A stretch of DNA of 38,059 bases from a virus (IMGVR_UViG_3300025598_000085:1-38059), one strand, 5' to 3'. Positions 1-38,059 are shown, counted from the first letter of the stretch. Notes: generated from the sequence alone by a model not told the origin. Made by a program: numbers and translations.

Positions 1-139
1 GATTATCAGGGTTACGTTTATGACGCTATGTCAGTAACACTTTCAACACCTAAACCTATGCAACCAATTATTCAATCATCAACAACTTCCCTTATTTGTG
101 GATTTGAAGGTTTCTCATCAACTCCTTATCAAGACCAAG
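1..139. repeat. terminal overlap, left copy
   Basis: The first 139 bases are repeated at 37921-38059. The copies differ only at base 13 (T here, A at 37933), which changes a Tyr codon to Asn. The repeat lies inside a coding sequence that becomes a complete 399-codon gene only when the two ends are joined, so this is best read as a circular or terminally redundant assembly. Confidence 0.95.
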
Positions 140-513
140 GTGGAGTATGGACAATCGGATACGGAACTATTGAAATTGACGGAGTTCCCGTAACAGCAGA
201 TACACCTGCAATCACAGAAGAACAAGCACAAGCTCTTATGGCGAAACAACTTGTTTCTTATGCAGATGCGGTTACAAACTCAATTACAGTACCTTTGAAT
301 CAGAACCAATTTGATGCATGTTGCTCTCTTTGTTACAACATTGGCACAGGAGGATTTGCAGAATCAACAGTAGTTAAAGATTGCAACGCAAATAACTTTA
401 ATGGTGCAGCCGATGCTTTCTTACTTTGGGACAAAGTTAATGGGCAGGTCAATCAAGACCTTGTAAATCGCAGAAATGTCGAACGTGCTCTTTTCTTAAC
501 ACCAGTTTCGTAG
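1..513 (+). CDS. Endolysin, C-terminal part: GH24 lysozyme domain of a papain-lysozyme fusion
   Basis: This is the 3' part of the gene that starts at 37234; base 1 is in frame with it, so no separate start is needed (the ATG at 28 is internal). The joined protein has 399 residues. The part here carries a T4-type GH24 lysozyme domain: the catalytic Glu lies in CGFEGF, followed by YQDQGG with the Asp and by WTIGYGT with the Thr of the E-D-T site. The C-terminal half has the usual helical NQNQFDACCSLCYNIG and NRRNVERALF segments. The domain should cut the glycan backbone of peptidoglycan. A holin-like gene follows 13 bp downstream. There is no signal peptide, so release through the holin is likely. 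Confidence 0.9.
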   Translation, partial: DYQGYVYDAMSVTLSTPKPMQPIIQSSTTSLICGFEGFSSTPYQDQGGVWTIGYGTIEIDGVPVTADTPAITEEQAQALMAKQLVSYADAVTNSITVPLNQNQFDACCSLCYNIGTGGFAESTVVKDCNANNFNGAADAFLLWDKVNGQVNQDLVNRRNVERALFLTPVS

Positions 514-519
514 TATAAT
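514..519 (+). promoter_or_regulatory. -10 box TATAAT for the holin-like gene
   Basis: TATAAT overlaps the region just after the lysozyme stop codon and ends 7 bp before the ATG at 527, so a transcript starting about 7 bp downstream would begin at or next to the start codon. No convincing -35 is visible. Confidence 0.5.
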
Positions 520-526
520 TATCTAT

Positions 527-757
527 ATGAATAATCAATCAACATTCAGTCAGCTTATTAGCTCACCAACCCTTTGGGGAATCTTTATCACCTTTGTACT
601 TGCAATCATCAAGATTGTAGACCCAGCCTTTTTAAGTACAGACGCTTTTGCAACCATTATTGGACTTCTTTCAGTAATCTGTGCGTACTTTCACATTCCA
701 GTACAGCTCACAGCTAATGCTAGTTTGAATACTCCAGTAGTACCTCCCCAGGCTTAA
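527..757 (+). CDS. Holin-like small membrane protein
   Basis: The protein has 76 residues with two hydrophobic segments, about residues 16-31 (LWGIFITFVLAIIKIV) and 41-57 (FATIIGLLSVICAYFHI), and a short polar tail rich in Pro and Val. Size, two membrane spans and the position directly after the endolysin fit a class II holin that would form the lesion through which the cytoplasmic endolysin reaches the wall. No sequence family is recognised, so the role rests on topology and neighbourhood. There is no Shine-Dalgarno sequence; the start follows a TATAAT box at leaderless spacing. Confidence 0.65.
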   Translation: MNNQSTFSQLISSPTLWGIFITFVLAIIKIVDPAFLSTDAFATIIGLLSVICAYFHIPVQLTANASLNTPVVPPQA

Positions 758-758
758 C

Positions 759-805
759 TTATCCCCAGATTTGTATTTGCTATAAATTACAATCTGTAGG
801 ATACT
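759..805 (+). promoter_or_regulatory. Promoter with TTATCCCCA upstream box
   Basis: The box TTATCCCCA (759-767) lies 9 bp before TTGCTA (777-782), then a 17-bp spacer and GATACT (800-805) preceded by TG. No ORF starts directly downstream, so it would drive the structured region at 812-930. It is one of six similarly built promoters (others at 930, 3043, 3942, 5615 and 7856). Confidence 0.55.
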
Positions 806-811
806 AAAAAC

Positions 812-930
812 AGATTACGAAAAAGCCAAGAGAGACATTTATATTTTTTAACAAAGCTCTCAATAGTGCTATTAGTAGTCGAGGAACGCTTCGACTTGTT
901 ATTCAAACTCGTCCCTGCGAAATCGCAACT
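812..930 (+). ncRNA. Candidate structured non-coding RNA
   Basis: The stretch between the holin and the next gene has no credible ORF but several hairpins: GAGAG with CTCTC around an A/T loop, AATAG with CTATT, AGTCGA with TCGACT, and TGCGA with TCGCA. It follows a good promoter (777-805). No clear terminator is visible, so it could instead be a leader for the gene at 982. The RNA class is not recognised. Confidence 0.35.
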
Positions 931-975
931 TATCCACTTTCTTCGTTGTGCGGGAGTGGTTTTTTGTTTTATAAT
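930..975 (+). promoter_or_regulatory. Promoter with TTATCCACT box, leaderless for gene at 982
   Basis: The box TTATCCACT (930-938) is followed by TTGTGC (946-951), an 18-bp spacer and TATAAT (970-975). The ATG at 982 begins 6 bp after the -10, where transcription would be expected to start. The promoter at 3942-3989 has the same -35 hexamer and spacer. Confidence 0.65.
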
Positions 976-981
976 AAATTC

Positions 982-1164
982 ATGTTTTCAATTTACCGCG
1001 AGAAAAATGTAAACAAGATACCAGTACCCTGTAGCAAGTGTGGTACAGAAGTAATACGACACTTAACGAATAAACCTGCCGTCTGCTTCAGCTGTAAAAG
1101 AAAAAGACAAGCAGAATGGTACAAAGGATACAAAGAATTAAAAAACAAAATAAAGGAAGTGTAA
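982..1164 (+). CDS. Small zinc-ribbon protein
   Basis: The ATG at 982 is preferred over an in-frame ATG at 946 because a TATAAT box at 970-975 lies between them. The 60-residue product has two Cys-x2-Cys knuckles (CSKC and CFSC) in an otherwise basic chain, as in a zinc ribbon that binds nucleic acid or RNA polymerase. The lysine-rich C-terminus (KGYKELKNKIKEV) supports nucleic-acid contact. It is one of at least eight such tiny proteins in this genome. Function is unknown; a transcription modulator is plausible. Confidence 0.6.
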   Translation: MFSIYREKNVNKIPVPCSKCGTEVIRHLTNKPAVCFSCKRKRQAEWYKGYKELKNKIKEV

Positions 1165-1188
1165 AGAGTAATTTAGGGTAAAATTTGA

Positions 1189-1243
1189 TATAATTTATAT
1201 GTCTAACTACCACCCAGTCGTTTGCAAATAGCTCAAATTTGCA
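1189..1243 (+). promoter_or_regulatory. -10 box, 10-residue leader ORF and hairpin before the transglycosylase
   Basis: TATAAT at 1189-1194 is followed 4 bp later by ATG at 1199, opening a 10-codon ORF (MSNYHPVVCK) that stops at 1231. A 7-bp hairpin (TGCAAAT, 7-base loop, ATTTGCA; 1223-1243) overlaps its end and lies 5 bp before the ATG at 1249. This could couple or limit translation of the transglycosylase. It rests on pairing and position only. Confidence 0.4.
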
Positions 1244-1248
1244 CCCCT

Positions 1249-1674
1249 ATGATACTTTCCAAGAAAATAGCCGTTGTTACCATACTATCGGTACTTGTTA
1301 CCCTGACTATTAACACGGCTTACATAGCAAAAGCTGAATCTCCTGTCATTTCCGTTCCAACAGACGTGAAAGGTCAGATAGCTTACTACGCAACGATGTA
1401 TCAATCTTCCGCAAAGGAACTTCTTACTGTTGCAAAATGTGAAAGTAACTTTGACCCTAAAAGCACTGGTGACCATGGATTAGCCAGAGGAGTATTCCAA
1501 TACCACCCTGACACTTTTTACTGGTACGCTCACCTCTATCACGAGAAATGGGGTGGTGAACCACTACACTACACAAGCACTACAGACCAGATTAAGTTAG
1601 CGTCTTGGATGTTTACTTTAGGGAAAAGTACAAAACAGAACTGGACTTGCTGGTCAAAGCATTACAATGTATAG
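1249..1674 (+). CDS. Secreted lytic transglycosylase (SLT-like)
   Basis: From the ATG at 1249 the protein has 141 residues. It begins with a signal peptide: MILSKK, a hydrophobic stretch (IAVVTILSVLVTLTI) and a likely cleavage site after AYIAKA. The mature part has the hallmark of soluble lytic transglycosylases and goose-type lysozymes: LLTVAKCESNFDP with the catalytic Glu, then GLARGVFQYHPDTFYWYA, and a C-terminal Trp/Cys segment (NWTCWSKHYNV). It would cleave peptidoglycan outside the membrane. Similar short secreted proteins are, from memory, common in patescibacterial genomes; here it may be a second lysis enzyme or an alteration of the host surface. The earlier TTG at 1222 is unlikely as start because the signal peptide fits the ATG. 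Confidence 0.8.
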   Translation: MILSKKIAVVTILSVLVTLTINTAYIAKAESPVISVPTDVKGQIAYYATMYQSSAKELLTVAKCESNFDPKSTGDHGLARGVFQYHPDTFYWYAHLYHEKWGGEPLHYTSTTDQIKLASWMFTLGKSTKQNWTCWSKHYNV

Positions 1675-1718
1675 TATAAACAACGCTTCAAATGCGTGTA
1701 TTACATCCTAGGGTAAAG

Positions 1719-1747
1719 CTCCTCCGTGCACAGGGGGAGTTTTATTA
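1719..1747 (+). terminator. Rho-independent terminator after the transglycosylase
   Basis: CTCCTCC (1719-1725) pairs with GGGGGAG (1733-1739) around a 7-base loop, followed by TTTTATTATT. It would end transcripts from the lysis/transglycosylase side. Confidence 0.75.
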
Positions 1748-1749
1748 TT

Positions 1750-1787
1750 AAAAAACCGCTCACTATCAGGTGGCGGTTGTTTTCTTG
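1750..1787 (-). terminator. Terminator facing the minus-strand genes (probably bidirectional)
   Basis: AACCGC-CAC (1754-1763, one bulged T) pairs with GTGGCGGTT (1770-1778). The A-run at 1750-1755 becomes a U-run for the minus-strand transcript that carries the two genes at 1836-2245. The + side also has a T-rich tail, so it may act in both directions. Confidence 0.65.
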
Positions 1788-1835
1788 CTCGTCTCCATGC
1801 AAGAAAGATTGCAATAAAGAAAGCTGTTATCATGA

Positions 1836-2093
1836 TTAAATTTTTTCAATGTAACGTAGTACTTTCATCAGTTTGTTTTTAGGAAGTGACAGCAGTGCAA
1901 ATTCAGGGTCAATCCATGTTTTTGTTAATTCATGGGCTATTTCCTGTGGTGTCATACATGTGTTTTCTTTAGTTGCAAAGAGGAGGTGATACGCCTCGTG
2001 CTTCCTTTCGTTTACATGTGAAATATTCTCTGGTGCATTAGTGCCACCATGAGAACGCGGTTTTCTGTGGTGCTTATTGGTTCTAGGCTTCAT
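1836..2093 (-). CDS. Small HNH-like protein
   Basis: The 85-residue product starts at 2093 and overlaps the stop of the upstream minus gene by ATGA, so the two are translationally coupled. The N-terminal KHHRKPRSHGGTNAPENI looks like an HNH/Zn-binding beta-beta-alpha core (HH..R.SxGG.N..EN), followed by HVNERKHEAYHLLF and a helical tail ending in RYIEKI. Such short HHR-type proteins occur, from memory, in phages and CPR genomes; nuclease activity is not assured because only part of an HNH domain is visible. With its partner it is the only gene pair on the minus strand. Confidence 0.6.
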   Translation of the reverse strand: MKPRTNKHHRKPRSHGGTNAPENISHVNERKHEAYHLLFATKENTCMTPQEIAHELTKTWIDPEFALLSLPKNKLMKVLRYIEKI

Positions 2094-2245
2094 CTCTCAG
2101 GTTTTGAATGTACTTCAATAGTGTTACCACAATCAAGACAACGACAAGTAATTATCTGCGTTCTGTTTTTCAAGGTAATGCACTCAATGAGTTCACACCA
2201 AGTAAACCGTAGACAAATGGGGCAGAAGATTGGTATTTCATACAT
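2090..2245 (-). CDS. 51-residue Cys-rich (zinc-knuckle) protein
   Basis: A 52-codon frame starts at 2245 on the minus strand (MYEIPIFCPICLRF) and ends at 2090, overlapping the HNH-like start by four bases. It has CPIC and CRCLDCG, a typical pair of zinc knuckles about 25 residues apart. A possible minus-strand promoter lies at 2284-2312. The coupling to the next gene and the conserved-looking Cys spacing support a real gene. The role may be regulation by nucleic-acid binding; no family is recognised. Confidence 0.55.
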   Translation of the reverse strand: MYEIPIFCPICLRFTWCELIECITLKNRTQIITCRCLDCGNTIEVHSKPER

Positions 2246-2283
2246 TGTGTTTATTTAGATGGTGAAAGAATGGTTGTTACTTA

Positions 2284-2312
2284 ATTTTACCATTTTTAGA
2301 CACTTACGTCCA
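2284..2312 (-). promoter_or_regulatory. Possible minus-strand promoter for 2245-1836
   Basis: On the minus strand TGGACG (2312-2307), a 17-bp spacer and TAAAAT (2289-2284) preceded by TGG form an extended -10 promoter. The expected leader before the ATG at 2245 is about 30 nt. Confidence 0.4.
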
Positions 2313-2314
2313 CC

Positions 2315-2407
2315 AAAAAAGACATGACCGCGAAGTCACACCCTTTAAGTTAATTGCAATATATAGTTTTTATTCCACATTGCGGTGGGTTAGTCAGGAT
2401 TAACCTG
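2315..2407 (-). ncRNA. Candidate minus-strand small RNA
   Basis: A minus-strand promoter (TTGCAT 2443-2438, 17-bp spacer, TATGAT 2420-2415) would start an RNA near 2407. The RNA would contain GGTTA/TAACC and CCAC/GTGG hairpins and end at a stem (TGTGAC, TTCGCG loop, GTCATG, two G-U pairs) followed by TCTTTTTT at 2322-2315. There is no ORF. It fills most of the 221-bp gap between the minus genes and ninG. Confidence 0.4.
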
Positions 2408-2414
2408 CATATAT

Positions 2415-2458
2415 ATCATAGCATGTACTGTACAAATATGCAATACGTGTAGTATAAT
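2415..2458. promoter_or_regulatory. Divergent overlapping promoters
   Basis: The minus promoter (ATCATA 2415-2420, ATGCAA 2438-2443 as read on +) interleaves with a plus promoter whose -10 TATAAT is at 2453-2458, with TGTACA at 2430-2435 as the best -35. The plus -10 ends 8 bp before the ninG ATG. RNA polymerase could not occupy both at once. Confidence 0.5.
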
Positions 2459-2466
2459 GTAACCAC

Positions 2467-2958
2467 ATGAAAAGAACTGGATTCCGTAAAAAGACTTTCT
2501 CTGAAATAAAAGAGGCTAAAGCATCAAAGCCCAAGGTAGCTAAAAAGAAACGCACCACGGGGCAAATAAAGCCATTTAAAACGAAATTATGGGAGTGCTG
2601 TAAACAGATAATTCGTCTTAAATACGGAAATACTTGTTACACATGCGGGAAGACTGGTTTGGAAGGAGGAGGCTGGCATACGGGACACTTTATTCCTAGT
2701 TCTGTAGGGGGTCATTCTTTGAGATACTCTTTGGATAATCTACGCCCGCAATGCTATCATTGTAATATCAACTTATCAGGTAACGGTTCACAATTTTACA
2801 GAAACCTTGTAGAACGTGAAGGACAAGAATATGTCGATAACCTATTCAAACTCAAAAATCAACTTATCAAAGCAGACGAACACTGGTACAGGGAAAAAAT
2901 CGCCTCGTATACTTTACTCCTGCAAGAACTGCAAAAAGCAGACAAAGCAAATATATAA
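2467..2958 (+). CDS. ninG: NinG/Rap-like recombination endonuclease
   Basis: The 163-residue protein matches the lambda NinG (Rap) pattern: a basic N-terminus (KRTGFRKKTFSEIKEAKA), then CYTCGK, the WHTGHFIPSS block, SLDNLRPQCYHCNINLSGN and a helical C-terminus. The Cys pairs and His form an HNH-like zinc core. In lambda, NinG works with Red recombination at branched intermediates. Here the partner would be the Erf protein at 6072, about 3 kb downstream. The start is the first ATG, 8 bp after a TATAAT box, so the mRNA would be nearly leaderless. Confidence 0.85.
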   Translation: MKRTGFRKKTFSEIKEAKASKPKVAKKKRTTGQIKPFKTKLWECCKQIIRLKYGNTCYTCGKTGLEGGGWHTGHFIPSSVGGHSLRYSLDNLRPQCYHCNINLSGNGSQFYRNLVEREGQEYVDNLFKLKNQLIKADEHWYREKIASYTLLLQELQKADKANI

Positions 2959-2964
2959 CGGAAC

Positions 2965-2993
2965 TTGTAAATCTTGTTACTTTAGTATATAAT
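2965..2993 (+). promoter_or_regulatory. Promoter directly before a terminator
   Basis: TTGTAA (2965-2970), a 17-bp spacer and TATAAT (2988-2993) make a near-ideal promoter, but a terminator lies at 3012-3036, so a transcript would be only about 35-40 nt unless it reads through. Confidence 0.45.
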
Positions 2994-3011
2994 TAAACAG
3001 ATTAGCTCGAC

Positions 3012-3036
3012 CCACCCGAAAGGGTGGTTTTAGTTT
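3012..3036 (+). terminator. Rho-independent terminator after ninG
   Basis: CCACCC (3012-3017), GAAA tetraloop, GGGTGG (3022-3027), then TTTTAGTTT. Confidence 0.8.
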
Positions 3037-3042
3037 CTAGAG

Positions 3043-3090
3043 TTATCCACAGGTTTACTTGTTGCAAGTTTTTTTCTGTAGGTGTATAAT
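3043..3090 (+). promoter_or_regulatory. Promoter with perfect TTATCCACA box
   Basis: TTATCCACA (3043-3051, identical to the E. coli DnaA box) is followed after 10 bp by TTGCAA (3062-3067), a 17-bp spacer and TATAAT (3085-3090) preceded by TG. It drives the structured RNA starting near 3097. Confidence 0.7.
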
Positions 3091-3096
3091 TATTAT

Positions 3097-3205
3097 GTAG
3101 ATGTTTTATCTACGGCTGTGCCCTTGTCCCAAAGGAATACTCTTTTGGGGGACTCGTCAATGTAGCAATACATTGGTGGTTCAGCCAAAGGAGTTTTTAT
3201 TTTGT
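3097..3205 (+). ncRNA. Structured RNA with a multi-helix junction
   Basis: The RNA begins with hairpin GTAGAT/ATCTAC (3097-3113). GGCTG (3114-3118) then pairs with CAGCC (3182-3186), enclosing two hairpins: GTCCCAAAGGA with TCTTTT..GGGAC (3126-3153, two bulged G) and CAATGTA, GCAA tetraloop, TACATTG (3158-3175). After the closing stem come AAAGGAG, one of the few Shine-Dalgarno-like strings here, and TTTTTATTTTG, which may end the RNA. The remainder of this 487-bp gene-free stretch (to 3445) has further hairpins (CTCTTG/CAAGAG near 3213-3228, CCTAC/GTAGG near 3230-3250, TCTCTTT/AAAGAGA 3309-3326) but no credible ORF. The RNA class is not recognised. Confidence 0.55.
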
Positions 3206-3445
3206 CTAAACAGCTCTTGAAGCAAGAGACCTACGGACATTAAAAGGTAGGGGCATGCTCACAATACGGATACCATATCTCTCGGTAAAGTTAATTTAAT
3301 ATAGAAACTCTCTTTTTATAAAGAGAAACAGTAACTAGAAAAAGATACTACGCACAGATAAAAACTATGCAGATATATCACTTTACTAGAGAATGGAAAA
3401 CGGCTTGTGGTGTTGTTGTTATGTATACACAATAGTAACTACAAT

Positions 3446-3577
3446 ATGAGAGATATACATTACAAAGGAAGAAACATTAGAATGTCAGATGAAACATGGG
3501 AAGATTTAAAAAAGAAAAGACAAAAGTCGAAATTGTCTTGGAACTTATTTATTGTTAATCTGTTAAAGAAAAAATGA
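3446..3577 (+). CDS. 43-residue ribbon-helix-helix-like protein
   Basis: The frame from ATG 3446 gives MRDIHYKGRNIRMSDETW and a helical remainder (EDLKKKRQKSKLSWNLFIVNLL). A short strand with IRMSDETW followed by two helices is the layout of a minimal CopG/Arc-type DNA-binding domain. The stop overlaps the next ATG (ATGA at 3574), which supports translation. It lies directly after the structured-RNA region, so a role as a small repressor of early promoters is plausible but unproven. Confidence 0.55.
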   Translation: MRDIHYKGRNIRMSDETWEDLKKKRQKSKLSWNLFIVNLLKKK

Positions 3578-3813
3578 AAAAACATCGACAACACGAAGAC
3601 ATAGGAATAGGAACTATGTGTAGAAAATGCAATATACCAACAGTCATAAGAAAGAGAACGAAAGTACCTATCCACCAAAACTTTTATTATACTCAATGGG
3701 AATACTGTAAAAAATGCAACGCAGTTTACTTTGAAGAAAAATACAAAAGTAATGACTGGAAAGAACTAGAACATAACGAAAATATGTTTAAGAACAGTTT
3801 ATTTGAAGATTGA
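3574..3813 (+). CDS. Small zinc-ribbon protein
   Basis: The 79-residue product has MCRKCNIPT near residue 15 and EYCKKCNAVYF near residue 43, two Cys-x2-Cys knuckles forming a zinc ribbon, and an acidic tail (ENMFKNSLFED). It overlaps the ribbon-helix-helix gene by four bases, so the two are coupled. The basic segment between the knuckles suggests nucleic-acid binding. No family is recognised. Confidence 0.6.
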   Translation: MKKHRQHEDIGIGTMCRKCNIPTVIRKRTKVPIHQNFYYTQWEYCKKCNAVYFEEKYKSNDWKELEHNENMFKNSLFED

Positions 3814-3842
3814 TTTATTAGTTATTTAATAGATAAGAAAGT

Positions 3843-3941
3843 ATGAACGAACAAAACTGTTTATTTGAAGGGTACGAAGAAATTAAACCATTGCTTAGAA
3901 TCGGAAACCTAATGGTAGGAAAGTTACTTTTGATAAATTAG
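3843..3941 (+). CDS. Possible 32-residue protein
   Basis: A 33-codon frame starts at 3843 (MNEQNCLFEGYEEIKPLL) and ends at 3941. Its NCLFEGYEE resembles the tail NSLFED of the preceding gene, which may mean a common origin or chance. Its stop codon abuts a TTATCCACA box. The short length leaves it uncertain. Confidence 0.35.
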   Translation: MNEQNCLFEGYEEIKPLLRIGNLMVGKLLLIN

Positions 3942-3989
3942 TTATCCACAATTTTATATTTGTGCTCTTGTTAATTTTTATAGTATAAT
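3942..3989 (+). promoter_or_regulatory. Promoter with perfect TTATCCACA box for the initiator gene
   Basis: TTATCCACA (3942-3950), 9 bp, TTGTGC (3960-3965), 18-bp spacer, TATAAT (3984-3989). Transcription would start near 3996, giving a leader of about 106 nt before the ATG at 4102. Confidence 0.65.
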
Positions 3990-3995
3990 GTTATA

Positions 3996-4101
3996 TACAG
4001 GTTCGATACCTGTACTTTTAACAATTAGCCTTACATCGTTTAGTATCTCTCTCACTCACTTGTAAGGCGGGTGGGGGAGAGACTAAACGGAAAATTATTA
4101 T
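3996..4101 (+). promoter_or_regulatory. Structured leader with predicted pseudoknot before the initiator gene
   Basis: The leader opens with hairpin TACAGGT/ACCTGTA (3996-4014). Then CGTTTAGT (4037-4044) and CTCTCTC (4047-4053) pair with GGGAGAG-type sequence 4075-4081 and ACTAAACG (4082-4089), a 15-bp stem with a 2-base bulge and one T-G pair. The loop of that stem holds TGTAAGGC (4061-4068), perfectly complementary over 8 bp to GCCTTACA (4028-4035) upstream of the stem. The two pairings either form a pseudoknot or compete. The element ends 12 bp before the start codon, so it could gate expression of the replication gene. Confidence 0.6.
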
Positions 4102-4857
4102 ATGGAGATTAGGGATAACCGCCAAAAAGAATGGTTTTGGCTCGATAATGAGTATTTAAACGGTTATGCACGCATTTTGGGTGTTTACTGTACAGCAGTT
4201 TATATAAGTCTTTGTAGACACGCTGATAATAAAACACAAACTTGTTTTCCAAGTATGAAACTTATTGCTGAAGAAAATTCAATGAGTACAAAAACAGTAG
4301 AGCGTGCAACAAAAACTTTAGAGGAATGGGGAATAGTAAAAGTAGAAAGAAGTAAAAAAGAAGATGGTACACAAGCAAATAATATTTACACATTGACATC
4401 AAAAAGATATTGGAAAAAGAAACCGACAGACTCACAGTCTATCGGTATCCAACAGACTCTTAGTCTAGAACCGACAGACTTTGACGACGAAAACCGACAG
4501 ACTCCAGTACTACATAACAATACTCATATTAACAATACTCAATTAACAATACAGGCGAAACAAGTTTCGCAAGAAATACCATTAGTCATAAAAGAGTTTG
4601 AAAAGGTAAATAAAGCATGTGCAGACTTTTATGGAAATACTACACAAAGAAAAGCACTTCAGAAACTTATAGATGCTTATGGATATGAAAAAGTAATGAA
4701 TGTTGTAAGTTATCTTCCAAAATTAAATAGAATACTTTATAACAAAGCAACTACACCAGTAGAACTTTGGAATAAATGGGCAAAAATAGAGGCAGAGGCT
4801 TCAAAATTAAAAGATACTAAATTAAATTCAAAATATGCAATCACAACAACATATTAA
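4102..4857 (+). CDS. Replication initiator-like winged-helix protein
   Basis: The 251-residue protein carries an N-terminal winged helix-turn-helix of the HTH_36/phage replication-protein type: GVYCTAVYISLCRHAD, CFPSMKLIAEE, STKTVERATKTLEEWG and a wing ending in NNIYTLT (residues about 25-105). A low-complexity linker follows, then a helical C-terminal domain (FEKVNKACADFYG to NKWAKIEAE). Such proteins load host helicase or initiate replication at an origin within or near their own gene. The direct and inverted ACCGACAGACT-like strings at about 4420-4505 lie in the linker and could be origin iterons. The upstream leader is structured and a TTATCCACA box lies 150 bp away. Confidence 0.7.
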   Translation: MEIRDNRQKEWFWLDNEYLNGYARILGVYCTAVYISLCRHADNKTQTCFPSMKLIAEENSMSTKTVERATKTLEEWGIVKVERSKKEDGTQANNIYTLTSKRYWKKKPTDSQSIGIQQTLSLEPTDFDDENRQTPVLHNNTHINNTQLTIQAKQVSQEIPLVIKEFEKVNKACADFYGNTTQRKALQKLIDAYGYEKVMNVVSYLPKLNRILYNKATTPVELWNKWAKIEAEASKLKDTKLNSKYAITTTY

Positions 4858-5143
4858 GTGGTACAAAATTACTAGAAGAGGTGCTGAGGCAATTTATATA
4901 GAACAGGAAAGATTAGAAAAAATAATGACTGACCCACAACAACTTATTAAATTTTTTGAAACGGATGGCGAATGGCGTGTCTTTAACAAAGCGGATATTG
5001 TAGATGCAGTTTATGATAAAGAATATTCAATGAAAAGAAACGAACCAAAATATGAGTATTATAAAAATAAAGAAAAAGGAACAATAGTAAAATTACTTGT
5101 TGGTCAGTTATTAGATAACCCATCTAAATACGAAAAAGTTTAG
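4835..5143 (+). CDS. Hypothetical early protein
   Basis: The 102-residue frame from ATG 4835 overlaps the initiator gene by 23 bp. The N-terminus (MQSQQHIKWYKITRRGAEA) reads like protein, so the early start is preferred; an in-frame ATG at 4925 (MTDPQQLIKFFE) is the alternative. It is charged, with WRVFNKADIVDAVYDKEYS and a basic/helical C-terminus, and has no known motif. Its position behind the initiator suggests a replication accessory role. Confidence 0.55.
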   Translation: MQSQQHIKWYKITRRGAEAIYIEQERLEKIMTDPQQLIKFFETDGEWRVFNKADIVDAVYDKEYSMKRNEPKYEYYKNKEKGTIVKLLVGQLLDNPSKYEKV

Positions 5144-5151
5144 AAAAAAGT

Positions 5152-5325
5152 ATGAAATGTAAAAAATGCGGAGCGGTAACAAAAAATAATGATGGAAGTG
5201 GAAACTGTCTTGTATGTGTCAGTATTCTAAAAATGGTAGAAATATTTGAAACCACATTAAACATGCCAAACATAAACGGACAAGTTAGAAAAGTTAAATT
5301 ATCAGTAAATATTAAAAAGGTATGA
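5152..5325 (+). CDS. 57-residue zinc-ribbon protein
   Basis: The frame from ATG 5152 begins MKCKKCGAVTKNNDGSGNC and continues LVCVSILKMVE, giving CKKC and NCLVC knuckles close together, like the zinc finger of many phage early proteins. The C-terminal half is basic. The stop overlaps the ATG of the next gene (ATGA at 5322). Function is unknown. Confidence 0.6.
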   Translation: MKCKKCGAVTKNNDGSGNCLVCVSILKMVEIFETTLNMPNINGQVRKVKLSVNIKKV

Positions 5326-5585
5326 AAAAATACATGATAAGTGAATTGTGGGGCAGTTTATTTAATGATGACTTAGAATTTGAGGCAAAAAATAAACAAG
5401 ATGCAATCAAGCAATATCTAAAGAAAAAAGGTTTTGAGAATGTAAAAGTAGTTTATGATTCAATTAATAATCGTGTCTATTCTTCTGCCAGGGTAATTGC
5501 TGTTCAAGAGGGATGGTATGAAAAAGAAAAAAATACAACACATATTCAAGGCAATAGAGGATTTTATAAAATAGTGAGTATTTGA
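5322..5585 (+). CDS. Hypothetical early protein
   Basis: An 87-residue, mixed alpha/beta protein (MKKYMISELWGSLFNDDLEF, then DAIKQYLKKKGFENVKVVYD). It is coupled by a four-base overlap to the zinc-ribbon gene before it and ends about 80 bp before the next ATG. The gap holds a TTATCAACA box and a promoter. No family is recognised. Confidence 0.55.
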   Translation: MKKYMISELWGSLFNDDLEFEAKNKQDAIKQYLKKKGFENVKVVYDSINNRVYSSARVIAVQEGWYEKEKNTTHIQGNRGFYKIVSI

Positions 5586-5614
5586 CATATCATGTACTTT
5601 ATTACATTACAAAG

Positions 5615-5660
5615 TTATCAACAGTTTTCTTCTTGCAAAGATGAGTGCATGATATATACT
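5615..5660 (+). promoter_or_regulatory. Promoter with TTATCAACA box, leaderless for gene at 5667
   Basis: TTATCAACA (5615-5623), 9 bp, TTGCAA (5633-5638), 16-bp spacer, TATACT (5655-5660). The ATG at 5667 begins 6 bp after the -10. Confidence 0.65.
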
Positions 5661-5684
5661 AAAACCATGAACGAGCTAATCAAC
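5648..5684 (+). repeat. Promoter/start repeat, copy A
   Basis: The 13-mer CATGATATATACT (5648-5660) and the 12-mer GAGCTAATCAAC (5673-5684) recur at 7887-7899 and 7911-7922 with almost the same spacing (12 versus 11 bp). Here they form the -10 and the first codons of the gene at 5667. Confidence 0.75.
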
Positions 5685-5912
5685 GTTCTACAAACATTTA
5701 TGAAAGACATTTCACATGAAGTAGTAGACAACTACCAAGAACATGAATTGCACGGCAACAGTCCACGAGACTGGGAAAAGAACAAAGCAACATGTTCAAC
5801 CTGTTTCAAGAATTATCAACACCACAATGAATTTTTAATGCCATCAGCACAACGACACAGTTTTGAAATCCGAATGGCGGAAATAAACCTAGGTGGTAAT
5901 CCTGAATTTTAA
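5667..5912 (+). CDS. Small Cys/His protein
   Basis: The start at 5667 is chosen over the in-frame ATG at 5592 because a strong promoter (5633-5660) ends just before it. The 81-residue product (MNELINVLQTFMKDISHEVV) has TCSTCFKNYQHH, a possible half zinc knuckle with nearby His residues. It precedes the Erf gene by two genes, so it may belong to the recombination operon. Function is unknown. Confidence 0.6.
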   Translation: MNELINVLQTFMKDISHEVVDNYQEHELHGNSPRDWEKNKATCSTCFKNYQHHNEFLMPSAQRHSFEIRMAEINLGGNPEF

Positions 5913-5916
5913 TTAT

Positions 5917-6069
5917 ATGAATAAACAACAAGCATTAGACTTTGTGAACATTGCCCTGAAAAAGATGTTAGATAAGCAAGATGAAGGTTTAATAATTTCT
6001 GAAACAATTATGACAGAGATTTTTAATGAGATGATAGATGAATTATCAGAAACTAAAGAAGTAGAATAA
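5917..6069 (+). CDS. 50-residue acidic helical protein
   Basis: From ATG 5917: MNKQQALDFVNIALKKMLDK followed by an acidic helical tail ending in KEVE. It sits 4 bp after one gene and 2 bp before erf, with the TTATATG start context typical of this genome. No family is recognised; its position in the recombination operon is the only clue. Confidence 0.5.
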   Translation: MNKQQALDFVNIALKKMLDKQDEGLIISETIMTEIFNEMIDELSETKEVE

Positions 6070-6071
6070 TT

Positions 6072-6518
6072 ATGAAAGAAATCGCAAAAGCATTATCAGT
6101 ATTCCATGAAGAAATGGGTACTGTACAGAAAGACGCAAACAATCCATTTTTCAAATCAAAGTACGCACCACTAGAAACAATCTTGCCAGCCATTAAAGAA
6201 CCTTTGAAGAAAGCAGGTTTGGTATTTACACAAGCACCAAGTCACCTACATTCATTCGAGGGTACAATGGTGCACATTGTTCCAGCATTAAAAACAACAA
6301 TTATTCACATTGAAAGCGGAGAAAAAATAGAAGAAACCACACAACTTCTTCTAGTAAAACAAGACCCACAAGGACAAGGTAGTGCAATCACTTACATGAG
6401 ACGCTACATGCTTGTATCAATGCTTGGACTAAACTGTGATGAAGATGATGACGGAAACAAAGCAAGTGGAAAGAAAGATTATTCAAAAGTAACTAATGAA
6501 GATATTAACTTCGATTAA
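6072..6518 (+). CDS. erf: Erf-family single-strand annealing protein
   Basis: The 148-residue protein has the diagnostic Erf features: FHEEMGTVQKDANNPFFKSK, YAPLETILPAIKEPLKKAGL and, after a beta region, GSAITYMRRYMLVSMLGL followed by an acidic tail (NCDEDDDGNKASG). Erf proteins form rings that anneal complementary single strands during phage recombination and genome circularisation. That fits a genome assembled as a circle. It is encoded with a small basic gene 3 bp downstream and with ninG in the same early region. Confidence 0.9.
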   Translation: MKEIAKALSVFHEEMGTVQKDANNPFFKSKYAPLETILPAIKEPLKKAGLVFTQAPSHLHSFEGTMVHIVPALKTTIIHIESGEKIEETTQLLLVKQDPQGQGSAITYMRRYMLVSMLGLNCDEDDDGNKASGKKDYSKVTNEDINFD

Positions 6519-6521
6519 CAT

Positions 6522-6770
6522 ATGGCAGAAAACATTTTTGCAGACGGAATTTCATTTAAGAAACCACGAGAAGGAGCACCAGAATTTATTAAAGGTTCTA
6601 TCTCAATCCTAGTAGACAAATTAATTCCTTTCTTGAAACAACATCAAGACGAGAACGGTTGGGTCAATTTAGATTTAAAAAGAAGCAAGGAAAAAGGCAC
6701 GCTTTATCTATCCTTGAACACTTACAAAAAGCCTCCCGTAATTTCTCCTAACGATACACCTTTTGATTAG
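6522..6770 (+). CDS. Conserved-looking small protein next to Erf
   Basis: The 82-residue protein begins MAENIFADGISFKKPREGAP and continues with FIKGSISILVDKLIPFLKQH and GWVNLDLKRSKEKGTLYLSL. The alternating beta pattern and position just after erf recall small OB-like or single-strand-binding accessory proteins, but no family is certain. It ends one base before the next ATG. The start is the only ATG near the operon spacing. Confidence 0.6.
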   Translation: MAENIFADGISFKKPREGAPEFIKGSISILVDKLIPFLKQHQDENGWVNLDLKRSKEKGTLYLSLNTYKKPPVISPNDTPFD

Positions 6771-6771
6771 T

Positions 6772-7104
6772 ATGAAACAGGTGAAAAAACGCACCGAAAA
6801 ACAAAACAGAAGTTTCCACAAAGGCTTTACTGATATTAGTAACATCCTTATAGAAAACGGAGTTTCACTTAACGCAGTAATTAAAAACCTAGAAATCCGC
6901 CCTACACCAGAATCAGTCAAAGAAATCTATAAGGCAATAGCATACTCAAAATACGGTGTTAAAAGCACTACAGAGCTTACTACAAGCCAAATAGACCCTG
7001 TATGGGAGGATTTAATCAAGGCTATATCAATAGCAACAGGCGTTTATATAGTTTTCCCTAGTGAAGAAAACAGAGAAGCATATATTAACAGTTTAGATAA
7101 TTAA
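6772..7104 (+). CDS. NinB-like phage recombination-region protein
   Basis: The ATG at 6772 gives 110 residues. KKRTEKQNRSFHKGFTDIS, RPTPESVKEIYKAIAYSKYG and the block KSTTELTTSQIDPVWEDL match a widespread phage family usually found in recombination modules and sometimes compared with NinB/Orf. The conserved KQNR near the N-terminus and the VYIVFPS ending support this. The product may load recombinases or bind single strands together with Erf and NinG. The family link is from memory, so the functional name is tentative. Confidence 0.6.
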   Translation: MKQVKKRTEKQNRSFHKGFTDISNILIENGVSLNAVIKNLEIRPTPESVKEIYKAIAYSKYGVKSTTELTTSQIDPVWEDLIKAISIATGVYIVFPSEENREAYINSLDN

Positions 7105-7108
7105 AATT

Positions 7109-7291
7109 ATGGAATCACCATTTGTTTTTGGAAATAAAACAGTAAATGTAAATTGTGAACGACATGGAAACAATCTTCCAAGTTTGGAATATTCAGTACA
7201 CGATAATGTATTCATCAGAGTATGTTTCATGTGTTACGCAGAAAAACAGACACAGGGATTAGTAAATCACGCAAAAAATACTACCAACTAA
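7109..7291 (+). CDS. 60-residue Cys/His protein
   Basis: MESPFVFGNKTVNVNCERHG opens the protein; later VCFMCYAEKQTQGL gives a Cys-x2-Cys pair and NCERH a Cys/His pair, together a likely zinc site. It follows the NinB-like gene by 4 bp with the AATTATG start context. It ends just before a strongly structured RNA region (7301-7412). Function is unknown. Confidence 0.5.
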   Translation: MESPFVFGNKTVNVNCERHGNNLPSLEYSVHDNVFIRVCFMCYAEKQTQGLVNHAKNTTN

Positions 7292-7300
7292 CGACACTTC

Positions 7301-7412
7301 CTGTGTCCAACACTGGACTAGTAATAGAGCAAGCTGAATGGCACGCAAAGCAGTTTCATCCGAAACGAAAGGCGACCCTTTGGTACTCTATCAAGTCTAG
7401 TGTTGGGCATGG
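7301..7412 (+). ncRNA. Structured RNA with a roughly 25-bp closing helix
   Basis: Bases 7301-7319 pair with 7394-7412 without interruption (19 bp, several G-U pairs; core CCAACACT with AGTGTTGG). After a small internal loop ATAGAG (7324-7329) pairs with CTCTAT (7386-7391). The 56-base terminal region holds GTTTC/GAAAC with a 4-base loop and AAAGG/CCTTT. The element lies exactly in the gap between two genes and is not convincingly coding. An imperfect helix of this length with G-U pairs is a strong sign of selection for RNA structure. No known class is recognised. No separate promoter or terminator was seen, so it may be processed from the operon mRNA. Confidence 0.65.
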
Positions 7413-7422
7413 GAACAACAAT

Positions 7423-7701
7423 ATGCAACTGCGTACAATCAAACTCAGAAAACTAAAAAACCAACTAGACACAACACTTAAACAAATCCCCCAAGCAAAC
7501 CAAGTAGAATACCGCTACAGAACACTAAGAAAAACACTACAAGAAATCTACCCTAACCTTATAGGTAACACATCTAAAGAAACCATGCTTGAATTTCTAC
7601 AGGACGCAGTTTATTTAGATAGATTGTTACGCAGAAAAACAACAGGCAAACAAACAACTTTAAAAAGTAAACTGGCAAAAGACTTTGTTAAACATTTATG
7701 A
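7423..7701 (+). CDS. Hypothetical basic helical protein
   Basis: The ATG at 7423 is chosen because the frame upstream runs through the structured RNA and overlaps the previous gene. The 92-residue product is basic and helical (MQLRTIKLRKLKNQLDTTLK), with EFLQDAVYLDRLLRRKT in the second half, a pattern seen in short phage early proteins. The stop overlaps the next ATG by four bases. Function is unknown. Confidence 0.55.
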   Translation: MQLRTIKLRKLKNQLDTTLKQIPQANQVEYRYRTLRKTLQEIYPNLIGNTSKETMLEFLQDAVYLDRLLRRKTTGKQTTLKSKLAKDFVKHL

Positions 7702-7868
7702 ATAAACGCTCCAAGTACAACAAAGGAAAACAAAAGTGTATTTACATAAACCCCATAAACCAAGAAAGACTGCAACCACTCCTTATGGGAAAAAGCCTTG
7801 GTAAAGAGTTAGTAAAAACATACCTAGAGAAACATGGCTTAGAATATTATGAGGCTGTGGATAAGTAG
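7698..7868 (+). CDS. 56-residue basic protein
   Basis: From ATG 7698 (ATGA overlap with the previous stop): MNKRSKYNKGKQKCIYINPI, then GKSLGKELVKTYLEKHGLEY. It is a small basic protein whose C-terminal codons (VDK) overlap an inverted TTATCCACA box at 7856-7864. No family is recognised. Confidence 0.5.
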   Translation: MNKRSKYNKGKQKCIYINPINQERLQPLLMGKSLGKELVKTYLEKHGLEYYEAVDK

Positions 7869-7899
7869 GGATTGTATCCTACTGTACATGATATATACT
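7856..7899 (+). promoter_or_regulatory. Promoter with inverted TTATCCACA box
   Basis: TGTGGATAA (7856-7864, the reverse complement of TTATCCACA), 7 bp, TTGTAT (7872-7877), 16-bp spacer, TATACT (7894-7899). The RNA start near 7906 is followed by hairpin AACAAG/CTTGTT (7906-7927), so the gene at 7952 has a leader of about 45 nt. Confidence 0.6.
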
Positions 7900-7922
7900 A
7901 TTAACAACAAGAGCTAATCAAC
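7887..7922 (+). repeat. Promoter/start repeat, copy B
   Basis: CATGATATATACT (7887-7899) and GAGCTAATCAAC (7911-7922) repeat 5648-5684. Here the ATG equivalent is lost and the second block lies in a leader hairpin. Confidence 0.75.
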
Positions 7923-7951
7923 TTGTTATAAATATAAATTCAAAATAATCT

Positions 7952-8380
7952 ATGACATACGAACTTGCTAAGAAATTGAAGGATGCGGGGTTTCCCCAAA
8001 CTTATCTTAAATCAGATCCAGTAATGGACTTTGCTTATTACGACAAGACTCAAAAACTGCATTTATTGCACACTGACAACGATACGGGTTGGTGGATCGG
8101 AAATGAATATGGGGAATATGCCGATCTGAATGAGGAGTATGTCATCGCGAATTTCACAAAGTGTCCGACCCTTTCAGAACTCATTGAAGCGTGCGGAAAT
8201 GAATTTGACTCACTCACTCGTGATACTGAAGTAAATTTAACGACAGGCGAAGAAAAAACTATTTGGAAAGCTAAACCAGAAAATGCAATACCATCTAACC
8301 TTGGAGCGATAAGTTGTTTTATTGGATACACCGCAGATGAAGCTGTCGCCCATTTATGGCTAGCATTAGATGAAAAATAA
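7952..8380 (+). CDS. Conserved phage protein of unknown function
   Basis: The 142-residue protein starts MTYELAKKLKDAGFPQ, has TLSELIEACGNEFDSL in the middle and ends with YTADEAVAHLWLALDEK. This combination is, from memory, common in phage and prophage genes of unknown role. The aromatic-rich segment WWIGNEYGEYADLNEEY resembles a small beta-sheet. It has its own promoter (7872-7899) and a 45-nt leader, so it may be regulated apart from the genes before it. Confidence 0.65.
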   Translation: MTYELAKKLKDAGFPQTYLKSDPVMDFAYYDKTQKLHLLHTDNDTGWWIGNEYGEYADLNEEYVIANFTKCPTLSELIEACGNEFDSLTRDTEVNLTTGEEKTIWKAKPENAIPSNLGAISCFIGYTADEAVAHLWLALDEK

Positions 8381-8383
8381 TTT

Positions 8384-8659
8384 ATGACTAAAAAATTAAA
8401 CCCCTACGGAGACTTTGAACCCAAACTATCCTACGATAGTAAACCAAAACGAGAACTAAAAAAGAGACTGTGGCGACTCTTTTATCTTATCATCATAGCT
8501 CTCTTACTAGGATTTGCAGTACATCGTCTTCACGCAGAAGCATCATGTGTAGTATCTCCTAGTCATGGATACTATGTGAGAGACATTTGCCCGCCAAATA
8601 ATTCATGTTGCGAATTACTAACCCCTAAAATGGTTGATGGACATATTCAACTTAACTAA
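8384..8659 (+). CDS. Membrane-anchored small protein
   Basis: The 91-residue protein has a basic N-terminal tail (KPKRELKKRLWR), one hydrophobic segment at about residues 32-47 (LFYLIIIALLLGFAVH) and a Cys-bearing C-terminal part (SCVVSPSHGYY, CPPNNSCC). By the positive-inside rule the C-terminal part would face outward, where four Cys could form disulfides. It may be a superinfection-exclusion or envelope protein; this is inference from topology only. Confidence 0.55.
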   Translation: MTKKLNPYGDFEPKLSYDSKPKRELKKRLWRLFYLIIIALLLGFAVHRLHAEASCVVSPSHGYYVRDICPPNNSCCELLTPKMVDGHIQLN

Positions 8660-8660
8660 T

Positions 8661-8864
8661 ATGAAAAGAACATTTGCAGAAGAAAGAAAACAAGTGGAGG
8701 CACAGCATCAGGAGGAGATGCCCGAATACAACTTTGCCCAGTTACGATTATTAATTCATGCCCTAGAAATGCTTGATACTTCGGAATATGATTTAGGCTA
8801 CACAGAAACATACCGATACCTTATCGAACGATTTAGAAAGCAATTAAAACAATATGAATGTTGA
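8661..8864 (+). CDS. 67-residue helical protein
   Basis: The ATG at 8661 (TAATATG context, just after the previous stop) is preferred over an in-frame ATG at 8634 inside that gene. The product (MKRTFAEERKQVEAQHQEEM) is helical and charged, ending in RKQLKQYEC, and overlaps the next gene by 11 bp. No family is recognised. Confidence 0.55.
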   Translation: MKRTFAEERKQVEAQHQEEMPEYNFAQLRLLIHALEMLDTSEYDLGYTETYRYLIERFRKQLKQYEC

Positions 8865-9078
8865 TAAATACTTTGAAAATAAAACATATACCGCAAAAGA
8901 AGTTTTTGAAACTATTGATAAGATAAAATCCGAGCACAACAACCAACTTGAAGAGATAGCACAGAAGATGCACGAAACAATTGCCTTATATGGCAAAAAT
9001 GACTTCACGTTAGAGGCAGAAATTATCCGACACCTCGAAAACATCGTACGAGGTTATAAAGAAAAAACACATGAATAA
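8854..9078 (+). CDS. 74-residue helical protein
   Basis: MNVDKYFENKTYTAKEVFET followed by a coiled-coil-like stretch (KIKSEHNNQLEEIAQKM). It overlaps its neighbours by 11 and 8 bp, which suggests translational coupling in this small-gene operon. Function is unknown. Confidence 0.55.
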   Translation: MNVDKYFENKTYTAKEVFETIDKIKSEHNNQLEEIAQKMHETIALYGKNDFTLEAEIIRHLENIVRGYKEKTHE

Positions 9079-9253
9079 AAACATTTGTACAGGATGCGGT
9101 AAAGAGTTTAATTTCATTCTTCCTGTTGGAATTTGCTCAAACTGTTTAGATTATGAGAGACATCACAAAAAAATCGCACGTTTGATTAGTAATGAAAAGA
9201 AAAACATTGGATTTGAAGTTGGGCAAGAAAAGCCAGATTTGGTCGATGTTTGA
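9071..9253 (+). CDS. 60-residue zinc-finger protein
   Basis: MNKNICTGCGKEFNFILPVG then ICSNCLDYERHHKKI gives two Cys-x2-Cys knuckles 15 residues apart, a compact zinc ribbon. The stop codon overlaps the TTG that opens the HNH-AP2 frame at 9250, so the C-terminus may have been replaced when the HNH gene inserted. Nucleic-acid binding is likely; the target is unknown. Confidence 0.55.
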   Translation: MNKNICTGCGKEFNFILPVGICSNCLDYERHHKKIARLISNEKKNIGFEVGQEKPDLVDV

Positions 9254-9576
9254 TTGCAGAAACATATATTCCAAATCCAAATAATTTTACTCGAGTAGAC
9301 CATATAAATTGCGATGCTTCTGATAATAGGATTGAAAATATTAGATGGTGTAATCTGCAAGGAAATAATGCAAACAAACCTAAAAGAAAAGGAAATTGGT
9401 CATCAAAGTACAAGGGCGTATCTTGGGATAAATTACAAAAAAAATGGGCTGTACATACTTCCCTTTATCATAAATCAAAGACGGAGGGTCGTTTCGACAA
9501 TGAAATCGAAGCCGCGAAATACTATGATAAACGAGCAAAAGAACTCTACGGAGAATTTGCACACACAAACTTTTAA
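9250..9576 (+). pseudogene. 5'-truncated HNH homing endonuclease with AP2 domain
   Basis: The frame reads LIAETYIPNPNNF, VDHINCDASDNRIENIRW, the core of an HNH_3 domain, then SSKYKGVSWDKLQKKWAVH to GEFAHTNF, a complete AP2-type DNA-binding domain. Intact members have a longer N-terminus with a NUMOD4 or similar region and an HR pair before LIAETY; here the frame is open only from 9217 and has no ATG before the core, just a TTG at 9250. It may be a degraded free-standing homing endonuclease, or a short form translated by coupling from the zinc-finger gene. Confidence 0.7.
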
Positions 9577-9602
9577 CAGGCACTTCTAACCTTTAATGTA
9601 TT

Positions 9603-9923
9603 ATGAAAAGACTCATCGAAATAACAGAATATGAACACAAGGGAATTACTGTAACAGTAAAAATTGACCATCTAAATCATTGCGTATCTCTTGTAGAACG
9701 AGTAATAGGTGGTTTTGAAAACAAACACTGGGTATTTGCAGAACGTGGACTTGAATACATGAAATCATGGCAAAATATCTTGGATGCTATAAAATTTGCA
9801 ATTGATGAGGCAACAAAACTGTTAGAACATGATTTGGCAGAAAGTAGTAAATTCAAAGAACAACAAATTCAAAATTTTCACGCACCTAGCTTGCCAAGTA
9901 TTCGTCCTAAGAAGAAAAAATGA
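9603..9923 (+). CDS. Hypothetical phage early protein
   Basis: The 106-residue protein begins with beta strands (MKRLIEITEYEHKGITVTVK), continues with ISLVERV-type strands and a helical part (SWQNILDAIKFAIDEATKLL), and ends in a basic tail (SIRPKKKK). This resembles small conserved early proteins of several phages, but no function is known. It overlaps the next ATG by four bases. Confidence 0.55.
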   Translation: MKRLIEITEYEHKGITVTVKIDHLNHCVSLVERVIGGFENKHWVFAERGLEYMKSWQNILDAIKFAIDEATKLLEHDLAESSKFKEQQIQNFHAPSLPSIRPKKKK

Positions 9924-10066
9924 AGCTACTCACCAAACTTATCCTAATGCCTATAGTATTCATCATTTACGATAAAGATAATAAGTACGATAAAGTAAAA
10001 ATGGGATGGATTGGAGATTTTAAAACTGATTATTGGATAAATCACCCATTAAAAGAATTTCATTAA
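9920..10066 (+). CDS. 48-residue hydrophobic-start protein
   Basis: From ATG 9920 (ATGA overlap): MKLLTKLILMPIVFIIYDKD, then YDKVKMGWIGDFKTDYW. The first 17 residues could be a short membrane anchor or signal-like segment. The coupling supports translation; function is unknown. Confidence 0.45.
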   Translation: MKLLTKLILMPIVFIIYDKDNKYDKVKMGWIGDFKTDYWINHPLKEFH

Positions 10067-10074
10067 ATAGTAAG

Positions 10075-10104
10075 TTGGAAAAATATTTGTAATTAGTGTA
10101 TAAT
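10075..10104 (+). promoter_or_regulatory. Promoter before gene at 10114
   Basis: TTGGAA (10075-10080), an 18-bp spacer and TATAAT (10099-10104) preceded by TG. The ATG at 10114 is 9 bp after the -10, so the leader would be about 2 nt. No TTATCCACA box is adjacent. Confidence 0.55.
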
Positions 10105-10113
10105 TAAAAGAAA

Positions 10114-10323
10114 ATGCAACCAAAAACACTTTTCTTCTGCAAAACTTGTCAGGAAAATCGCTATGGTGAAGTTGTACAACAAGCCACTACCTACGGACAA
10201 TCTCTTGTGAGAGTAATCGTATGTGCCACTTGTAACAAAACAACCATTGAAAATCTTCCTAAACACCTATCTGAAAACCATCACAACAGAAAGCACGGCG
10301 ACGTTGAAAACGACCAGTCTTAA
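10114..10323 (+). CDS. Small zinc-ribbon protein
   Basis: The 69-residue protein (MQPKTLFFCKTCQENRYGEV) has FCKTCQ and VCATCNKTTIENLPKHLSEN, two Cys-x2-Cys knuckles spaced like a classical zinc ribbon, plus His residues near the C-terminus (ENHHNRKHGD). It is a one-gene unit between its own promoter (10075-10104) and a terminator (10322-10354), so it is expressed independently. A transcription regulator is plausible. Confidence 0.6.
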   Translation: MQPKTLFFCKTCQENRYGEVVQQATTYGQSLVRVIVCATCNKTTIENLPKHLSENHHNRKHGDVENDQS

Positions 10324-10354
10324 CCACTTAATAATTAGGTGGTTTTTCTTTTTT
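10322..10354 (+). terminator. Rho-independent terminator
   Basis: AACCACTTA (10322-10330) pairs with TAGGTGGTT (10336-10344) around a 5-base loop, followed by TTTCTTTTTT. Confidence 0.8.
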
Positions 10355-10358
10355 ATGG

Positions 10359-10364
10359 TAAAAT
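10359..10364 (+). promoter_or_regulatory. Extended -10 (TGG TAAAAT), leaderless for gene at 10371
   Basis: TAAAAT preceded by TGG ends 6 bp before the ATG at 10371, directly after the terminator's T-run. Confidence 0.5.
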
Positions 10365-10370
10365 ATAAGC

Positions 10371-10949
10371 ATGATATTACTATCAAGCCACATAGATAGG
10401 GTATACTCAAACTTTGACTTATCTTTCAGAGATGGAAAGCACACAGGACTCCTTGATAACTTTTTAGGTGTACTTGTAACATACTTGGTATTTTACGATG
10501 ACCCCAACATGGCAATACTTGAAAGAGAAAACAAAGTTAGAATCTTCCACAACACAAGCGAAGAATGGGGCAGTATAGGAGGACTACCCAAATTAAATAA
10601 AAACGACATCGCTCTTGTGATAGATGTAGCAAGTGGTGCACAATACAACGGAATAGACTTCTCTTTGGAAAACATAAGTGGATTTACAGACGAAGAAATA
10701 CAAGACCTTAAGGAATCGCTTGAATGGGAAGGTTTTAATGTGTTAGTGAAGAAATACGATGCCACTCCAGAAGACGAAGACGAGGCATGGTATTGGATTA
10801 AAAAGAAACGCAAAACACTTTCTTTCATTATTCCAATAGACCAACCAACCAAAGATATAGGTTGGCACTCCCAGTCATGCTCAGTAAACTCTTACAGGGT
10901 TCAGAGAGCCAAACAGGGACTTAAAAGAACGCTTAACTACTTGCTTTAA
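10371..10949 (+). CDS. Minimal M20/M42-like metallopeptidase fold protein
   Basis: The 192-residue protein keeps, in order, the metal-site pattern of co-catalytic zinc aminopeptidases: SSHIDRV (H7, D9), GLLDNFLG (D29), SEEWGSIGG (E64, E65), ALVIDVASG (D85) and GWHSQSCSVNSY (H166). M20, M28 and M42 enzymes use just such H-x-D, D, EE, D, H residues to bind two metals. The usual chain is 300 residues or more with a lid or dimerisation domain; here only the core seems present. It may trim peptides or amides, possibly from peptidoglycan. No signal peptide is seen. It is probably leaderless. Confidence 0.6.
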   Translation: MILLSSHIDRVYSNFDLSFRDGKHTGLLDNFLGVLVTYLVFYDDPNMAILERENKVRIFHNTSEEWGSIGGLPKLNKNDIALVIDVASGAQYNGIDFSLENISGFTDEEIQDLKESLEWEGFNVLVKKYDATPEDEDEAWYWIKKKRKTLSFIIPIDQPTKDIGWHSQSCSVNSYRVQRAKQGLKRTLNYLL

Positions 10950-10950
10950 T

Positions 10951-11166
10951 ATGTCAAATCGTAGTATAATTAAGGGTATACATTACAAGCGAGGTGCATT
11001 AAAACGCTCGCTCGGTGTACAAGAACACGGGCAACTAAAGCCTGGAACTTTAATCACTAAATTAAACCAAACCAACTATGTCAGGAGTATCACGTCTAAT
11101 CCAGTCAAAACTAGTAGCGCAGGGAAAGACAGGGAAAGTGTCGAGCGATTTATCAATGGATTATAA
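10951..11166 (+). CDS. 71-residue basic protein
   Basis: MSNRSIIKGIHYKRGALKRS then LGVQEHGQLKPGTLITKL. The KGALKRSLGV motif resembles small basic phage proteins placed before terminase genes. The last 30 codons overlap another frame (from 11078) that looks at least as protein-like, so either the genes overlap or a frameshift separates them. It starts one base after the previous stop (TAATATG). Confidence 0.45.
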   Translation: MSNRSIIKGIHYKRGALKRSLGVQEHGQLKPGTLITKLNQTNYVRSITSNPVKTSSAGKDRESVERFINGL

Positions 11167-11248
11167 CAAAGAGGCACAATCAACAAAGACTGTATCCTTT
11201 GGAGTAAACAAAATGGTCGGAAAGCAAGTTAATAACATGAAAAAATAA
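11078..11248 (+). CDS. 56-residue protein overlapping 10951-11166
   Basis: The +1 frame from ATG 11078 reads MSGVSRLIQSKLVAQGKTGK and continues KEAQSTKTVSFGVNKMVGKQ. It overlaps the preceding gene by 89 bp and ends 2 bp before the Lys-rich gene at 11251. The composition (Ser, Lys, Val, Gly) resembles small virion-associated proteins. Either frame alone or both may be used. Confidence 0.45.
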   Translation: MSGVSRLIQSKLVAQGKTGKVSSDLSMDYNKEAQSTKTVSFGVNKMVGKQVNNMKK

Positions 11249-11250
11249 CT

Positions 11251-11346
11251 ATGAAAAAAGCAATGAAGAAAGTAGCTAAAAAGGTTGCTAAAAAGGCAAT
11301 GCCTAAAATGGCTATGAAGATGGCTAAAAAAGCTAAGATGAAATAA
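11251..11346 (+). CDS. 31-residue Lys/Ala/Met-rich histone-like peptide
   Basis: From ATG 11251: MKKAMKKVAKKVAKKAMPKM and a similar remainder. Of 31 residues only Lys, Ala, Met, Val and one Pro occur. This low-complexity polycation resembles the tails of bacterial H1-like proteins and would bind DNA or RNA non-specifically, for example to condense the packaged genome. It lies between two other small basic genes just before the terminase genes. Confidence 0.55.
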   Translation: MKKAMKKVAKKVAKKAMPKMAMKMAKKAKMK

Positions 11347-11348
11347 GT

Positions 11349-11504
11349 ATGAAAAAGAAAGAAGTACAAAAGAAAGTCTCTAAGGTGATGAAAGAGTTTG
11401 GAAAAGGTAAATTACACTCAGGCTCAAAGACTGGAAAGAAAGTAACCAACCCTAAACAAGCTATTGCAATCGCCCTTAATCAGGCACGTAAAGGAAAAAA
11501 ATAG
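11349..11504 (+). CDS. 51-residue DUF6496-like basic protein
   Basis: From ATG 11349: MKKKEVQKKVSKVMKEFGKG then KLHSGSKTGKKVTNPKQAIA and a final ALNQARKGKK. The KVMKEFGKGKLHSGSK...KQAIAIAL..AR pattern matches the small DUF6496-type family found in bacteria and phages, whose role is unknown. It follows the Lys-rich peptide by 2 bp and precedes the next ATG by one base. A nucleic-acid role is likely from charge alone. Confidence 0.65.
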   Translation: MKKKEVQKKVSKVMKEFGKGKLHSGSKTGKKVTNPKQAIAIALNQARKGKK

Positions 11505-11505
11505 T

Positions 11506-11844
11506 ATGAATTTTCTTAAAACGCTATACAAGAAAATAAAATCTATATTTATCAAAGACAAAAAAGACCAAGAACTTATCTACGAATATCTAGACTTCCT
11601 AAACAGACAACCTTTTGAATATACAATCTGGTGTACTAAAGATGTTGGTTTAAAGAAAAAGTATTTTGTATCAACCCCTAAAAACAGGTCTGGTTCAAAA
11701 GAAACATTACTTTTAGCCCTTAAACAAGCATACGACAAGCAGACCGAAATAAAAGGACACACAGAAATATTCGGAATGAAAAAAGGAAACGAAATAGAAA
11801 CAGTAATTGATAACACTTCATGGAAACACTCTACCGCCAAATAG
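11506..11844 (+). CDS. Hypothetical protein
   Basis: The ATG at 11506 is chosen over upstream non-ATG codons because it follows the previous stop at operon spacing. The 112-residue product (MNFLKTLYKKIKSIFIKDKK) has an amphipathic basic N-terminus and a mixed alpha/beta remainder (PFEYTIWCTKDVGLKKKYF). No family is recognised. It overlaps the next gene by 25 bp. Confidence 0.5.
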   Translation: MNFLKTLYKKIKSIFIKDKKDQELIYEYLDFLNRQPFEYTIWCTKDVGLKKKYFVSTPKNRSGSKETLLLALKQAYDKQTEIKGHTEIFGMKKGNEIETVIDNTSWKHSTAK

Positions 11845-12005
11845 AAAACTATCTAGATAGTAGAGAACCAAAACCAACCCACTTTTCAATATCAGAGTGC
11901 CCCGAATGTGGAGGTTACAGAATAGTAATTGATATAAACGAAGTAACAATGACGCACGTAATACACAATTACGATGACTTCTTAAAACTCTTTAAAGAAC
12001 TATAA
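11820..12005 (+). CDS. Small protein with one Cys knuckle
   Basis: The 61-residue protein (METLYRQIENYLDSREPKPT) has ECPECGGYRIVIDINEV, one Cys-x2-Cys knuckle, and a helical C-terminus (YDDFLKLFKEL). With a single pair it could bind zinc as a dimer. It is the last small gene before the packaging genes. Confidence 0.5.
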   Translation: METLYRQIENYLDSREPKPTHFSISECPECGGYRIVIDINEVTMTHVIHNYDDFLKLFKEL

Positions 12006-12012
12006 CAACGCT

Positions 12013-12444
12013 ATGACAAACCCTAATGGTGCAAACGAAACACAGAAAGACCCAAGAGAACAAGTCTGTTGGGACTTTTACGTTGAATCGGTTATACAAC
12101 AAAGGGAAAATGCATACCAAGCAGCCATAGACGCAGGTTATTCAGAAAGCAGTGCTAAGAACATAACAATGAGAGATTGGTTTAAGGAAAGATTGGGGAT
12201 GCTTAAAAGAAAAAACATGCTATCAGATGCAGAGAAACTACTGCACAAAACACTCAACTACAATCATGTTGATGAAGAAGGTAAAGTAAACGTTCCACTC
12301 CTTGCAGTACAGACTAAGGTAGCAGACTCTTTAGTAAAAACACTTGGTAAAGATGAGGGGTACTCAACAAGAACAGAGCTTACAGGTAAAGATGGTAAAG
12401 ACTTACCAGCTCCTATTCTAGGAGGATTAACACAAGAAGAATAA
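12013..12444 (+). CDS. terS: Terminase small subunit
   Basis: The 143-residue protein carries the TerS helix-turn-helix signature NAYQAAIDAGYSESSAKNIT (residues about 35-55), a helical middle (KERLGMLKRKNMLSDAEKLL) and an extended C-terminal tail (LPAPILGGLTQEE). TerS recognises phage DNA at the packaging site and recruits TerL, which starts one base after its stop. Size and order are typical. Confidence 0.85.
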   Translation: MTNPNGANETQKDPREQVCWDFYVESVIQQRENAYQAAIDAGYSESSAKNITMRDWFKERLGMLKRKNMLSDAEKLLHKTLNYNHVDEEGKVNVPLLAVQTKVADSLVKTLGKDEGYSTRTELTGKDGKDLPAPILGGLTQEE

Positions 12445-12445
12445 T

Positions 12446-13648
12446 ATGGCTTACACTCTAACAACAGCAACAAAAAAGGTTTCTCAAATGAAAGCCAGGA
12501 TACGAGCTGTTCAAGGAGGAACTTCAGCAAGTAAAACAATATCAATCTTATTGGTACTGATAGACAGAGCTCAAACTAAACAGAAAGCAAAGGAGCTAAC
12601 AAGTATCGTTTCTGAATCAATCCCACATCTTAAACGTGGTGCTATCCGTGATTTTAAAAACATCATGCAAACACATAACTATTGGTCAGAAGATTGTTGG
12701 AACGCTACAGATAGTATTTACACATTTGAAACAGGCAACCAAATAGAGTTCTTCTCTTCTGATAACGGGGATAAACTTCGTGGAGCAAGACGTGACTGGT
12801 TATTTATTAACGAGGCAAACAATGTTCCATTTGAAGCCTTTGAACAGTTAGAAGTCCGTACAAAGAAGGGAGTATATCTTGATTGGAATCCGACAAACGA
12901 GTTTTGGTTCTATACAGACGTTAAGGATAGAAGAGACGACGTAGAACATATTGTACTTACCTACAAAGATAACGAAGCCCTTTCAGAAGAAATCATTAAG
13001 TCCATTGAACAACGAAAGAATCGCCCAGGTTGGTGGAAAGTATACGGTGAAGGACAGCTTGGTGAAGTAGATGGAAAGATTTACAAGAACTGGAACATAC
13101 TCGATACAATACCCATTGAGGCTCGTTTAAAACGTCGTGGACTAGACTTTGGATACACTAATGACCCTTCAGCTATTGTTGATGTTTACGAATACAACGG
13201 AGGTTATGTGATTGATGAGATTGCATATCAGAACGCCCTTTCAAATAAAGAGCTTTCAGACATTATAAAACTACAACCAGAACAATGTATCGTAGTAGCA
13301 GATAGTGCAGAACCTAAGTCTATTGATGAGATTAGAGCTTATGGAATAACAATTATCCCAGCTAAGAAAGGTCCAGGTTCATTGTTGCAAGGTATTCAGT
13401 TAGTACAAGACAAACCTATTTGGGTTACTAAACGTTCAGCCAACATCCTTAAGGAATACAGAAACTACCTTTGGATGACAGACAAGAACGGTAAAGTAAT
13501 CAACGAACCAGAAGGGGGATTTGACCACGCAATGGATGCAATCAGATACGCTATTGGTAGCATCAATGTTGTACAGAGAAAGCAGAATATGGTATACTAT
13601 CCTAGTACACACATTAAAAGAACGATTCTTTCAGATATTCAACGCTAA
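12446..13648 (+). CDS. terL: Terminase large subunit
   Basis: The 400-residue packaging motor has a variant Walker A at residues 24-31 (GGTSASKT, after RAVQ), a Walker B-like segment DWLFINEANN near residue 115, and a C-terminal RNase H-like nuclease domain with GLDFGYTNDPSAIVDVY, VVADSAEPKSIDEI and DHAMDAIRYAI carrying the acidic residues. This is the PBSX/Terminase_3 type. The ATPase domain drives DNA into the prohead through the portal (next gene); the nuclease trims concatemers. The TAATATG junction with terS suggests coupled translation. Confidence 0.93.
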   Translation: MAYTLTTATKKVSQMKARIRAVQGGTSASKTISILLVLIDRAQTKQKAKELTSIVSESIPHLKRGAIRDFKNIMQTHNYWSEDCWNATDSIYTFETGNQIEFFSSDNGDKLRGARRDWLFINEANNVPFEAFEQLEVRTKKGVYLDWNPTNEFWFYTDVKDRRDDVEHIVLTYKDNEALSEEIIKSIEQRKNRPGWWKVYGEGQLGEVDGKIYKNWNILDTIPIEARLKRRGLDFGYTNDPSAIVDVYEYNGGYVIDEIAYQNALSNKELSDIIKLQPEQCIVVADSAEPKSIDEIRAYGITIIPAKKGPGSLLQGIQLVQDKPIWVTKRSANILKEYRNYLWMTDKNGKVINEPEGGFDHAMDAIRYAIGSINVVQRKQNMVYYPSTHIKRTILSDIQR

Positions 13649-13656
13649 CAATCACT

Positions 13657-15681
13657 ATGGGAATTTTGGACATACAAAAAAAAGTTGATAAGGCGATTAA
13701 GGATTCTAAGGGTGCTACTCGTAACAACGAAGGTGCTCTTGAAATGATTCGTTCACTCTACCAGCCTGACTCTGAATCAAAGGAGGCTATTTTAATGGTA
13801 ACAAAGCACTTTGCTGATGGTTATAATAACCTTTGGAAACCTCGCCGAGAGTTCAACGACCTATCTTGTATTGACCGCATGTCAGTAGACCAGATGATGT
13901 GGAATACCTATCAGACCAATGATGGTAATGCTGCACCTGGTGATTGGGTAAACGGATGGCGTTCACGAGCAATTAGACCAGTAGCCCGTAACAAGGTTAT
14001 ATCTATGGCTGCTCACATGACAGCTCAAACAATCTTCCCTAAAATCTTTGCACGTAACGAACAGAACGAAGAACAGAAAGAAGCTGCAATGGTTATGTCA
14101 GACCTTATGGAATATGCAGGAGATGAGATTGACTACCAGCGACTAACACTCTTTGCAATTCTTTCAGCCTTGATTAACCCCGTATCTGTAGCTCACATTG
14201 AATACACAGAGAACTGGAGACAAGTTAAACGGCCCGACCCAGACAATCCTGGTAAATACAAAAAAGTACCAATGCTTGATGAAGATCTTTCTGGTTTCAA
14301 ATCTACTATCCTACCTCCTGATGAGTTCTTCTATGAAGACTTCTACCAATCAGACGTTCAGAAACAAGGATTTGTTATTTGGAGACGTGTAATGCCTTAC
14401 TCTCTCGCACGCGCTAAGTACGTTAATAAATACGAAAACTTCCAGTATGTTAAGAAAGGTGTTCAAACAATCTATGTAGACGCAAACACAGCTTTCTACG
14501 AACTGTACGATACCAACATGACACAGAATGATGTCGAGGAAGTGCTCTACTGGAACAAAGAAAAAGACCTATTCCTCATCATTGTAAACGGAGTATTACT
14601 TACAGAACCTGACAATCCTAACCCACGCAACGACAAGAAGTATCCTTTTGTAACATTCTACTTTGAACCATTTGATGAAGGTAGAGCAATCTGTGGTAAA
14701 TCTCTTGTATTTAAAGTCTCACGAGACGACCGAGTCATCAACGAACTCTACCCAATGGTTATTGATGGAACATACCTCAACATCTTCAAACCAATGACGG
14801 TAACAGGTGGTGAATCAATCGGTAGTGATGTGATTGTTCCAGGAGCAGTTACAACACTCCAAGACCCTGGTTCAGAACTCAAACCAATCATGGTTTCAAC
14901 TGATATCAGTGCAGGAATGGAAACACTCAACATTGTTCAGCAATCAGTAAACGAATCATCTCAAGAGCCTACAACACACGCAGAAGGTGCTAACAAGATG
15001 ACAGCAACACAAACAGCAATCCTAGAGAAGAACAATCAAGTCCTTATGGGATTCTCAATGACACTCTACGGCTCGTTTGTTAAACAGTTTGGTGAACTTC
15101 TTATTGGAGACATCCTACAGTACATGACCGTAGCTGATGTTAAAGACATCGAAGGCAAAGATAGTATGGTTTACAAGTCATTCTTGCTACCTGATAAGAT
15201 GTCAGGAGACAAGATGAAAACACACAAGATTTCATTTGATATCAACTTGCCAGGTGGAAAGCTATCACAGCAAGACCTAGAAGATATTAGTTTTGGAATC
15301 TTGGATGACGAGGGTGGGGATGAATCAACACTTCAACTCTTCAAGGTAAATCCAGAAAAGTTTAGAAACCTCAAGTACCTTACAAAGATTTCACCAGATA
15401 TCTTAAACCCAGTATCAGAGAACACTGAACGAGCATTCAAACTTGAAGAGTACGACCGAGCAATCAAAAACCCACTTATTGACCAAGAAGCAATCACACG
15501 AGACTTCTTGCTTGGTGCTTATCCAGCAAGTAAACGTGACCCTGATAAGTACATGAAGTCTAAACAAGACCTTCAACAGCAAGGTCAGAATCCTCAAGAT
15601 AAGATGTCATCACTTCTTAAACAACAGGGTTCACCATTAAAAGCAATCATGGGTTCATCACAACCTGTGTCTATCGAATAA
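13657..15681 (+). CDS. Portal protein
   Basis: The 674-residue protein lies directly behind TerL. Its N-terminal part (FADGYNNLWKPRREFNDLSC, DRMSVDQMMWNTYQTND) and the middle AHIEYTENWRQVK, ILPPDEFFYEDFY region resemble large podovirus-type portals with wing and stem regions. The C-terminal part is Gln/Asp-rich (DLQQQGQNPQDKMSSLLKQQ), as in barrel tails. It forms the dodecameric channel for DNA entry and exit and the attachment site for the tail adaptor. Length is at the upper end, fitting short-tailed phages. Confidence 0.8.
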   Translation: MGILDIQKKVDKAIKDSKGATRNNEGALEMIRSLYQPDSESKEAILMVTKHFADGYNNLWKPRREFNDLSCIDRMSVDQMMWNTYQTNDGNAAPGDWVNGWRSRAIRPVARNKVISMAAHMTAQTIFPKIFARNEQNEEQKEAAMVMSDLMEYAGDEIDYQRLTLFAILSALINPVSVAHIEYTENWRQVKRPDPDNPGKYKKVPMLDEDLSGFKSTILPPDEFFYEDFYQSDVQKQGFVIWRRVMPYSLARAKYVNKYENFQYVKKGVQTIYVDANTAFYELYDTNMTQNDVEEVLYWNKEKDLFLIIVNGVLLTEPDNPNPRNDKKYPFVTFYFEPFDEGRAICGKSLVFKVSRDDRVINELYPMVIDGTYLNIFKPMTVTGGESIGSDVIVPGAVTTLQDPGSELKPIMVSTDISAGMETLNIVQQSVNESSQEPTTHAEGANKMTATQTAILEKNNQVLMGFSMTLYGSFVKQFGELLIGDILQYMTVADVKDIEGKDSMVYKSFLLPDKMSGDKMKTHKISFDINLPGGKLSQQDLEDISFGILDDEGGDESTLQLFKVNPEKFRNLKYLTKISPDILNPVSENTERAFKLEEYDRAIKNPLIDQEAITRDFLLGAYPASKRDPDKYMKSKQDLQQQGQNPQDKMSSLLKQQGSPLKAIMGSSQPVSIE

Positions 15682-15682
15682 T

Positions 15683-16084
15683 ATGTTCAAACCTCAATTA
15701 ACGGTCCATCAATGGTTATCAATCGACCATTCAATCCGCCAGAAACTTGTAGAACTATTTGGTATCCCTAAAACAGGAAACTCAGTAGTTACAACTTATG
15801 GCATTGAATCGGACGGTTATACACCAAAGGACCTTCAAGCAATCACGCTTGAAAAATTGCAAGACTACTTAAAGTCTACCGAGCAAGATTTCTTCAAACT
15901 CGTAGAGCAAGTAATTGCATCATTAAAAGACGCTAGTAACGAGGAAACATCCTCACAAACACATGACAGAGAACAATCAGGAGAACTTGAATCAGGAGAC
16001 GAGTCAGGAAACGATTCAGCAGACGAATCAGTCGATTCCGAGCCCGTACCAGCAAAACGAGGAAGAAAAACAAAATCGAATTAA
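15683..16084 (+). CDS. Small head protein with acidic tail
   Basis: The 133-residue protein has an ordered N-terminal half (MFKPQLTVHQWLSIDHSIRQ, YTPKDLQAITLEKLQDYLKS) and a disordered acidic tail ending RGRKTKSN. The last 122 bp are also read in another frame by the next gene (from 15963). It follows the portal by one base (TAATATG). It may be a head-completion or portal-associated protein. Confidence 0.6.
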   Translation: MFKPQLTVHQWLSIDHSIRQKLVELFGIPKTGNSVVTTYGIESDGYTPKDLQAITLEKLQDYLKSTEQDFFKLVEQVIASLKDASNEETSSQTHDREQSGELESGDESGNDSADESVDSEPVPAKRGRKTKSN

Positions 16085-16487
16085 AATCGAACAAGAGATT
16101 AGTGATATTATCCGAAACGATATCTATCCCTACATCCTTGAAAACTTCCAAGACATTGAAAAAGCAAATCAATTTGTATCGTCTATCGCAATGAACATTG
16201 GACAGGCAGGACAAATAAAACTTGCTGCAATGAAAGTCAAAGAACTTGAACTGGTAGAAATTCTTAAGAAAGCAAATCACCCAGACTCAAACAAATGGAT
16301 TAAGATACTTGAAATCCTTGATGACAAGAGTCTACTAATGGCACAGCGTATCCTACAAGATATTGCTGGAGACCTAGAACTCTTCGCACGAGAATACATG
16401 ATGAAAGTTCCATTAAAAGACATTAAGACAGAATACCCACCTTATGTTCCACCTCAAGAACCGACTGGAGAAGTATCTCCTTCGTAA
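15963..16487 (+). CDS. Helical head-region protein
   Basis: The 174-residue frame starts at ATG 15963 inside the preceding gene. After a Gln/Asn-rich lead (MTENNQENLNQETSQETIQQ) the rest is clearly protein-like: IEQEISDIIRNDIYPYILEN, ANQFVSSIAMNIGQAGQIKL, then a Pro-rich end. No internal ATG fits the conserved-looking part that begins before 16084, so a dual-coded overlap of 122 bp is needed. Function is unknown; a scaffolding or portal-assembly helper is possible. Confidence 0.6.
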   Translation: MTENNQENLNQETSQETIQQTNQSIPSPYQQNEEEKQNRIKIEQEISDIIRNDIYPYILENFQDIEKANQFVSSIAMNIGQAGQIKLAAMKVKELELVEILKKANHPDSNKWIKILEILDDKSLLMAQRILQDIAGDLELFAREYMMKVPLKDIKTEYPPYVPPQEPTGEVSPS

Positions 16488-16512
16488 TGTCTTTCATTCA
16501 ATTGTCCCAGAG

Positions 16513-16797
16513 ATGGTTATCACCTTTGACCAGAAGACTGGACTTGCATATCTAAATGGCAAACCAATCGGTTCACAGGAACTTAGAAACCTAAAGGAAG
16601 AAGTTAAAATGTTTCGAAAGATGCAGATTAGCGGAATCCTTTTAAACACTATTGCAGACCAATCTAGAACAATCATGAATGAAAAAGCAGCTTCTTACGA
16701 AGACATGCGACATGGAAAGATGATGCTTCACACGATATCAACACAAAAAAGTATTCTTGATGTGATTGAATCGGCAAAAATTCTTGACGGCAACTGA
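16513..16797 (+). CDS. Small head-region protein
   Basis: The ATG at 16513 (MVITFDQKTGLAYLNGKPIG) is preferred; an in-frame ATG at 16444 would overlap the previous gene and add 23 residues. The 94-residue product has a short beta hairpin followed by helices (SQELRNLKEEVKMFRKMQIS, TIADQSRTIMNEKAASYEDM). Its last codons overlap the -35 of the promoter at 16784. Function is unknown. Confidence 0.55.
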   Translation: MVITFDQKTGLAYLNGKPIGSQELRNLKEEVKMFRKMQISGILLNTIADQSRTIMNEKAASYEDMRHGKMMLHTISTQKSILDVIESAKILDGN

Positions 16798-16813
16798 TAA
16801 AACGCGGTATAAT
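16784..16813 (+). promoter_or_regulatory. Strong promoter for the 16.8-kb RNA and head genes
   Basis: TTGACG (16784-16789), an 18-bp spacer and TATAAT (16808-16813). It has the best -35 in the window and no TTATCCACA box. Seven bp after the -10 an ATG opens a 4-codon frame (MKTT, stop at 16833-16835). Confidence 0.7.
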
Positions 16814-16819
16814 AGATAC

Positions 16820-16942
16820 AATGAAAACTACATAAACGCTAGTAAACCCTTTCGGGGGTTGTTGGGTGGTCGAGCTCGGCACCAAACAGTTACTAGCGTT
16901 GCTGTCTGTTGTCGAACTAGACTACCCAATGGGTAGTTTTTT
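16820..16942 (+). ncRNA. Structured RNA with three-way junction and terminator
   Basis: AACGCTAGTAA (16835-16845) pairs perfectly with TTACTAGCGTT (16890-16900). Inside are hairpin AACCCT, TTCG tetraloop, GGGGTT (about 16845-16860) and a second hairpin GTT.GGTG / CACC.AAAC (about 16861-16887). Downstream, ACTACCC, AAT, GGGTAGT and TTTTTT (16921-16942) form a textbook terminator. CTAGCG occurs again at about 16947, and CTAGAC (16917-16922) can pair with GTCTAG (16959-16964), so alternative folds are possible. No ORF longer than a few codons. The class is unknown. It could be a stand-alone RNA or an attenuator before the scaffold gene. Confidence 0.65.
16921..16942 (+). terminator. Rho-independent terminator
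   Basis: ACTACCC (16921-16927), loop AAT, GGGTAGT (16931-16937), then T-run to 16942. Genes from 17010 onward would need read-through or antitermination. Confidence 0.85.
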
Positions 16943-17009
16943 GCTGCTAGCGCAAAAAGTCTAGATTATTAAATAACGGCAGCCTAAGCCACAAATTAGG
17001 ATACAAACT

Positions 17010-17597
17010 ATGAAGGATAATGAAACGCAGGTAGAGCTTACTACATCTGAAACTTCTTCAGACCAAAAAGCAATCGATTACAAAGCTGAGTATGAGAAGG
17101 CACAAGCCAAACTCAAAAAAGCCGAGTTCACTCTTTACAAGACAAAGAAAGAGGAAAAAGTAGAAAAAAGTAAAGTCTTTGATGACTCAGATGACAACGA
17201 GCCTAATGTGACTGAAACAGCACAAGACGCTATCGAACAAATCCGAGCAACATCGGTATCAAGTATCCTAGATAATTTGACTTCAAATGAAGACGAAAAG
17301 GAGCTTGCTTTCTTCCACTACAATAACTCTATCAGAAAGACTGGAGACGTTTCACTTGATGCACAAAATGCACTTGTACTAGCAAACAGTCAATCAGTTC
17401 TTGAAAGACAAAATCGAGAATTAAAAACAGCACTAATTAACAAATCGGGCATGACTTCTAATTCTGTAGGTTCATCATCACGAGAAACTTCAACACCAAT
17501 CTCAACATACTTTAGTGAAGCACAAATTGCTGACCTTAAAGGACGAGGATGGTCAGATGAAAAAATCAAAACAGCAGAGAAGAACATGCAACGATAA
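17010..17597 (+). CDS. Scaffolding-like head protein
   Basis: The 195-residue protein is charged and mostly helical: an acidic lead (MKDNETQVELTTSETSSDQK), a coiled-coil (YEKAQAKLKKAEFTLYKTKK), an acidic middle and a short folded end (ISTYFSEAQIADLKGRGWSD). Position directly before decoration-like and capsid genes plus this composition fits a capsid scaffold that is lost or cleaved during maturation. No sequence family is certain. Confidence 0.65.
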   Translation: MKDNETQVELTTSETSSDQKAIDYKAEYEKAQAKLKKAEFTLYKTKKEEKVEKSKVFDDSDDNEPNVTETAQDAIEQIRATSVSSILDNLTSNEDEKELAFFHYNNSIRKTGDVSLDAQNALVLANSQSVLERQNRELKTALINKSGMTSNSVGSSSRETSTPISTYFSEAQIADLKGRGWSDEKIKTAEKNMQR

Positions 17598-17604
17598 TTA
17601 AACC

Positions 17605-18087
17605 ATGGCATTCATTTCAAAATTTGGACCAGGAGCAGACCTCTCAACGGTACCATCATTCCCACGACAGGTAGCTTCGGGTACAACTTCATCTATCCCA
17701 GTTGGAGCACCAGTTCTTAAAAATGGTCAGTATGTAACTCTTGTTACAAACGGAACACCAGTAATCGGAACAGACATTCTTGCAGGAACAGCAGTTAGTA
17801 ACTCAACAGAAACAGCATCAGCTGCAGGTTCAGTATCAGTTGCTTCACCTCTTCCAGACGCACTTGTTTATTTCAATGCAAAGAACCCATCTCTTATTGC
17901 TACACAATCACAGTACAACGCCCTCGTAGGTTCATATGTACTCTTTGACGTAACAGCAGGAGTTATCACGGTCGATACAACAGCTACAGGTTCAACTCAC
18001 GGGTTGGAAATTGTAGATAGTGATGTTTCAGTAAATCCAGGAAAAGTATTGGTTCGATACCGACTTTCAGGAACAGAACTCAACTAA
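17605..18087 (+). CDS. Capsid decoration-like protein
   Basis: The 160-residue beta-rich protein starts MAFISKFGPGADLSTVPSFP and contains PVGAPVLKNGQYVTLVTNGT and GTDILAGTAVSNSTETASAA. This small all-beta layout just before the major capsid gene is typical of head-stabilising decoration proteins such as those that bind capsomer three-fold sites. The assignment rests on size, fold pattern and position. Confidence 0.6.
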   Translation: MAFISKFGPGADLSTVPSFPRQVASGTTSSIPVGAPVLKNGQYVTLVTNGTPVIGTDILAGTAVSNSTETASAAGSVSVASPLPDALVYFNAKNPSLIATQSQYNALVGSYVLFDVTAGVITVDTTATGSTHGLEIVDSDVSVNPGKVLVRYRLSGTELN

Positions 18088-18120
18088 CTTATTTAATAAT
18101 CTAAACCAATATCATAATTT

Positions 18121-19799
18121 ATGAACGGTACATTTACAGACGCACAAAACTTTGCCCTTGTGCAGACAGAACTCGATGATGTGTTCTACCAAGCGTTTGA
18201 CACACGAGAAGTCTACCCAGGACAAGCAACAGCTGACACCGCAGACCTTTTCAAGGTTATCAGTACAGACCACGCTGCATACATCGAAGAAGTATACGCT
18301 GGTGTAGGATTGTTCCAGAATACAGCTGAACTTCAGCCAGTAGCTACAACAAACCCTTCAGTAGCTAACAAATTCACTGTATACATCGCTACATTTACAA
18401 ATGGAATTACACTTTCAAAACAGTGGTTCGACGATAAAGTTAAAAAACTTTCCATATTGTTGTCGCGTTATGTACTGTGCCTACAAATGGCTTCCGCATA
18501 ACATTAAATCGGGTTAAACGGGGAAACACCAGAAATGGTCAATCCCGTAGCAAGCCTTCATCTAAATGGTGATTGAAGCTCTAACGACTAGGTAGTGAAA
18601 CTCTAAAGAGAATATAAACTACCCACGAATGCCCGACATTCACATGAATGAAGATATAGTCTGAACTTTGAAATAAGAATAGGATGCGCTATGATAACAA
18701 TATGATTGTCGTCAAATGTGCAAAATGTAAAAAGTTAAAGTCTGAAAATGATTTTGGAATCTTTCGAGGTAACAGAAACAAAACATGTAAACAATGTCGT
18801 GCCATAAATAATCAATGGTACTCTTCTGATAAAAACCAAAAGAAAACAAAAGCTAGAGACTATTATCTAAAAAATAAAGATAGAATAGCAGAATATAGGT
18901 CAAAAAATTGGCTTAAATTAAAATATTCTCTATCAAAAACCGATTACAAAAAAATGCTTGAATCTCAAAATTTTAAATGTGCAATTTGTGAAATTTCATT
19001 TAATGAAGTTAAACCATGTGTAGACCATAACCACGATACTGGAAATATTCGAGGTTTGCTATGCAGAAAATGCAATTTAAAACTACAGCCCCTAGAGGAT
19101 GTTGAATATAGAATCAAGGCAGAATCCTATTTGAAGTCGAAGACATAAGAGATAAAGAGCTCTTATATAAACACACAGAATATGCACTCAGTATGGTCAC
19201 GAACAGTAGCTGACTTTGCAGTTAAAGCCTATGTAACAATGGATACAGAAGCATTTGGAATCTTCCGAGGAGCTTTCTCAACAACTCTTACAGCTGACGG
19301 AACACCTCTTATCAACGCAGCTCACCCACTCATTTCTGGTGGAACAGAGTCAAACTTGGTAACTGGTGCACTTTCTACAACATCTTTGAACAATGCTATT
19401 GTTCGACTTGGACAGATGAAAGACCAGGCTGGAATCGTTCGTGGTAACACAGCTAAAATGTTGCTCGTACCTACACCTTTGTACAACCTTGCTCTCCGAA
19501 TCACGGATTCAGCTTTGTACCAGGGGACAGCTAACAACGATATCAACGTTTACCGAAACGCATTTGGTATCAAAGTAATGACATCACCTTACCTTGATGC
19601 AGTATCAGGAGGTTCAGATACATATTGGTTCTTGCTTTCAAACAACCACAGTATCACTCGTTACAAGCGACAGGGATTGGCTACTTCTCTCCGAAACTGG
19701 ACAGAATCAAACAACCTTACTTACTACTACCAGGCTAACTACCGAGAAACATACGCGGCTATCGACTACAACGGTATCGTAGGCTCAACAGGAGTTTAA
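18121..19799 (+). CDS. Major capsid protein, split by a group I intron (join 18121-18435, 19179-19799)
   Basis: Joining 18121-18435 to 19179-19799 gives one frame of 311 residues that reads SKQWFDD|NMHSVWSRTVADF across the junction. The second exon has GTPLINAAHPLISGGTESNL, TAKMLLVPTPLYNLALRITD and YRNAFGIKVMTSPYLD, the pattern of Mu gpT-like/HK97-fold capsid proteins. Unspliced, exon 1 would end after 22 foreign residues at 18501 and exon 2 would lack its first third, so splicing is needed for a capsid. The ATG at 19182 in exon 2 is an internal Met, not a start. Confidence 0.88.
18436..19178 (+). ncRNA. Group I intron (group IA-like) in the capsid gene
   Basis: The 743-nt insert has the group I core. 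The 5' exon end CGACGAT (18429-18435) pairs with the internal guide GTTGTCG (18459-18465), leaving the required U-G pair at the splice site (P1). Exon 2 start AATATG (19179-19184) pairs with CATATT (18453-18458) just before the guide (P10, 6 bp). P2 is GTTATG/CATAAC, P4 ACGGG (18518) with CCCGT (18544), and P7 GACTA (18586-18590) with TAGTC (18657-18661). Extra hairpins (GAATG/CATTC, ATTCA/TGAAT) between the P7 strands suggest subgroup IA. The last base is G (19178). The endonuclease gene lies in the 3' part. Confidence 0.9.
18684..19148 (+). CDS. Intron-encoded HNH / endonuclease VII-like homing endonuclease
   Basis: The 154-residue protein has an N-terminal zinc knuckle pair (KCAKCKKLKSENDFGIF, TCKQC), a basic linker and a C-terminal endonuclease VII/HNH core: YKKMLESQNFKCAICEISFN, CVDHNHDTGNIRGLLCRKCN, with the DHxH and two Cys pairs that hold zinc. 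It lies downstream of P7 within the intron, the usual place for a homing gene. A second in-frame ATG at 18702 has a start context more like other genes here. It should cut intron-less capsid alleles near the insertion site and so spread the intron. Confidence 0.9.
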   Translation: MRYDNNMIVVKCAKCKKLKSENDFGIFRGNRNKTCKQCRAINNQWYSSDKNQKKTKARDYYLKNKDRIAEYRSKNWLKLKYSLSKTDYKKMLESQNFKCAICEISFNEVKPCVDHNHDTGNIRGLLCRKCNLKLQPLEDVEYRIKAESYLKSKT

Positions 19800-19825
19800 T
19801 TATTAGATAACTAGCTAATAATTAT

Positions 19826-20320
19826 ATGATTACTACATACACACCTAGTAACTTCCAAAACGGAATTACTACTCTCTTCAATGGAGTAACGAGTGCACCA
19901 GGATTGCAAATTGCGGGTTCAGGAAGTCCTACTGTAAAACATGCAAACACAATTACTTCTTTAGTTAGTGACACACTTGGTGTACCGCTTACTACAGGTA
20001 ACATGCCAGCATTGAACGGAGGAAATCTTGCAAACAACTATTCCCGAATGTACACGTTCTTGATTGATGTAAACACATCAACAGGGGCAACTACACTTTC
20101 AGTAGTTCGTGGAAATGATTTTACTCACGACCGACCAGCTCATCCATCAACCGACATCAATTACGGAGATGGAACAAAAGGAATTGTAGGATTTGTATAC
20201 ATCAAAAATGAAAGTGGTTCAGACTTCGTGCCTGGAACAACTCATCTCGATGCGGCAGGACTTACAGTATCTTATGGTGACGGATATGGATATCCAATTT
20301 GGGTTCCATTGAACGTTTAA
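19826..20320 (+). CDS. Small structural protein after the capsid
   Basis: A 164-residue beta-rich protein (MITTYTPSNFQNGITTLFNG, then TTTLSVVRGNDFTHDRPAHP, ending YGYPIWVPLNV). Position after the capsid gene and Gly/Thr-rich strands suggest a head fibre, decoration or connector protein. No family is recognised. Confidence 0.5.
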   Translation: MITTYTPSNFQNGITTLFNGVTSAPGLQIAGSGSPTVKHANTITSLVSDTLGVPLTTGNMPALNGGNLANNYSRMYTFLIDVNTSTGATTLSVVRGNDFTHDRPAHPSTDINYGDGTKGIVGFVYIKNESGSDFVPGTTHLDAAGLTVSYGDGYGYPIWVPLNV

Positions 20321-20327
20321 TTGTTTT

Positions 20328-20359
20328 CCTACTCAGACCCTTATGGGGTTTGAGATAGG
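20328..20359 (+). other. 13-bp hairpin between structural genes
   Basis: CCTACTCAGACCC (20328-20340) pairs with GGGTTTGAGATAGG (20346-20359) with one bulged A and one G-T pair. No U-run follows, so it is more likely an mRNA stability or processing element than a terminator. A second small stem (AGGC/GCCT) overlaps its 3' end. Confidence 0.55.
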
Positions 20360-20383
20360 CAAATAAGCCTAACTATTAAACCT

Positions 20384-20800
20384 ATGAATTTATCATTTGA
20401 TTATAAAGCAATACCAGTAATCCCTGCAGGAATTCTTACGAACTCATATGTAGCTGGATTAGTCCTTGGAACTGAAGCAACAGGGTCATCAAACATTCAA
20501 GACAATGATAACGCATTGGGGCTTCTCGTATCTTTCACAAAAGGTTCTTTAACAAACGCAGAAATTATTATCGAGTTCTCACCAGATAACTCTACTTGGT
20601 ATCAAGAGACAGTAGATGATGTAGATGTATCAACAGGAAACATTACACAGTATCCTGCCACACACATCTTCACAGCTTCAGGTAATTACCGAATCAACCC
20701 CATTACTCTTAAAGATCGATATGTTCGCATTTCAGCAAAAGGGACAGGTACAGTAACTGGCTCTTCAATCGCTGTTACAGCTATATTAGGTTCAATCTAA
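20384..20800 (+). CDS. Beta-rich structural protein
   Basis: The 138-residue protein (MNLSFDYKAIPVIPAGILTN) has strands such as GLLVSFTKGSLTNAEIIIEF and RYVRISAKGTGTVTGSSIAV, like small jelly-roll virion proteins. It is framed by a hairpin region upstream and a coiled-coil gene 4 bp downstream. The function is not known; a tail or head accessory role is likely from location. Confidence 0.5.
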   Translation: MNLSFDYKAIPVIPAGILTNSYVAGLVLGTEATGSSNIQDNDNALGLLVSFTKGSLTNAEIIIEFSPDNSTWYQETVDDVDVSTGNITQYPATHIFTASGNYRINPITLKDRYVRISAKGTGTVTGSSIAVTAILGSI

Positions 20801-20804
20801 CTAT

Positions 20805-21296
20805 ATGATTACAAGAAAGATTTATAAAAACGCAGAGCTTTCAGAAATCCAAGCGAAGAAAACTGCGCTTCTTTCTGATGTAACAAATCTTGGAAAAACT
20901 CTTGATGAGATGAATCTTGCCTTACAGAATCATGAAGCAAGGAAAATTGAATCAGAATCTTTGGACAAAGAAATTGATTTCAAAAAACAACAGCTTGCAA
21001 GTGCAGTAGATGACATCAATAAAATTGGACTAATGCACCAAGAATCAGAATCGTTGAAACTACAACTTGCTTCTCTTAAGAATGACATCGCATCAAAAAC
21101 ACTTGAAAAGTCTAAACTTGAACAAATGATTGGTGGACTCAAAGATGATGTTGCTTATTTCACAAATGAAAAAAACAAAGCTCAATCTGAACACGAGCAA
21201 GCACTAAAGGTTATCCAAAGTTCAATCAATGAAGCCAATACTGCTAAAGATGCAGCGGTGCGTCTACTTATAAATTCAGCAAACGCTATCAAATAA
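20805..21296 (+). CDS. Coiled-coil protein
   Basis: Almost the whole 163-residue chain is heptad-like: EIQAKKTALLSDVTNLGKTL, KLQLASLKNDIASKTLEKSK, EHEQALKVIQSSINEANTAK. Such a rod directly before a large fibre gene could be a fibre stalk, a fibre chaperone or a connector between fibres and tail. It ends one base before the fibre ATG. Confidence 0.6.
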   Translation: MITRKIYKNAELSEIQAKKTALLSDVTNLGKTLDEMNLALQNHEARKIESESLDKEIDFKKQQLASAVDDINKIGLMHQESESLKLQLASLKNDIASKTLEKSKLEQMIGGLKDDVAYFTNEKNKAQSEHEQALKVIQSSINEANTAKDAAVRLLINSANAIK

Positions 21297-21297
21297 T

Positions 21298-24200
21298 ATG
21301 TCAGGTTCAAATTTCTATTCACAAACAAACAATCCACTAGTAAAATCCGCGTTCAACAATGATGGAGATTTTACTATTTTTGCAGAGGTAAATGGAAATC
21401 CAAATGTCGTAGCACTAGAAGCTGATACATACCCAACAGGTTGTATTGTGAGACGAACAGACATTACAACGGGTAATAACCTATACTCGAACCAAGGAAC
21501 GATAACTAGTCCTTCTTGGGTTCTTTTTGGTGGAGGTGGTGGTGGCACAATTGGTGGCTCAATCGCAGCTACAGAAGTAGCTTTCGGTAGTGGTGCAAAT
21601 ACCATTACAGGAACATCTCCTAACTTTACATATGATAGTGGCTCATGTACCCTTAATGTTAAGGGAACAACAACCACAAACAACGTAACCTTTTCAGGGA
21701 GTGGTTTAAACGACCTCACAGCTACTGGTTCATATTCAGGAGCAGGAAATCAAGTTTATATTAACATGGTTGCAAATGCAGGAAATACCGAACTTAATTT
21801 AACAGGTCGTTCTGGTGGAACATTTAATGTGGGAGACACAGTAACAAACGGAACAGCAACAGCTTCTGTTGTTTTTGATGGTGCACTAGTAGGTGCTACT
21901 CAAATCTACATTACAGGTATTTCAGGTGGAACATTTAACCCAGGAGACACGATTACAGATGTTTTGAATCCATTCCCAACAGGAACTGTCTCAACAGTTA
22001 CAGTTCTTACAGCTGACGAAATTTCGTGGGCTGATTCTGGAGGAATGGGACCAGTAGGGCCTATCTCGTTTGTTCCAATTACCTCAACCACACCTTTTAC
22101 AGGAACAGGTCTTATAGGACATTGGGGTGCTACAACAGGGCATACACCAGGTGATTCATGGGTTATTCAAACTGTTACAACAGCATCTGGTGAAATTGAT
22201 ACAAATGTATTCAATGGATATACACTTCAACTCCAAGACCCAAACAACACAGGATTTTCTACTTCATTAAGTTCTACATTATTAAGTAATAATTTACATT
22301 TCTATCTTCCAAACAGTTATGGAACTAGTGGTCAGGCTCTTATTTCAAATGGTAGCGGTGCTTGGTCATGGGGAAATGCAGGTGGTACACCAGCTTCACC
22401 AAATACAGGTATCCAGTACAACAACGCTGGGTCTTTTGGTGCGGATTCAAACCACACCATTGACCCCTCAACAGGATTCTCACAACTCATAACCAACGAC
22501 TTCCTTGCAACTGGCTATCCAATATTTGCAGGTACAGGAATAAATGATATTACAATCAATGGAGCATGGACTGCTCCTGCAAACACAGTTCTCACTATTA
22601 CAGTAGCTGACGGAGACCCAACAAATCCAAACACTATTTCATGGTCAGATACCCAAGGAAATTCAGGTAGTAATATCCCAATGCCTTCTTCAGGTTTCAT
22701 TAACCTTAGTTACGGACTTCAAGTAGCATGGACTGCCGATAATGGAACATATAACACAACAGGACACAACACAGGTGATACTTGGACAATTACACAGTAT
22801 CCTGCGAGTGGAGGTCTTCAGATTGGTAATAATGTTGGAATTTTGACTGCTGGTTCAAATTTTTACTTTCAAAACGACACAAACAATAATGCTTCATTTG
22901 TAGCAAACGGTGACTTGGCTACTACCGTTGGTCTTCCAACAGGCAATGCGGTCGTAACTGTAGATAATGTAAACAGCCCAACAACAGTAGCCGTATTTCT
23001 AAACGGTCTTGATGCTTCAGGAACACCAATAAACAAACTCTTTACACAATCAAATTCACTTAGTGCACAATCTTTTATCCAAAGTGTCCCAGAAGAAATT
23101 GATTTTGGAGTACAAGCAAACGGAGGAAATACTGCGATAAGCATGCACAGTCGTGGTATCTACAGTATCACTAACACTGGTTCAAACTTTATATGGAGTG
23201 ACAATGCAGGAAACGAGTACATGAATTTGTTGGTTGCAACTAATCCAGTATTTGAAGTCGGAGACATATTGGGATCAGGGAATAATACGACATTTACAAC
23301 TGACGACTCCTCACAAACCATTACTGGAAATGCCCTAAGCAAAATCCAGTTCGGAGACTTCAACGACGTACAAAATGGAACACTGCTTGACATCGACGAC
23401 AGTTCACAGCGTATCTTTGGATTTACTGACAATTTCTCTATATTAGATCCAAATACTGGAAATCCTTATATAAGTTCACAATACAACTCTGGAAACCCCA
23501 TCATCCAGGCAGGGGCTATCGGATTCGGGAACCAGACATCACTGATGATGTTCGACGCTACGGAAGCGGTATCGCTCGGAAGCCAGAACGGGACCTCGAA
23601 CCTCGGGCTTGACGGAATAGGAGGAGTTTCCGAACTCGGCGACGTGCTGAATAACGGAAGTGGGACGAATGTCACAGTGAACGACCAGACGAAGTCGATA
23701 GTGAGCCGTATCTCATCGGTTGGAGGCGACTACCTCGTAGCCGACACGCTCGGCAACGGTCTATTTGAGATCATCCAGAATTCAGGACTCCTGGACGTAA
23801 AGATCGGTGACTACGCGAACAACTTCCACGGAAACTTCTTCGAACTCAACGACGGTTCCAACATAGCGCTCCTCGTATCGCAGCAGACAACGATCGCTGC
23901 CGACAATACCGACTTCTACGACAAGGCGGGAATCGCCCACATGGCGAACTTCACCAATGTCGGATATGGCGGAAACATCTATGCCGCGATTGGAGACCTT
24001 GACGGAACTGGAAACAGCACCTTCACTTCGGTAAATGATTCGACTGGTTTCGTGTCATTACAGGGTTCACAAAATGTACGAATAATAGGAATAGGTAATG
24101 ACACTAACTACACAGTTTCAATAGGTAATTTCATTATTGAAATGAATCCTGTTACAACTGATGTAACACTAACACTTCCACCTTCACCAAACGCAGGAGA

Positions 24201-24363
24201 TACATATATAGTGAAAAATAAACAGTTTACTACGTTTGATGTATTGGTCGATGGAAACGGATACAACATTGATGGTTCTGCAACAGATTCCCTCACTGGT
24301 TCATTATCAGTACAAACCTCAAAGACCTACACTTTCAATGGAAGTGAATGGTCAATCTTCTAA
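21298..24363 (+). CDS. Large repeat-containing tail fibre with a GC-rich inserted block
   Basis: The 1021-residue protein starts SGSNFYSQTNNPLVKSAFNN with a Gly-rich hinge near residue 80. Two related modules follow (EISWADSGG..GLIGHWGATT and TISWSDTQG..GLQVAWTADN). Then come about six repeats of roughly 40 residues with a GD...F..ND/DD core (residues 640-930). The end (VTLTLPPSPNAGDTYIVKNK to TYTFNGSEWSIF) is a typical fibre tip. Hand counts give 50-60% GC per 60-bp line at 23521-23700 against 35% at 22861-22920, so part of the repeat array looks imported. It probably binds the host receptor. Confidence 0.75.
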   Translation: MSGSNFYSQTNNPLVKSAFNNDGDFTIFAEVNGNPNVVALEADTYPTGCIVRRTDITTGNNLYSNQGTITSPSWVLFGGGGGGTIGGSIAATEVAFGSGANTITGTSPNFTYDSGSCTLNVKGTTTTNNVTFSGSGLNDLTATGSYSGAGNQVYINMVANAGNTELNLTGRSGGTFNVGDTVTNGTATASVVFDGALVGATQIYITGISGGTFNPGDTITDVLNPFPTGTVSTVTVLTADEISWADSGGMGPVGPISFVPITSTTPFTGTGLIGHWGATTGHTPGDSWVIQTVTTASGEIDTNVFNGYTLQLQDPNNTGFSTSLSSTLLSNNLHFYLPNSYGTSGQALISNGSGAWSWGNAGGTPASPNTGIQYNNAGSFGADSNHTIDPSTGFSQLITNDFLATGYPIFAGTGINDITINGAWTAPANTVLTITVADGDPTNPNTISWSDTQGNSGSNIPMPSSGFINLSYGLQVAWTADNGTYNTTGHNTGDTWTITQYPASGGLQIGNNVGILTAGSNFYFQNDTNNNASFVANGDLATTVGLPTGNAVVTVDNVNSPTTVAVFLNGLDASGTPINKLFTQSNSLSAQSFIQSVPEEIDFGVQANGGNTAISMHSRGIYSITNTGSNFIWSDNAGNEYMNLLVATNPVFEVGDILGSGNNTTFTTDDSSQTITGNALSKIQFGDFNDVQNGTLLDIDDSSQRIFGFTDNFSILDPNTGNPYISSQYNSGNPIIQAGAIGFGNQTSLMMFDATEAVSLGSQNGTSNLGLDGIGGVSELGDVLNNGSGTNVTVNDQTKSIVSRISSVGGDYLVADTLGNGLFEIIQNSGLLDVKIGDYANNFHGNFFELNDGSNIALLVSQQTTIAADNTDFYDKAGIAHMANFTNVGYGGNIYAAIGDLDGTGNSTFTSVNDSTGFVSLQGSQNVRIIGIGNDTNYTVSIGNFIIEMNPVTTDVTLTLPPSPNAGDTYIVKNKQFTTFDVLVDGNGYNIDGSATDSLTGSLSVQTSKTYTFNGSEWSIF

Positions 24364-24366
24364 TAT

Positions 24367-25791
24367 ATGGCATACGATAATATACAACTTATTGCAGGTA
24401 ACGGAATTACTATCAATGAAACCGACCCTAATGCACCAGTAATTACAGTTAGTCCAGCGGGAGGAGGAAACAGAATCTTGTCAGGAGGTGCTGTATGGTC
24501 AGGAACTGGATACACATACAACGTATCTGCTCTTACTTACATCTTAAACGGATACCAGTACGCATCTGCGCCAACCTCGGTAACGATGGCTACCGCAGAC
24601 CCTACTAATGACCGCTTTGATGCGATTGTAGTGGACGACACAGGTACAGTATCAGTTATCACGGGTACACCAAGTGCCAACCCCATTGAACCTGCTATCC
24701 CAGATACAGTTACTCTTGTTCAATTTGTACTTGTAGAGCATGGAACAACCCAACCTACAGTTACAACAGAAACCATCTACGATGAAAACACTGAATGGAC
24801 TACATCAAATGTAACTCTTTCAGGAACACCTGTAGGAACAACAAACTTTGCCTCTACAACACCTACACCTTTTCATGGTTCAGTATGTATCAACAATAAC
24901 CGAGACGGACGTGTAGCAGACTTGTTTACACGAACATCACCTCTTACAACAACACCCTTCACAACATTTTATTGCTATGTTTACTTCACATCAGTAATTC
25001 CAAGTAACAAATCTCTTATCTTGAACTTCCAAAATGGTTCAGGGCAAAACGTTGGTACGGCAGTTAACGCATTTAGTTACGGAGCACAACGAAACGTAAT
25101 TAATCAATGGCAGTTGGTAGTTATCCCAAAGACAGTCTTCGGAAATATCCCTACTGTACAGAAATTGCGAGCATATCTTGCAGGTGGAACAAACGGAGTT
25201 CTTTACAACTGGAATTTGGATTACATCAACTTTACAAGTGGTGTTGCTCCAGTTCTCAGTGTTCCAACAGTTACAGTTCAACAGGATGGAGCAAGCATTG
25301 GTACACAGAGTAAAATCGACTTTGAAAACACAGCCAACGCAAGTATTCCTGCAACAGTTACTAATGATAATGTTAATGGAAGAGTTAAAATTACTGTTGG
25401 AAACGCAAATTTCAGGTTTGACCCAGCAACAAAATTCTTCTATGCAGGGGACAGTCCATCAACTTCTTATATAACTGTTTCACCTGCAACGAATGCTGTT
25501 CAAGGAGGTGCAGGTATATGGCAATTCAATGGAAACTCAACAGGTGGTTGGCTCCAAGTACAAGATTTAGGATCATCAATTTCAACTCTTATTGGAGATC
25601 AAGCAAACAATACAACACTCGAAATACTTGGAAATGCGAACTTATTTGCATTTAGTGGAACACAAGGAGTAGTTACTCCAACTGGGACAACTGCACAACG
25701 CCCAGGAACACCAACAGTTGGAACAATTCGTTTCAATACAGATACTCCAGGAATGGAATACTGGAATGGAACAACATGGCACGCATTTTAA
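24367..25791 (+). CDS. Tail fibre-like protein with jelly-roll domain
   Basis: The 474-residue protein starts with MAYDNIQLIAGNGITINETD and a short baseplate-like domain (DRFDAIVVDDTGTVSVITGT). The middle (about 150-300) is a beta-sandwich resembling carbohydrate-binding modules (WTTSNVTLSGTPVGTTNFAS, NWNLDYINF). The end GTIRFNTDTPGMEYWNGTTW is a common fibre C-terminus. It follows the large fibre by 3 bp and shares its MAYD/GNGI style; the two may form one adsorption apparatus. Confidence 0.65.
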   Translation: MAYDNIQLIAGNGITINETDPNAPVITVSPAGGGNRILSGGAVWSGTGYTYNVSALTYILNGYQYASAPTSVTMATADPTNDRFDAIVVDDTGTVSVITGTPSANPIEPAIPDTVTLVQFVLVEHGTTQPTVTTETIYDENTEWTTSNVTLSGTPVGTTNFASTTPTPFHGSVCINNNRDGRVADLFTRTSPLTTTPFTTFYCYVYFTSVIPSNKSLILNFQNGSGQNVGTAVNAFSYGAQRNVINQWQLVVIPKTVFGNIPTVQKLRAYLAGGTNGVLYNWNLDYINFTSGVAPVLSVPTVTVQQDGASIGTQSKIDFENTANASIPATVTNDNVNGRVKITVGNANFRFDPATKFFYAGDSPSTSYITVSPATNAVQGGAGIWQFNGNSTGGWLQVQDLGSSISTLIGDQANNTTLEILGNANLFAFSGTQGVVTPTGTTAQRPGTPTVGTIRFNTDTPGMEYWNGTTWHAF

Positions 25792-25815
25792 TTATTATTT
25801 AACTTATCTATCTTT

Positions 25816-26025
25816 ATGAATATCAATCCAAATTTCAACATTAACAAAAAAGTCGTTTCTGTATCAATCGTATCTCGCGATGGAAAAGATTTTCAGCAAA
25901 CAACTTATGATGACGGAAGTCTCGTACAGCAATTAGTAAATAAGGCTTTCTATCAGCCTACAATTGACAATCTTAATGCACAGCTAGCTCAAGTAACAGC
26001 ACTTCAGAACGCTTGCCAATCGTAA
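25816..26025 (+). CDS. 69-residue hypothetical protein in the fibre cluster
   Basis: MNINPNFNINKKVVSVSIVS with a helical end (LNAQLAQVTALQNACQS). It lies between two fibre-region genes, with hairpins after it. It may be a small fibre or tail accessory protein; nothing in the sequence is diagnostic. Confidence 0.5.
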   Translation: MNINPNFNINKKVVSVSIVSRDGKDFQQTTYDDGSLVQQLVNKAFYQPTIDNLNAQLAQVTALQNACQS

Positions 26026-26031
26026 TACTGT

Positions 26032-26073
26032 AGGGCAACCAAGCAATTGGTTTTCCTATCAGTCTTAGGACTG
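26032..26073 (+). other. Hairpins between structural genes
   Basis: AACCAA, GCAA tetraloop, TTGGTT (26037-26052) within an AGG/CCT outer pair, then CAGTC, TTAG, GACTG (26060-26073) followed by TTTATAACTAATTTT. The second could be a weak terminator; the pair may mark an RNA processing site. Confidence 0.45.
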
Positions 26074-26096
26074 TTTATAACTAATTTTATCAATCT

Positions 26097-26417
26097 ATGG
26101 ATTTTGGGACTTTTATAAACAACAACTGGCAAATGATAGGTGGAATGATTTCCTTTGTTTTTCTAGCAGGAATTTTTTACAGTAGGATAACTTCTAATCA
26201 GAAAGAGTATTCACGTCTTCGTGAACAAGACTACAAGGACTTTGAGCAACAACTGAAACAGCAGAAAGAAACTCACGATGACAAAATCACAGATGTAACC
26301 ACTCGCCTAGTAGCTGTTGAAACAAAAGTAGAAGAACTGAAAGACAAAACCTTTCAGGTTATCAGCTCAATCCAACAGGATATTCGAGAAATTATGACTA
26401 TCCTTAAGAAGCAATAA
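26097..26417 (+). CDS. Membrane-anchored coiled-coil protein
   Basis: The 106-residue protein has one hydrophobic segment at about residues 12-28 (MIGGMISFVFLAGIFYS) and then a long charged coiled coil (YKDFEQQLKQQKETHDDKIT to QQDIREIMTILKKQ). It resembles XhlA-type or spanin-like membrane proteins, yet sits among tail genes. It could help lysis or anchor the injection apparatus. The start has no Shine-Dalgarno. Confidence 0.5.
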   Translation: MDFGTFINNNWQMIGGMISFVFLAGIFYSRITSNQKEYSRLREQDYKDFEQQLKQQKETHDDKITDVTTRLVAVETKVEELKDKTFQVISSIQQDIREIMTILKKQ

Positions 26418-26422
26418 ATTAT

Positions 26423-27637
26423 ATGGCATACGATATTACAAAACTTGGTTCTGATATAGAGGCAATCTTGCATGGTCCAAACCTTGACCAGATTACAAAC
26501 CTCTATGGTCTATACAATCGCGCTGCACGACAGCTTCTTTTAGACGTAGACCCAATGGAAACAAAACGTATTGCACCTATTGCAAATACTGTTTTTAACC
26601 AAGTTTATAGTTATCCAGTGCCAGTAGACCTCAAAGGTAATAAGATTATTAACGTATACCCACAGGTTAATCAAAACTACCAAAACAACTACGCACAGAC
26701 ATACAACAAGAATTTCAACCTTGGACTTCAATACAGTAACGTTCCATCTTTCACAATACTATTCAACTCTTCAATCAAGACGATAAATATAAACGCTCCA
26801 TTTATTACTCAAGGTAACGTAACAGTAAATGATGCCTCATACTTCAATACAGATGGATTATGGACTGTAGGAGGAGATGCAACAGACTTAACAACAAACA
26901 ATGTAAACTACGTAGCAGGTTCAGGTGCACTCCAATTTAATCTTACAGGAGCTACTGGACTTGGAAACCTTGTAAACACAACAAACCCTAACGTAAACCT
27001 TGCATTTCAAGAAAATCAATCGACATTATTCTTGTGGACATACTTACCAACAGCTTCTCAGTTTAACTCAGTGACACTTCAATGGGGTTCAGATTCATCA
27101 AACTACTGGGAAGTTACCACAACAGTTACCCAGCAGAATACTGCGTTTGTGAACGGATGGAACTTACTTGCATTTCAATGGTTAGGCTCAACAGTAGTAG
27201 GAGCACCTAATGCCACAGACATTGCTTACCTTAATGTAATTTGGAACTACCAAACAGGAACATATCAAACGGGGGTTTTGCTAGATAGTATCGTTTGTCG
27301 AATGGGAACAATCCTCAATATGGAATACTACTCAAAGTATCTATTCCGAAACCCTATTACTGGAGCATTTCAAGAGACTGTTCAAACTGATTCAGACCTC
27401 ATTAACTTAGATACAGACACTTATAACCTTTATGTTTGGTTGTGTGCGATGTATGCAGTACAACAGCAAGCAGGTTCAGAAGGAGGAGCAGACTTACAAT
27501 TCCTTCAAGCAAACTACAACGAATCACTTATGAAGTACAAACTTATGTACAAGAGTGAAGTTCAGAAACCAACAGAGCTTTATTATCGAAAGCCTAATTC
27601 TAACAGATACCGTGGCTGGTCAAGCCGACAACCCTAA
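26423..27637 (+). CDS. Tail adaptor-like protein with inserted beta-sandwich
   Basis: The N-terminal helix region (ITNLYGLYNRAARQLLLDVD, PMETKRIAPIANTVF) and the C-terminal helices (LYVWLCAMYAVQQQAGSEGG, NYNESLMKYKLMYKSEVQKP) resemble podovirus head-tail adaptor or ring proteins. Between them (about residues 130-290) lies a beta-rich segment (GLWTVGGDATDLTTNNVNYV, LFLWTYLPTASQFNSVTLQW) like a carbohydrate-binding jelly roll. The gene directly precedes the nozzle-like gene, as expected for tail assembly on the portal. The 404-residue length is large for an adaptor because of the insert. Confidence 0.6.
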   Translation: MAYDITKLGSDIEAILHGPNLDQITNLYGLYNRAARQLLLDVDPMETKRIAPIANTVFNQVYSYPVPVDLKGNKIINVYPQVNQNYQNNYAQTYNKNFNLGLQYSNVPSFTILFNSSIKTININAPFITQGNVTVNDASYFNTDGLWTVGGDATDLTTNNVNYVAGSGALQFNLTGATGLGNLVNTTNPNVNLAFQENQSTLFLWTYLPTASQFNSVTLQWGSDSSNYWEVTTTVTQQNTAFVNGWNLLAFQWLGSTVVGAPNATDIAYLNVIWNYQTGTYQTGVLLDSIVCRMGTILNMEYYSKYLFRNPITGAFQETVQTDSDLINLDTDTYNLYVWLCAMYAVQQQAGSEGGADLQFLQANYNESLMKYKLMYKSEVQKPTELYYRKPNSNRYRGWSSRQP

Positions 27638-27640
27638 TTT

Positions 27641-29734
27641 ATGGCAAACCGACATTTTAGTTTAGTTACAGATTTCAAAGGATATCGAAACCGAGAAGAC
27701 ATCACAAATATGGCTGATGGTTATTTGGTGTATGGTTCTCAAAATGTTGTAACGACTTTGTCGGGTAAAGTAGGGAATCGTCAGGGATATACCCTAGATG
27801 GACAAAAAAATACCACTCTTTCAGGTATTAAATCAGCATTTGATTGTGTACTTCACACAGGAGAAGAAAGAAATTTACGCTCTTGGGGTTCAAACATTGA
27901 ATTTCGATTTCCAACTTTTACAGGAACAATTCAGTGGAATCCAATAATCACATCAAGTTCATCAGCGAATTGTAACTATACAACCTTTTGGAACACTATT
28001 GAACAGAAAGATTTTATATTGATTGCAAACGGTCAAAAACAACTGTATGAGTGGTCAGGTGGTTCAACATATTTAGCTTCATCAACAAGTAACACAATCA
28101 CAAAAACAGGTACTAAATCTTGGTCAGAAGAAGGTTTTTATGATACAGGAAACCTTACCGAATCAACTATTGCCTTTGTTAGTGGTTCACCAGCAACGAT
28201 TACAGACTCAGCAAACAACTTTATTGCAGACGGATTTTACCCTGGTCAGCAGATTAAAGTTACTGGTTCAGCCTCAAACAACGGAACATATACTATTGCT
28301 CAAGTCACAGCAGGAACTATTACTCTCATTTCAGGAAACGTACTTACAAACGAGGGTGCGGGTTCAGCTGTAACAATCGAAGCAATACGACAGGTTACTA
28401 TTAACGGAAACGTTTATACATACACTGGAGGTGAAACAACCACAACCCTAACAGGAGTTACACCTAGTCCAGCAGGAGAAGCGGTAGATAGTATTGTATT
28501 TCAAACACCGAGAACAATAACTGACCAAGTATTTACCAATCTTGGATTACCTCAAATTGACCTTATTGCAATCAATAACAACCAGCTTTATGTTGGAGCG
28601 TTAAATAACAATACTGTTTACCTATCAGCTACAGATGACTACACAAATTACAATACTTCACTACCACGTCTTCCAGCAGAGGGTGGTTTTGCTACACTCG
28701 ACCAAACACCAACAGGATTTGTTGCATTTAATGGTCAAATGTTTGCATCAACTCATGACCTTTGGTATCAGAGTGTATTTAACCAGTACACAAATACTGT
28801 TTACAACAGTACAGATAACGTAACAGTAGCAACAACCTACGAAACATTTAGCGTGCAAAAAATCCCCACAGCTTCTCTTCAGGGAGCACAAAGTCAGGCT
28901 TACATCACGAATATCAGAAATAACATTGCTTACATCTCAAACGAGCCAACACTTAACTTCTTAGGATTCACACAATTCCAAAACGGAGTTCAAACAAGTT
29001 TCTACAACAATCCAACAATCACAAACATTTCAGACCCTATTAAATTTGATTTCGATGCTTATGATTTCAGAGGTGGTTCAGTAATCTACAACAAAAACTT
29101 TACCTATATAGCTATTCCAAAGAATGGTATTTGGAGAATCTACAACCACGTTCAGGAGTGGTGGGAAGCTCCTCAGACAGGGAATTTCTCAAGATTTTCA
29201 ATCATTGATGGAGAAGTATATGCACATGACAACTCAGTACCACAAACTTATAAACTCTTTGATGGATACAACGACAACAATAACCCAATAGACGCAGTAG
29301 CTTCCTTTAACTACAGAAACTTCGGTACACGAACAGAATACAAGCAGTTTAATGAATACTTTGTGGAAGGGTACATAACAGGAAACACAAAACTATACTG
29401 TAATCTAAAGTATGAAACACCAGGATGCGGTTCAGAGAGTCAATTCACAATTAACGGAAATGACCCCAAAATTGTATGTCTTGGAGCTAATCTAAACCTA
29501 CTCGGTAAGTGGAATCTTGGTAAACAGGGACTTGGTTCAGTATTACTACCAATTCAAAATGGGCAGAATCTTCCTCCTAAATTCAGAGGAAAGAAAACAA
29601 AGATGCCCGCACCAGACTTCCTTGAAATTCAAGAAACATTTTATTCAAATGATATCGACCAGCAATGGCAAATCCTAGCTTTCGGTCCTAAAGCAGTTAT
29701 CAGTACAAACGATACGATTTCTATTAAGTTCTAA
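27641..29734 (+). CDS. Tail nozzle / stabilisation-like protein
   Basis: The 697-residue protein begins RHFSLVTDFKGYRNREDITN and SQNVVTTLSGKVGNRQGYTL, the start typical of P22 gp10-like propeller proteins that close the portal and form the tail nozzle. An inserted beta domain (ITDSANNFIADGFYPGQQIK, TGSASNNGTYTIAQVTAGTI) occurs in many phage tail proteins. Propeller-like repeats then continue (IDLIAINNNQLYVGALNNNT, FTYIAIPKNGIWRIYNHVQE). It would stop DNA leakage and carry fibres. A promoter follows at 29742. Confidence 0.65.
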   Translation: MANRHFSLVTDFKGYRNREDITNMADGYLVYGSQNVVTTLSGKVGNRQGYTLDGQKNTTLSGIKSAFDCVLHTGEERNLRSWGSNIEFRFPTFTGTIQWNPIITSSSSANCNYTTFWNTIEQKDFILIANGQKQLYEWSGGSTYLASSTSNTITKTGTKSWSEEGFYDTGNLTESTIAFVSGSPATITDSANNFIADGFYPGQQIKVTGSASNNGTYTIAQVTAGTITLISGNVLTNEGAGSAVTIEAIRQVTINGNVYTYTGGETTTTLTGVTPSPAGEAVDSIVFQTPRTITDQVFTNLGLPQIDLIAINNNQLYVGALNNNTVYLSATDDYTNYNTSLPRLPAEGGFATLDQTPTGFVAFNGQMFASTHDLWYQSVFNQYTNTVYNSTDNVTVATTYETFSVQKIPTASLQGAQSQAYITNIRNNIAYISNEPTLNFLGFTQFQNGVQTSFYNNPTITNISDPIKFDFDAYDFRGGSVIYNKNFTYIAIPKNGIWRIYNHVQEWWEAPQTGNFSRFSIIDGEVYAHDNSVPQTYKLFDGYNDNNNPIDAVASFNYRNFGTRTEYKQFNEYFVEGYITGNTKLYCNLKYETPGCGSESQFTINGNDPKIVCLGANLNLLGKWNLGKQGLGSVLLPIQNGQNLPPKFRGKKTKMPAPDFLEIQETFYSNDIDQQWQILAFGPKAVISTNDTISIKF

Positions 29735-29741
29735 ATCGTGT

Positions 29742-29747
29742 TATAAT
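29742..29747 (+). promoter_or_regulatory. -10 box TATAAT before the 612-residue fibre gene
   Basis: TATAAT lies 11 bp before the ATG at 29759, so the leader would be about 4 nt. It gives this fibre gene a likely separate late transcript. No clear -35 is visible. Confidence 0.55.
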
Positions 29748-29758
29748 ATATACAACAT

Positions 29759-31597
29759 ATGGCAACTAATATAAAATTTTATGAAGACCAACCGCATACA
29801 CTAGCTGGAGCAGGAGTATCCCTTGGTGATACATCAATGGTTCTTTCATCATTTGTAGGTATTGATGGGACATTACTTACCATGTCTAATTTTGGTGTTA
29901 TCGGATTTGGTACTGTAGAACAAGGAACACCACGAGAAGAAGCTATTGCATTTACTGGTGTAACACAGAACATGGATGGTACAGCTACCCTTACAGGTAT
30001 CACTCACGTTACATTCGGCTATCCATATACTCAAACAAGTGGATTTGCAAAATCACACGCTGGTTCAACATTCTTCGTTATCTCAAACAACCCTGGACTT
30101 TTGGATACAATGGCTAACAAGCAAAACGATGGAACAATCATTGCTCAGTGGACATTCAACGCCCTTGCAAACAATGCGAACCCTAAAATCGACAGTAACT
30201 CATACACCTTTACAGCACTAGATTACATTACAAAGGGTTATGCAGATGGTGCTAGTGGTTATCTACGCCTTGATGGTACTAATCAGATGCTCGCAAACCT
30301 CAATTTTGGGGGATTTCGAGGTGTAAATGCAGCCAACCCAATCAATCCACAAGACGTTGCAACTAAACTCTATGTAGACCAATCTATCGCAGCAGGTGGA
30401 GTACCAGCGGATATTGGTGTAGCAGGGCTTGTAAACATCGCTACACAAGCAGAATTTGATAACGTAGTAGACACTCAGGTAATTGGTGGATTGACCTATT
30501 ACAACATGGCTACTATCAGCCAGATTAAACAGGTAGGTTCTTCCTTGTTCACATATGGTGAAGACATTACAGCTCTTGAATACGTCTATCAAGCTACTGG
30601 AAATGAAGTAAAGATTCTTGCTCAATCAGGCTCACCATCGGTTCAGATTTCAGCCAGTTCAACATGGGTGGGTTCAACATTTACAGCAATTGCAAACTAC
30701 ACAAATCTTACTGGGTATAAATTTAATCTAACAAGTTACATTAGTAACTCACCACTTTCAGGAACAATTACTGTACAGCTCTATGCCTTATCAGGAGGTC
30801 TTCCTACTGGTTCAGCACTAGCAACATCAAGTACAACTGGGGTAGGGTTTGGCTCACACACAGTAACATTTAGTCCTTATGCACTTACAGCAGGTACACA
30901 GTATGGAATTGTTGTTAATTTCTCAGGAGTATCAGGTCTTGCACCTGGACTTGGAGGAAACACAGTACAGCTTGATGGAGCAGGAAGTTTTGAAACAACA
31001 AACTCAGGTTCAACATGGACTTCTCTCGGAGGAGTACTTGGTGGACAGATTTCAGTATCACCAACTGTAGGTGAAGTATACAAAGTAGATATCACAACAC
31101 CCGTTCTTAATATTGGTCCTTATAAGGGATTTGCTAAGACTACAGCCTCAGCAGGAACAACTAATGCAGTACAGCTCATTAACACTATTGGAGGGTTTAC
31201 TAGCCTAACACCCGCAGGAAATGTCTATATTGACGCTTCAACACCAGGAGGAATTACTCAGACAGAATCAGGAAACGGACGTGCAGTAGGTATTGCTATT
31301 AACTCAACAACAATCCAGTTAATAGACCAAAAGAAAATGAACAGTAATGTCTCATATACTCTTGGAAATACAGTTAACAAAAATGGATTTCTTCTTGGTA
31401 CACTTGCATCAGGAGGAACAGGTGGTGCAAGTGTTGTTGAAATAGACCCATTTGGAAATCAATCAACATTGTTCTCAGTATCAGCAAACACTTCATGTTC
31501 TGTAACGATTCCAGTAAAAGTTGGATACAGTTACAATAAAGTCAGTGCCAACACTTCAAGTCTCTCGTTGGTATTCTCAGAACTAATTAACGGATAA
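29759..31597 (+). CDS. Tail fibre or spike protein
   Basis: The 612-residue protein has an N-terminal virion-binding part (MATNIKFYEDQPHTLAGAGV, ending near SYTFTALDYITKGYADGASG), a collar motif with DPQDVATKLYVDQSI-type sequence (NPQDVATKLYVDQSIAAGG), a helical/beta linker and a beta-sandwich (SGTITVQLYALSGGLPTGSA, LTAGTQYGIVVNF). The C-terminal part (GFLLGTLASGGTGGASVVEI) could be a receptor-binding tip. It has its own promoter, so its amount may be set apart from the other tail genes. Confidence 0.65.
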   Translation: MATNIKFYEDQPHTLAGAGVSLGDTSMVLSSFVGIDGTLLTMSNFGVIGFGTVEQGTPREEAIAFTGVTQNMDGTATLTGITHVTFGYPYTQTSGFAKSHAGSTFFVISNNPGLLDTMANKQNDGTIIAQWTFNALANNANPKIDSNSYTFTALDYITKGYADGASGYLRLDGTNQMLANLNFGGFRGVNAANPINPQDVATKLYVDQSIAAGGVPADIGVAGLVNIATQAEFDNVVDTQVIGGLTYYNMATISQIKQVGSSLFTYGEDITALEYVYQATGNEVKILAQSGSPSVQISASSTWVGSTFTAIANYTNLTGYKFNLTSYISNSPLSGTITVQLYALSGGLPTGSALATSSTTGVGFGSHTVTFSPYALTAGTQYGIVVNFSGVSGLAPGLGGNTVQLDGAGSFETTNSGSTWTSLGGVLGGQISVSPTVGEVYKVDITTPVLNIGPYKGFAKTTASAGTTNAVQLINTIGGFTSLTPAGNVYIDASTPGGITQTESGNGRAVGIAINSTTIQLIDQKKMNSNVSYTLGNTVNKNGFLLGTLASGGTGGASVVEIDPFGNQSTLFSVSANTSCSVTIPVKVGYSYNKVSANTSSLSLVFSELING

Positions 31598-31602
31598 TTT
31601 AT

Positions 31603-31791
31603 ATGATTCAAAAACACATCGCAAAAGTGGATAACAAAAAAGTACCTACTCAATCAAAGGTACAGAAACAGGAAGCACCTGCGGTGTTTTCATCATCTAT
31701 TGCCCGTATGAAGATTGATAAGATGAAAGATTTGATGCACGAGGTCGAAAAACGTACTAACTCTCAAATGAACCAAATGTATGGCATCTAA
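31603..31791 (+). CDS. 62-residue basic protein
   Basis: MIQKHIAKVDNKKVPTQSKV then VFSSSIARMKIDKMKDLMHE. It is a small basic helical protein overlapping the Gln-rich gene by 11 bp, probably a minor virion or ejection-complex protein. It contains GTGGATAA (31626-31633), a partial DnaA-box-like string that is probably chance. Confidence 0.5.
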   Translation: MIQKHIAKVDNKKVPTQSKVQKQEAPAVFSSSIARMKIDKMKDLMHEVEKRTNSQMNQMYGI

Positions 31792-33118
31792 TCTTTCTGA
31801 ATTTTATACAGGACAAGGGCAACAGATCCCATCGATTCAATCTCGTGGGCAGCTTTACCAACAGTATGGTTTAGGAGATGCTCAGGGTTATCAGGGTACA
31901 GCTCAACAAAACGAACAGCTTTTGTCACATCTTCAGGGAACACAACCTAAAACAACCCAACCGCAGACACCTCAACCTCAACAGGGACAACAGCAAGGAC
32001 AGCAACAGCCACAACAGCCCGTACAAGCCCCTACAGACCCCACTACGCTTAAAGGATACACCCAAGCTACCGAAGAGTACCAAAACAACCTACAGCAGGG
32101 ATATCAGGACTTTCAGAACCTTACAAAGAGTATTATGTCAGGTGCTATCCCACTGACACCTCAACAGCAAACACTTCTCAACTCTATTCAGAACAGTTTT
32201 GCTAGTTCAATCCAACAGCAGGACATTGCCAACAAGTCTTTAGCAGGTGCAGCACGTGAACAAGCAGCTACTACTGGACTTGAACGATTCAATCCAACTC
32301 AAGCAGCAGCACAGGTAAATCTTGCAGTGCAGACAGGTATTGGTAAAGTACAAGACCTACAAAATCAAATGACAGCTTCTATTGCTCAAATGCAACAGCA
32401 GTTTCAAGATAACCAACTCAAAGCAGCTCGTGATTCATACAACGACTTCTTAACCATGCAACAAGACCAACAAGCTGCAATGAAAGATATCTATGACACT
32501 GTATATCAGCATCAGAAAGATTTAAGGGATTACAACCTTGAAGCGGCAAAATTTGTAGGCGACTACGGAATGACACCTGGACAAGCGTTGGCAGGAGGAA
32601 TTTCAGGAGGAACACCTATTTCTCAGACAGTTCAGATTGGTGGAGGAAAAAGTATTGGATATGTAGATACTGCAAATCCTCAATTCAAGAGTTTGTCAGT
32701 TGGACAACAGCGAGTTCTTCTTGCTCATGCTGGAAATAAACCTGTTATTGATAGTGAAACACCACAAGGAAAAGAATTCATTTCAGCAGCAAATGCAATC
32801 TCTCTTCTTCAGAATCATGATGCAAGTACTCCTGTATCAGTAGCTCTTGGAGATATTTTTGGAAGTAAGCATGGAGCAACAGAAGATACACAACTTGGTC
32901 TTGCGACACCTGTTGCTGGTATTCAGAATATGACTGTTGGAGAACTTCAAGGAATTCTTCAAAATCAAATGGCAGAAGCAACAGGTCAAACATTAAGTGA
33001 ATTTCAGCAATCACAAACGATAGATACAGCAAACTCATTTATGCAGGCTAATGGAGTTACAAATGGAGATGCTTCTACTTTAAACGCGGCAAGTAACGCT
33101 TGGGGAACTACCCAATAA
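31781..33118 (+). CDS. Gln-rich internal (ejection) protein
   Basis: The 445-residue protein has a Gln/Pro-rich linker (about 60-90: PQPQQGQQQGQQQPQQPVQA), then helical, Ala/Gln-rich segments (AGAAREQAATTGLERFNPTQ, QMTASIAQMQQQFQDNQLKA). Such composition and the position before a 701-residue neighbour fit podoviral ejection proteins that are packed in the head and injected to span the envelope. No family match is certain. Confidence 0.6.
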   Translation: MASNLSEFYTGQGQQIPSIQSRGQLYQQYGLGDAQGYQGTAQQNEQLLSHLQGTQPKTTQPQTPQPQQGQQQGQQQPQQPVQAPTDPTTLKGYTQATEEYQNNLQQGYQDFQNLTKSIMSGAIPLTPQQQTLLNSIQNSFASSIQQQDIANKSLAGAAREQAATTGLERFNPTQAAAQVNLAVQTGIGKVQDLQNQMTASIAQMQQQFQDNQLKAARDSYNDFLTMQQDQQAAMKDIYDTVYQHQKDLRDYNLEAAKFVGDYGMTPGQALAGGISGGTPISQTVQIGGGKSIGYVDTANPQFKSLSVGQQRVLLAHAGNKPVIDSETPQGKEFISAANAISLLQNHDASTPVSVALGDIFGSKHGATEDTQLGLATPVAGIQNMTVGELQGILQNQMAEATGQTLSEFQQSQTIDTANSFMQANGVTNGDASTLNAASNAWGTTQ

Positions 33119-33123
33119 AATCT

Positions 33124-35229
33124 ATGACAGTACAAACATCCACAATTCAAACAAATACTCAGGCAGGAACTACTCAACCAACAGCACAGCCTGTTCAGGG
33201 AACTCTTCCTAATTTTGCAGCAATGTCACCTCAGCAATTAACTTCTGGGGCTGTTAAGTTTATTCAATCTCAACAGCAAACAGGTAAAACAATGGCACAG
33301 ATTGTTCCTACTTTGAGTTCTTGGGGAATTACACTTAATTCTGATGGAACGGCTTCTTACAAGGCACCTGGTACGAGTGCAGATGGCGAAGATTCTCAGC
33401 CAACTGGATTTTTTGGCAAAGAATTAAACAGCATAAAGAATATCCCATCTGCAATTAAGGGAGATTTGCAGAATCTTTCCAATGACAGGTCACAAGAAGG
33501 AGCACCATATGATGTTCCTAAGGATATGCAATCTGGTTCAGATAGTGCTTTTCCAAACAAAGACCAACTCTCAAAAGACAAACAAGAAACTGAAGCTTTA
33601 AAGCAACGTGCAAACAGGCAACAGCTTGCTCGAGATATTGGTGCAGCAAAAGATATCACTTCAGCAGAAGCAGCAGCACCAAACGGAGTTCTTGGACCAA
33701 TTTTTGGAATGCTTCCTTCAGTGAATCCTATCAATGGAAAGGTTGGGACTTTGAATGAGATATATTCTTCACCAGAAATGAAGCAAAATGCTCAAGATAT
33801 GGAAAAAAATTGGGAACAGATTACTGCAAAACATCCAGAAGTCGGAAAAATTATTTCCAACTCTGTTGGAATTGCAAACAATGTTCTTCAAATTTATGCT
33901 GGATTACAGGGAGCTTCAGATGTTGCAGGATTTTCCAAGGGTGTCATGGATTCAATGGGAGATTCAGGAACTCCTGGATTTCAAAGACCAACAAAGGTTA
34001 CTATGGACTCACAACCACCAGAAGGAGGAAATCCTCCTCCAAGCGCACCAGATGGAGTTTCAGACATGAAGTCTTATCAGAAAGGAAAAGCCTTTGCAGA
34101 GATGCTCAAGAATGGAAAACTTCCTTCTATCTCTCCTGAAGAGAATCCTTTGAAAATAGTTAGAAATAAAATTGTTTCTAAAACACCAGCTTCTGAGGTC
34201 GCAGCATCAGAGCTTCCAAATACACCTGAAGTTACAGATCGTCTTGCAAAAGCATCGCGCGCATTCATCAATGATCCTAAGAATGCAGGAGCAGCACAGA
34301 CAGAAGGAGGAAAGCTTCTTGATGAAGCAAACCAATCTTTGAACGACCAAATTAAAGCAGGACAGAAATTGAAAGATGAGGCACTTGATGGGAATGGTTA
34401 CAAGAAAGTAGATACAAAATCAACTCAGGATTTATTTGAAACCCTGTTAAATAACAATCTTAAGACCACAATGGAACCTTCTGTTGGAAGTCTCGAAGGG
34501 AAAACATTTGAACAGTCTGTTTCAGAACTTGAGAATATGATTGAAAATCAAGGTAAAGTCGATGTTGAAGGCAAGATTGGGAAGACCCCATTTAGTTCAA
34601 CACCAAATGAGCGTTCAATTATTGAGAATGATAAGCCTGCTCAGAAGCTTCTTGGAACTGTTAAGCTCACCCTTGAGAGTATTGCCGACGGAAAGAACTC
34701 TGCTTCTGAGATTTCAAGTTCAGTAAGAAATCTTCAGAACCTTATTAGCAAATACTATGCAGAAGGTGCAAAAAACACACCTGCTGTTTCAGTTGTTAAA
34801 CAGGTCATTACAGATTTGGATAAGAAGGTTGCTGATGTTGTCCCTGGTTACAAAGCAGGAAAACTTATGCAGTCTAAAGCATATACATTCCAAGATTTGA
34901 TTAAGGAAATGAAAGGAAAAGATGCCGTAAATGCAGCACTCGATAAAGACCAGCCTCTTGTTGTAACTGATCCAAAGTCTCCTTATAAGGGAATGAGTGT
35001 TCAGGATGCTACAGGAGTAAATTTCTCACAGCGTGCTTCTATTGCAAAGATGTTTGATATGGTTGAGGATAAGCAGAACGCAACAGGAGGTTTGGGTATA
35101 AGAGGAAATCCTATGAATTCTATGGGAGCACTCAGAACGCTTCTTCCTAAGATTGAACGATACTTTAACAATCCTGAGGCTTTGAAGGCAGCTCTTGATG
35201 ACATCTACGCCAAGTCAAATAAGAAATAA
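33124..35229 (+). CDS. Large internal (ejection) protein
   Basis: The ATG at 33124 is preferred over a TTG at 33100 that would overlap the previous gene. The 701-residue product starts MTVQTSTIQTNTQAGTTQPT, then has a long Gln/Lys/Ala-rich helical body (LSKDKQETEALKQRANRQQL, AEGAKNTPAVSVVKQVITDL), a weakly hydrophobic middle (ISNSVGIANNVLQIYAGLQG) and a basic end. It resembles large pilot or internal virion proteins of short-tailed phages. A lysozyme motif is not seen. Confidence 0.6.
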   Translation: MTVQTSTIQTNTQAGTTQPTAQPVQGTLPNFAAMSPQQLTSGAVKFIQSQQQTGKTMAQIVPTLSSWGITLNSDGTASYKAPGTSADGEDSQPTGFFGKELNSIKNIPSAIKGDLQNLSNDRSQEGAPYDVPKDMQSGSDSAFPNKDQLSKDKQETEALKQRANRQQLARDIGAAKDITSAEAAAPNGVLGPIFGMLPSVNPINGKVGTLNEIYSSPEMKQNAQDMEKNWEQITAKHPEVGKIISNSVGIANNVLQIYAGLQGASDVAGFSKGVMDSMGDSGTPGFQRPTKVTMDSQPPEGGNPPPSAPDGVSDMKSYQKGKAFAEMLKNGKLPSISPEENPLKIVRNKIVSKTPASEVAASELPNTPEVTDRLAKASRAFINDPKNAGAAQTEGGKLLDEANQSLNDQIKAGQKLKDEALDGNGYKKVDTKSTQDLFETLLNNNLKTTMEPSVGSLEGKTFEQSVSELENMIENQGKVDVEGKIGKTPFSSTPNERSIIENDKPAQKLLGTVKLTLESIADGKNSASEISSSVRNLQNLISKYYAEGAKNTPAVSVVKQVITDLDKKVADVVPGYKAGKLMQSKAYTFQDLIKEMKGKDAVNAALDKDQPLVVTDPKSPYKGMSVQDATGVNFSQRASIAKMFDMVEDKQNATGGLGIRGNPMNSMGALRTLLPKIERYFNNPEALKAALDDIYAKSNKK

Positions 35230-35232
35230 TCT

Positions 35233-35444
35233 ATGAAAAAAGACAATCTCAAAACAGCATACGATTATGATGGAGTTGTCTCTGAGCTTCAAAAGATATC
35301 AAAGGTTCACTTAATAAACTCGGTTTGAATTCAAAACAAGGTGTTGCTCTTATTCTATTGTCTTCGTTAGAAGGTGCTAAAACGAACCAATCGCAAGCCA
35401 AACAGCAAAACCAGTCAACTGAAACCAGTGGACTAGCACAATAG
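35233..35444 (+). pseudogene. Small gene disrupted by a frame change (or -1 frameshift)
   Basis: ATG 35233 opens MKKDNLKTAYDYDGVVSELQ and stops at 35328. The -1 frame continues sensibly from GAT (about 35295): DIKGSLNKLGLNSKQGVALI, LLSSLEGAKTNQSQAKQQNQ, ending at the TAG at 35442-35444. Joining at AAAAG (CAA AAG) would give a roughly 70-residue protein. It lies 3 bp after the ejection gene, so the whole unit looks once intact. Options are a real frameshift site, a recent indel or an assembly error. Confidence 0.5.
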
Positions 35445-35496
35445 CAAGGATTATCATTATTACTAGCGTTACATTATCTTCGCTCATATAACAACT

Positions 35497-37212
35497 ATGC
35501 CACAGAACAATAAAAAAACAATAGGTGTAGACTTTCATGGAGTATTAGACTCTGGTTTTGAACTACCCGAAAAAGCAATCGTAATCACAGGTGCTAACGA
35601 ACAAGAAGAAGGAGAAGAAATCCGAAATACCTTGGGAGATAAGGTTAAAATCCACTTCTTCGACAAACACGATGAGCTTACAGACGACAATAAAGACGCT
35701 AAAATCGGTACTTGGAAAGCACAAATGATTAAAAAATTGGGTGTGGATAAGTTCTATGAAGACAACGATAATCAGATTGAAATCATCAAGGCATTCAATC
35801 CCAAGGTGGAAGTGGTTAAGGTTGTAGATGGTATTGCTGCTGAACCCATGAAGTTCATCTGTTTCACCTTTGATGGAACTATTTTACCTGTAGCAAAGAA
35901 GTTACAAGACGAAGGTAACGAAGTCATTGTGGCTATGGTGGACAACAACAAGAATGTTTTCACTGATGAACAGATTAAAAACAAATCTTGGAAACCAGAA
36001 GAACCTAAAAAGAAAAAAGACCGATGGAAACTCTACAACGGAATACTCAAGATGCACAAAGCCGAGGAAGTGCTCAAAGAAATGAAGTCGATTAAAAATA
36101 AAGAAGACTACTTTATTTTAGCAGATTCAAACTCACTCTTCAGATTCACAGAACAAGCCTACGCTATGGGATTCACTAAAGGATTCTTCCCAACAGAAGA
36201 AGACCGAAACTTTGAAGAAAACCGCATGAAGGCTAAAGAGTTTGTTAAACAGAATTATCCTGATATTGAAGTAGCCGAGGTACAGAAGTTTGAAAAAGTA
36301 GCAGATGCAATCGAATTTCTTAATACTTCAGATAAGATGTGGGTGCTTAAATCACTCGGAGACTATGGAGACACAGTAATGGCTAAAACAGATGATGCAG
36401 ACCAAGCCAAAGAACAAATCATCTCAGCTCTTACAGAACACTCTAAAGACTACGAAACAGACGGATTCATTCTTGAAGAACTTATTCAAAACTGTAAAGA
36501 ACTCACACCACAGATTGTATTTTATGATGGTGTACCTGTTTACTACACACTTGATATTGAAAACAAACCTTTCGGAGCAGGTAACATAGGTTTCATGGTA
36601 GGTTGTGCCCAAAACCTTATCTGCCACATTGAAGAAGAAGACCCTATCAACAAAATTGCCTTTCCTCCTATCGTCTACGAGATGGCAAAAGAACATCATG
36701 GTATGTTTGTATGGGATATAGGACTTCTAGCTACAGATGACGGAAAGTATTACTTTACAGAGTTTTGTTCAAACCGTATGGGGTGGGATGCGTTTCCTAC
36801 AGAGCTTTCAATGTGTGAATCACTTACACTTTACTTCCAAAAGTTAATCCTCAAACAAGACCCTATCTGTATGCAATACGGAGCAGGTGTACGAGTATTT
36901 AACCTAACTCAAGGTGAACCTTTCAAAGATGCTGAAATTTCAATGGAAGATGAAAAAGGTATCTTCCTCTACGATGCTTACGACAATCTAAAAACAGTAG
37001 GGATGCTTGACCTTTGTGTATGTACAGGTGCTTCAGATGATATGTACGAGGCTATCGAAGAAGCCTACGAGAACGTAGCTAAGATAACCCTAGAATCAAA
37101 ATCAGTACGACCAAAGTTTGACTTTGTATCTTACGATTACCCGACCTCTATCTTGAACCGTTATAACTATTATCAGTCAATAAGTAATCAAAGCGATGAA
37201 CATTCATTCTAA
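35497..37212 (+). CDS. HAD-like plus PurD-like ATP-grasp fusion
   Basis: The 571-residue protein joins two folds. Residues about 1-110 look HAD-like: VDFHGVLD (D12; the second motif I Asp is His14), VITGA (T31) and KFYEDNDNQIEIIKAF with a late Asp. From about 113 a pre-ATP-grasp Rossmann segment (FICFTFDGTILPVAKKLQDE) leads into an ATP-grasp ligase: WVLKSLGDYGDTVMAKT, GFILEELIQNCKELTPQIVF, GAGNIGFMVGCAQ, YYFTEFCSNRMGWDAFPTE. This resembles phosphoribosylglycinamide synthetase (PurD). An ATP-dependent amide ligase is likely; the substrate is unknown. It lies 21 bp before the papain-lysozyme gene. Confidence 0.7.
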   Translation: MPQNNKKTIGVDFHGVLDSGFELPEKAIVITGANEQEEGEEIRNTLGDKVKIHFFDKHDELTDDNKDAKIGTWKAQMIKKLGVDKFYEDNDNQIEIIKAFNPKVEVVKVVDGIAAEPMKFICFTFDGTILPVAKKLQDEGNEVIVAMVDNNKNVFTDEQIKNKSWKPEEPKKKKDRWKLYNGILKMHKAEEVLKEMKSIKNKEDYFILADSNSLFRFTEQAYAMGFTKGFFPTEEDRNFEENRMKAKEFVKQNYPDIEVAEVQKFEKVADAIEFLNTSDKMWVLKSLGDYGDTVMAKTDDADQAKEQIISALTEHSKDYETDGFILEELIQNCKELTPQIVFYDGVPVYYTLDIENKPFGAGNIGFMVGCAQNLICHIEEEDPINKIAFPPIVYEMAKEHHGMFVWDIGLLATDDGKYYFTEFCSNRMGWDAFPTELSMCESLTLYFQKLILKQDPICMQYGAGVRVFNLTQGEPFKDAEISMEDEKGIFLYDAYDNLKTVGMLDLCVCTGASDDMYEAIEEAYENVAKITLESKSVRPKFDFVSYDYPTSILNRYNYYQSISNQSDEHSF

Positions 37213-37233
37213 CCCAGGCTTTGCAAAAGGAAT

Positions 37234-38059
37234 ATGAAATACTCACTCGGAGCATTTAAAAACCCAACGCGAGAACTTCCACACTTTGAAGCAAGTGCTG
37301 TTATGTTGCCCCCAAGTATCATCACAGATATTTCAATGCTTCCAGTCCTTGACCAACAGCAGACACCTGCGTGCGTAGGTCACGCTGGAGCTAATGGAGT
37401 AAACTATGACTACTACAAAAAGAATGGAAGTGTCCCTAACAGTTCACCACGTTGGAACTACTCATCTGCTAAAGATGTAGATGGAAATATAGACGAGGGA
37501 ACATGTGCTCTATCTATGTTTAAAGGTTGGGCTATGTACGGAGGCAGTGCAACAGAAACAACAGTACCTAACGAAGTAACACTTCCAGTGACAGAGTACA
37601 CACAGCTTATTAAAACACCTACAATGGTGTTAGACGCTGAAAAATATCCTATTGTAAACGAGGTAGAAATTCAAAACCCTACAGCACAGCAGTTGATGAC
37701 CCTCATTTCACAGTACGGAGTAGTACTTATCGCAGTAGATGTAGACGAAGAAACTTGGATGAATCAAGACGGAAATTGTGCTCTTAAACCAGGGGCCGCT
37801 GGTGGGCATGAAATCCTCCTTTATGGTTACGAGACTGTAGGAAACGATATTAAATTCCACATCCGTAACTCATGGGGTACATCTTGGGGCAACCAAGGAA
37901 ACGGATACTTCATGTGGTCAGATTATCAGGGTAACGTTTATGACGCTATGTCAGTAACACTTTCAACACCTAAACCTATGCAACCAATTATTCAATCATC
38001 AACAACTTCCCTTATTTGTGGATTTGAAGGTTTCTCATCAACTCCTTATCAAGACCAAG
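37234..38059 (+). CDS. Endolysin, N-terminal part: papain-like C1 peptidase domain (gene continues at 1-513)
   Basis: The gene starts at ATG 37234 and crosses the contig join to the stop at 513. The N-terminal 240 or so residues form a papain-type peptidase: LDQQQTPACVGHAGANGVNY with the oxyanion Gln and nucleophile Cys, AAGGHEILLYGYETVGNDIK with the His, and IRNSWGTSWGNQGNGYFMW with the Asn. A GH24 lysozyme follows (see 1-513). There is no signal or pro-segment. A Cys-peptidase fused to a lysozyme could cut both protein and glycan of the host envelope. The ATP-grasp gene lies just upstream. Confidence 0.88.
   Translation, partial: MKYSLGAFKNPTRELPHFEASAVMLPPSIITDISMLPVLDQQQTPACVGHAGANGVNYDYYKKNGSVPNSSPRWNYSSAKDVDGNIDEGTCALSMFKGWAMYGGSATETTVPNEVTLPVTEYTQLIKTPTMVLDAEKYPIVNEVEIQNPTAQQLMTLISQYGVVLIAVDVDEETWMNQDGNCALKPGAAGGHEILLYGYETVGNDIKFHIRNSWGTSWGNQGNGYFMWSDYQGNVYDAMSVTLSTPKPMQPIIQSSTTSLICGFEGFSSTPYQDQ
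37921..38059. repeat. Terminal overlap, right copy
   Basis: Copy of bases 1-139 with A at 37933 in place of T at 13. Removing it gives a genome of about 37,920 bp. Confidence 0.95.

Follow-up and report, generated by a model that had tools for sequence, protein, structure and literature searches.

That DnaA acts as a transcription factor, in phage lambda as well as in bacteria, is established. The DnaA boxes of lambda lie downstream of the pR promoter, with a contact to the beta subunit, whereas the box described here lies upstream of the -35 element. The zone just upstream of a -35 is the normal place of UP elements and of activators that touch the alpha C-terminal domain or sigma region 4. 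In the DnaA-regulated promoters of bacteria (E. coli nrdAB; Caulobacter ftsZ, mipZ and gcrA; B. subtilis sda), a DnaA box is found in the promoter region, as is the case here. These known bacterial cases are individual chromosomal genes, whereas the phage box recurs at near-fixed spacing, at several to about ten promoters per phage.

DnaA reportedly activates the ftsZ gene of Caulobacter and also acts at lambda, and at nrdAB it activates or represses according to its level and nucleotide (PMC8203912). In lambda transcription and at oriLambda, host DnaA acts on the early and replication transcription of a phage (PMC8203912), and the same is proposed for the promoters considered below. A small literature search in open-access sources, with subscription journals mostly outside it, turned up no account of phage promoters that form a recurrent class marked by a DnaA box upstream.

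The window, meaning the whole stretch of DNA analysed, comprises 38,059 bases of a virus with a GC content of 38%. Its gene order runs from a lysozyme at the left end through a NinG-like HNH protein and an HTH_36 replication initiator to an ERF recombinase, and the terminase is encoded from 12,446 onward. An ORF near 9250-9576 in the early region, an assignment that is the author's reading, matches the HNH_3 and AP2 domains and is probably a homing-endonuclease-like gene. A search of phage GenBank for an annotated near relative of the window found none close; in IMG/VR, terminase relatives at 60-72% identity are common. Terminase relatives (57-62% identity) are also present in two metagenome-assembled genomes (MAGs) of 0.8-1.0 Mb, and in the phylum of one of these all 380 of the 380 sampled genomes measure 0.4-2.0 Mb. 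Because of this range of genome sizes, the hosts of window-type phages are probably Patescibacteria, a deduction made through phage contigs in MAGs that are possibly mis-binned.

Candidate box promoters in the window

The preliminary description of this DNA placed a DnaA-box-like element directly upstream of six promoters, and a box was located at each of the six positions:

759..805, + strand: box promoter 1; TTATCCCCA at 759-767, 9 bp, TTGCTA, 17 bp, GATACT at 800-805
930..975, + strand: box promoter 2, doubtful; TTATCCACT at 930-938, 7 bp, TTGTGC, 18 bp, TATAAT at 970-975
3043..3090, + strand: box promoter 3; AG-TTATCCACA-G at 3043-3051, 10 bp, TTGCAA, 17 bp, TATAAT at 3085-3090
3942..3989, + strand: box promoter 4; AG-TTATCCACA at 3942-3950, TTGTGC, 18 bp spacer, TATAAT at 3984-3989
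5615..5660, + strand: box promoter 5; AG-TTATCAACA-G at 5615-5623, 9 bp, TTGCAA, 16 bp, TATACT at 5655-5660
7856..7900, + strand: box promoter 6; inverted box TGTGGATAA at 7856-7864, 7 bp, TTGTAT, 16 bp, TATACT

The distances from box end to -10 given in that description were reproduced by script at 31 bp (930), 33 bp (3043 and 3942), 31 bp (5615) and 29 bp (7856, inverted), and for 759 the figure is 32 bp provided that its weak -10 is GATACT at 800. Each of the six also has the TTGnnn -35 at 16-18 bp attributed to it, the spacers being 17, 18, 17, 18, 16 and 16 bp, and the four promoters said to be free of the box (2453, 2965, 10075 and 16784) do lack it. Exact TTATCCACA, the standard bacterial DnaA box, occurs four times in the window; three of the copies are at box promoters and the other one (35742) is not. 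An exact search of the window for TTATCCACA-N26..30-TNTATAAT found nothing because the bases preceding the -10 vary.

Boxes with one mismatch are common in the window (18 against 12.5 expected) and the box at 930 is explicable as part of a terminator stem, so that chance or sequence composition has to be considered as the source of the arrangement. Its probability is negligible. A strict pattern, consisting of a box with at most one mismatch in either orientation, 6-10 bp, TTG, 16-18 bp and a TATAAT-like -10, is present at five sites in the window, with 7-10 bp between box and -35, against 0.067 on average, and 1 at most, in 300 dinucleotide shuffles, in agreement with the original view that the arrangement is unlikely by chance. 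Together with the relatives described below, the shuffles refute chance for the set.

The individual sites were scored with a model built from 29 box promoters of relatives, the window excluded, and compared with 100 shuffles of the window. The top five forward sites of the window are 3043, 5615, 3942, 759 and 930, and the top inverted site is 7856; apart from 930, all exceed the shuffle maxima (22.6 forward, 24.0 inverted). Promoter 3043, which has an exact box, reaches the highest score in the window (36.2), promoter 5615 scores 34.6 and promoter 3942, also with an exact box, scores 26.0, the trained model favouring a shifted -35 with a 16 bp spacer at this site. Promoter 759 scores 23.9, and its box, TTATCCCCA, is seen again at promoters of related phages. 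The inverted-model score of promoter 7856 is 29.0, and its box falls within the last codons of the upstream ORF. Promoter 930 scores 17.6, with about 0.3 sites expected at 16 or above, and the CCACT of its box is the 5' arm in the stem of an intrinsic terminator (CCACTTTC...GGGAGTGG followed by TTTTTT). It is counted as doubtful because its score lies within the shuffle range and its box overlaps this stem. Of the six box promoters first described, the other five are thus well supported at the sequence level.

The genes and RNAs that follow, including a replication initiator, nucleases, small ORFs of unknown function and a structured RNA, fit the early class to which these promoters had been assigned. 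The features directly downstream in the window are:

3092..3275, + strand: predicted structured non-coding RNA, downstream of promoter 3043 (MFE -61.4 kcal/mol, z -4.9; ends approximate)
4102..4857, + strand: replication initiation protein, HTH_36, O-like/DnaD-like, first gene after promoter 3942
5667..5912, + strand: small ORF of 81 aa, ATG 6 nt past the -10 of promoter 5615, predicted leaderless
7952..8380, + strand: ORF of 142 aa, unknown function, first gene after promoter 7856

The product of 4102..4857 matches Pfam HTH_36 (7.7e-13) and PHROG replication initiation (3.3e-15). The RNA at 3092-3275 had no Rfam match and no clear homologue among the fetched relatives, and the 81 aa ORF had no match in PHROG. 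A short non-coding transcript is also predicted at 806-968, from promoter 759 to an intrinsic terminator, its fold being unremarkable apart from the terminator (z -0.39). The leader of the initiator gene (3990-4101; z -6.6) contains a hairpin resembling a T-arm, ACAGG-TTCGATA-CCTGT, together with a long stem (about 20 bp) that ends just upstream of the gene; the structure is a possible origin, regulatory or tRNA-mimic element.

Recurrence in related phages and across IMG/VR

The preliminary description would have been refuted by a lack of excess of the box in relatives, but the excess there is strong and sharply positioned. Within 30 bp upstream of the -35, the commonest 6-mers in 168 strict promoters drawn from terminase and NinG relatives are TCCACA (22 promoters), TATCCA (19) and TTATCC (19); in the next 30 bp upstream they are found at 2, 2 and 0 promoters. 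De novo analysis of 156 unique promoters, the window's included, returned TATCCACAG or TTATCCACA in a random-seed motif search and AAGTTATCCACAG as a 13-column motif model, and the most conserved positions of the motif are the C residues of TCCAC. When relatives only were considered, with relaxed -10s, 22 exact boxes lay 6-11 bp upstream of the -35 and 0-2 in each of the other 3-bp bins, while five inverted exact boxes lay 3-8 bp from the -35. Reversed-letter box controls in the relatives gave 0.

Single phages can carry many such promoters: phage G434 (L408) has about ten, on both strands, and phage G455 (L409) has five. Genes directly downstream of the relatives' box promoters include an exonuclease, a Cas4-like exonuclease and an HTH_36 replication initiator, the last of which follows a box promoter in L412 just as the initiator follows 3942 in the window. 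ERF relatives (L081-L160) have few boxes and no positional peak, and phages that have one early gene in common therefore do not all carry the element. In relatives, an ATG exactly 6 nt past the -10, which implies leaderless mRNAs, is found at 9 of 29 box promoters and 15 of 136 non-box promoters; loci with this spacing are L408, L409, L411 and L412, and in the window it occurs at 5655-5667 and 970-982.

These observations bear on two readings in which no activator is involved. UP elements of sigma-70 promoters also lie immediately upstream of the -35, a zone that the box overlaps, and the 9-mer could accordingly be a UP-like contact for RNA polymerase, one of the options first offered beside an activator and host DnaA. 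UP elements, however, are A/T tracts, whereas the phage element is a specific 9-mer in which C residues are the most conserved, and it also occurs inverted; a UP-like contact is very improbable. The boxes might instead serve DNA replication or DnaA titration, the promoters being bystanders; the boxes do occupy the early/replication region, and the initiator gene follows one of them. Neither titration nor an origin needs a fixed spacing of 7-10 bp that is conserved between phages, however, nor boxes at up to ten promoters per genome on both strands, and the DnaA boxes of the window show no clustering. This role is improbable.

Beyond the relatives, the pattern TTATCCACA-N6..10-TTG-N19..22-TATAAT has at least 120 matches in IMG/VR, and among the matches listed AG precedes the box, the gap is 8-9 bp and the spacer 17 bp, none of which is imposed by the pattern. 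A reversed-box control over the full IMG/VR gave 71 matches, from which the AG flank was absent; the forward, shifted-gap and open-gap scans each gave at least 120, only the reversed-box 71 is complete, and the totals are not comparable. With the gap left open at 4-34 bp, 28 of the 57 non-coding, AG-flanked sites among the matches listed have a gap of 7-10 bp, 1 of 57 has 13-16 bp and 10 of 57 have 17-21 bp, a distribution in small numbers that suggests helical phasing. The minor second group at 17-21 bp, seen among the matches listed once coding matches had been removed, is treated as a lead. An apparent peak at 18 bp in the shifted-gap control, again among the matches listed, was set aside, as it consists partly of homologous coding sequences.

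The probable protein at the box

The 9-mer is probably, on balance, a site from which host DnaA activates early phage transcription from upstream. From the options first offered, host DnaA is favoured: the motif is that of the standard DnaA box, and among 23 box-bearing virus records, of which many are fragments, none matched Bac_DnaA_C, the DnaA DNA-binding domain, with controls positive in 10 of 14 genomes. Two groups of the IMG/VR matches correspond to Streptococcus suis prophages and to prophages of S. pyogenes and its relatives, and the presence of TTATCCACA in streptococcal prophages too is expected because the protein is conserved across bacteria.

A phage-encoded regulator with DnaA-like specificity would be a different binder of the box, and the HTH_36 initiator or a small ORF could supply it; the initiator gene directly follows promoter 3942, and a similar one follows a box promoter in L412. 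Such a regulator is nevertheless rather unlikely. The site has the sequence of the bacterial DnaA box, a 9-mer that is not a palindrome, none of the 23 virus records encodes the DnaA C-terminal domain, and the same 9-mer is found in unrelated phages, since only 19 of 120 loci among the matches listed share any protein with the window.

If host DnaA is the binder, a monomer of it would occupy the box, about 8 bp away from the -35 on the upstream side; with a transcription start some 7 nt past the -10, the centre of the box falls near -49. The bound protein would touch RNA polymerase through the alpha C-terminal domain or sigma region 4 and recruit the host enzyme to early phage promoters, raising early transcription, and early expression would thereby sense the level or nucleotide state of DnaA. 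The site, its spacing, its recurrence in phages both related and unrelated and its gene context are observed in the sequences; DnaA as the binder, activation over repression and the sensing of DnaA state are what we infer from them. The -35 elements at the box promoters are not degenerate, and the need for activation is therefore not obvious.

The most serious rival is that host DnaA represses or times these promoters, for example by holding early genes down at high ATP-DnaA. DnaA does both activate and repress nrdAB, by level and nucleotide (PMC8203912). The phage box, however, is usually single and lies upstream of the -35 and not over the core promoter, which is the usual place of an activator, and a repressing or timing role is considered unlikely.

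Should activation by host DnaA hold, many phages would have in this protein a general activator of transcription, and early phage expression would be tied to the host replication cycle. The arrangement would also provide a simple sequence rule, searchable in any phage genome, and an initial look at how promoters are regulated in phages of small-genome bacteria (probably Patescibacteria), for which little regulation is known. In part of the small-genome group, DnaA control of ftsZ would be predicted.

Host genomes and ftsZ

Across 380 genomes of the inferred host phylum, the exact architecture has 43 matches and a version with a 10-bp shift in the gap has 20, which is only about a twofold difference. 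In the host genomes of one order, the box-to-TATAAT distance shows no clear concentration, and the element is therefore not a general host promoter feature. Four of the 20 examined phylum loci with the architecture are ftsZ promoters, and with a fifth ftsZ the box architecture is found in 5 of 7 genomes of one order; at the ftsZ loci of this order (L393-L396, L418-L421, L423), the DnaA box lies 7 bp before the -35. In an alignment of three of these promoters, the box, the TTG and the TATAA core are conserved and most other positions vary. Elsewhere in the phylum, ftsZ is mostly without the element.

Caulobacter ftsZ is a DnaA target, and the ftsZ of this one order has the phage arrangement; the conserved box suggests DnaA control of cell division in that order. 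Some hosts thus use the arrangement at a cell-cycle gene, and the phages use it far more densely. As a tentative extension, the phage promoters may form a widespread class in which a lone DnaA box, set 8-9 bp or a further helical turn ahead of the -35, reads the replication state of distant hosts, as DnaA level or ATP-DnaA, for early genes, with a borrowed architecture that is in use at ftsZ in some hosts.

With the host of the window itself being deduced, the gap between dnaA and dnaN contains TTATCAACA and TTATCCACA in MAG G002, which carries a terminase relative; MAG G001 has no near-perfect cluster. The TTATCAACA of the G002 gap is the variant present at promoter 5615. In two genomes of the host phylum (L391 and L392), the same box promoter precedes a D-alanyl-D-alanine carboxypeptidase-like gene.
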